Below are positions 1 through 35,186 of a stretch of 35,186 bases of DNA, piece by piece; the first letter of the stretch is position 1, and the number at the start of each line of letters is the position of its first letter. The stretch spans positions 1 through 35,186 of the IMG/VR virus record IMGVR_UViG_3300030419_000546; one strand, written 5' to 3'. The position numbers were made by a program, and so were the translations under genes. The notes beneath the pieces were generated by a model that saw only the letters and a program-made list of their open reading frames with translations, ran no database searches and had not been told where the DNA came from. This DNA comes from a virus.

Positions 1-335
1 TCCAGCACTACCTACTACTGATGAAAAACCATCAAATAATGCTGTTAAGTCTGTGTCTATTTTTTTTGCAATCGCTTCTCCAAACAGTTTACCAATATCT
101 GCCGCAACATTTCTTGGTGCCGCATTTCTTGCTAAGTCTGTTAGAGTAGTCATAATTCCATTTTCAGATGCTGATATAGTAACTGACGTAGGATTGATTG
201 CTGTGTTAGATAAATCAGAAGCTTCTGATACTGCCGCCGCACTTACTGCAGAGTAGATCGGAACTTCAACTGACTTTCCACCACCACTTATAGCATAGTT
301 CTTTACAAGTGGTCTCATTACTGATCTTTCACTTG
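1..335. repeat. Imperfect terminal direct repeat, left copy
   Basis: Bases 1-335 align without gaps to 34852-35186. Bases 1-78 and 302-335 are identical. I count about 38 mismatches between them, mostly at codon third positions. Both copies encode capsid residues about 26-136. This is either the overlap that circularises the contig, drawn from two strain variants, or part of a duplicated capsid gene. Confidence 0.9.
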
Positions 336-408
336 CTACGAATAATGCTTCTGCAACAATCTCAGTGTATAGTTCCGAGAGTGTTGACGATGTCGTTTCG
401 TTTGCCAT
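1..408 (-). CDS. Major capsid protein, N-terminal part (cut by window edge)
   Basis: This is the first 136 codons of the major capsid protein, which builds the phage head. The ATG at 408 follows an AGAGGAAAA ribosome site and lies directly downstream of the scaffold gene, the usual order. The frame is open to base 1. Residues 26-136 match the capsid fragment at the right window edge with only about five substitutions (I/V, S/A, S/T, A/G, A/S), so this is the same gene or a close paralogue. The motif SENGIMTTLTDL and the alanine-rich, HK97-like composition fit a capsid. The C-terminus is missing here. On a circular map it is supplied by 34417-34851. Confidence 0.88.
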   Translation of the reverse strand, partial: MANETTSSTLSELYTEIVAEALFVASERSVMRPLVKNYAISGGGKSVEVPIYSAVSAAAVSEASDLSNTAINPTSVTISASENGIMTTLTDLARNAAPRNVAADIGKLFGEAIAKKIDTDLTALFDGFSSVVGSAG

Positions 409-426
409 TGTTATTTTCCTCTATAT

Positions 427-1134
427 TTATTTGTTTAAGTTAATTTGAGTAGGTTTTGAATCTCGTTGTTTGCGATACTCAGCATATTTAGCACGATCTT
501 CTGGCTTACTCATATCTAAATCCTGAATATTAAAAGGTTTTACAGTTTTACCCTCAATGCTACTCTGACTCCCTGTACCAGACTTAGACCCTTGCGAGAA
601 ATGTGGGTTAGCATCTAAAAACTCCTTGACTCTTTGTTCAATCGTAAGTAGTTCTCCTTTTTCGTTATACCTAATATTTGAATTATTATCAAGTATTTCT
701 ATACGATTATCGTCATTAAGTTTTATATCCCTTTTTAATAAATCAACAACTTGCTGTGGGTTAATAGCATTCATTTTAGACGCAACAGATAATACTGAAT
801 TGTCAATTCTTTCTTTCTTAATTTCGTTTTTATATTTAAGAATTTCAGTATTTTTTTCAGCTATTCTCTCTTGCATTAGCTTTTCAAGTTCAGCTTTAGA
901 TTTAGCTTCCTTAATTTCTTTTTCTTTAAGTGCTTCTTCGTCTTGCCTCTTGATTTCTTCTAATTGCTTTTCGTGTTTTCTTTTTTCAGCTTCTAATCTT
1001 TGTTTAATTATATTATCTAGCTGTTCTTGTGTAAAAGAATTTACTTTTGGTTGTTCTTTTACTTCTTCTTTGACTTCTGTTGTAGCTTGAACATTTTGTT
1101 CTGCTGGTTCAACAGTTTTATTTTCTTCAGACAT
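427..1134 (-). CDS. Capsid scaffold / assembly protein
   Basis: The 235-residue protein is highly charged. A long Glu/Lys/Gln-rich segment at about residues 35-120 (EQLDNIIKQRLEAEKRKHEK and onward) is a predicted coiled coil. It lies between the minor head protein and the capsid gene, the standard position for a scaffold. Composition, length and position match GP20-type phage scaffolds, which nucleate the procapsid and are then lost. No protease motif or separate protease gene is visible, so exit of the scaffold by proteolysis is not supported. The assignment rests on synteny and composition rather than a sequence signature. Confidence 0.8.
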   Translation of the reverse strand: MSEENKTVEPAEQNVQATTEVKEEVKEQPKVNSFTQEQLDNIIKQRLEAEKRKHEKQLEEIKRQDEEALKEKEIKEAKSKAELEKLMQERIAEKNTEILKYKNEIKKERIDNSVLSVASKMNAINPQQVVDLLKRDIKLNDDNRIEILDNNSNIRYNEKGELLTIEQRVKEFLDANPHFSQGSKSGTGSQSSIEGKTVKPFNIQDLDMSKPEDRAKYAEYRKQRDSKPTQINLNK

Positions 1135-1144
1135 GTTTTCTCCT

Positions 1145-2170
1145 TTACATTATAAGTTTGCCGCTACTGTCATACCAATCAGGATTGACATAGCTCCATT
1201 GATGACGACAATTATAACCACCACGAACTATTAAAGGGTTTCCAGACTTCTTGCCTTTCCAACCTCTACTACTCCATAGTCGTTTGACTTCATCAATTGT
1301 GAATAGTCCATTCTTTCGTATATCATAACCACCGCTTCTTACAACCCTACAAAAATCTCTACTTGTTGGTATTAATGAACCTTGGTATTTCAAATATGTT
1401 AATCCAGCATCTTTAGACTTTGCAAGGTTAAGTTGTGCGTCAAATTCTCTTAATGAATCATTCAATATCTGCCCAGCATATCTTTTCATATTCTCCCCAG
1501 CACGATCACTAGCAAATTTAGATTGTAATACTTGAATATTGTTGTCTAATTTTTGCCTTAATTTCTTTCCAGCTATAGAGTTTCTTCTTATTTTTTTAAG
1601 TTTAACTTCATCTTTTTTAATTGTATTTACTAGCTTATTAATCTTTTTATCGTCAGCTCTAGCATAAATTCCATTAATAGTTTGTCTTAAATCCTTTTCT
1701 AATTCTACAAATTCTACACTTGTTAATGTAGATTGATATATCTTTTCAGTTAATCTTCTAGTCATAGTATTAGATACATCTTTAAATTGAGTAAATGTTT
1801 GTCTTTTTAAATTAGTTATTAATGTTAAATCAGCATTAGTTAATTGTTGAAATTCTTTTGCTACCTTTATTCCTTTAAATGCTTTTTCAATTCTTTTAGC
1901 TTGTTTATTAAATCCCTCTCTTACAACTGTATCACTCCAAGCTAAATATTCCTTTTCTAGAATCGTTCTAATCTTTGGTTGCATTGATACTGCTATTTTT
2001 AAATCAAACAATCTACCTAAATCATCTGTGGGTAATGTTCTACCAGCAAGACTTGTTATTTGCTTTTCAATGTTATCTAAAGTTTTAATTAAGGATTCGT
2101 AATATTTGGCTTCGGCTAATTCAATAGACCTAATTCTGTAATCTGCAAAATCTTGAATAATATCTGACAT
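1145..2170 (-). CDS. Minor head protein (Mu gpF / SPP1 gp7-like)
   Basis: The 341-residue protein starts 3 bases after the portal stop codon. The body is helical and basic. The C-terminus carries the typical minor-head module: PTSRDFCRVVRSGGYD near residue 273, then GWKGKKSGNPLIVRGGYNCRHQW, where C, RGGYNCRHQW and the final aromatic residues recall the Mu gpF-like domain. Such proteins sit at the portal vertex inside the head and may be injected. No ADP-ribosyltransferase catalytic triad is obvious. Confidence 0.8.
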   Translation of the reverse strand: MSDIIQDFADYRIRSIELAEAKYYESLIKTLDNIEKQITSLAGRTLPTDDLGRLFDLKIAVSMQPKIRTILEKEYLAWSDTVVREGFNKQAKRIEKAFKGIKVAKEFQQLTNADLTLITNLKRQTFTQFKDVSNTMTRRLTEKIYQSTLTSVEFVELEKDLRQTINGIYARADDKKINKLVNTIKKDEVKLKKIRRNSIAGKKLRQKLDNNIQVLQSKFASDRAGENMKRYAGQILNDSLREFDAQLNLAKSKDAGLTYLKYQGSLIPTSRDFCRVVRSGGYDIRKNGLFTIDEVKRLWSSRGWKGKKSGNPLIVRGGYNCRHQWSYVNPDWYDSSGKLIM

Positions 2171-2173
2171 TCA

Positions 2174-3589
2174 TTAAACTTCTTCTTCCTCTACCTCTTG
2201 ATCTTCTTGTTGAGGTTCTTCTTGGGTAAATTGTCCAACTTCTTTATTAGCATCTATCTCATCAAATATTTCTCCAAGTTTTTCATCATCATCAACTACT
2301 GCTCTTGCTATTTCTTTGTCTATTTCTTTATTCAAAGTAGAAGATGGTACATTGACAGCTTTTGCTTGTTGATAAAATACTAAATCACTAGCATAATCTC
2401 TTATGTTAAATGAATCAGGATAATTTATTTCTCCATCAAAGTTTGCATTTTGATATTCTGCGTATATCTTAAATATTTGTTCTTCAGCTAATTGTAGGTT
2501 GTCAGCTTTTTCAGATAGTCTAGCATTTAATAATTCAAATTCAGTTTGTAATGCTATTCCACTCGATACTGCTGTTTTAGTTGTTCTTACTGCTCCTGTG
2601 TGTGCTATTCTATTTATTGACTCAACTTTTTTAGTTATTGAGTCCATTATTGAAGTTAAATTTTGTCCTGATGGTTGTAATAGATATGGTTTTAAATTTG
2701 GTTCCATTTCTTCAGGCATTTCTATAATAGCACCAGCACCAGCACTAGCATTAACTCCATTTGTTTTAACTAATGATGGGTGGTTGGTTAATCTTATTAA
2801 TTGTTCTATTTCACTAAATTCATTATAGATAGATTTTTGTAAATCAGCAATATCTGTAAGGTCAGATTGACCAATGCCTCGTTTATGTGATTTTGCATTG
2901 TATAAAATAACTGCTGGTATTTTGCCAATCTGATTATCGGCAGTATCTATCAAAACAGGTTCAGCTCCACCATCTGGAACATAAATAGTATCAACTACAT
3001 CTGTGTGCCAACATCTAAAATATGTTCCACCACTTCTATCAACTTCTTCCCTAATCTTTAAATAATCTAAAACATATTTTCCATTTGGTAATCTTTTGTA
3101 ATTCCAATCAAAAACATTTTCAGGAGTAACGATTGATAGGTAGGGTCTTATATCTTGATTAAGTTCATCTGCCTTTGTATCAGTTTGTATTTTTGGTTTA
3201 TCTAATATTAAAAAACACTGTCCATAAATAGAGGCATAATTTTGTGCGTGTTTAATAACAGTTGTAAAATTATTACCATCTAAATCAGCATCTTTTAAGA
3301 ATGTTTCTAAACTAGCTTCATCTGACATAGCACCAAAATCTCTACTAGCTTTTACTCTAAATAAAAATGAAGAATAAATTTGAATAATATTTTTACAATG
3401 ATTATCGCAAGGTGTATTGGCAAGTCTTTGATTAAACTCTTGGTCTAATTCTAAATTATATCTATTTAGATATTGTCCCATCATATAATCATAACCACCA
3501 TTATAGGAACGAATATAATACTCCCAATTTTTTATATTTTGCTGAAAGTCTTTGTGAGTTGTTAATGCTTCTTCCCTAGAGTATGCCAT
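2174..3589 (-). CDS. Portal protein
   Basis: The 471-residue protein has the size and position of a portal, the twelve-subunit ring through which DNA is packaged and to which the tail docks. Its gene starts one base after the large terminase stop. Portal-like features are the Tyr/Asn-rich N-terminus (YIRSYNGGYDYMMGQYLNRY), a middle region (KIPAVILYNAKSHKRGIGQSDL) resembling SPP1-type portals, and a helical C-terminal clip/crown region. The C-terminus ends in a very acidic Gln/Glu tail (about residues 447-471). The family assignment comes from synteny plus these segments. Confidence 0.88.
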   Translation of the reverse strand: MAYSREEALTTHKDFQQNIKNWEYYIRSYNGGYDYMMGQYLNRYNLELDQEFNQRLANTPCDNHCKNIIQIYSSFLFRVKASRDFGAMSDEASLETFLKDADLDGNNFTTVIKHAQNYASIYGQCFLILDKPKIQTDTKADELNQDIRPYLSIVTPENVFDWNYKRLPNGKYVLDYLKIREEVDRSGGTYFRCWHTDVVDTIYVPDGGAEPVLIDTADNQIGKIPAVILYNAKSHKRGIGQSDLTDIADLQKSIYNEFSEIEQLIRLTNHPSLVKTNGVNASAGAGAIIEMPEEMEPNLKPYLLQPSGQNLTSIMDSITKKVESINRIAHTGAVRTTKTAVSSGIALQTEFELLNARLSEKADNLQLAEEQIFKIYAEYQNANFDGEINYPDSFNIRDYASDLVFYQQAKAVNVPSSTLNKEIDKEIARAVVDDDEKLGEIFDEIDANKEVGQFTQEEPQQEDQEVEEEEV

Positions 3590-3590
3590 A

Positions 3591-4832
3591 TTACCTTTGT
3601 CTTATATTCCATCTTTGAGGTTTAAATGAAGTTGGATTTGTTATTAGTGGTTTAACTATTTCTACTAAATATCCAATTGCGTCATTCATGTGGTCGTAAC
3701 CTTCTTCCTTATCAGGAATATTTGTGTTTTCCTTGTATATTTGTCTTTGTAACCCTTTTATCATAGTTTTGCAAGATTGCGATACAAAAATATATCGTTT
3801 TCCATCAGCAGACTTCAATCTTGAATTAACTGCATTGACTCTATCTCTAATAGGACTGTGTCGTATTTTACATTTAACATTAAACCCAGCATTTTGTAAT
3901 ATTGTTAAATCAGTTTTACCACCAGCAGAAGTTTTTCTTTGCCTACAAGCTGGATCAGGATAAACAAAAATTCTTTGTTTGCTTCCATATCTATCCCTTA
4001 TTTCTTGTACCATTTCATCTGTATTACTTGAATAAATAATAATTTCATCAACGAAATGTATATTATCTTTGTCTATTTGTGCTACTGCGGCACTCATTGG
4101 GTCAACATTGAAATCTAATCCTATGTGTAATGGTTTTTTCCAATCTATTTCTTTTGGCTTAACATTATCAACAGCATGAAAGTTATAATATACAGCACCA
4201 GCATAATTTTCAAATGTACCCTCAAATTCTTGTCTAAATGTTCTTAAATCTAAATCTTGTTTTGCTTGTTCTATTTCTTCCTTTGAAACTATACCACCTT
4301 GCAAAGTAGTAAATTGAAAACTGTCCCATTCTTCATCTAGCTTTCCTTTTTCATACATACGATAACTCCAATTACCATATCCTTTAGGAGAACCACACAT
4401 TAAAACATCGCCCTCGGTATCAGCAATAGATGCTCTCAATACTTCTGTCCAAGCCTTTTCATCAATGTCAGCAAATTCATCTAATATTAAAAAGTCAATT
4501 CCAACACCTCTTAAATAGTCATAGTTCTCACAACCTTTTAATGATATAGTGCTTCCTGTTTTTTTAACTCTTATTTGTAAATTAGATTCGTTAATATTAT
4601 CTATCCAATTAAATTCAGCCAACATTTGTTTTAGTTTAGACCAGACTATTTCTCTAGCCATTTTAAAGGTAGGTGCTACATACCATATAGTTTTATTAAC
4701 TTGTGTAGCATATTTCATCATTTCAGTAATACAAAGATAGGTCTTACCAAATCTTCTACCTGATACCAAAACTCTAAACCTTTTATTTGATTTACTTACT
4801 TTATGTTGTGGGTTTGTTAGAGAAATCTTCAT
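3591..4832 (-). CDS. terL: Terminase large subunit
   Basis: This is the ATP-driven DNA packaging motor and headful nuclease. Numbering from ATG 4832 (413 residues), the Walker A motif GRRFGKT is at 25-31 and Walker B FLILDE ends at 118-119. An adenine-binding segment (WYVAPTFK) lies between them. The RNase H-like nuclease supplies acidic residues in GLDFNVDP (D240), YPDP (D293) and HMNDAIGY (D384). An in-frame TTG at 4841 could add three residues, but ATG 4832 is the simpler start. The start overlaps the upstream secreted-protein gene by 32 bases. The portal follows immediately. Confidence 0.95.
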   Translation of the reverse strand: MKISLTNPQHKVSKSNKRFRVLVSGRRFGKTYLCITEMMKYATQVNKTIWYVAPTFKMAREIVWSKLKQMLAEFNWIDNINESNLQIRVKKTGSTISLKGCENYDYLRGVGIDFLILDEFADIDEKAWTEVLRASIADTEGDVLMCGSPKGYGNWSYRMYEKGKLDEEWDSFQFTTLQGGIVSKEEIEQAKQDLDLRTFRQEFEGTFENYAGAVYYNFHAVDNVKPKEIDWKKPLHIGLDFNVDPMSAAVAQIDKDNIHFVDEIIIYSSNTDEMVQEIRDRYGSKQRIFVYPDPACRQRKTSAGGKTDLTILQNAGFNVKCKIRHSPIRDRVNAVNSRLKSADGKRYIFVSQSCKTMIKGLQRQIYKENTNIPDKEEGYDHMNDAIGYLVEIVKPLITNPTSFKPQRWNIRQR

Positions 4833-5031
4833 AGCAACCAAACTTTACATAGATTTTATGTTTGTTAATTTCTTCTCTTCCAATTTCAACAATTTTGTCA
4901 TGTGATTTTGTATAACCATCTACCATACAGTCATATCCATCTTTATACAATATATCAAATGTTATAGGTGGCAAACAAGTTGTACCTTGTACTCCTACTG
5001 AACAAATAAACATTGTTAATAAATAATTCAT
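4801..5031 (-). CDS. Small secreted cysteine-containing protein
   Basis: The 76-residue protein begins with a signal-peptide-like hydrophobic stretch (MNYLLTMFICSVGVQG), followed by a mature part with cysteines near residues 19, 35 and 66, consistent with a periplasmic disulfide-bonded protein. The ATG overlaps the stop of the upstream 43-residue gene as ATGA, which supports both starts. The end overlaps the large terminase start. I do not recognise a family with certainty. Its place among other small envelope-directed proteins suggests a role at the cell surface, such as lysis or superinfection control. That role is inference. Confidence 0.65.
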   Translation of the reverse strand: MNYLLTMFICSVGVQGTTCLPPITFDILYKDGYDCMVDGYTKSHDKIVEIGREEINKHKIYVKFGCYEDFSNKPTT

Positions 5032-5159
5032 TGTTCTTTGTTTCTATTTTTATAGTATTTTCTGTGAGTTTGAACTCTCCAAGTCCAATGAAATATACTT
5101 CTAGATATTTTGCCAATCTTATCAATAAACCAATCAATCATAGTAATACTCTGTGTCAT
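5028..5159 (-). CDS. Small basic protein (43 aa), unknown
   Basis: This short frame runs from ATG 5159 to a TGA that overlaps the next ATG (ATGA), a coupling seen throughout this arm. The product is basic and aromatic (MIDWFIDKIGKISRSIFHW, then WRVQTHRKYYKNRNKEQ), with a possible amphipathic N-terminal helix. A competing 60-codon frame covers the same bases (4955-5137) but overlaps the next gene by 77 bases and has no coupling. I prefer this one. Function is unknown. Confidence 0.5.
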   Translation of the reverse strand: MTQSITMIDWFIDKIGKISRSIFHWTWRVQTHRKYYKNRNKEQ

Positions 5160-5163
5160 AAAA

Positions 5164-5493
5164 TTATGGATATAATAACATATCCTTTGCTTCCTTTTTT
5201 AAATCTTCAATTTGTTTTGCTAATTTCTTATTATCTTCTTTTACTTCCCTAATTTCATCTTCATATTTTAAACACTTATTAATCATTAAATTATCAGCTT
5301 CCTTTTTAGCTTCTTCTACTGCTTTAATTTTAAATAGTCTTAATTCATCATTTTCTTTTTTTAATTTTTTAACTTCTGCATATAAAGCCATTTGATTAGA
5401 TTGATATGTAGTTATTTCAGCTTCTTTAGAATCAATTATATTTTTTAATTGTCTTGTTTCATTTTCGTAAGTTCTATCTTCCGCATCTATCAT
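5164..5493 (-). CDS. Coiled-coil protein, unknown function
   Basis: The 109-residue protein is almost entirely heptad-like charged helix from residue 5 to about 104 (AEVKKLKKENDELRLFKIKA, then KEDNKKLAKQIEDLKKEAKD). No signal peptide or membrane segment is present. Its ATG overlaps the upstream stop (ATGA at 5490-5493). It may partner the neighbouring membrane-anchored coiled-coil microproteins. That link is inferred from proximity only. Confidence 0.65.
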   Translation of the reverse strand: MIDAEDRTYENETRQLKNIIDSKEAEITTYQSNQMALYAEVKKLKKENDELRLFKIKAVEEAKKEADNLMINKCLKYEDEIREVKEDNKKLAKQIEDLKKEAKDMLLYP

Positions 5494-5705
5494 TCTAATA
5501 TTAAAGAAGTAATCTTCTTTTCTCCCATATATATTTCTATATTTGCTTTAGATTTAATACATTTATACTGAACTCTATCTCCAGATTTTAATTGCCTCTC
5601 AGCTACCCTCTTCCCTTTTAAGCATTTACTTAAACTATCTTGGATTCTATGTTCCTTGATTTCGTGATCTACAATTAATAAAAGTGCAAAAACTGTTTCT
5701 ACCAT
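5490..5705 (-). CDS. Small protein with hydrophobic N-terminus, unknown
   Basis: The product has 71 residues. It begins with a short hydrophobic stretch (METVFALLLIVDHE-like), followed by a basic middle (CLKGKRVAERQLKSGDRVQY) and a beta-rich end (IEIYMGEKKITSLILE). The N-terminus is short for a full membrane span and could be a weak signal or anchor. The start overlaps the stop of the 29-residue gene, and the end couples to the coiled-coil gene. I do not recognise a family. Confidence 0.6.
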   Translation of the reverse strand: MVETVFALLLIVDHEIKEHRIQDSLSKCLKGKRVAERQLKSGDRVQYKCIKSKANIEIYMGEKKITSLILE

Positions 5706-5788
5706 CTTATCTCCTCATTATTCCATTTTATAAGTAACCAAATTATAAATAAATAAATTAATCCTACAAATAAAATACTTAATATCAT
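5699..5788 (-). CDS. Single-pass membrane microprotein (29 aa)
   Basis: The frame from ATG 5788 to TAG 5699 encodes 29 residues dominated by one membrane span (ILSILFVGLIYLFIIWLLI) and a short charged tail. Its ATG overlaps the upstream TGA (bases 5785-5788), and its end overlaps the next ATG. This end-to-end coupling on both sides is the main reason to call it real. Function is unknown, perhaps a lysis or envelope microprotein. Confidence 0.55.
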   Translation of the reverse strand: MILSILFVGLIYLFIIWLLIKWNNEEIRW

Positions 5789-6039
5789 TGATTATAATTA
5801 TATCCTGTATTAGTGTTTTCTAATTTTTTAAATAATTGTTCGTGTTGTTTCATAATTTCTTCGTCCATATCAAACATTTCAGACATTTTTTCTTCTGTTA
5901 GCCTTACTTGCATTTCTAATTGTTCAACTTTAGTTTCAAGAATTGCTTGGTTAGTAGATAATTCAAAAGTCCTAGATAAACTCCAACCACCTAAAGCAAT
6001 TAAAAGTCCTACTAATAATGTTAATATTTTTTCCATCAT
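5785..6039 (-). CDS. Membrane-anchored coiled-coil protein, paralogue of the 6611-6826 product
   Basis: The 84-residue protein has an N-terminal membrane span (residues about 4-20, LTLLVGLLIALGGWSLS), then a coiled coil (QAILETKVEQLEMQVRLTEE) and a Gln/Asn-rich tail. The span and the start of the coil repeat a pattern seen in the 6611-6826 product: LLxxLLIALxGWSLSxTxxL...KVxxME. The two are probably tandem paralogues. The arrangement of one span plus a periplasmic or cytoplasmic coil is seen in i-spanins and phage envelope proteins. A spanin role is possible but not shown. Confidence 0.7.
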   Translation of the reverse strand: MMEKILTLLVGLLIALGGWSLSRTFELSTNQAILETKVEQLEMQVRLTEEKMSEMFDMDEEIMKQHEQLFKKLENTNTGYNYNQ

Positions 6040-6497
6040 TGGTGGCTACCATTCTTTCTAACTTTATCTTTTAGCTTTTCTACATCAGACTGAAGTTTCT
6101 CAACCTGTTGTTTTAAAAATTCTATATTAACTTTATTGTGCATTCCTGATTCAAGTTGTAATTCTACTTTTTCTAATTGACCTGCCATGTGTTCTATTAA
6201 CATAAATTGTTCGCTATCTGCTGGAAGTGAACCTAATTCTCCTCTAGGCCATTTGATTCTAAATTCTGTATTCTTTTCTAAATCAGCTATCATTAATTCT
6301 TTAGCAGTTTCTAGAGATATAATTCTGTTATTAATTTCGCTATAAGTCCATACTGATATTGCTATTGCTCCAATTATCATAAACAATGTTTTTAAATCTG
6401 TATGAAAGTGTGTATTTTCACTAATTGGTTTCATTACACTTCTTCTTTCCCCATTTGAAACTTTGTTTAATGGATTTAGTATTTTTTTCTTTGCCAT
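6036..6497 (-). CDS. Membrane-anchored coiled-coil protein (possible i-spanin-like)
   Basis: The 153-residue protein has a basic N-terminus (about 30 residues), one membrane span at about 36-53 (LFMIIGAIAISVWTYSEI) and a long heptad region to the end (VNIEFLKQQVEKLQSDVEK). The 5' end overlaps by 77 bases a lipoprotein gene in another frame, which recalls Rz/Rz1 pairs. In classic pairs, however, the lipoprotein gene lies inside or downstream of Rz, and here it lies upstream. It could alternatively be a structural envelope tether. Confidence 0.65.
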   Translation of the reverse strand: MAKKKILNPLNKVSNGERRSVMKPISENTHFHTDLKTLFMIIGAIAISVWTYSEINNRIISLETAKELMIADLEKNTEFRIKWPRGELGSLPADSEQFMLIEHMAGQLEKVELQLESGMHNKVNIEFLKQQVEKLQSDVEKLKDKVRKNGSHQ

Positions 6498-6621
6498 TAG
6501 ATGTTTCTCCTATTTCTAATGTTGTTGTATCAGGACATATACTAGGATTATTACAACCTGACAATCCAGCACCTATTAATATAAAACATAATAATATTAT
6601 AAACCATCTATTATTGAACAT
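6421..6621 (-). CDS. Small lipoprotein (possible o-spanin-like)
   Basis: The 66-residue protein has a lipoprotein signal peptide: a hydrophobic stretch at residues 7-19, then LSGC with the lipidated cysteine at 23. The short mature part is rich in Thr, Asn and Lys. The last 77 bases are shared with the start of the coiled-coil membrane protein in another frame. A short outer-membrane lipoprotein paired with an inner-membrane coiled coil is the spanin architecture. The distance from the endolysin and holin (19-21 kb) weakens that reading. Confidence 0.65.
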   Translation of the reverse strand: MFNNRWFIILLCFILIGAGLSGCNNPSICPDTTTLEIGETSNGKEKNTKSIKQSFKWGKKKCNETN

Positions 6622-6826
6622 TTAATTTCTTCTTTTTCTTTTTCTTCTTTTTTTTCTTATCTTTATCAAAAGTATTCCAACCTATTTCCTCAATATCTTT
6701 CTCCATTTTAGATACCTTTTCTTTCAATACAGCTACATCAGATTTTAAACCTACTGTTGTAGATAAAGACCAACCTGAAAGTGCAATAAGAATAGCCAAC
6801 AATCCTGTAATTAATTTATCGTGCAT
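6611..6826 (-). CDS. Membrane-anchored coiled-coil protein with polylysine tail
   Basis: The 71-residue protein starts with a membrane span (about residues 5-21, ITGLLAILIALSGWSLS) and a short coil (SDVAVLKEKVSKMEKDIEEI). It ends with an uninterrupted run of eleven lysines before LNVQ. The span and coil resemble the 5785-6039 product, so the two look like duplicated genes. The lysine run corresponds to a long A/G-rich tract that is prone to slippage, so its exact length may vary between strains. A polylysine end could bind nucleic acid or phosphate-rich surfaces. Confidence 0.65.
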   Translation of the reverse strand: MHDKLITGLLAILIALSGWSLSTTVGLKSDVAVLKEKVSKMEKDIEEIGWNTFDKDKKKKKKKKKKKLNVQ

Positions 6827-7037
6827 TTTTACCTTTTAGCATAACAATTATTTTTTTGATACCCTTAACTAGAAATTTCTTAAAAAACTTATTGAATATA
6901 TATCTTACTAATCTAACGACTATTAGGATAGGAGAACTTAAAACATCAAATAATATCAATCCTAAATCAACTGATACATCTATAATATTATTGCTACTAA
7001 ATAGTCTTTTGAATCTTTTATTTGCATATACACCCAT
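6816..7037 (-). CDS. Small basic hydrophobic protein, unknown
   Basis: The product has 73 residues from ATG 7037, which has a GGAG ribosome site at the right distance. An upstream ATG at 7058 would deepen the overlap with the previous gene and has no such site. The middle (DLGLILFDVLSSPILIVVRL) is hydrophobic, and the C-terminus is strongly basic and amphipathic (IFNKFFKKFLVKGIKKIIV). The product is likely membrane-associated. No family is recognised. Confidence 0.55.
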   Translation of the reverse strand: MGVYANKRFKRLFSSNNIIDVSVDLGLILFDVLSSPILIVVRLVRYIFNKFFKKFLVKGIKKIIVMLKGKNAR

Positions 7038-7230
7038 AAAAATCTCCACTGCCATCATTCATTATGTGTTGGTTAATAGGATAATCTACATAGGTGCTTA
7101 ATTTAATTCTTAAAATATCACAAAGGTCAAAACAATTTATTGTATCATTTACTAAAACTATATCTTTTGTCATTTCTTTAGTTATCTCTACTAGATGATA
7201 AACACCATCTGTTAGTATTATTAATTCCAT
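7018..7230 (-). CDS. Small acidic protein, unknown
   Basis: The 70-residue protein is soluble-looking, with beta-strand-like segments (MELIILTDGVYHLVEI, then DIVLVNDTINCFDLCDILRI) and four cysteines near residues 33, 36, 67 and 69. It overlaps the preceding gene by one base and the next by 20. I do not recognise it. The operon position gives no specific clue beyond the microprotein cluster. Confidence 0.55.
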   Translation of the reverse strand: MELIILTDGVYHLVEITKEMTKDIVLVNDTINCFDLCDILRIKLSTYVDYPINQHIMNDGSGDFYGCICK

Positions 7231-7433
7231 TATCTTTTAAAGTGTCTTTTTCTCCACTTACCACAAACAAAATTATCCTTTACTCCTTTTGTTCTATATA
7301 CACCACAAAAATTTCTAGGCAACGAATACATACCACAATTACCACAGGCTTCTTTTCCTAATGCTTGTCTAAAATCTTGTGGCATTTGATATGGAATAAA
7401 CTCTCCATTAGGATAGAAGTTAGGTCTTTTCAT
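7230..7433 (-). CDS. Four-cysteine HiPIP-like or zinc-binding microprotein
   Basis: The 67-residue basic protein has four cysteines at residues 30, 33, 43 and 57 in the pattern C-x2-C-x9-C-x13-C-x2-W. The last element, FVCGKW, resembles the C-terminal cysteine context of high-potential iron-sulfur proteins (Cys, two residues, aromatic). A small zinc site would use the same ligands. There is no signal peptide. Its start couples to the 49-residue gene by ATGA. The metal type is inference. The spacing and the aromatic C-terminal to Cys57 are what can be seen. Confidence 0.6.
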   Translation of the reverse strand: MKRPNFYPNGEFIPYQMPQDFRQALGKEACGNCGMYSLPRNFCGVYRTKGVKDNFVCGKWRKRHFKR

Positions 7434-7579
7434 TTTCCTTGTCCTCTATATTTTTTATAGCTTCTTCGCTTGTGTTTATTCATTGTTGAGAGTTTTGGTC
7501 TGCGTCCTATGCTTGTACCATTTTCAGTACGAGTATATTCAATAACCTTTCCGTAAAGATTACCCTTTTTCTTTGCCAT
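7430..7579 (-). CDS. Highly basic microprotein (49 aa)
   Basis: The frame from ATG 7579 to TGA 7430 encodes 49 residues, very rich in Lys and Arg (MAKKKGNLYGKVIEYTRTEN, ending KHKRRSYKKYRGQGK). It fills an otherwise empty gap, overlaps the small terminase end by 20 bases, and couples by ATGA to the four-cysteine gene. No family is recognised. The composition suggests nucleic-acid contact. Confidence 0.6.
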   Translation of the reverse strand: MAKKKGNLYGKVIEYTRTENGTSIGRRPKLSTMNKHKRRSYKKYRGQGK

Positions 7580-7922
7580 TTACCTTGCCATTAGACTTAC
7601 CATTAAGAGTTTTAGATTCTCCCTCAATAATTAAAGGTAATGGTTCATTGAAATTTGTTTGTTCTATTTTATCTCTTTGGTCTAAATGTTGTTTTCCTAA
7701 CCATATTTGCATGGCAACATTACCACCTAAAGCCTTTTCAAATTGTGCACGTCTTAAACTTATTCTGCCCATCTCACGACCCTTTTTTATTAGGTGGACA
7801 TAATTCCTTTGTAAAGTCTTTGTTGATACATCACAAAACTCTGCAATTTCGTCATAAGTGCAGTGTAATTGTGCTAATTTTTTAATAGCTTCGTTATCTA
7901 CTTTTTTGAGTGGTCTTGCCAT
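7560..7922 (-). CDS. terS: Terminase small subunit-like HTH protein
   Basis: The 120-residue protein has an N-terminal helix-turn-helix (about residues 8-40, including YDEIAEFCDVSTKTLQRNY). A helical segment follows (SLRRAQFEKALGGNVAMQIW, then LGKQHLDQRDK), typical of phage small terminase subunits that recognise the packaging site. The C-terminus ends in near-repeats of NGK (NGKSNGKVNGKEKG). The gene lies upstream of the large terminase, separated by the microprotein run. The call rests on HTH plus characteristic middle motif plus synteny. Confidence 0.8.
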   Translation of the reverse strand: MARPLKKVDNEAIKKLAQLHCTYDEIAEFCDVSTKTLQRNYVHLIKKGREMGRISLRRAQFEKALGGNVAMQIWLGKQHLDQRDKIEQTNFNEPLPLIIEGESKTLNGKSNGKVNGKEKG

Positions 7923-7936
7923 TTTGTCCTTTTTGT

Positions 7937-8713
7937 TTATTTTCTTTTAACCTTTTTTCTTTGGTCTTTCAATACAACTTCAGGCCATTTGGACTTTTTA
8001 TGTTTATTTATTACACAATACATTGGAAATGTTTTTAGTAGCCAATCTACTGCTTTTTGTTCATATTCTACTGTACGATATGTTTGTATTCCGCCATCTT
8101 CTGAATAATATTTTGTTTTAGGAGAAACATAGTTAAATCGTGTTAATCCGCCATCTGCCATATAATATTTTATACTTCTTTCATAATCTTCTTTACCATA
8201 TTCTGGATTTGTTGAGACATAAGCTTTAGGTTGATGTGTATTTCTCCAGCCATAAAAACAAGCCACAATATATTTTAAATTAAAGCTAATGTTATTTCGC
8301 ATAAAATATGGATTTAATACTGCATTTACACCCCACATATCAAATTTATGTCCTAGTGAAATTTCAAATGCTTGATCTACAAATTCTGTTAAATTTAACA
8401 AGGGTATTGTTTTCTTTTCACTTACTCTCATTTCAATGCTTTGTATATCGTCATCTATGCCTAATACTAATTGTCCCTCTTTGTAATAATCTACTATAAA
8501 ATTTCTTTGAGTATTTACATGCTTTTTATTAGTTACTATAAAATTTATAGGATATTGTTTTAATGATTCTTTATAAGCATCAAGTTCCTCTCCATCAGAA
8601 AGGAATAAATCCACCTCTTTAAAATCAATATCTGTTTTAGATAAATAATTTATTGTTTTCTTTTTAATTGTTTCTGCTCTTGCGATAGTAGGTATGGCTA
8701 TTCTAAATTTCAT
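7937..8713 (-). CDS. GT-A glycosyltransferase, probably for modified DNA bases
   Basis: The 258-residue protein has a GT-A type N-terminus (IAIPTIARAETI at residues 5-16, HVNTQRNFIV near 65) and an acidic metal-binding motif, GIDDDI, with aspartates at 87-89. It overlaps by 4 bases the gene for a TET/JBP-like oxygenase. Phage glycosyltransferases of this class are known next to TET/JBP genes, where they can add sugars to hydroxymethylated bases. The sugar and acceptor are not visible in sequence. A role in glycosylating the phage DNA is inferred from the neighbour. Surface glycan modification is the alternative. Confidence 0.75.
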   Translation of the reverse strand: MKFRIAIPTIARAETIKKKTINYLSKTDIDFKEVDLFLSDGEELDAYKESLKQYPINFIVTNKKHVNTQRNFIVDYYKEGQLVLGIDDDIQSIEMRVSEKKTIPLLNLTEFVDQAFEISLGHKFDMWGVNAVLNPYFMRNNISFNLKYIVACFYGWRNTHQPKAYVSTNPEYGKEDYERSIKYYMADGGLTRFNYVSPKTKYYSEDGGIQTYRTVEYEQKAVDWLLKTFPMYCVINKHKKSKWPEVVLKDQRKKVKRK

Positions 8714-9663
8714 TTGTTAAGGTTTGCTCTATTTTTAAGTCTTTTAGCTATTTCCATTTCTTCTAATGCAGATTTACAATAGACCATATTTTTTCTGTAA
8801 TAGCATACAACAGATATTCTTTCAAATGTACCTTTTCCTTTTATTTCAGTATTTCCATGAAATTCGTGAACATCAAAAAAACAAACATCGCCGCTTCTTA
8901 CATCAAATCCTATTTTGTATTTAGGCATTACTGTTATAGCACCCTCATAATTACCAGCTTCTAATACACCAAGATTTCCAAATCCCTCTGCTAAATCTCC
9001 TCTATCAGTATGTATTGCAGTTCTAAAATTTCTATTGACAGTAATAGTTGTAAATACTGTATCTTTAATAAAAAAATCGTTAGAGGTTTTATCAATCATA
9101 TCTTTTTGGTTTTGCCATCTTTTTGGACATACTTCTTTAAATAAATCTGAAATATATTTAATATAAGGATAACCTTTTCTAAACTTTTCAAATTGATGTT
9201 CGTTAAATGAGGTTTGCCTACAATAAGGGATTCTTGTTTGTCTATCAAAATATCCAGCTATTCCACTTTCTACTTTTTGAAATGCTTCGTGGGTTTTAGA
9301 TATTGTTCCATTTTTATTAACTCTAAACCCTCTGGTTTTTCCTACTTTGTTTGTTTTCTCAATAGTGCCATCTTTTTTAAAATTTAAACCAACGTGACTA
9401 TCTCTTTTTGGCGGTACTCCACCAGCAGAACCTCTATTGCCACCTTTTGCAACTGCGTGTCTTAATGATTTATAGGCTTGTTCACAAACATTACTTGGTA
9501 TTACATTTTTTCTAAAAAAAAATAAAGGTTCTCCATTTTCTTTATATCCATCACAATCATAATCTATAATTGTATCTAAATGATGTTTTTGAACAAAATA
9601 TCCCTCTAATTCTTTTATTTCTTTATCGGAATATTTAGCTTGTGCTTTTATCGTATGCGTCAT
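8710..9663 (-). CDS. TET/JBP-family 2-oxoglutarate/Fe(II) dioxygenase
   Basis: Numbered from ATG 9663 (317 residues), the iron ligands appear as HTD in AIHTDRGD (H218, D220). A distal histidine lies in FDVHEFHGN (H266 or H269), and the likely 2-oxoglutarate-binding arginine is in ERISVVCYYR (R282). An N-terminal motif, KGGNRGSAGG, matches the conserved NRG-containing segment of TET/JBP enzymes. The family oxidises 5-methylcytosine or thymine in DNA to hydroxymethyl forms. The gene sits between a ParB-like gene and a glycosyltransferase, a known arrangement for base hypermodification. TTG 9669 is a possible but weaker start. No cytosine methyltransferase is visible in the window, so the substrate base is open. 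Confidence 0.87.
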   Translation of the reverse strand: MTHTIKAQAKYSDKEIKELEGYFVQKHHLDTIIDYDCDGYKENGEPLFFFRKNVIPSNVCEQAYKSLRHAVAKGGNRGSAGGVPPKRDSHVGLNFKKDGTIEKTNKVGKTRGFRVNKNGTISKTHEAFQKVESGIAGYFDRQTRIPYCRQTSFNEHQFEKFRKGYPYIKYISDLFKEVCPKRWQNQKDMIDKTSNDFFIKDTVFTTITVNRNFRTAIHTDRGDLAEGFGNLGVLEAGNYEGAITVMPKYKIGFDVRSGDVCFFDVHEFHGNTEIKGKGTFERISVVCYYRKNMVYCKSALEEMEIAKRLKNRANLNK

Positions 9664-10255
9664 TAACAATTTTATAAACTGTATCTGTTAAATTGTCAGT
9701 ACCTAATTTTTTTTGTAGTTCAGATACCCAAAGCCTAAAGTTTTTTTCTGTATCAGTATTTAAAAATAATTGCACCATTTTTACATGAGAAACTTCCATA
9801 TCAGCTGGAAATTCAACATTAAAATCTTCAATCTTATCGTTAGCTTTAAAATTTAATAGTTTGTCCTTTGATAGATTTTCTAACTCTGTTAAATTAAATC
9901 CTGTAAAATCTAAATTAAAAGATTCATCTTTTAAAATATTTAGTTCTTCTGCTAATAGTTTATTATCCCATTTAGATTCTTCTCCAGACCTATTGTCCAT
10001 AATACGATAAGCCATAGCATTATTCTTTGTAAAATCTTTTTTAACAATATATGCTTTTTTTTCTCCTAATTGCTTTAAGGCTTTCCAACGAGTATGTCCT
10101 ACAACTATTATATTATCTTTATCAACAACAATAGGTTGGTTGTTTCCAAATTCTCTAATAGAGTTCATAACTTTTTGAACAGACTCCATTGGGATTTCTC
10201 TAGGATTGTTTTTATAAGGCTTAATACTGTCTATATCAACTTCTTCAAGTTTCAT
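9635..10255 (-). CDS. ParB/Srx-fold nuclease-domain protein
   Basis: The 206-residue protein has a ParB N-terminal-like domain: IKPYKNNPREIP at residues 10-21, FGNNQPIVVD near 37, and the signature GHTRWKALKQLG near 53. The remainder is helical and charged. Phage proteins of this type commonly lie next to DNA-modification genes and may bind or nick DNA, or act with the modification enzymes. The end overlaps the oxygenase start by 29 bases. It is a single-domain phage version rather than a chromosome-partition ParB, and no ParA is present. Confidence 0.82.
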   Translation of the reverse strand: MKLEEVDIDSIKPYKNNPREIPMESVQKVMNSIREFGNNQPIVVDKDNIIVVGHTRWKALKQLGEKKAYIVKKDFTKNNAMAYRIMDNRSGEESKWDNKLLAEELNILKDESFNLDFTGFNLTELENLSKDKLLNFKANDKIEDFNVEFPADMEVSHVKMVQLFLNTDTEKNFRLWVSELQKKLGTDNLTDTVYKIVNDAYDKSTS

Positions 10256-10536
10256 ATTTTTATTTTAACCATTTCTTTTATTACACCAATAGGAAATACA
10301 TTTCTATCACTAAATGATTCTTCGTTTTCATCATAGCTTGAAAATGTTTTTAAATGCTTTTTGTCTTTACTATAAACATAAGCATTAGTATTCATTAGTG
10401 CTGGTTGCATTTTATCAAATTCTTGTGCGTTACAATGTCCTGAATCTCCCAAAATATCAACCCATTTAATTGTATAAAAGTAATATTTTTTTTGATTAAT
10501 TGTAATGTGGCGATATTTTGATTTCTTTTTAACCAT
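10252..10536 (-). CDS. Conserved-looking small phage protein, unknown
   Basis: The product has 94 residues. The basic N-terminus (MVKKKSKYRHITI) is followed by a compact segment (YYFYTIKWVDILGDSGH) and several aromatic and Asp/Ser-rich stretches. It overlaps the ParB-like gene by ATGA and the 44-residue gene by one base. I cannot name a family. Its place at the head of the modification cassette is the only contextual clue. Confidence 0.65.
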   Translation of the reverse strand: MVKKKSKYRHITINQKKYYFYTIKWVDILGDSGHCNAQEFDKMQPALMNTNAYVYSKDKKHLKTFSSYDENEESFSDRNVFPIGVIKEMVKIKI

Positions 10537-10670
10537 TAATGTTTTGTTTCAACCTCTGACTCAATCGCCGATTGTAATATTAATATTCTTGCTTTTAATC
10601 TACGATTCTCCAAAGATAAAGCTATAATTCTTCTTCTAGCATATTTGAAAATTCTTAAAAGTGCTTTCAT
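10536..10670 (-). CDS. Small basic leucine-rich helical protein (44 aa)
   Basis: The frame from ATG 10670 to TAA 10536 encodes 44 residues forming one long amphipathic helix (LLRIFKYARRRIIALSLENR, then LKARILILQSAIES). The ATG overlaps the upstream TGA (ATGA at 10667-10670). It fills a 130-base gap. The heptad-like leucines and isoleucines suggest dimerisation. Function is unknown. Confidence 0.6.
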   Translation of the reverse strand: MKALLRIFKYARRRIIALSLENRRLKARILILQSAIESEVETKH

Positions 10671-11473
10671 TCAACATTGTGTATTATATGATCTTTGTCA
10701 TACCTATCTATTTTATACTCTTTTCCATCTTTTTTGAAGTAGTCAAAATTATCTTCACTATGCCTAAAATTGTACCCTAAATTTTCCATCTTTGTTCTCA
10801 AATCTGCTGGATTTTCTTGATGTTTTTGGTCTTGCTCTTGTATTTCCCATCTTCTTTGCATAAGCCAAGTGCTAAAATGTGGCACAAATTTGGCTTCAAC
10901 TCCTGATTGTTGTTTATTATATATTTCTGCAATATCAATATCCTTTATTTCCTCTGAAATTTTTTGAAATATTTTGTTTGCAGAAAATTTTGAGCCTCGT
11001 TTTATATTTAAACTACTCCAAAGTTCTTCAAAGGATTGGTCGTATATATTCTTATTAGGTATAGGTTTAGGTATAGGTATAGGTGCCATCGTTTTGCCAT
11101 TAGCAGAATATCTAGCATCAGCACCTTTCTTCCCAGCTATTGATTTTCTTTTATATTTTGCTGTTAAATACTCGTGTTCTGCTGTTAATCTTTTATGAGT
11201 CCAAGTATTTTTATTTCTATCTTCTTTATTTTCTGATTTTAAAATGAAAAATTCTTCTAAAACTTCATAAACATTTATACAACAATTATCATCTCTACAT
11301 TGACATATTCTATATGCTGATTCTGTTTTAAAAGGTTTGGCATTTTTAGTCCAAGCAAAAGAAAGTAATCGTATATATATTCCTATTGCTTCATTTGTTA
11401 AGTGTACTGTTTCTGCCGCAAAAGTATCAGTAAATAACTGTAATGCGTGAAATTTATTAGTTTTTTCCTCCAT
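10667..11473 (-). CDS. DUF1376-type replication-initiation-like protein
   Basis: The 268-residue protein begins with the DUF1376 pattern: LQLFTDTFAAETVHLTNEAI at residues 12-31, followed by GIYIRLLSFAW. This winged-helix family is common in phage replication modules. A proline-repeat linker (APIPIPKPIPNK) joins it to a DnaD-like C-terminal part ending near FSTWLMQRRWEIQEQ. It is the only visible candidate for directing replication, since no polymerase, helicase or primase is encoded. Its start overlaps the HNH gene by 17 bases. Confidence 0.8.
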   Translation of the reverse strand: MEEKTNKFHALQLFTDTFAAETVHLTNEAIGIYIRLLSFAWTKNAKPFKTESAYRICQCRDDNCCINVYEVLEEFFILKSENKEDRNKNTWTHKRLTAEHEYLTAKYKRKSIAGKKGADARYSANGKTMAPIPIPKPIPNKNIYDQSFEELWSSLNIKRGSKFSANKIFQKISEEIKDIDIAEIYNKQQSGVEAKFVPHFSTWLMQRRWEIQEQDQKHQENPADLRTKMENLGYNFRHSEDNFDYFKKDGKEYKIDRYDKDHIIHNVE

Positions 11474-11756
11474 AAAATAAATATCTCCTTTCTAATTGAT
11501 TTATTTCTATATTGGTTTTTATTAATAGTTGTTTTTCAGTACCAAATTTATCTTCAAACAACCTTTTGTTAAGATGTATTGATTCGTTCCCCATATTATG
11601 ATGTTTAGGGCATAAAGGAATTGTATCTTGATGGTCTGGTCTTAAAGATAATCCTGTATGCTTTCTAATATGGTGTATTACTACATTGTTTGAACCACAA
11701 GCAACACAACCTAATTCTTTTAATCTATCAAATCTTTTTCTATCTTCTTTTTTCAT
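11457..11756 (-). CDS. HNH nuclease, Ref-like
   Basis: The 99-residue protein carries two metal-binding pairs: CVAC (C17, C20) and PLCPKHH (C49, H52, H53). The catalytic histidine pair is in VIHHIR (H28, H29), and a late SIHLN (H61) follows. The order and spacing resemble the P1 Ref family of RecA-dependent HNH nucleases, which cut at RecA-displaced strands. In phages this domain sits in recombination modules. No partner recombinase is encoded, so a host RecA would be needed. Confidence 0.8.
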   Translation of the reverse strand: MKKEDRKRFDRLKELGCVACGSNNVVIHHIRKHTGLSLRPDHQDTIPLCPKHHNMGNESIHLNKRLFEDKFGTEKQLLIKTNIEINQLERRYLFYGGKN

Positions 11757-11794
11757 ATAAAATTGTCATTTTTTTGCCATCAAAATAATAGCCA

Positions 11795-11938
11795 CTAACT
11801 ATTCTTTTTTTTCTTTTCATCTTTCTTTTTCTTTTTAGTTTGTCCGCCATACCCATCATAACCATAATCTTTTGTAACAATTTTACCTCTAAAAGTATCT
11901 AACCATTTACAATGTTTTATCCATTCCTTTTTGTCCAT
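11795..11938 (-). CDS. Lysine-rich microprotein (47 aa)
   Basis: The frame from ATG 11938 to TAG 11795 encodes 47 residues. The N-terminal half is ordered-looking (MDKKEWIKHCKWLDTFRGK, then DYGYDGYGGQ). The C-terminal tail is almost pure lysine (KKKKKDEKKKKNS) from an A-rich tract. The 5' end overlaps the next frame by 32 bases. It is one of several lysine-rich microproteins in this genome. Function is unknown. Confidence 0.5.
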   Translation of the reverse strand: MDKKEWIKHCKWLDTFRGKIVTKDYGYDGYGGQTKKKKKDEKKKKNS

Positions 11939-12065
11939 TTTTTAACCTTTCTAAATATTCTGCGTATTCTTTTCTTATCTTATCATCTTTGCCATAAGTA
12001 TTTTCATAAGCAAGTTCTTTATTTAGTTTAAATTCAAGATAACTAATTGGTTTTTCATAATCCAT
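11907..12065 (-). CDS. Small charged protein (52 aa), unknown
   Basis: The frame from ATG 12065 to TAA 11907 encodes 52 residues with a helical, charged composition (YLEFKLNKELAYENTYGKDD, then RKEYAEYLERLKNG). The start directly abuts the stop of the 91-residue gene. No family is recognised. It is supported by position, coupling and the absence of any other frame here. Confidence 0.5.
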   Translation of the reverse strand: MDYEKPISYLEFKLNKELAYENTYGKDDKIRKEYAEYLERLKNGQKGMDKTL

Positions 12066-12341
12066 TTACTCATCAACTAAACCTTTAATCTTATCACAAT
12101 GTTTTTTTATATTATCAAGTTCTTCTGTTATTCTAACTTGGTAAATAGTATTTTTAGCAACATCATCAACTTCTACTAATTGATTTAATCTAATCATACG
12201 CAGTAATCTTTTAAATGCTCTACGAACATGTGTGTCTGACATATCCGAAACCATTAACCATTGATTTCTTGATTTAGAAAAATAATGTTCTTCTGGAATA
12301 TCTACAACAACTTCATCTTTAATAAAGTTTTCATCGTTCAT
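12066..12341 (-). CDS. Small early protein, unknown
   Basis: The 91-residue protein contains a basic helical centre (MSDTHVRRAFKRLLRMIRLN at about residues 33-52), preceded by WLMVSDM. A charged helix forms the C-terminus. The pattern Met-Ser-Asp-x-His with a following Arg-rich helix looks like a small nucleic-acid-binding helix bundle, but I cannot name it. It overlaps the upstream gene by 11 bases. Confidence 0.6.
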   Translation of the reverse strand: MNDENFIKDEVVVDIPEEHYFSKSRNQWLMVSDMSDTHVRRAFKRLLRMIRLNQLVEVDDVAKNTIYQVRITEELDNIKKHCDKIKGLVDE

Positions 12342-12558
12342 TTTTTTCTCTCCATTTTAATTGTTGACTCATTCTCATAATGTCAGCAGTTATGAGATCA
12401 CCTTTAATTTTTTCAAGGTCATTTAAGATATAATAAATTTCATTCCTTTGTACCCAACCACCTTTATAAATTTCAGATATTGATTTAATTACTTTATTTA
12501 ATTGTTGTTCAGTTGTCAAAAGCACATCAAACATAGTTACACTTTTTGTTTTACTCAT
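12331..12558 (-). CDS. Small early protein, unknown
   Basis: The 75-residue, largely helical protein (FDVLLTTEQQLNKVIKSISE, then NEIYYILNDLEKIKGDLITA) has mixed charge and no membrane segment. It overlaps its neighbours by 8 and 11 bases. It belongs to the four-gene early string behind the regulator. No function is recognised. Confidence 0.6.
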   Translation of the reverse strand: MSKTKSVTMFDVLLTTEQQLNKVIKSISEIYKGGWVQRNEIYYILNDLEKIKGDLITADIMRMSQQLKWREKNER

Positions 12559-12772
12559 TATTTACTCCTTTAAATGTAACTTCAATTTCTACATCTTTTC
12601 CTTCGTGCTGATGCCAAGCATCATCAAGGTCAGATAATAATTGTAAAAATTGTTTTCCTGAAATACATTCTTTTGATGTTAACATTTTTTGTATTGTTTC
12701 TTCTTTAGCTTCTTTTCCTTTTTTCCAAGTTTTGCCATAAGAAAAAATTTTATAACTATCTATATGTATCAT
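12551..12772 (-). CDS. Small early protein, unknown
   Basis: The 73-residue protein is charged and soluble-looking (YGKTWKKGKEAKEETIQKML, then SGKQFLQLLSDLDDAWHQHE). It ends in a beta-like segment (DVEIEVTFKGV). It overlaps its neighbours on both sides. No family is recognised. Confidence 0.6.
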   Translation of the reverse strand: MIHIDSYKIFSYGKTWKKGKEAKEETIQKMLTSKECISGKQFLQLLSDLDDAWHQHEGKDVEIEVTFKGVNNE

Positions 12773-13035
12773 ACCAATCTCCCTTGATTAACATTTTCAG
12801 GTTTAAAAGGTTTCCAATCAAAATCAACAAGTCTATATTTCTTATCATTAAATTTAGATTTAAAACTTTCATCTGTGTATTGTTTTGCTTTTTTTAAATT
12901 AGCATAAGGTATAAGCATATATTCTTTACCATGAACAATGCCTAATGATTCTTTTTTCCTTAATGCTTTTTTATAAATGTAATCTCTTACACTTACTTTG
13001 CCTAACCATATTTTATCTACTTGAACTTTTATCAT
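12769..13035 (-). CDS. Small basic early protein, unknown
   Basis: The 88-residue basic protein (VQVDKIWLGKVSVRDYIYKK at residues 4-23, then KEYMLIPYANLKKAKQYTDE) has no signal or membrane segment. Its start overlaps the end of the regulator gene by 23 bases, so the two are probably co-transcribed. It may be a small DNA-binding or anti-host protein typical of early regions, but nothing specific is visible. Confidence 0.6.
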   Translation of the reverse strand: MIKVQVDKIWLGKVSVRDYIYKKALRKKESLGIVHGKEYMLIPYANLKKAKQYTDESFKSKFNDKKYRLVDFDWKPFKPENVNQGRLV

Positions 13036-13300
13036 CTTTTACTTCCATTTCTTTAGTTAAAATTAAAGGTTGTTCAATATCATATTCAAAAAAATAAGTT
13101 ATTGGCACTTTTAGTTTTTTAGATATTTGATTTAATCTAAAAGCACTACAACCATTTACACCTTTTTCATATTTCTGAACTTGCTGAAAAGTTATATCGC
13201 AATGTTTAGCAAGTTTAGTTTGTGTTAATTTAGCTTTTAATCTAGCATCTTTTATTTTAGTTCCAATAGCTTGATTAAAGCTGTTCGCTTCTTGTATCAT
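13013..13300 (-). CDS. Cro/CI-type HTH transcriptional regulator
   Basis: The 95-residue protein from ATG 13300 has an AGGAGAAAC ribosome site just upstream. The longer frame from 13354 lacks one. Residues about 13-72 form an XRE helix-turn-helix: IGTKIKDARLKAKLTQTKLA, then FQQVQKYEKGVNGCSAFRLN and the closing KKLKVPITYFFEYD. It is the first gene of the leftward arm and faces the rightward arm, the classic place for a phage switch. With no integrase present, it more likely governs early or late timing than lysogeny. Palindromes at 13720 and 13797 are candidate operators. Confidence 0.85.
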   Translation of the reverse strand: MIQEANSFNQAIGTKIKDARLKAKLTQTKLAKHCDITFQQVQKYEKGVNGCSAFRLNQISKKLKVPITYFFEYDIEQPLILTKEMEVKDDKSSSR

Positions 13301-13322
13301 TGTTTCTCCTGTGTGATTGTGC

Positions 13323-13350
13323 GTGGGGAGAAATCGGTTAAACTCCCCAC
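13323..13350. promoter_or_regulatory. Hairpin between the divergent arms
   Basis: A perfect 8-base-pair inverted repeat, GTGGGGAG (13323-13330) and CTCCCCAC (13343-13350), has a 12-base loop. On the plus strand it is followed by ACATTTTTT, like a terminator. On the minus strand it lies in the leader of the regulator gene. It could terminate stray rightward transcription or control the regulator leader. Similar GTGGGG-type hairpins occur at 16480 and 18894. Confidence 0.6.
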
Positions 13351-13378
13351 ACATTTTTTAACTAGAAAGGGAGGCTTT

Positions 13379-13519
13379 ATGATTCGTAAAAGAATATTTT
13401 TTAAAACCTCATTTTTGTTCTTATCCAATTTTTTCATATTCGTCTATACTATTATTATTAAATTAAAAATTGTAATTACGATTGAGAATTATTTAGCTTT
13501 TTTAGTCATTTTTTGCTAA
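13379..13519 (+). CDS. Small hydrophobic membrane protein (46 aa), first gene of the rightward arm
   Basis: The frame from ATG 13379 has a strong ribosome site (AAAGGGAGG) preceded by the AACTAG element that marks most genes of this arm. The product is basic at the start (MIRKRIFFK), then hydrophobic nearly throughout (FLFLSNFFIFVYTIIIKL and IENYLAFLVIFC). One or two membrane spans are likely. Function is unknown. Early-arm membrane microproteins of phages often act on the host envelope, but that is inference. Confidence 0.55.
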   Translation: MIRKRIFFKTSFLFLSNFFIFVYTIIIKLKIVITIENYLAFLVIFC

Positions 13520-13602
13520 ATGCCTGATTTTTGGCTTAAAAGTCGCTATTTTGGCGAGAACAAAGTATTTGCCATTTCTGTCCATTTATTTAAGGTTAAG
13601 GT

Positions 13603-13791
13603 ATGTCTTATAAAAAAATATATTTAAAAATGTCAGTTTTTCTGATGCGTTTTTTAGACGAAGTCTTGATGAAGCAGTCAATTCGTTTTTTTACTAGAAC
13701 TGTCAAATCGGTTTTAGTTGATACTTTTATTAGTATCGTAAAAAAATTATTCGTGTCCAAAGCGGTAATTTTTAGCAGTTTGCGTAGGTAG
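13603..13791 (+). CDS. Possible small basic protein (62 aa), doubtful
   Basis: An open frame of 62 codons starts at ATG 13603 behind a weak AAGG site and lacks the AACTAG element of its neighbours. The product is basic and hydrophobic (MSYKKIYLKMSVFLMRFLDE, ending VSKAVIFSSLRR). A palindrome at 13720-13737 lies inside the frame. It may be a real microprotein, or the stretch may simply be a regulatory region that happens to be open. Confidence 0.3.
   Translation: MSYKKIYLKMSVFLMRFLDEVLMKQSIRFFTRTVKSVLVDTFISIVKKLFVSKAVIFSSLRR
13720..13737. promoter_or_regulatory. Palindromic operator-like site
   Basis: The arms GATACT (13720-13725) and AGTATC (13732-13737) form a perfect inverted repeat with a 6-base spacer. 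Size and symmetry suit a dimeric Cro/CI-type protein, and one is encoded just to the left. There is no T-run after it, so a terminator is unlikely. Binding is not shown by sequence alone. Confidence 0.4.
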
Positions 13792-13813
13792 ATAACTTAT
13801 CCATATAGGATAA
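13780..13813 (+). promoter_or_regulatory. Candidate rightward promoter overlapped by a palindrome
   Basis: TTGCGT (13780-13785) and TATAGG (13804-13809) have an 18-base spacing and resemble a weak sigma-70 promoter. The palindrome TTATCC-ATATA-GGATAA (13797-13813) covers the -10 element, as an operator would. Transcription from here would begin near 13816 and pass through the whole hammerhead ribozyme at 13896. The -10 match is modest. The gap 13520-13895 otherwise holds only the doubtful 62-codon frame and an imperfect hairpin at about 13830-13856. Confidence 0.35.
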
Positions 13814-13895
13814 ATTCCTTAAGCAAAATCGCCTCTTCACTTTCGTGGTAAGCGACAGGGTTTTGATTAATTTCTTAACTTGTTAAAAAGTCCTT

Positions 13896-13974
13896 CTAGT
13901 TTCTATAACCTTTAGCAAGTTATACTGATGAGTTCGCTAGTGTTAATCGTGTTCACACTAATACGAAAAACTAG
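13896..13974 (+). ncRNA. Hammerhead ribozyme, type III (leader of the 13984 gene)
   Basis: All core elements are present in type III order. Stem III pairs CTAGTTT (13896-13902) with AAACTAG (13968-13974). The cleavage dinucleotide is UC at 13902-13903, with cutting expected after C13903. Stem I pairs TATAAC (13904-13909) with GTTATA (13919-13924) around a 9-base loop. CUGAUGA is at 13925-13931. Stem II starts with G13932-C13964 and U13933-A13963, then an internal loop, then a 6-pair helix TAGTGT (13938-13943)/ACACTA (13955-13960). GAAA is at 13965-13968. Stem III can extend through A13975 and G13976 into the ribosome site AGAGG. Activity is predicted, not shown. Confidence 0.88.
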
Positions 13975-13983
13975 AGAGGTACA

Positions 13984-14220
13984 ATGAGAAGAATAAATAT
14001 AAAATATAATAATAAATTAGAAACAAAATCTTTTGACAATGTTAGAGATTTTGAAAACTATATAGAAACTACATTTAATTTTGATAGTCCAGACGAGTGT
14101 GCTAATTTTGTTTGGGATTTAAATGTTGGTAAATGTTTAGAAATGAATAGCTCTTATTTTGGTATAGTAAGATTTTCAATACAATCAAAAGCAAGAGTAG
14201 GAAATCAATTAGTTTTATAA
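13984..14220 (+). CDS. Small protein downstream of the type III ribozyme, unknown
   Basis: The 78-residue protein has an AGAGG ribosome site inside the shared AACTAG context. The N-terminus is basic and beta-like (MRRINIKYNNKLETKSFDN), then an acidic helical part (VRDFENYIETTFNFDSPDEC). It looks like a small soluble domain, but I do not recognise it. The stop codon is immediately followed by the next ribozyme, so a terminating ribosome would cover the ribozyme's stem II strand and GAAA. Confidence 0.7.
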   Translation: MRRINIKYNNKLETKSFDNVRDFENYIETTFNFDSPDECANFVWDLNVGKCLEMNSSYFGIVRFSIQSKARVGNQLVL

Positions 14221-14287
14221 TGCCGAAACTAGCGAATCATAACTCGCTAGTCTAATTATCGTGGATTGATAATTACTGATGATGGCA
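14221..14287 (+). ncRNA. Hammerhead ribozyme, type II (copy 1)
   Basis: The type II order is open at stem II. Stem II pairs TGCC (14221-14224) with GGCA (14284-14287). GAAA is at 14225-14228. Stem III pairs A14228-A14235 with T14244-T14251, eight pairs, closing an 8-base loop. UC is at 14251-14252, with cutting expected after C14252. Stem I pairs TAATTATC (14253-14260) with GATAATTA (14268-14275). CUGAUGA is at 14276-14282. One extra U (14283) separates the core from stem II, as in the other two type II copies. Two perfect 8-pair stems flanking intact core sequences make chance unlikely. Confidence 0.88.
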
Positions 14288-14318
14288 GTCCTATCAAATA
14301 AACTAGAAAGAGGAAAAT

Positions 14319-14573
14319 ATGTACGACTTAAATAATAAACTTTTACACAAAGGTTCAATGGTAAAAGTTATAAAAGAAATAAAGTACCATAGTGGACCAA
14401 TTATTCCTATTGGCACTATCGGAACTATCCAAAATTATTGTGATCCTGATCCAAGAACAGGTCATAGACATTTGGAAGTAAAATCAAATATAATAAAAAA
14501 TAATTTTATTATTTCTGGAAATTATCTTGCGAATATTGATGAAGCACCAGATTTTTTTAAACCAAATAACTAA
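14319..14573 (+). CDS. Small beta-rich protein, unknown
   Basis: The 84-residue protein follows an AACTAGAAAGAGG leader. The sequence alternates short strands and glycine turns (GSMVKVIKEIKYHSGPIIPI, then GTIGTIQNYCDPDPRTGHRH), like an SH3- or KOW-type small barrel. This fold impression is not a family match. It lies between two type II ribozymes and would be released as its own mRNA by their cleavage. Confidence 0.7.
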   Translation: MYDLNNKLLHKGSMVKVIKEIKYHSGPIIPIGTIGTIQNYCDPDPRTGHRHLEVKSNIIKNNFIISGNYLANIDEAPDFFKPNN

Positions 14574-14586
14574 TTAAAAATATAAA

Positions 14587-14681
14587 GCCGAAACCAACGG
14601 AGCGATTTAAAGTTGAGTATAACTTTAATGAGTATATCTGCGTTGGTCTATTTACTGTGATGAGTAAATACTGAAGATGGC
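14587..14681 (+). ncRNA. Hammerhead ribozyme, type II (copy 2, extended stem III)
   Basis: Stem II pairs GCC (14587-14589) with GGC (14679-14681). GAAA is at 14590-14593. Stem III pairs A14593-G14599 with C14641-T14647, seven pairs. Its large loop contains a second perfect 8-pair hairpin, TTAAAGTT (14607-14614)/AACTTTAA (14621-14628). UC is at 14647-14648, with cutting expected after C14648. Stem I pairs TATTTAC (14649-14655) with GTAAATA (14664-14670). The core is CUGAAGA (14671-14677), where A is allowed at the variable position. The extra U is 14678. Stem II is only three pairs, so in vivo strength is uncertain. Confidence 0.85.
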
Positions 14682-14712
14682 AGTCCCATTAATTATAACT
14701 AGGAGGAATATT

Positions 14713-15756
14713 ATGAAAAAAGGTCATAATATAAAAGAGGTGCTTGAAAGAATTAATGAAGATAAAAAACATAAAACAGATTATCTTGTTAATTTAAAAA
14801 GCATAACAATAAAAGAAGCATCTGATAGTGTTTATCCAAATATTGATGTAGATCATTTAACTACATCACCGCATAACTTATCAGATCATTCTTTAAATCA
14901 ACTGTGTGGAAGATTAGAGATTGGTACACATTACATTAATAAATGTTTACCTGTATCTCAAAATCTTGTTGCCCATAACTTAAATTTTTGGATTAATAAA
15001 TCTAAAGATAAAGAGTTAATGATTAGAACATTTGAAAATGATTCTAAACTGTGCAGAGCAATTATGTCAAATCGGTATAAAAGAATTGATAATGATGTTG
15101 TTGCTAATCACTCTTTAAACAAGTTAATGGATATGAATGCAGATTTAAAATATTCTCATTATGATAGAGATACTTTAAATATTACTGCAGTTCTTCCAAA
15201 ACTTGAGGGAGAGGTTGAAAAAGACGATATAGTTCAAGGTGGTATTACTATTACTAATTCAGAAGTTGGTGGTGGTAGTTTAATTATCCAACCATTTATT
15301 TACAGATTAGTTTGTACTAATGGAATGGTAGCACCAAGATACTTAAATCGTTTCTACGCAAAGCATGTTGGTAAAGTAATAATTAATCCAGAGAAAGATG
15401 AACAATGGATTACTATTATTAAGAAAATGCAAGAACAAATAGAACTTGTAAGCAATCCAGAGTTATTTCAGGAAAACTTACAAAAACTAAAAGATGCTAC
15501 TGAAAAGAAAGTAACTTCTCATGAAATTGTTCAACTTACTAAAAGACATGGTGTTTCTGATTCTGAAAGAGCACAAATCTTTGAAAGGTTAAAACATTAT
15601 GTAGGAGATACTTTTACAACTAGCAAATATGAACTTGCTAATGCAATTACTAATATTGCTAATGATGAAGAAAAATCAGATCAAAGGTCTAGACAATTAC
15701 AAGAACTTGGTGGTTTGATTATCTTTGCTCATAACCCAATGCAAATAAGAATATAG
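14713..15756 (+). CDS. DUF932 phage/plasmid-like protein
   Basis: The 347-residue protein from ATG 14713 has AGGAGG at 14701-14706. An upstream in-frame ATG at 14677 is part of the ribozyme and is rejected. DUF932-like segments are LCRAIMSNRYKRIDNDVV near residue 118, then GGITITNSEVGGGSLIIQPF and RLVCTNGMV. The family is widespread on plasmids and phages and often lies beside recombination genes, but its biochemical role is not established. Here it precedes a RecB-like nuclease gene by five genes. Its stop codon contributes the first base of the next ribozyme. Confidence 0.82.
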   Translation: MKKGHNIKEVLERINEDKKHKTDYLVNLKSITIKEASDSVYPNIDVDHLTTSPHNLSDHSLNQLCGRLEIGTHYINKCLPVSQNLVAHNLNFWINKSKDKELMIRTFENDSKLCRAIMSNRYKRIDNDVVANHSLNKLMDMNADLKYSHYDRDTLNITAVLPKLEGEVEKDDIVQGGITITNSEVGGGSLIIQPFIYRLVCTNGMVAPRYLNRFYAKHVGKVIINPEKDEQWITIIKKMQEQIELVSNPELFQENLQKLKDATEKKVTSHEIVQLTKRHGVSDSERAQIFERLKHYVGDTFTTSKYELANAITNIANDEEKSDQRSRQLQELGGLIIFAHNPMQIRI

Positions 15757-15819
15757 ACGAAACAAGGGGATTTAATTCCCCTTGTCTATCTAGGGTTGTT
15801 CCTAGGTACTGATGATGTC
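15756..15819 (+). ncRNA. Hammerhead ribozyme, type II (copy 3)
   Basis: Stem II pairs GAC (15756-15758) with GUC (15817-15819). The first base is the last base of the upstream TAG. GAAA is at 15759-15762. Stem III pairs A15762-A15770 with T15777-T15785, nine pairs including four G-C. UC is at 15785-15786, with cutting expected after C15786. Stem I pairs T15787-G15794 with C15801-A15808, eight pairs with one G-U. CUGAUGA is at 15809-15815. The extra U is 15816. Stem II has changed from GCC/GGC to GAC/GUC with pairing kept, a compensatory change supporting the fold. Confidence 0.87.
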
Positions 15820-15849
15820 AGCTACATTAAATTAACTAGAAGAGGGCTT

Positions 15850-16470
15850 ATGAAAAAAGCTAAATTTAAAATATCTTCGCATTTTTTGGAACACGATATG
15901 TTGCATAAATCTGCTGGGGTAGGTTATGATAATGAGTCAAAAAGATCGTGTGAACTTTTAGAAATTATTACTAAAAAACTTTATGCGGTTTTGCCTAAAT
16001 CTGTAAAATATAATTCTAAAAAATACAAAAATTTAGAATCTAAAGGAGAAAAGATTACAGATTATAAGGAATATGTCAAACATCTTAATAGATATTATAA
16101 AAAACCTTTTACTTATATTGAAGTTACAGAAGAAGAATATAAAACTTGGTATAAATATTGGTTAGAATATTATTTTGATGATATGTCTATTTTTTATGAC
16201 ATTAGGACTCAATATCCATCTAATGAAAATAGTTTTTATTATTCAAGAAAAAGACCTAAATGGTTTCCACATAAAAGAACTCCATCATGGGAATATACTG
16301 AAGCTAAAAAATTATTATCTAGGATGAAAAATGTTTTTGGTAAATCTGACTTTTGTGAAGATCATAGAGCAGGTGCAAAAATGAAATTTGTATCTACCAT
16401 GGTTAAAGAAATGGGTGCAGAAAATGCACTTACAGTTGCTAAAAGTCTTAATGCCAAAAAATTAAATTAA
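15850..16470 (+). CDS. Protein of unknown function (206 aa)
   Basis: The start is ATG 15850 behind AACTAGAAGAGGG. An upstream frame start at 15796 lies inside the ribozyme and is rejected. The protein is rich in Tyr, Lys and Trp. A central aromatic segment reads EEYKTWYKYWLEYYFDDMSI, and a basic one reads SRKRPKWFPHKRTPSW. The C-terminus is helical (FVSTMVKEMGAENALTVAKS). There are no signal or membrane segments. I do not recognise a family. It follows the last ribozyme and precedes the UUCG hairpin at 16480. Confidence 0.72.
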   Translation: MKKAKFKISSHFLEHDMLHKSAGVGYDNESKRSCELLEIITKKLYAVLPKSVKYNSKKYKNLESKGEKITDYKEYVKHLNRYYKKPFTYIEVTEEEYKTWYKYWLEYYFDDMSIFYDIRTQYPSNENSFYYSRKRPKWFPHKRTPSWEYTEAKKLLSRMKNVFGKSDFCEDHRAGAKMKFVSTMVKEMGAENALTVAKSLNAKKLN

Positions 16471-16479
16471 ACTACAAAT

Positions 16480-16501
16480 AGGTGGGGATTCGTCCCCACT
16501 T
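16480..16501 (+). terminator. UUCG-tetraloop hairpin between genes
   Basis: AGGTGGGGA and TCCCCACTT (16480-16488, 16493-16501) form about nine pairs closed by a TTCG loop, a very stable RNA tetraloop. It follows the 15850-16470 stop by 10 bases. The downstream bases are A/T-rich but not a T-run, so it may act as a partial terminator or a 3'-end stabiliser rather than a full terminator. Downstream genes lack an obvious new promoter. Confidence 0.6.
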
Positions 16502-16525
16502 ATAAATTTAAACAAGGGAGTAAAT

Positions 16526-16636
16526 ATGTTAATTTTTGGAAAAAGTAAAAATGATTGGAAAGCATTAGAACTTTATTATCGTAGAGAGTGGATATGCTTT
16601 TTAATAGGTTTTATCTTGGGGAGTTTGCTATGGTAG
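16526..16636 (+). CDS. Single-pass membrane microprotein (36 aa)
   Basis: The frame from ATG 16526, with AAGGGAG upstream, encodes 36 residues: a charged N-terminus (MLIFGKSKNDWKALELYYRR), then a membrane span (WICFLIGFILGSLLW). The stop overlaps the next start. It is supported by a good ribosome site, the span and overlap with the following gene. Function is unknown. Confidence 0.55.
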   Translation: MLIFGKSKNDWKALELYYRREWICFLIGFILGSLLW

Positions 16637-16836
16637 ATTCTTGGAAAGATAAAAGAATAAGTGCTATGAATAGAGTAATTAAAAGAAAAGGTCGTAGCAC
16701 TTTAGACTATTTAGATGAGTATGATTCTGTTTGCTTATCTAAATGTAAAAATAAAACAGAATATAAACTAGAGAGGAAAGGACAACATGAAAAAGTGGAT
16801 ACTTTTAATGTTATTCGTAACAAGCTGTGCGTATAA
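16630..16836 (+). CDS. Small basic protein, unknown
   Basis: The 68-residue protein from ATG 16630 has GGGGAG at 16618-16623. The longer frame start at 16588 lacks a site. It is basic (MVDSWKDKRISAMNRVIKRK, then YKLERKGQHEKV). It overlaps the membrane microprotein by 7 bases and the lipoprotein gene by 50 bases. No family is recognised, and the deep downstream overlap lowers confidence a little. Confidence 0.5.
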   Translation: MVDSWKDKRISAMNRVIKRKGRSTLDYLDEYDSVCLSKCKNKTEYKLERKGQHEKVDTFNVIRNKLCV

Positions 16837-17053
16837 GCCTGTTATTGATACTGCTGGAAAAAGCGGTACTTTTACTGAAGATAAAGCATCAGAAATAACT
16901 AATGATTTGCAACATTGTAAAACTGTTGCAGATAACAATAGTACATTCTGGGGTGGCATAATCTTTTGGATAGAAAGTCCAACTGCTGATACCCAGCACG
17001 AATCCATTTATAGAAAATGTTTAGTTAATCGTGGACACTCGGTTCTAAACTAG
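16787..17053 (+). CDS. Small lipoprotein
   Basis: The 88-residue protein has a lipoprotein-type signal (MKKWILLMLFVTSC) with the candidate lipidated cysteine at residue 14, then a soluble part with two more cysteines near 44 and 77. The leader has AACTAG and GAGG. Phage-encoded lipoproteins in early arms can block superinfection or alter the envelope. That role is inferred from class only. Its TAG stop is also part of the next gene's AACTAG element. Confidence 0.68.
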   Translation: MKKWILLMLFVTSCAYKPVIDTAGKSGTFTEDKASEITNDLQHCKTVADNNSTFWGGIIFWIESPTADTQHESIYRKCLVNRGHSVLN

Positions 17054-17062
17054 AAAGGATAT

Positions 17063-17356
17063 ATGATGGATAAAGAAACAAAATCCAATTTTATGTTAAA
17101 AGGTATGTTGGCTTCTTTTAAAGAAAAAGAAGATGGACGACTTTTTAATCGTATTGTTGGTATTAAGTTTAAGAATATTAGACTTAATAAGAATATGACT
17201 GCGGAAGCAGTTGTTCAAGACAACAAAAAATACTTTCATTCAATTTATGATTTATATAAATTTGAAAAAGGTATTAAAACTGATGTTGCTAAAATGTTTG
17301 CATTATCAAAATACTATAATTATGATATAAACTTTTTTTGGCAACGATTTAGCTAG
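17063..17356 (+). CDS. XRE-like helix-turn-helix protein
   Basis: The 97-residue protein starts at ATG 17063 or the adjacent ATG 17066. Residues about 33-92 resemble a Cro/CI fold: GIKFKNIRLNKNMTAEAVVQ, then SIYDLYKFEKGIKTDVAKMF and the closing LSKYYNYDINFF. The recognition-helix region is less typical than in the leftward regulator. It may be a second switch protein acting on the rightward arm or the divergent region. The leader carries AACTAG plus AAAGGA. Confidence 0.6.
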   Translation: MMDKETKSNFMLKGMLASFKEKEDGRLFNRIVGIKFKNIRLNKNMTAEAVVQDNKKYFHSIYDLYKFEKGIKTDVAKMFALSKYYNYDINFFWQRFS

Positions 17357-17365
17357 GAGGAAAAA

Positions 17366-18112
17366 ATGTGGAAAAACTACACATTAAAAAATGGCATAAT
17401 ACTAAAATATAATGACGACAAGCACATGTATTATGTTAATGATAAAAAGGTAGATTCGGTCACAGGAATATGTGGACGAGGAATACCAAAACCACAGTTG
17501 ATAAATTGGTTAGTCGCTACACCTTTAAATGAGGTTAAAAGATTAATTAATGAAAAGTTAGATGCTGGGGAACAATTAGATAGAGCAATACTAGAAAGAA
17601 TATTTGCTACTGCTAAAAAGAAACCTGATACTTTTAAAGATGAGGGTGCTTTAGTTGGTAGTGTTGTTCATGGTTTAGTAGAGGACTATCTAAAAGGTAA
17701 AGACATTCCAATTCAATCTGATAAAGCAGTAGTAAATTGCTGGAATCTTTTTTTAGATTGGTGGAAAAAACAAGAGTATGAAGTAGTTGAGTTAGAGAAA
17801 AAATTATATTGTAAAAAATATAATTATGCTGGTACTCTTGATCTTGTTGTAAAAGACAAGAAAGGAAATCTTGTTTTGATTGATATTAAAACAAGTAACC
17901 ATATAACATACGACTATTTTTTGCAGTTGAATGCTTATAGGTTTGCGTATGAGGAAGAAACTAAATCAAAAATTTCTAAATCCTTTATAGTAAGATTACC
18001 TAAAAAGGAATCTGAAATTGAGATTAAAGAAATTCCTCTTAACAATAAATTGTTCAATGCTTTTGTTGGAGCAAAATGGATAACAACAACAATGGAAAGT
18101 ATTGAATACTAA
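17366..18112 (+). CDS. RecB-like PD-(D/E)XK nuclease
   Basis: The 248-residue protein has the RecB/Cas4-like nuclease motifs in order: VVHGLVEDY (H102), GTLDLVV (D159), LIDIKTS (D173, K175) and the QxxxY motif QLNAY (Q187, Y191). The N-terminal half is a helical lid. Phage relatives process double-strand ends for recombination or DNA degradation. No cysteine cluster is seen, so it lacks the iron-sulfur site of Cas4 or AddB. It precedes the small asparagine-rich protein by 14 bases and probably shares its mRNA. Confidence 0.85.
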   Translation: MWKNYTLKNGIILKYNDDKHMYYVNDKKVDSVTGICGRGIPKPQLINWLVATPLNEVKRLINEKLDAGEQLDRAILERIFATAKKKPDTFKDEGALVGSVVHGLVEDYLKGKDIPIQSDKAVVNCWNLFLDWWKKQEYEVVELEKKLYCKKYNYAGTLDLVVKDKKGNLVLIDIKTSNHITYDYFLQLNAYRFAYEEETKSKISKSFIVRLPKKESEIEIKEIPLNNKLFNAFVGAKWITTTMESIEY

Positions 18113-18126
18113 CAAAGGAGAATCTG

Positions 18127-18495
18127 ATGTCAGGATATAAGACACAGTACAACAATAACTATCAGAAAAAAAGCTATAATAATAATGGCTCTGTTAGTAA
18201 TGGAGGAACTGCTAAAATAACATCTACAAAAAAAAGTGGATGTATTTTAGTAATAGAACTCAATAACCAACCTTTAGTTTTAAAAGGTTATTGGGATAAT
18301 AGGATTAATGGTTGGAAACTATTTGCTTATTACGATAAGAACAAATCGAATCCAGCTTTTAATCAACCAAAGCAATCGTATCAACAAGGAAATGATATGG
18401 ACGATCAATTACCACAGTCTGAAAAGGAATGGGGAAAGTCGGACTTCAATCCTGATGAATACGAGCAACAGTTAAGTCAGAACGATTATAAGTAA
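18127..18495 (+). CDS. Asn/Gln-rich small protein, possibly ssDNA-binding
   Basis: The 122-residue protein has a disordered Asn/Tyr/Lys N-terminus (YNNNYQKKSYNNNGSVSNGG), a short folded core with beta strands (SGCILVIELNNQPLVLKGYW, then WKLFAYYDKN), and a Gln-rich acidic tail (LPQSEKEWGKSDFNPDEYEQ). A beta core with a flexible acidic tail after a RecB-like nuclease gene is reminiscent of phage single-strand-binding proteins. No OB-fold signature is proven. The stop overlaps the next start. Confidence 0.6.
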   Translation: MSGYKTQYNNNYQKKSYNNNGSVSNGGTAKITSTKKSGCILVIELNNQPLVLKGYWDNRINGWKLFAYYDKNKSNPAFNQPKQSYQQGNDMDDQLPQSEKEWGKSDFNPDEYEQQLSQNDYK

Positions 18496-18887
18496 TGGCA
18501 GAAAAAGATTCATTACCAAATTACATCAAGTTAAGACCAACTGAATTTGACCCTAATAAGATTCTTATCTACATAGATACTTTAGATAAAAGAAGTATTG
18601 ATGCAGAAATAGAATATGACGAAGCTAAAGATCAAGTTCAAGAAGTCTTTGATTTTGTTGTAAGTGAAAAGCAGATAAATGAATCTATATCTGTTGCACA
18701 AGCTAAAGTGAAAGCAACTAATGATGAGAGATACAAGGAAGTTAAAAAAGAACTTTCTCGTAGAAAAAAGCTACATCTTTATATGAAGATTGAAGCTAAA
18801 AATGCTCATAGTTATTGCGATAGCTTAAAACAAAAATCTATTAACCAATTAGCCATAGATAAACTGACTAATTGGAAACCAAACTAA
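18495..18887 (+). CDS. Charged helical protein, unknown; last gene of the rightward arm
   Basis: The 130-residue protein is mostly helical with many charged residues (AEIEYDEAKDQVQEVFDFVV, then YKEVKKELSRRKKLHLYMKI). It ends with an aromatic segment (LTNWKPN). Its start overlaps the previous stop by one base, so translation is coupled. It may act with the nuclease and the ssDNA-binding-like protein. That is inferred from position. A G-rich hairpin follows 7 bases downstream. Confidence 0.65.
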   Translation: MAEKDSLPNYIKLRPTEFDPNKILIYIDTLDKRSIDAEIEYDEAKDQVQEVFDFVVSEKQINESISVAQAKVKATNDERYKEVKKELSRRKKLHLYMKIEAKNAHSYCDSLKQKSINQLAIDKLTNWKPN

Positions 18888-18893
18888 TAGTAG

Positions 18894-18915
18894 TGTGGGG
18901 GAGAAATCCCCCATA
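18894..18915. terminator. Convergent-arm terminator-like hairpin
   Basis: TGTGGGGGA (18894-18902) pairs with TCCCCCATA (18907-18915) around a GAAA loop. The pairing includes one G-U and five G-C pairs. It lies between the two stops (18887 on plus, 18917 on minus), where a shared bidirectional terminator is expected. The downstream T-run on the plus side is short (ATTTAAT). It belongs to the same GTGGGG hairpin family as 13323 and 16480. Confidence 0.7.
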
Positions 18916-18916
18916 T

Positions 18917-19153
18917 TTAATGCCTTGTAATTTCTAAATAAGACAAATCTGTCTTTTCATTTATTTCTTCAAAAGTGTATTTATGATTAACCACTAACAC
19001 ATCTCCATATTTTTTTATTTCTTCTAATGTTCTTGTTACTTTAGGAAATGTAGGTTTAGTATCTATAAATCTTAAAGCAATAAAATGCCCATAAGGATTA
19101 TACATTGATTCTAATTGTATTTCTAAATTTGTAATTACTGCGTCTATGTCCAT
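18917..19153 (-). CDS. Small protein at the end of the leftward arm, unknown
   Basis: The 78-residue acidic protein (MDIDAVITNLEIQLESMYNP, ending DLSYLEITRH) has no membrane or signal segment. It is the last gene of the leftward arm, 35 bases after the holin-like gene, and ends at the shared hairpin. No family is recognised. Confidence 0.6.
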   Translation of the reverse strand: MDIDAVITNLEIQLESMYNPYGHFIALRFIDTKPTFPKVTRTLEEIKKYGDVLVVNHKYTFEEINEKTDLSYLEITRH

Positions 19154-19188
19154 AGATCACTATTACAGGATATTAAATTAAAAGTGTA

Positions 19189-19572
19189 TTACTTTTTTCC
19201 ATTCCTAAATATTTGAGTTCCCTTTATGCCAAAAATACTTGCACAAACAAGAATCCATAAATTTGTGAACCAGCTCGGCAGTGCTTGGAAATGTTCAAAG
19301 AATAGATTTATTTTTGCCATAGCTTCAGGATCATCAGACCAAACACCATAAGCGAGTACCAAAATTGGAAGTGTGAGAATACAAAGTACAACTTCGTCTT
19401 TGTAATCATTTTGTCTAGCTTCTAAAAGCTTTCCTTGATATGCTTCTTCTCCTTTAGCCATTTTTTCTGCGTGTAAATATTGTGCATCTGCCATACGCAT
19501 TTTAGTTTCTGCTCTTTTTTTATAAATATGACTTCCAGCACTTATCGCCATTTTAATTGCACTAAACCACAT
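19189..19572 (-). CDS. Holin-like membrane protein (GTA 3TM holin type)
   Basis: The 127-residue protein has a long amphipathic N-terminus (MWFSAIKMAISAGSHIYKKR), a membrane span at about 61-76 (VVLCILTLPILVLAYG), and a final hydrophobic region with SIFGIKGTQ. The closing LPSWFTNLW and SIFGIKG recall the GTA_holin_3TM family. Holins open the inner membrane at lysis time. The endolysin gene is three genes upstream in the same leftward arm. A PspA-like or other envelope role is less likely. Confidence 0.75.
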   Translation of the reverse strand: MWFSAIKMAISAGSHIYKKRAETKMRMADAQYLHAEKMAKGEEAYQGKLLEARQNDYKDEVVLCILTLPILVLAYGVWSDDPEAMAKINLFFEHFQALPSWFTNLWILVCASIFGIKGTQIFRNGKK

Positions 19573-19573
19573 C

Positions 19574-19876
19574 TTATTTCTCCTTAATCTTTTCTATAAG
19601 CATATCAATTACATGTTTTGCTTTTTCTAAATCTTTTACTTGGTCTTTTGTTGTTTTATGTTTTAAATTATATCTTGATATATATTTAATTACTTTTGTT
19701 TGACAAGCATTGAAATTATTATCCATACAATAGTCTAAAGGTTGTAATTTTAGCTTCTTATACCAATCCCCACCCACTTGCTCGGAAAAGGCAGAATCTT
19801 CGTTCTGCGTGGCTCTATGGCTCTTTAAAAGGGCATTTTTTAGCTTATTAGTCTTTATTGTGGTTTTAGAACTCAT
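19574..19876 (-). CDS. DUF3310 protein (SaV-like)
   Basis: The 100-residue protein from ATG 19876 is coupled to the previous gene by ATGA. The longer frame from 19954 is rejected. The C-terminal half has the DUF3310 pattern: LKLQPLDYCMDNNFNACQTK, then KYISRYNLKHKTTKDQVKDL and EKAKHVIDMLIEKIKE. The family is common in phages and sometimes labelled nucleotide kinase without proof. The N-terminal part is basic and probably disordered. Confidence 0.85.
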   Translation of the reverse strand: MSSKTTIKTNKLKNALLKSHRATQNEDSAFSEQVGGDWYKKLKLQPLDYCMDNNFNACQTKVIKYISRYNLKHKTTKDQVKDLEKAKHVIDMLIEKIKEK

Positions 19877-20571
19877 ACTATTTGATTTATCCAATTTCCA
19901 TCTTTGATTACCATAGGGAGTAATCTTGGTACACCATTTATTATTATTCCGCAACCTAAAATAAATCTAGTTTTAAAGTTCTTGGCATAGTTGAAAGCCA
20001 TACTTTTTTGATTAATTAAACAACCTACATTCATAGCAAAAAATAAATTATCAGGATTTGCCCAATAGCTTATTAAGAACTTTGTATGATAGTGTCCTTG
20101 TACTGCTGACATACCCATTGTTTGAGATACCTTTAAAACATCAGCACTTCTTCCATGTGTAAAAAAACATCTTTGTTTATTAGACATTGTTAAAGTTAAA
20201 TCATCAACCCATTTCCATTTTCTAGTTCCTAAAAATTCTCCATAGGGTTTTAAAAATTGTTTAGACATTCCATATTTTAATGCTCGTCTATATACTAGAC
20301 TGCTATGGTTAGAATCTACTTCAGTCACATTTGGAAATATATCTTCAAGTTGTTTAATGTATTCTTTAGAACGATCTAATTCATGTCCAGCAGAATATAA
20401 ATCAGGGTCGTGGGTGTGCATATTGATTGCGTGAAAATCTAACAAGTCTCCAATATTAACAACGAAGTCAGGTTTAAATTCTTTTTTTATTTCTTTTAAA
20501 AATCGGATTGAATCTTTGTGCTGGTATGGTAAGTGCATATCACTTATCACAAGTATTCTTTTATAAGACAT
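19873..20571 (-). CDS. Calcineurin-like metallophosphoesterase
   Basis: The 232-residue protein has the full set of binuclear-metal motifs: SDMHLP (D11, H13), NIGDLLD (D42), SNHS (N88, H89), TFTHG-like FFTHG (H139) and GHYHT (H160, H162). The usual GNHE is SNHS here, so the asparagine and histidine are kept but the glycine is not. The family hydrolyses phosphoesters of nucleotides, nucleic acids or proteins. The substrate cannot be told. It is common in phage genomes near lysis or late genes and sits directly before DUF3310. Confidence 0.85.
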   Translation of the reverse strand: MSYKRILVISDMHLPYQHKDSIRFLKEIKKEFKPDFVVNIGDLLDFHAINMHTHDPDLYSAGHELDRSKEYIKQLEDIFPNVTEVDSNHSSLVYRRALKYGMSKQFLKPYGEFLGTRKWKWVDDLTLTMSNKQRCFFTHGRSADVLKVSQTMGMSAVQGHYHTKFLISYWANPDNLFFAMNVGCLINQKSMAFNYAKNFKTRFILGCGIIINGVPRLLPMVIKDGNWINQIV

Positions 20572-20613
20572 ACTGATTCATACAACTAAATGGATAGTAT
20601 TTCAATAGTTGTG

Positions 20614-20709
20614 CTATTTTTTAAACTTTGTTTTCTTATAAGTATATGATTTGCCTTTTCCAGACTTTCCACTTTTTTTAGAAAGTTTTTTGTATTTGCT
20701 TTTTGGCAT
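20614..20709 (-). CDS. Lysine-rich microprotein (31 aa)
   Basis: The frame from ATG 20709 to TAG 20614 encodes 31 residues made mostly of Lys, Ser and Gly (MPKSKYKKLSKKSGKSGKGK, ending YKKTKFKK). It starts directly after the endolysin stop (TAAATG) with no spacer, which supports translational coupling. It is the extreme case of a group of lysine-rich microproteins in this genome. It could bind nucleic acid or membranes. Function is unknown. Confidence 0.55.
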   Translation of the reverse strand: MPKSKYKKLSKKSGKSGKGKSYTYKKTKFKK

Positions 20710-21189
20710 TTAATTTACTACCTTTCCACCAGACCATTTCATATCTGGTAATCCATTTTCATAAGTTTTTCCATCATAACGAAGAACTTGTTTTCTATTT
20801 GAACCCTCTACATAGGAACAATGAATCCAACCACTATTAGCTTCTCCTGTCCAATATTCAAGAATTAATTGATCGAAGTCGCAATTAGCTTCAATCCATA
20901 CTGCTACTTGAAGATTAGATACTCCAGCTATTTCAAAATCAACTGCTTGTCCTTTTGCGTGTTGTGATGTTTTTTTGCTACCGATAGCTTCGCATAGTTC
21001 TTCACTACGAAATCCTGAAGTTATAATAATTGGCTTGTCAAACTTTGCTCGTACAGGTTCTAAAACTGTATAGCATAAATCGGTTAAGTTTTTTATTTCT
21101 CCACTTCCAGCTTTGTTCTCAATTCCTTTACGAACTGCTGTCATGGACTTTTCAAATTCTTCTAATTTAAAATGTTTTGATAATTGCAT
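20710..21189 (-). CDS. Endolysin-like peptidase M15 (D,D/L,D-carboxypeptidase type)
   Basis: The 159-residue protein has the zinc-peptidase motifs of the M15 family: SGFRS (58-62), SQHAKGQAVDFE with H77 and D84, and GWIHCSY with H123. These residues bind zinc and cut peptidoglycan stem peptides. There is no signal peptide, so export would rely on the holin. The gene lies after the fibre genes and before lysis-related genes. Its length fits a single-domain enzyme. A tail-associated role is the main alternative. Confidence 0.88.
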   Translation of the reverse strand: MQLSKHFKLEEFEKSMTAVRKGIENKAGSGEIKNLTDLCYTVLEPVRAKFDKPIIITSGFRSEELCEAIGSKKTSQHAKGQAVDFEIAGVSNLQVAVWIEANCDFDQLILEYWTGEANSGWIHCSYVEGSNRKQVLRYDGKTYENGLPDMKWSGGKVVN

Positions 21190-21197
21190 AATTTCTC

Positions 21198-22205
21198 CTA
21201 TCTTGCGTTACAAGGAACACCTTTGGAATTAACTGTCGGTGCTTCTGCAAACGCCATAAAGATATAAGTTGCACCATCTGCGTTATTTCCACCAGAAGTG
21301 TTATTTAATCTTATACCATTACTAAAAAACTGTATATCGTCTCCTGAATCATTTTCAGCATTACTACTGTTTGGATGTAGTAATAAATCCATAGGATTAT
21401 CAGGATCTCTTTTATTATCCCAAATTGTCCAATTATTTCCTGATGCACTAGATTTTTTAGTCATAAAGAAAGCTGGACGAAATCCTAAGTAAATATATGT
21501 ACCAGCCGCATTTCCATTTCCTGTGTATTTTCCAAACTTGCTGAAGCCTTGTTTTTCTGCGAAAGCATAAGCAATATAATCTTCGCCAGAGGTAAAACCA
21601 ACTCCAACTCCTATTCCAATATTAGATGATGTCATTCCAGCACCAAATACGCCTGGACTATCACTAGAAGAAGCATTTGTTGAATTTAAAGCTACATAAT
21701 AATCTTCAGGTGCAGATGCGTGTAAATTTTTATTGTAAGTATTCCAAGGAGAAGAAGATTCTCTACCTTTAGTAATAACCATTTTTGGCTCTACACCTAA
21801 ACTATGACTAACAGTTGCATCTCCACTTCCTGATGGTGTAAATGAAACTATATCAAACCCAGCAGTTGCAGATTCTTTCCAGCACCAAGCTACATTAGAA
21901 TCACTACTTCCATTAAGACCAGTTCCACTTCCTACTGTAAATCCATCAGAACCAAATGCAGTTACACCATTAGCATCTGATACTTCTGCATTAGATAAAC
22001 TTGAATATATTTCTTTTCCTGTACCTCTTACACTATCAGATATATAGTGTTCATTAGTATCATCCCTTGATTTTATCCAAACTAAATCTGGTTGCATATC
22101 TGTATCAGTATCATTAAAAGTAACAGCATTAGAACTTCCTGTTCCAGTAAAAAGCTGAACTTTAAAATATGCTGATGGATCGTCTATTGTTGTATAAACT
22201 GCCAT
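21198..22205 (-). CDS. Tail fibre / receptor-binding protein with internal repeats
   Basis: The 335-residue protein is rich in Ser, Gly, Asn and Thr. It contains three related segments: the first near residues 13-50 (YFKVQLFTGTGSSNAVTFND...LVWIKSR), the second near 116-150 (FDIVSFTPSGSGDATVSHSL...MVITKGR) and the third near 218-255 (FSKFGKYTGNGNAAGTYIYL...FFMTKKS). Each has a TGxG/SGxG turn followed by a strand ending in Lys. This looks like a duplicated beta domain typical of fibres. It is the third of three adjacent fibre-like genes. No enzymatic motif is visible. Confidence 0.72.
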   Translation of the reverse strand: MAVYTTIDDPSAYFKVQLFTGTGSSNAVTFNDTDTDMQPDLVWIKSRDDTNEHYISDSVRGTGKEIYSSLSNAEVSDANGVTAFGSDGFTVGSGTGLNGSSDSNVAWCWKESATAGFDIVSFTPSGSGDATVSHSLGVEPKMVITKGRESSSPWNTYNKNLHASAPEDYYVALNSTNASSSDSPGVFGAGMTSSNIGIGVGVGFTSGEDYIAYAFAEKQGFSKFGKYTGNGNAAGTYIYLGFRPAFFMTKKSSASGNNWTIWDNKRDPDNPMDLLLHPNSSNAENDSGDDIQFFSNGIRLNNTSGGNNADGATYIFMAFAEAPTVNSKGVPCNAR

Positions 22206-23615
22206 TTAACCTCCGAACTCTCCGATATTCTTCGTACATAATGCGTAATATTTTGTTGTTGAAATATTTGGCGAATATTCAAATGAACCATAGCCGTTAT
22301 CATCACTATTGCTTGATGAAATTGTAAAAGTTGGATTACCAAAATTAAATTCTGCTACAGGATCACGATAACCATGACCGCCAAATAAATAAAATTCTCC
22401 TGTTGGTACTGAGGTAACTTGACTTCCTTGTGCCGAACCATTTTTATAAAAATCTATAGTTGCATTATCTAAATCTAAATATATACCTACGATGTCGTTT
22501 GTTGTATAAGTTGCACCAGTAGAAAGTGTTGAAGCATTATATTCAATTTGTCCACCTGATGCGTAATAACGATAACTATTAGTATCTTGTCCAAGAGAAC
22601 TAAGACTGGTTTGTTGTTCTCTATTTTTTATAATACCTACACTAAAAAACGCATCTTCAGAACCTATGCTTGTGCATTTAACTTCGACATACCATTTTCC
22701 ACTTGATACACCTAATGTTGAAAATCCAAAATATTTTTTTTCAGAAGCATTTGATCCGCCAGGATTTGAATTAGTAGCTTTTAAATTTCCTTCAGACCAA
22801 GTATTATGTGATGAAAATTCAACATCTAAAGAATTTAATGTTGCAAAATTATTAGTTGGTGTATCGGTAGTTTGATCTATTGCGGCTAGATTAACTTCAG
22901 TCAGGTCTGTGCCCCCATTCGCATCGTTACCAAGGTTACTGCTATCTTTAAAATCTAAATAAAAACCATGCGTACCAAATGTTAATCCTGATACATCTTT
23001 CGGTTTCCAAATTTGTGGACTGTCAGAATCGAATTCACCGAAATCGCTGGCGGCATAAGCTGTTCCATCAATCCAGCATACTTCTGCCATATAACCATTA
23101 AAATATCCACTAGAACCATTTTCATATCTGCCAACTGCTTGAACATTTCCACTTACATTCCAACCTGTATCAAAATTTTGTGATGGTAATGAACCTGTAA
23201 AACTTATTAAAGACCCATTAACATATATTTTTAATCTATCTGTATCAGTGCTTTGTGTTGTATCAACTGATACTACTACGTGGTACCAAGCGGAAATATC
23301 AATAAATTTGCTTACTGAATAAAATTCCGACCAACTACTTCCTGATGGATTAAAATTACAAGCAATTTTATTATCACTATTAAAAGCTATCTCTGTTCTT
23401 GGTCCACTTCTATCCATACTTATTATCTGATTAGCGGCACCTAAACCACATCTTTTAACCCAAGCCGATAAAGTAAATGTTCTTTGATTACTTGTACTAC
23501 CAAGTGTCTTGTGCATATAAGCACTTGATCCATCAAACCTACATGAGTTATCTACATCATAACCACTTGGTAAAGCTGAAGCTACATTACCTGATGGAAT
23601 TGTTGGTAAAGGCAT
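22206..23615 (-). CDS. Tail fibre with LamG-like and SPRY-like domains
   Basis: The 469-residue protein begins with a concanavalin/LamG-like fold at about residues 25-225 (CRFDGSSAYMHKTL, then TFTLSAWVKRCGLG and WYHVVVSVDTTQSTD). The C-terminal half resembles a SPRY domain: KYFGFSTLGVSSGKWYVEVK at about 292-311, then DIVGIYLDLDNATIDFYKNG. Both folds commonly bind carbohydrates or proteins, fitting a host-receptor tip. The gene abuts the downstream fibre gene with no gap. Which domain contacts the host cannot be decided from sequence. Confidence 0.8.
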   Translation of the reverse strand: MPLPTIPSGNVASALPSGYDVDNSCRFDGSSAYMHKTLGSTSNQRTFTLSAWVKRCGLGAANQIISMDRSGPRTEIAFNSDNKIACNFNPSGSSWSEFYSVSKFIDISAWYHVVVSVDTTQSTDTDRLKIYVNGSLISFTGSLPSQNFDTGWNVSGNVQAVGRYENGSSGYFNGYMAEVCWIDGTAYAASDFGEFDSDSPQIWKPKDVSGLTFGTHGFYLDFKDSSNLGNDANGGTDLTEVNLAAIDQTTDTPTNNFATLNSLDVEFSSHNTWSEGNLKATNSNPGGSNASEKKYFGFSTLGVSSGKWYVEVKCTSIGSEDAFFSVGIIKNREQQTSLSSLGQDTNSYRYYASGGQIEYNASTLSTGATYTTNDIVGIYLDLDNATIDFYKNGSAQGSQVTSVPTGEFYLFGGHGYRDPVAEFNFGNPTFTISSSNSDDNGYGSFEYSPNISTTKYYALCTKNIGEFGG

Positions 23616-23617
23616 CT

Positions 23618-24244
23618 TTAAATCTCCAATGTTGGAAATTCTCCTAATGGTCTTGTTATTGAACCATCAGCTTGTTCAGTATATTCGTATAAACTTGCTA
23701 AAGCATCTACATCATTTGCATTGTCAATAGCAGTTTCCATTTCGTTTGATTTTGTTCTTATATTTGCTCTATAAGTTTTTATATTTGCTGGAATAGTATA
23801 AGTGTCATCATCTAATGCTTTATGATTATGCCAATCAGTAGGTTCTAATAAACCACTAGCTTCATTTTTAATAATTTGTTTTTTTAAAGTTTTTAATCCT
23901 TTAACTTTAACATCTCCTACTTCTTTATCGTCAGGCATATATCCATTATCAGAATCTTCTTGTGTCCATAAACTATCTGCTAATTGTTTTGGTGTTGCAG
24001 TTCCATAACTTGCTGTAACTTGTCCATCTGCATAATCAAAAGATTGATTTGTATTGATATAATATTCTTCATCTTTTTTATTTGAATTATCAAAAACTAC
24101 TTCGTAAATCCCTATGGCTTCTCTTTCTTCGTTAGTCCATCTAAAAGAAAATATATTTTTTGAATGACGAACATCGTTAATAACCATAGCTTTTGGTTTA
24201 TTAATTATTTTTGTAATTGTGTTATCTTCTACTAATGCCCACAT
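23618..24244 (-). CDS. Tail fibre-associated / assembly protein
   Basis: The 208-residue protein has an N-terminal beta segment (MWALVEDNTITKIINKPKAM). A C-terminal helical part (ANIKTYRANIRTKSNEMETA near residue 153) resembles small phage tail proteins of the DUF4376 type, which often lie between fibre genes and may assist fibre attachment. No chaperone motif is proven. It is separated from its neighbours by only 2 and 4 bases. Confidence 0.62.
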   Translation of the reverse strand: MWALVEDNTITKIINKPKAMVINDVRHSKNIFSFRWTNEEREAIGIYEVVFDNSNKKDEEYYINTNQSFDYADGQVTASYGTATPKQLADSLWTQEDSDNGYMPDDKEVGDVKVKGLKTLKKQIIKNEASGLLEPTDWHNHKALDDDTYTIPANIKTYRANIRTKSNEMETAIDNANDVDALASLYEYTEQADGSITRPLGEFPTLEI

Positions 24245-24248
24245 AATT

Positions 24249-25256
24249 TTAACTTTCTGGTATGTTTAAAGTTCTACCAACCTCTTGCCAAATTGAACCA
24301 TTGTAACGGAAAACAAAAATATCTGTCTTGCCATCTGTATCTGTTGTCGTTGGAGCAGTATCAGCCGAGAAGTGAAATGTTGCGTTCCATGAAAAAGTAT
24401 GACTTCCATTAAAATTAACTTCTATACAAATAAAAGCACCCTCAACTGCATTACTTGGTGCAGATAAAGTCGTATTTTCTGATGTCTGATGATATGCGTT
24501 AGGAGCCGCTTGTGCGTCCCATGCAATTGCGTTTGATGATGATGTTAATACTTGTTGTGGAATATAAGCTAAATCATTAAATTTAATTTTTCCTGTTCCA
24601 TTACAAGTAAAATCTATATCTCCATTTGCTCCATCTGTAATTTGTATTGAACTAGAGTTTGAACCTTTGTTTGTATCTAAAACTAAATCATAAGCTCCAC
24701 TTGTTGTTAGAGTTGCAGTTGCTCCACCTGAACCTATAACAGTTTCTCCTGAGCCTTTTGGTTTTAAATTAAGATCAACATTTGTTTCTCCACTTGCTCC
24801 TAAAATTGGGCCATTTCCTGTTGCTCCATTTGTAATTTCTAATTCGTTTACTGCTGAAGCAGTTGTTTGAAATATTATTTGTTCGTTATTATTTTCGTCA
24901 GAAATATAATGTGCATCATCAATTATTATATTATGTGAATTGGTATCTAAATTTCCACCAAGTTGTGGAGTTGAGTCAGTTGATAATTCAGCAGTTACAG
25001 AACTATCAGTCCAATCAACAGTATTAGCTGTTGTATTAATTGTTCCTAATTGAATATGGTCTGAACCATCATAAAATTTTAAAACATAAGCAGTTGCTCC
25101 TCCACTTGTATCTACCCATATTGTTCCAGCCGCAATAGAACCTGGAGCAGAACTTCCAATATGACAAGTGTTCAAGGCTCCCAGAATATTGTTCAATTCT
25201 GTTCTAAAGGCACTAAAACCTTGGTTCGCTAATGATACATCTGAAACTTGTGACAT
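24249..25256 (-). CDS. Tail fibre protein
   Basis: The 335-residue protein carries the fibre-type segment SSAPGSIAAGTIWVDTSGG at about residues 38-56. Ser/Thr/Gly/Asn-rich repeats follow (PQLGGNLDTNSHNII, then EITNGATGNGPILGASGE). The C-terminus is a beta-rich domain (FICIEVNFNGSHTFSWNATF). It lies directly downstream of the tail-hub gene, as expected of the first fibre component. There is no collagen-like Gly-X-Y run. The exact receptor role is unknown. Confidence 0.75.
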   Translation of the reverse strand: MSQVSDVSLANQGFSAFRTELNNILGALNTCHIGSSAPGSIAAGTIWVDTSGGATAYVLKFYDGSDHIQLGTINTTANTVDWTDSSVTAELSTDSTPQLGGNLDTNSHNIIIDDAHYISDENNNEQIIFQTTASAVNELEITNGATGNGPILGASGETNVDLNLKPKGSGETVIGSGGATATLTTSGAYDLVLDTNKGSNSSSIQITDGANGDIDFTCNGTGKIKFNDLAYIPQQVLTSSSNAIAWDAQAAPNAYHQTSENTTLSAPSNAVEGAFICIEVNFNGSHTFSWNATFHFSADTAPTTTDTDGKTDIFVFRYNGSIWQEVGRTLNIPES

Positions 25257-25279
25257 AATATTCTTTTACTCCTTTTATG

Positions 25280-28270
25280 TTAAGATTTCAACCCATAACC
25301 TTTTGCAACATAATCAAAAGTTCTATTTTGTGCCGCCGCAGAACTATTGTAAAAAGTTATAGTAAATCCTGTTTTTGTTTTACTTGTAATTGTATAATAA
25401 TCTCCTGTCGCCATATTTTGTGCCGCTATACCAACTGCTGGACTTGCATAAAAAGCATTACTATAAGTTATTGCTTTTGCACCAGCACCACTAACTACAT
25501 CTTCTTCACTTTCTAATCTTTTTTCCATTACTAATTTAATTTGCATCTTAGTAACTTCAGGTCTAGCTTTATTATCATCACTCTCTAATTTCAACCTAAA
25601 TTTAAAATATCTTCCTTTAATAGTAGATTGTTGAGATATATCTTGATAGGTAGAAATTGCTCCTAAAGAACTTGTGCTTGAACCTACTTGTAAAAAAGCA
25701 TTACATTTTGTTCCTGAACTACCATCAAATGGACCTGCGGCATCATCAAACAAACTTGCTCCACGACCACTATCAAATAAATCATAGAGGTCATTTGCTA
25801 TCATACTAACTGTTGCTTGAAAGGTCGCATCATAAGTAGCATCAAGTGAAAGTGTATTGCTTCCTATATAGCTTCCTGATGATTCAATATTTGCTTGATA
25901 ATAAGTTGGATTTGAAGTTGCGTCAGTTCCACCTAAATCAAAATCTCCCTCTGGAGAATCAAAATTTCCAACAGTTGAGTCAAATAAAGTTATAGTATCT
26001 AATGTTGCTATTTGAACATTGTCGGAGTTTGTTCCTTTAACGCAATCTCCATCAAAAGTACCATTCCAGCTTTGCCCTGTAACTGCACTAGCAGATTCTT
26101 CATTAATAGTAGATAAAGCACTTGAAAAATGTTCTAATCCTGAAATATTTGTATATACGATTGTTTCGTTATCTGATTCGTTTCCTAATTTATCAACTGC
26201 CTTAATAAGAAACGCACCTGTCCTTGCATTGATAGTTACACTATTAGATTTTCTTCTTACAACTTGCGTTAAGTTTGTTGAACCTGCCCAACTAGCATTA
26301 CTCGTAACATCTTGATAACGAATTGCATAATAAGATACATCTAAATCTGTAACAGGAGTCCATTGTAATTGCATTTGATTTGAACCAACCATTGATACAG
26401 ATAAAGTTGAAACATCTGCTGGAGTATCTGTTGCTCCAATAATAGTTCTGTTTGCTGATGTATAAGTAGATGAAACTCCTAAAGCATTTATAGCTTTAAC
26501 TCTTACATTGTAAGTTTTACCATCAACCACATTAAGCATTTCATGGTTTAATTGAGTTCCCTTTGCTACAATTTTATAATCTGATTCTGTACTTTGTTTA
26601 GCTTCAACTTGATAATATTGAACAAATTTATCTGTACTTGCACCAACAACTATATTTAATCTTGTTAAAACAACTCCATCTGAATATTCAACTAATTCAT
26701 CAGTTAAAGTTAAACTTGCTGGAGCAGTAACAGAATAAGGATTTGGAAGTGTTGTACTTGGTGTTGCTGTTATTTGTGTTTTTGTTGCCCAAGTGTAATG
26801 TGCGTCTTGATGAATAACTAAATTTAATCCAATAGTAAAATCTTCATTAAAATCTATTCCTATAACTCTATGAGGTTTTGCAGAATATCCTAAAGACGAT
26901 AATGTTATATTAACTATATCTCCTATTGCTAAATCATAAGCATCAAATCCTACTGTTAATTGTAATCCTTTTGAATCTCTTGATCTTCTGCAAATTACTT
27001 CAGCTATTTCTAAAGCCTGATATGGAGAAGTTATCGTACTGAAGTCAAAACGACCCTCTAATAAAAAACCACCATCAGCAGTTTTCATTGTTGCATGTTG
27101 ATCTGCTGAAGAATAACCACTATCATCTAATTCAGGCCACTGCACTTCATCAACTTGCCAATTCCTATCAGGATTAACAAAAGAAACTATTACACGATTG
27201 TATTTTGATGCTTTGCTTTCACTTGCTAAACTATAACCACCTATAATATCATCTTCGGTTAAAGTTATGGAAGCTGAACCTGTTGTTTCTACTAATAATT
27301 TATATTTTCCAGCAGTATATGGTAAATATGCTCTTGCACCTTTTACTAACTCTCTAACATTGTCTATTACTTTTCTTGAAGTATCTAAAACTGCATTGCA
27401 ATCTAAAACATCTATTGTTGTAGAACCATAAGCAGTAACATCTGTATCACAAACTCCTGAAGCTGTATAAAAACTTGGTATATCAATATTTGCTATTGCA
27501 ATTCCCTTTCCATATCTTTCGTTTGTTAAATAATCTAATAAACACCAAGCTGGATTATTAGAGTGTGCCGCAGTTTGTGCAACTGAACTAGAATTATAAG
27601 CAACAACTTTTTTTCCTTTAATTAAAGCATGAACAGTTGGCAATCCAGCAAACGCATCTTGATTCCATTTTATTTTTAAAGATATATAAGCAATACCTCT
27701 TAATCTATGGTTAGATGTCCAAGAATCTAATGTACCTAATAAATCGCATTGTGATTGACTATCACTTCCATAATGACATTTAACACTAATTAAACTTGCA
27801 CTATCTTTATAAAAGTTTCCATCTCCACTTCCCACTGTTCTTAAAGTATCATCTGCTAAAGTACCAGACCAAGTAACTTCTTTGTCATCAATATAAATTT
27901 TATCTACACTTTCTATTTCTCCCTCGCATAATGCTAATGCTATATATAAATATTCATTATCAGTTCCACTTGTTTCTACGAACACTCTTGTTCCACCAAC
28001 TTTTCTTTCTCCATAAACAACAGGAATAGATTGATCGTTTGATTGATGATTTAATAAAATACCTTTTTCAAAATTGTTAAAATCGCTATCTCCAAAGTCT
28101 GGTCTATCAGGTCGTCTATTTGACATAAATAACCAACCAATAGCAAATACAGCTAAAGCAACCCAAGGATTAAGGTTTTTTAAAAAATTAAATACTCTTA
28201 CTACTTTGAAAACTTTACTAACTGATTTAAAAGCTTTTTTTACCGTTCTAAAAGGATTTGGAAAGCCCAT
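25280..28270 (-). CDS. Central tail tip / host-attachment protein (gpJ-like) with FN3 domains
   Basis: The 996-residue protein is the largest product and follows the tail-tip genes. Residues about 70-350 resemble gpJ-type tail-hub proteins (LYIALALCEGEIESVDKIYI near 107). Two fibronectin-III-like domains follow at about 520-710 (YYQVEAKQSTESDYKIVAKG; NQMQLQWTPVTDLDVSYYAI). An amphipathic Lys/Phe N-terminus leads into a hydrophobic segment at about 35-50 (PWVALAVFAIGWLFMS), unusual for a hub and perhaps membrane-active at DNA entry. The C-terminal domain is beta-rich. Confidence 0.82.
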   Translation of the reverse strand: MGFPNPFRTVKKAFKSVSKVFKVVRVFNFLKNLNPWVALAVFAIGWLFMSNRRPDRPDFGDSDFNNFEKGILLNHQSNDQSIPVVYGERKVGGTRVFVETSGTDNEYLYIALALCEGEIESVDKIYIDDKEVTWSGTLADDTLRTVGSGDGNFYKDSASLISVKCHYGSDSQSQCDLLGTLDSWTSNHRLRGIAYISLKIKWNQDAFAGLPTVHALIKGKKVVAYNSSSVAQTAAHSNNPAWCLLDYLTNERYGKGIAIANIDIPSFYTASGVCDTDVTAYGSTTIDVLDCNAVLDTSRKVIDNVRELVKGARAYLPYTAGKYKLLVETTGSASITLTEDDIIGGYSLASESKASKYNRVIVSFVNPDRNWQVDEVQWPELDDSGYSSADQHATMKTADGGFLLEGRFDFSTITSPYQALEIAEVICRRSRDSKGLQLTVGFDAYDLAIGDIVNITLSSLGYSAKPHRVIGIDFNEDFTIGLNLVIHQDAHYTWATKTQITATPSTTLPNPYSVTAPASLTLTDELVEYSDGVVLTRLNIVVGASTDKFVQYYQVEAKQSTESDYKIVAKGTQLNHEMLNVVDGKTYNVRVKAINALGVSSTYTSANRTIIGATDTPADVSTLSVSMVGSNQMQLQWTPVTDLDVSYYAIRYQDVTSNASWAGSTNLTQVVRRKSNSVTINARTGAFLIKAVDKLGNESDNETIVYTNISGLEHFSSALSTINEESASAVTGQSWNGTFDGDCVKGTNSDNVQIATLDTITLFDSTVGNFDSPEGDFDLGGTDATSNPTYYQANIESSGSYIGSNTLSLDATYDATFQATVSMIANDLYDLFDSGRGASLFDDAAGPFDGSSGTKCNAFLQVGSSTSSLGAISTYQDISQQSTIKGRYFKFRLKLESDDNKARPEVTKMQIKLVMEKRLESEEDVVSGAGAKAITYSNAFYASPAVGIAAQNMATGDYYTITSKTKTGFTITFYNSSAAAQNRTFDYVAKGYGLKS

Positions 28271-28836
28271 TATGATCTACCCCATTTAATATCTAAAACA
28301 TTTTCACTTGAAAAAGCCATACCTAAATCTCCACTAAAAAATCTTTGTTGTGATGTGCTATTAGTTTTTCTTCCTGATCTTTTTTCAAAATCTGCCCAAT
28401 GAGAAACAACATTTAAAGTTAAAGCTGAAGAATCTTCTGTTTCATTTATTGTATAAGTTTCAACTGAACCTTTGTAAAGTAAAAATGGATCAGCTATAAT
28501 TGCATTATTAGCATCTAAAAATGCTCTATAAATTGTTACTGAATCATTAACTATATTTTCTCCTAATGCTAATGATATATATGTTTGATCTGCTCCTGAT
28601 AAAGTTATTGATATACTTGATTTACCAATATCTGTTTCTTCTGATACTTCAGGATAACTAACTAAAAAACTGCTTGATGAATAAGTAACACTAGAACCTG
28701 ATACTGAAGAAGTTAAGTCGTGAACGCAATCTGTTAAATTTTGAGGAGTGCCAAATCCAATAGTTATCAAATGAACAGGTTTAATTTCATTTGTTGCTAA
28801 ATGGTTCTTTACTGCTGTCGTTAAGCTTCTCGTCAT
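28270..28836 (-). CDS. Distal tail protein (DUF2163-like)
   Basis: The 188-residue protein starts MTRSLTTAVKNHLATNEIKP and has the strand-rich body of small tail-tip proteins (LITIGFGTPQNLTDCVHDLT, then VTIYRAFLDANNAIIADPFL). It resembles the DUF2163 / gpL-type group that joins the tail tube to the hub. It overlaps the hub start by one base and the upstream gene by 50 bases. No cysteine cluster for iron-sulfur binding is seen. Confidence 0.68.
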   Translation of the reverse strand: MTRSLTTAVKNHLATNEIKPVHLITIGFGTPQNLTDCVHDLTSSVSGSSVTYSSSSFLVSYPEVSEETDIGKSSISITLSGADQTYISLALGENIVNDSVTIYRAFLDANNAIIADPFLLYKGSVETYTINETEDSSALTLNVVSHWADFEKRSGRKTNSTSQQRFFSGDLGMAFSSENVLDIKWGRS

Positions 28837-29017
28837 AAATCTCGTATGTTGTTCTATTTATTTTCTCACTATTTTTTATCATAACATAACTAAAAGTTCC
28901 ATCAGGGATTTGATGTTTTTTTAAATCATTTGTAATTGTATTTATTTCAGATTCATCAACTACTTTTTCAGCAATAACATCTACATTGACCCAATGCTTA
29001 ATAAGATATTTAGCCAT
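28787..29017 (-). CDS. Small tail-region protein, unknown
   Basis: The 76-residue protein (MAKYLIKHWVNVDVIAEKVV, then GTFSYVMIKNSEKINRTTYE) looks beta-rich and soluble. It overlaps the downstream tail gene by 50 bases and the upstream one by a single base, implying coupled translation. It may be a small tail-tip or assembly factor. No family is recognised. Confidence 0.6.
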   Translation of the reverse strand: MAKYLIKHWVNVDVIAEKVVDESEINTITNDLKKHQIPDGTFSYVMIKNSEKINRTTYEIYDEKLNDSSKEPFSNK

Positions 29018-29637
29018 TAAAGAGTTTCTTCAACATCTAACTCATATTTGTATAATAAATTTCCATCTTTATCAGAACCAACTGCTCCAAAGGACTGCAT
29101 ATCATTTACTAAATGAACTGTAAAAGGAACATCATCATAAGTAACTGCTGAATCATTTGCTATATCTGCGACTAAAGGTGGTTCAATAGTAACTGTTGCC
29201 GCATTACTAGATGAAGTAACATCTGCAACCACCATATAAACTTTAGTGTGTGAGGCAAACTTAATAAAGTCTCCCGTCTTAAATCTGCCTGCACCATCGC
29301 CAGCGAATCCGTCCATAGCTATTGTTGTATCTCCAGCAGATTGTGCACCATTAACTAAAACACTTCCTGTTTCACTTCCTCTTGCATCTTCTATTTCTGG
29401 TGGGATAATAGTAAAATTTTCTTTTCCACTTCTTTGTTTAATTATAAAAGCCATTAATTCTCCATAAACAGTTGATCTATTAGAAGTAATAATTGAAGCT
29501 GTAAATGCCCATCTTTGAGAATCAATAGTTCTTGATAATTTTTTTCCACTAATTGATTTAGATATAATTGTACTTTGTATTGATTTAATACCTAGTGTTT
29601 CAAATTTAGATGTTGATATAGGAAATGCACCACTCAT
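29017..29637 (-). CDS. Minor tail protein
   Basis: The 206-residue protein begins MSGAFPISTSKFETLGIKSI and has a beta-rich body with alternating Thr/Ser/Val strands (SVLVNGAQSAGDTTIAMDGF). The C-terminus reads SFGAVGSDKDGNLLYKYELD. Its place directly after the tape measure is the usual place of the gpM-type distal tail protein that terminates the tube near the tip. It overlaps the tape measure stop by one base. Confidence 0.7.
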   Translation of the reverse strand: MSGAFPISTSKFETLGIKSIQSTIISKSISGKKLSRTIDSQRWAFTASIITSNRSTVYGELMAFIIKQRSGKENFTIIPPEIEDARGSETGSVLVNGAQSAGDTTIAMDGFAGDGAGRFKTGDFIKFASHTKVYMVVADVTSSSNAATVTIEPPLVADIANDSAVTYDDVPFTVHLVNDMQSFGAVGSDKDGNLLYKYELDVEETL

Positions 29638-31463
29638 TATACTAATTCTCTCCTACCTTTTTCGTTTAAAGCATTATTAATTATTGAAGTAATGATACCT
29701 CTATTTTCTACTAATACATCATTGAAACTATTTGAGTCTATTGCTTCTATATTAAAATTAACATTAACAGTTCCACCACCTGTTCCTCTAGCATTTTGAG
29801 TAATTTGTCCTGTTTGATTTGGAACAAATAACTCTGGACCTCTTTCCCCAACCATAACAGGTTTTCCTTTTGATACTGCTCCACCTGAAGCCATTCCACC
29901 ACCCATTATCAATGATAAAAATTGATATTTAGCTTGTTTATTAGCTTCTTTATTTTGTTTATCCTTTTCAGCAGTTATTTGTTTTTCAATACCAAGTGTT
30001 ACTAATAATTGTGCAATAGAAGTATTTTGTAATGCTATTTGTACTCCAATCTTAATTGCAACTTCTACAAGTGCCGCAATTATTTTTATTAATATTTGAT
30101 TACCAATGTTTCTCATTGTATCTCCAAACTCTTTTCCTAAAACTATACTTTCAGCAATACCTTTTGACATTCCTTTAATACCCATATCAAATATTTCAAA
30201 TGCTTGTTTAGATAAATTAGTAAGTTTCTTTAATGAATCTTCATTAAGTTTTTCTATTTCTTCTCTAAATGGAGATATATTCCGTTTTAATTTTTTAGCT
30301 TCTTCATTTGCTTTCATAATTTCTTTTTGCATTTCTGTTACTTCTATTGTATTTTTTGCAATTTCCTCTTTTACTCTTTCAAAGACTTTTTTAATTCCTG
30401 TTATTTCTCCATTAGATTCTTTTAATTTATCTAAAAAACCAATATCAATTTCTATTCCTAATTTTTTTAATAATTTTCCTATTTGATTAAATATTAATCC
30501 TATTGTAAAAACAACAACTCTGCCTTTTGTACCCAGCATTAAAAAACCGATAATTCCCATTTCTCTAACGACAGGTGGTAAAAAATTAATTATATCAATA
30601 ACTCCTTTTATTCCTGATGCTACTGTTGTAAAAACAACTTTGACTGCTTTAACAGTTTCTACAAGACCAACTATTGTACCCTCAATAACAGTAATTAATC
30701 CTTGACCTAAAGCATTAGCCATTTTTCTTAATTTATCTTGATTTTCTTCTACAAGTTTATTGATTGTAATTAATCCACCTTTAATAAAATCAAAAAAGCC
30801 AGCTTCATTAGTTCCTAATTGAAATTGAAATATCTTATCTTGAATCATTGATAAAGTACCATCAAAAGTTGTTCCTAAAACTTCTGCGGCTCTACCAAAT
30901 CTACCATTTGGACCAAATTCTCTATGCAAAGCATCTACTGTTTCTTTTATTGTAACTGTTGTGCCTGATTTAAAACCAAGCATTTCTCTTACACCTCTTT
31001 CTCTAAACAATTCAGCAGATGCAATACCAGCAGACAAAGACCTTTGAACTTGCTCTCCTGTAAGTTTAAAATCTAATCCTGTTACTGCGGCAATGTTTCC
31101 AACTATTTGTAAATTGGTTGCTAATTCATTTGCGTCTTTAGATACAACTGCTAAATTACCTGATGCGGCGGCAATTTGCTCTAAAGTAAATGGAACTTTT
31201 CCAGCAAATTTAACTAAATTATCAAATGCTTTTTTTCCCTCTTCAACTGAACCAAATAAGAAAAAGAATCTTAATCTTAATTGTTCAACATCTTTACCTA
31301 CTTTTAAAAATGATTTGACAACAAGACCAGCACCTATTCCTAGTATTGCTGATTGAACTGAAAATATTGATGATTTTAAATTTGTTAATCCTCTACGAAC
31401 TGCTCCAAAAGCAACTTTTGTTTTATCTTTTGCTAATATATTTAATACTAAATTCTGTGCCAT
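29637..31463 (-). CDS. Tail tape measure protein
   Basis: The 608-residue protein sets tail length and is later ejected with the DNA. The N-terminus (VAFGAVRRGLTNLKSSIF) and the segment ASGNLAVVSKDANELATNLQ are typical of tape measures. There are hydrophobic stretches near residues 305-330 and 455-480 (IIAALVEVAIKIGVQIALQ), a helical charged middle, and a Gly-rich C-terminus (GGGMASGGAVSKGKPVMVGE). The start codon overlaps the stop of the frameshifted chaperone frame, the expected order. Its short length predicts a tail of roughly 90 nm, by the usual rule of thumb. Confidence 0.9.
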   Translation of the reverse strand: MAQNLVLNILAKDKTKVAFGAVRRGLTNLKSSIFSVQSAILGIGAGLVVKSFLKVGKDVEQLRLRFFFLFGSVEEGKKAFDNLVKFAGKVPFTLEQIAAASGNLAVVSKDANELATNLQIVGNIAAVTGLDFKLTGEQVQRSLSAGIASAELFRERGVREMLGFKSGTTVTIKETVDALHREFGPNGRFGRAAEVLGTTFDGTLSMIQDKIFQFQLGTNEAGFFDFIKGGLITINKLVEENQDKLRKMANALGQGLITVIEGTIVGLVETVKAVKVVFTTVASGIKGVIDIINFLPPVVREMGIIGFLMLGTKGRVVVFTIGLIFNQIGKLLKKLGIEIDIGFLDKLKESNGEITGIKKVFERVKEEIAKNTIEVTEMQKEIMKANEEAKKLKRNISPFREEIEKLNEDSLKKLTNLSKQAFEIFDMGIKGMSKGIAESIVLGKEFGDTMRNIGNQILIKIIAALVEVAIKIGVQIALQNTSIAQLLVTLGIEKQITAEKDKQNKEANKQAKYQFLSLIMGGGMASGGAVSKGKPVMVGERGPELFVPNQTGQITQNARGTGGGTVNVNFNIEAIDSNSFNDVLVENRGIITSIINNALNEKGRRELV

Positions 31464-31971
31464 TATTTATGCCTTGCTTTATTCATAGCCATTTCATGTT
31501 CTTCTTGTTCTAACATTAAATAACCTATCCAATGGTTATACTCCCATTCTTCCATTTGTAAAACATCTTTCAAAGGTATTTTTAACCTATCAGCTAGAAT
31601 AAAACAATTCTTTAATTGAGGATCAGATTTTAGTTTTTTTTTACTTCTTGAGGAGGCACTATTTGAACCATTGATGTGGCTATGCGTGAGAGGACATCAG
31701 AATCTACTTTGTGCATTAAACCTATTTTATCTTCTAATGTGAATAGTTTATTACCATCTTTATCAATAGCTTTCATAATAACTATATCAGCAAGTATTCC
31801 AACATCATTAAGATTATCAGACTTTTTAAATAATTTATTCTTTTCAGATAAAGTAATAGGATTCCAATAAATAACACTCGGATTACCAGCTTCGTCTTTC
31901 CATTCTTCTACTTCAAGAGATTGAACTCCTAAAGACTCAAAATGAGATTTGGCTCTGTCAATAAATTTCAT
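31463..31971 (-). CDS. Tail assembly chaperone, long -1 frameshift product (gpGT-like)
   Basis: This is the fusion made when ribosomes slip back one base at A AAA AAC (plus positions 31633-31639). The first part is the 113-residue chaperone. After the slip, the frame continues as LKSDPQLKNCFILADRLKI to a stop at 31463-31465, about 169 residues in all. The extension is helical and acidic (MEEWEYNHWIGYLMLEQEE) and has no start codon of its own. Its stop overlaps the tape measure ATG. This matches the lambda G/GT arrangement, where a small fraction of fusion protein loads the tape measure. Confidence 0.82.
31630..31971 (-). CDS. Tail assembly chaperone, short product (gpG-like)
   Basis: The 113-residue protein is the normal, unshifted product. 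It has a compact mixed fold (MKFIDRAKSHFESLGVQSLE, then GNPSVIYWNPITLSEKNKLF) and ends VPPQEVKKN at a TAA directly after the slippery run. Position between the tail tube gene and the tape measure gene is diagnostic of this chaperone class. It should be made in excess over the fusion form. Confidence 0.85.
   Translation of the reverse strand: MKFIDRAKSHFESLGVQSLEVEEWKDEAGNPSVIYWNPITLSEKNKLFKKSDNLNDVGILADIVIMKAIDKDGNKLFTLEDKIGLMHKVDSDVLSRIATSMVQIVPPQEVKKN
31633..31639 (-). promoter_or_regulatory. Programmed -1 frameshift site
   Basis: On the coding strand nine A residues are followed by C and then TAA. In the chaperone frame this reads A AAA AAC TAA, an ideal slippery heptamer. Slipping one base back avoids the stop and opens 56 more codons up to the tape measure start. 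The A-run may slip without a stimulatory structure. I did not find an obvious stable hairpin immediately downstream. Confidence 0.8.
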
Positions 31972-31980
31972 ACAGTATTA

Positions 31981-32367
31981 TTATACAGTTGCTCTTGTCA
32001 ATGCTCCTGTACCTTGAAAAGTAACTGATCTTGAAATGATTGCGTCCATAGAGTTATTAACTGACATTCCTGTAATAATACCTGTTCCTGTAAATTTTTC
32101 ATCTCCAGAAGAATTACCCTCTGGTAATAAAACAAAAGATATAGAACTTCCTACTGTTAAAGTTTGTTGTGGAGAATCAGTTTCATCATAATTCATTTCT
32201 AAAGTTCCTGAAAATGATGTTCTTCCAGCAACAAATGATTTAGTTGCATCTGTTAAAGCTGTATCTTCTACAACATCAGCAGTAGTTTCTAAAGTGAACC
32301 CTGTTAATTCCCCAACACCAGATCCACCAGCAGTTACGACTCCTTCTTTTCCGTGATGTGTTGCCAT
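31981..32367 (-). CDS. Major tail (tube) protein
   Basis: The 128-residue protein has the beta-barrel composition of tail tube subunits. ATHHGKEGVVTAGGSGVGEL, GFTLETTADVVEDTALTDAT and the closing SVTFQGTGALTR are typical of short siphovirus tail-tube proteins. It precedes the frameshifted chaperone and the tape measure. A ribosome site AAGGAA lies upstream of ATG 32367. The start overlaps the C-terminus of the 55-residue frame. Confidence 0.87.
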   Translation of the reverse strand: MATHHGKEGVVTAGGSGVGELTGFTLETTADVVEDTALTDATKSFVAGRTSFSGTLEMNYDETDSPQQTLTVGSSISFVLLPEGNSSGDEKFTGTGIITGMSVNNSMDAIISRSVTFQGTGALTRATV

Positions 32368-32501
32368 GTTTTAGTTTCCTTTTTACTTGTTTGCTTGTTT
32401 TGTTTTTCTTGTTTCCAGCCTAAAGCTAAAAAATTTTCAAGTTGAGTTTCATTAATTGTAACTTCATTCCCATCTTTATATAATTTAATGTCTTTAGCCA
32501 T
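32334..32501 (-). CDS. Small protein (55 aa) upstream of the tail tube gene
   Basis: The frame from ATG 32501 to TAA 32334 encodes 55 residues: a folded-looking N-terminus (MAKDIKLYKDGNEVTINETQ, then LENFLALGWK) and a Lys/Gln-rich tail. The end overlaps the tail tube start by 34 bases. The N-terminus, with a strand followed by a short helix ending LGWK, resembles small phage virion proteins, but I cannot name it. It fills a gap that otherwise has no gene. Confidence 0.5.
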   Translation of the reverse strand: MAKDIKLYKDGNEVTINETQLENFLALGWKQEKQNKQTSKKETKTWQHITEKKES

Positions 32502-32512
32502 AATGTCTTTTA

Positions 32513-32695
32513 CTATTTATCTTCTTCTTCGTCAAGTTCTTCATCATCTTCCCACTCATTTTCTTCATCTTCCATATCCACAGTATTACCATCATCTATT
32601 TCTCTATGAGTGTCAATAAGTTCTTTAATATCTGCTACTAATTCTTCAATTTTATCTAATTTCTTTTCTGCTTTGTCTAATGTTTTATCGTTCAT
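32513..32695 (-). CDS. Small acidic coiled-coil protein
   Basis: The 60-residue protein starts with a charged helix (DKAEKKLDKIEELVADIKEL) and ends in an extremely acidic tail (EDEENEWEDDEELDEEEDK). It lies between the tail terminator and the tail tube. Such acidic microproteins may act as DNA mimics or assembly chaperones. Neither role is shown. Confidence 0.62.
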   Translation of the reverse strand: MNDKTLDKAEKKLDKIEELVADIKELIDTHREIDDGNTVDMEDEENEWEDDEELDEEEDK

Positions 32696-32703
32696 ATTTT
32701 ATC

Positions 32704-33141
32704 CTATGGAGTTGCACTATCATGTTCATAAATTACTCTAACAACCATACTGATAGCACCATAAGGAAATAGAGTACCAGCATCAGTTTCTAATGAAATA
32801 ACTTCTGTATCTAATGCTTTGTTGTTTCGTGTTATATCAGATTCAAGTTCTGTTTCAATAGCACTTGCCAAATTATTTCTAGCAGTATCTATATTATCTT
32901 CGCTTCCTTTTGTATATCCTGTTATTAAAAATTCTAAATTTCCTATTCTTGATTTAGCACCACTTCCTATTTCTTGATCTTCTTTTTCTTCTGATTGTGT
33001 TTGTACTAATACTGCTGGATATTGTGCTTGTGATAATTCTTCTAAATTAAAAGGTTGTCTTGTTACCTTTTTAATTGATGGACTTGATATTCCAGAAATT
33101 GTGGAAACTATATGACCTGCAATATCTTCTCTTTTACTCAT
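32704..33141 (-). CDS. Tail terminator / tail completion protein
   Basis: The 145-residue protein has the size and position of a tail terminator, which caps the tail tube and binds the head. Visible segments are SKREDIAGHIVSTISGI, QYPAVLVQTQSEEKED near residue 39, and the C-terminal VVRVIYEHDSATP. The stretch YPAVLV followed by charged residues is typical of this class. It overlaps the upstream gene by 4 bases. Confidence 0.7.
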   Translation of the reverse strand: MSKREDIAGHIVSTISGISSPSIKKVTRQPFNLEELSQAQYPAVLVQTQSEEKEDQEIGSGAKSRIGNLEFLITGYTKGSEDNIDTARNNLASAIETELESDITRNNKALDTEVISLETDAGTLFPYGAISMVVRVIYEHDSATP

Positions 33142-33596
33142 ATCTTTAATGCTTTAATTTGTTTCTTCATAAACTTTTCAAATGTATCTCTTATAACCTT
33201 TTCTGTTCTTTTATCATAGCCAAAAAACTTTCTAACAGGTAATTTACCCATGCCTTGTTGATGCCATAATGCTTTTTTTGCTTGTGTTTGCTCTCTAAAA
33301 TATATTTGAACTTGATTTTTATTTTTAATTTTTGAATCAATAGATTGCAACATATCGTTTGTATCTTGAAGATTTACTACTGATTTTCCTTTTTCCTCTG
33401 CATAGCTAGGACTGTAAGCTACAAATCTTCTTTTATTTATATCTAAACCTTTATCAGTTCTTGTATCAATTATTGTTTTTAATTGAACACCAGCTTGTTC
33501 TAAACCTTTTGTAACTATATTAGGAAACCTTTTAAAAAATTTATTAAATCTTTTTCTAACTAAAGGTAAATTTGATGTGACTTTAGCATTTAACAT
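33138..33596 (-). CDS. Head-tail joining protein (HK97 gp10-like)
   Basis: The 152-residue basic protein has the neck-protein pattern: FNKFFKRFPNIVTKGLEQAG, then LWHQQGMGKLPVRKFFGYDK, where GKLPVRKFFG is characteristic. The C-terminus is helical (KVIRDTFEKFMKKQIKALKI). It lies between the connector and terminator genes with overlaps of 1 and 4 bases. It probably seals the head-tail interface. Confidence 0.78.
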   Translation of the reverse strand: MLNAKVTSNLPLVRKRFNKFFKRFPNIVTKGLEQAGVQLKTIIDTRTDKGLDINKRRFVAYSPSYAEEKGKSVVNLQDTNDMLQSIDSKIKNKNQVQIYFREQTQAKKALWHQQGMGKLPVRKFFGYDKRTEKVIRDTFEKFMKKQIKALKI

Positions 33597-34081
33597 TATC
33601 TAGTTAATCTTCTTGAGCCATGCAAAGGTTCTTTTTCATTTACAGAAATAGTACCACCAGCATCACTATCATATTCTACACCATCTTCTAATATAGACTG
33701 AAATTCTTTGTTGTATTCACTTCTATAAAATTCAATCATTCTTTCAAATCTATCTTTATCAGCTTCAGGTCTAAACTTTGTTATTGTTGGTAAAAAAAAT
33801 TTAGATAAAAATAAAAAAGCACCAGCTCTTTTAAATTGGTCTAAATTAACTTTAGTATCTACCATTTCGGCAGTATTTAAAACTGTTATATCTGTATAGA
33901 CATTTGTTTTATAAACAGGCCACCAACGAATACGCAACTCTCTTAAAATATCATTAGTTGTTTGTGTAATAAAAAATGTTACTTCTGATGATGTAGATGA
34001 AAAACCAAACTCATATATATCAGCTTGATAATTAGATACATCCCCAGCATTAATTACATTAGCACCTGTGTAATTTGCCAT
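33596..34081 (-). CDS. Head-tail connector / adaptor protein
   Basis: The 161-residue protein follows the capsid region. A helical core (ILRELRIRWWPVYKTNVYTD, then FERMIEFYRSEYNKEFQSIL) suits adaptor proteins that bind below the portal. The N-terminus and the Asp/Gly-rich C-terminus look flexible. The assignment is from position, length and helical pattern. Confidence 0.65.
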   Translation of the reverse strand: MANYTGANVINAGDVSNYQADIYEFGFSSTSSEVTFFITQTTNDILRELRIRWWPVYKTNVYTDITVLNTAEMVDTKVNLDQFKRAGAFLFLSKFFLPTITKFRPEADKDRFERMIEFYRSEYNKEFQSILEDGVEYDSDAGGTISVNEKEPLHGSRRLTR

Positions 34082-34082
34082 A

Positions 34083-34184
34083 TTAACCTACCAAAGCTAT
34101 AATAACCACAATAGCAACAATAACACCAGCAGTTACTTTAGGGTTATCTTTTGCCATATTCCAATACTTTTCTAAATGTTTCAT
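34083..34184 (-). CDS. Single-pass membrane microprotein (33 aa)
   Basis: The frame from ATG 34184 to TAA 34083 encodes 33 residues: a basic start (MKHLEKYWNMAKDNPK) and one membrane span (VTAGVIVAIVVIIALVG). Its ATG overlaps the upstream TGA (ATGA at 34181-34184), and its stop ends next to the connector start. Coupling at both ends supports it. A span-bearing microprotein inside the head-gene block is unusual. Function is unknown. Confidence 0.55.
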   Translation of the reverse strand: MKHLEKYWNMAKDNPKVTAGVIVAIVVIIALVG

Positions 34185-34363
34185 TTCTTTCCCTTTTTCT
34201 TTTTAGGTTTTAGTTTAACAATATTTTCAGCTTTTTCTATTATTTTTTTTGGTTTATCAGTTAAAGGTTTGAAACCTCTTTTTGTAAAATGATTTATATT
34301 AGCTTCGTATTGTATTTTTGATCTAGTAATGGTTTTTTTTCCATTTGTTAATTTTATATCCAT
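34181..34363 (-). CDS. Small lysine-rich protein downstream of the capsid gene
   Basis: The 60-residue protein has a short folded N-terminus (MDIKLTNGKKTITRSKIQYE, then HFTKRGFKPL) and a Lys-rich tail (KPKKKKGKK). The ATG follows an AGGAGATAT ribosome site. It could be a head-associated or DNA-contacting microprotein. No family is recognised. Confidence 0.6.
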   Translation of the reverse strand: MDIKLTNGKKTITRSKIQYEANINHFTKRGFKPLTDKPKKIIEKAENIVKLKPKKKKGKK

Positions 34364-34381
34364 AATATCTCCTGTTATATC

Positions 34382-34405
34382 CTATGGCGGATTGCTCCGC
34401 CATAG
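34382..34405. terminator. Perfect hairpin after the capsid gene
   Basis: CTATGGCGGA (34382-34391) and TCCGCCATAG (34396-34405) form ten perfect pairs with a TTGC loop, 12 bases past the capsid stop on the minus strand. No T-run follows in that direction, so it is probably a partial terminator or mRNA 3'-end stabiliser that sets high capsid expression relative to the genes behind it. Confidence 0.6.
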
Positions 34406-34416
34406 AAAAGTAGTTA

Positions 34417-35186
34417 TTAGTTGATTACTGATTCTCCAAGTATTTCTACACCATAAGAGTCATGTAATTCGCCAACACCATAAACTGCTGTTGCTACGAT
34501 TTCATCTGCTCTTAAAGACGCATCTCTTTGAGTTTCAATTTTCAAGTCTTGCATCATTGCTAAACCTAAAGCATCTTTATGGAAGATACCACCTTTACAG
34601 TTGTCTGTGTCAGAAGTTCCATCAACATTTGAAGTTTCAAACATTTGAACTCCAGCGATGTTTCCAACATATCCTGTTCTTAATGCTTCGTTAGTTAAGT
34701 CATTAGGATTTGGATTAACAAAAGTATTAGTTAAGTTTTTCTTCACATTGTATGCAACCTTTGGATTCAGTACACCAGCCAAAGGCATTGGTACTGCCGC
34801 TTGTCTTAAAGTTGCTACTGCTTCAAAGATTTTAGCCACAGTTACTTCTGCTCCAGCACTACCTACTACTGATGAAAAACCATCAAATAATGCTGTTAAG
34901 TCTGTGTCTATTTTTTTTGCAATCGCTTCACCAAATAGTTTTCCAATGTCTGCCGCAACATTTCTAGGAGATGCGTTTCTTCCTAAATCTGTTAGCGTAG
35001 TCATTATACCATTTTCACTTGCTGTAATTGTTACAGAAGTTGGATTGATTGCTGTGTTAGATAGATCAGATGCTTCCGATACTGCTGCCGCAGAAACTGC
35101 TGCATAGACAGGAACTTCAACTGACTTTCCACCACCGCTAATAGCATAGTTTTTTACAAGTGGTCTCATTACTGATCTTTCACTTG
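34417..35186 (-). CDS. Major capsid protein, C-terminal part (cut by window edge)
   Basis: The frame is open from the right edge to TAA 34417. It encodes residues about 26-280 of the capsid protein, beginning SERSVMRPLVKNY. The segment SENGIMTTLTDL is shared with the left-edge fragment. Later stretches (ADIGKLFGEAIAKKIDTDLT, then AGVQMFETSNVDG) are typical of HK97-fold capsids of the N4-gp56 or coat-protein type. The genes that follow are head-completion genes, as expected. Together with 1-408 this gives one full capsid gene on a circular map. Confidence 0.9.
   Translation of the reverse strand, partial: SERSVMRPLVKNYAISGGGKSVEVPVYAAVSAAAVSEASDLSNTAINPTSVTITASENGIMTTLTDLGRNASPRNVAADIGKLFGEAIAKKIDTDLTALFDGFSSVVGSAGAEVTVAKIFEAVATLRQAAVPMPLAGVLNPKVAYNVKKNLTNTFVNPNPNDLTNEALRTGYVGNIAGVQMFETSNVDGTSDTDNCKGGIFHKDALGLAMMQDLKIETQRDASLRADEIVATAVYGVGELHDSYGVEILGESVIN
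34852..35186. repeat. Imperfect terminal direct repeat, right copy
   Basis: This is the partner of bases 1-335. It is aligned without gaps at an offset of 34851, with about 38 mismatches that leave only about five residue changes. The contig ends inside capsid coding sequence at both edges. Confidence 0.9.

Follow-up and report, generated by a model that had tools for sequence, protein, structure and literature searches.

In the cultured phage HTVC112P and its marine relatives, a hammerhead ribozyme always stands between a structured leader RNA and the first gene, and its cut probably sets the leader RNA free from the first mRNA, much as the operon's type II ribozymes would part one gene's RNA from the next. 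The DNA analysed here (the window) is the whole of the 35,186-base IMG/VR virus record IMGVR_UViG_3300030419_000546, whose closest cultured relative is Pelagibacter phage HTVC112P. The hosts of these phages, the SAR11 bacteria, are the most abundant bacteria of the ocean. Little is known about what hammerheads do in bacteria and phages, and no report of hammerheads in pelagiphages was found in the literature searched.

A type III hammerhead before the first ribozyme-linked gene

The leader hammerhead occupies positions 13892-13979 of the plus strand when its extended stem III is included, with the core element at 13896-13974. Its parts follow each other in the order NUH, stem I, CUGANGA, stem II and GAAA with stem III open, which is the type III arrangement (H17 at C13903, C3 at 13925, G12 at 13965). 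Stem III is formed by 13896-13902 (CTAGTTT) and 13968-13974 (AAACTAG). The hammerhead consensus and the alignment of 37 homologs place the predicted cleavage nucleotide at C13903, so that the cut would fall between 13903 and 13904. Stem I (TATAAC/GTTATA with the loop CTTTAGCAA; 13904-13924) contains compensated pairs. The catalytic core CTGATGA (C3-A9; 13925-13931) was identified by the consensus and the Rfam alignment, as was the closing segment 13965-13974, made up of G12-A14 (GAA) and the 3' strand of stem III. Between them, the homolog alignment resolved a stem II arm (13932-13964) consisting of the core pairs G-C and U-A, the pseudoknot strand and an extra hairpin. The ribosome site AGAGG (13975-13979) adjoins stem III and is followed by ATG 13984, the start of a 78-aa gene (13984-14220) for which tblastn detected relatives and a Pfam search gave no match. 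The positions of stem III, cleavage nucleotide, ribosome site and start codon thus agreed with the initial annotation.

Among the relatives of the window, 37 related type III leader ribozymes were collected, 29 of them distinct. The downstream DUF932 protein and the ribozyme pattern served as seeds for homologs, and leader-pattern and protein searches were run independently of the ribozyme pattern. Six pattern matches in unrelated contigs (L106-L110 and L112) were regarded as chance and excluded. A host origin of the ribozyme was also considered and rejected, as the ribozyme pattern had zero matches in 84,980 species genomes. Across the 29 distinct sequences, stem I pair 1.2 was compensated between AU and GC (23:6) and pair 1.3 between UA and CG (19:10). 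Compensation extended to stem III, and stem II retained two conserved pairs only. Loop I (bases 13912-13916) and the stem II arm (13936-13940) pair with each other, UUUAGC with GCUAAA, and form a pseudoknot with a compensated change in relative L055 and hence a tertiary contact between stems I and II. The 37 relatives, the two compensated stem I pairs and the compensated pseudoknot indicate that the family is real beyond chance, and self-cleavage is predicted. The Rfam family Hammerhead_3 (RF00008) aligned over 13896-13974 with an E value of 0.0036 in a 321-base search, scoring 24.7 bits against a gathering score of 48.5, which is a scoring cut-off and not a mechanistic feature.

A structured leader RNA and interchangeable ribozyme types

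Upstream of the ribozyme, covariation among 11 distinct sequences revealed a conserved structured leader RNA, termed group 1, at 13713-13880 of the plus strand. It comprises hairpins at 13720-13737, 13742-13773 (loop GUCCAAA), 13779-13827 (enclosing an inner hairpin at 13797-13813) and 13829-13855, all on the same strand. In the 11 sequences, 96.8% of the cells of its 38 pairs were paired, and 17 pairs were changed on both sides, compared with 8.6 in shuffles, none of which reached 17 in 500 trials, and with 0-3 in slid controls. HTVC112P-like phages carry a different, second leader type (group 2; for example 4185-4330 of L002) with a covarying long-range stem of its own, in which one pair occurs as GC, CG, AU and UA. 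Common descent of the two groups is unproven, since a covariance model of the group 1 leader detected no link when run on group 2 loci. No Rfam family matched either leader RNA. A further domain (CUUGUUCGGUAAAAGUAGCUUCCAAACCUACUCUGGCAAUAUCAAG and variants), structured in appearance, is optional in group 2 and occurs in the leaders of L035, L058, L065, L043, L006 and L039.

Several further elements were noted upstream of the leader RNA. A small hydrophobic reading frame of 46 codons (13379-13519) has its own AACTAGAAAGGGAGG site, and a AACTAGAAAGGGAG start is found in the same region in HTVC112P and many relatives. Repeats resembling AAATCGGTT surround a divergent start region (13330-13720) and could be operators; a gene close to them is annotated in HTVC112P as a regulator of the XRE type. 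A terminator-like hairpin (13693-13718) overlaps the repeat region.

Forty clear leader RNAs with enough downstream sequence were available (12 of group 1 and 28 of group 2). All 40 were directly followed by a hammerhead and then a gene, and none of the clear leader RNAs lacked a ribozyme, a count that is not selection-free because some of the relatives had been gathered with patterns containing the ribozyme or the leader. The hammerhead was type III in 34 cases and type II in six.

As the initial annotation had described, the three other ribozymes of the operon are type II, with cores at 14276, 14671 and 15809. All are on the plus strand: two lie between genes, at 14222-14286 (G12 14225, H17 14252, C3 14276) and 14587-14681 (G12 14590, H17 14648, C3 14671), and the third precedes the 15850 gene (15755-15827; Rfam RF02276, 43.8 bits). 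RF02276 missed the first two even at E 1, and the local type II variants may need a model of their own. In total, 50 distinct type II elements were identified in these loci; every one immediately precedes a gene, and 33 of them precede a CTAG-type ribosome site. From the difference in topology it had been proposed that the type III leader ribozyme does a different job. The relatives contradict this: six of them (L018, L014, L022, L025, L032 and L116) have a type II ribozyme in exactly the same slot, after the same kind of leader RNA. In L006 and L007, moreover, the window's own first gene (94% identical) with an identical AAACTAGAGAGGTACAATG ribosome site stands behind a group 2-type leader and a type II hammerhead, and L006 and L039 supply further group-2-like leaders followed by type II. 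These replacements show that the succession of leader RNA, cut and gene is the constant, and that topology and masking of the ribosome site vary. The module, its covariation and the interchange of types are thus evident from comparison of the sequences.

The AACTAG of stem III does not belong to the ribozyme in particular. Most genes of the rightward operon carry it directly ahead of their ribosome site, whether a ribozyme is present or absent, and so do HTVC112P genes that have no ribozyme; the ribozyme's stem III uses the operon's ordinary ribosome-site box. In the window, such boxes were seen at 13360-13374 and at other plus-strand starts up to 17360. Exchanges of genes and ribozymes were observed to break near AACTAG boxes.

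Pairing of stem III with the ribosome site

The 5' strand of the extended stem III, which is also the 3' tail of the leader RNA (GUCCUUCUAGUUU; 13890-13902, plus strand), is complementary to the ribosome-site box according to folding and duplex energies. The initial annotation had extended the pairing to A13975 and G13976, which understates its reach. In the minimum-energy fold, the pairing covers AGAGG with G13976 bulged (U13895-A13975, U13894-A13977, C13893-G13978 and C13892-G13979) and continues with U13891-A13981 and G13890-C13982. The expectation that the uncut leader holds the site in a helix was borne out by prediction for the whole site, with a probability of being unpaired of 0.20-0.21. 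Such openness lies towards the bottom of the phage's range, though it is not unique, as three of the window's 27 other genes (11%) have a site as occluded. When CTAGTTTC was kept and the flanks were randomized, 24-25% of the sequences covered the ribosome site equally well. The shuffled-flank test for selection on masking was not significant for the window, and gave 3% for L017. The stem III extension is therefore weak evidence of selection.

Strand-site pairing is predicted in nearly all group 1 members, including L018 with its type II ribozyme, and the duplexes amount to -10 to -12 kcal/mol in group 1 versus -3 to -7 kcal/mol in group 2. A translational role of masking within group 1 is possible on these predictions. 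Strands that reach the site were found only in window-like (GUCCUUCUAG) and L017-like (CCUUUCCUAG) leaders and in L095 and L088 (CACCUUUUAG), where both stem III strands have changed together. In HTVC112P and most relatives the strand is A-rich and unable to pair that far, and in a third set of relatives a second AACTAG box separates stem III from the ribosome site. Masking is thus not conserved among the homologous leader ribozymes, being absent from HTVC112P and most others, and type II ribozymes occur as replacements. The folds suggest a sub-group feature, possibly with a regulatory role.

It had further been proposed that cutting at C13903 lets the 5' strand leave and frees the site. For the window itself the predicted effect is weak: openness rose from 0.21 to only 0.24-0.25 in free folding and to 0.39 with the ribozyme fold imposed. 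The gain is small since pairing with CUAGAGAG can be taken on by UUCGCUAG, a segment of the stem II arm. The proposal fared better in most other members of the sub-group, since window-like and L017-like type III leaders with a predicted openness of 0.00-0.27 when uncut mostly reached 0.4-0.9 once the 5' strand was removed; L095 gained nothing. For the product helix, the predicted energies were -12.2 kcal/mol at 37 C and -17.1 kcal/mol at 20 C. If the strands associate at 1e6 per M per s, an assumed rate, spontaneous release would be slow: it would take minutes at 37 C and much longer at the temperature of the sea. Free folding can likewise occlude the site in type II leaders, through other partners, so fold predictions of this kind discriminate poorly; ViennaRNA folding leaves out the pseudoknot and ions. 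Unmasking of the site by the cut would hold at most for one sub-group and looks secondary.

Role of the cut and comparison with known systems

The conserved structured leader RNA, the self-cleaving hammerhead and a gene with an AACTAG-type ribosome site would together form a processing module. In the proposed mechanism, the nascent early transcript would be cut at C13903 by the hammerhead, leaving a leader RNA with a defined 3' end (CUAGUUUC, 2',3'-cyclic phosphate). The first mRNA would thereby be separated and begin with a 5'-hydroxyl and the stem I hairpin. The leader hammerhead would be the first in a row that punctuates the operon into gene-sized RNAs, and the type III and type II versions would be interchangeable for the job. 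Pairing of the strand with the ribosome site would then be an extra of one sub-group with a longer, pyrimidine-rich partner strand. Activity of the ribozyme, this purpose of the cut and any role of the leader RNA are inferred.

A translational switch, a natural counterpart of engineered ribozymes that mask a Shine-Dalgarno site, appears unlikely. In it, the extended stem III would block the ribosome site of the uncut RNA, and departure of the strand after self-cleavage would start translation. The openness gained by most window-like and L017-like leaders, the stronger duplexes of group 1 and the co-changed stem III strands of L095 and L088 would all fit it. However, the pairing is missing from HTVC112P and most relatives, type II ribozymes take the place of type III, the window gains little (0.21 to 0.25-0.39) and L095 nothing, and random flanks mask equally in 24% of trials. 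The slow strand release predicted at 15-20 C also argues against a switch, without deciding the matter, as engineered hammerhead and twister versions with masked sites function in E. coli (PMC5052635). Another account, which we regard as very doubtful, makes the cut leader RNA a phage regulatory RNA whose pyrimidine tail (GUCCUUCUAGUUUC) pairs in trans with the AACTAG ribosome sites of the operon. Counting that of its own gene, eight ribosome sites of the operon pair with the tail at -11 to -16 kcal/mol; five of them (14713, 15850, 16787, 17063 and 17366) do so more strongly than the site of its own gene (-12.8 kcal/mol), and the tail favours plus-strand over minus-strand starts (rank-test P 1.5e-5). 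Nevertheless, the shared AACTAG box alone accounts for this complementarity, and the HTVC112P tail, which is of group 2, gives just -3.4 to -7.7 kcal/mol with the same sites. The complementarity may be a side effect of the common box or may serve an additional regulatory purpose.

The free recombination of ribozyme type, first gene and leader, with breakpoints near CTAG boxes (for example in L018 versus L017), would also suit hammerheads that are passengers of gene-cassette exchange at these boxes with little effect on expression. This is quite improbable, as compensation maintains the catalytic core, the stems and the pseudoknot, and every clear leader RNA is accompanied by a ribozyme. As a long shot built on the sequences, an obligatory hammerhead of either topology might mature the 3' end of the structured RNA, with the freed tail of the window's sub-group acting as an anti-ribosome-site sequence for the AACTAG operon. 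If true, one self-cut would open the first gene and release a regulator of the others. Detachment of the leader RNA by the cut is the reading preferred here. The natural topology replacements in the HTVC112P family make the role of the cut testable as leader maturation, formation of the mRNA 5' end or release of the ribosome site, and the leader is a structured RNA, not represented in Rfam, from phages of such abundant bacteria.

The leader hammerhead shares the topology, core, NUH cleavage site and whole-element alignment of RF00008, and differs from it in its score below the curated cut-off, a stem II core of two pairs combined with a pseudoknot of loop I, and a stem III that doubles as the ribosome-site box. 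Engineered masking ribozymes likewise place the site and an anti-site strand in one ribozyme stem, where cleavage can expose the site; PMC5052635 describes a twister that masks a Shine-Dalgarno site and cites a hammerhead design. Those are synthetic, whereas here masking occurs in one sub-group only and its relief by the cut is predicted to be poor in the window. A natural ribozyme in a 5' leader is tied to presentation of the ribosome site in Clostridioides difficile, where a c-di-GMP group I ribozyme changes it (PMC3984707, citing Lee et al. 2010); that ribozyme is splicing and ligand-controlled, neither of which is indicated for the window's hammerhead. In haloviruses HF1/HF2, a hammerhead variant lies 13 nt upstream of the helicase start codon (PMC3088659); there, too, a hammerhead stands immediately ahead of an early phage gene's start codon. 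Unlike the window, these are archaeal viruses with a core variant, and ribosome-site pairing is not discussed in the part of PMC3088659 available. In the same paper, Perreault et al. 2011 (PMC3088659) proposed that clustered hammerheads process phage operons, and showed cleavage of other arrays both in vitro and in vivo. The processing model agrees with this idea, as the ribozyme would separate the leader and the type II elements would separate the genes. The clusters reported there also have several hammerheads flanking single genes, mixed types, loop I pseudoknots and a proposed role in mRNA processing. What distinguishes the present loci from those clusters, as far as that account extends, is a conserved structured leader upstream and a single slot filled interchangeably by type III or type II.
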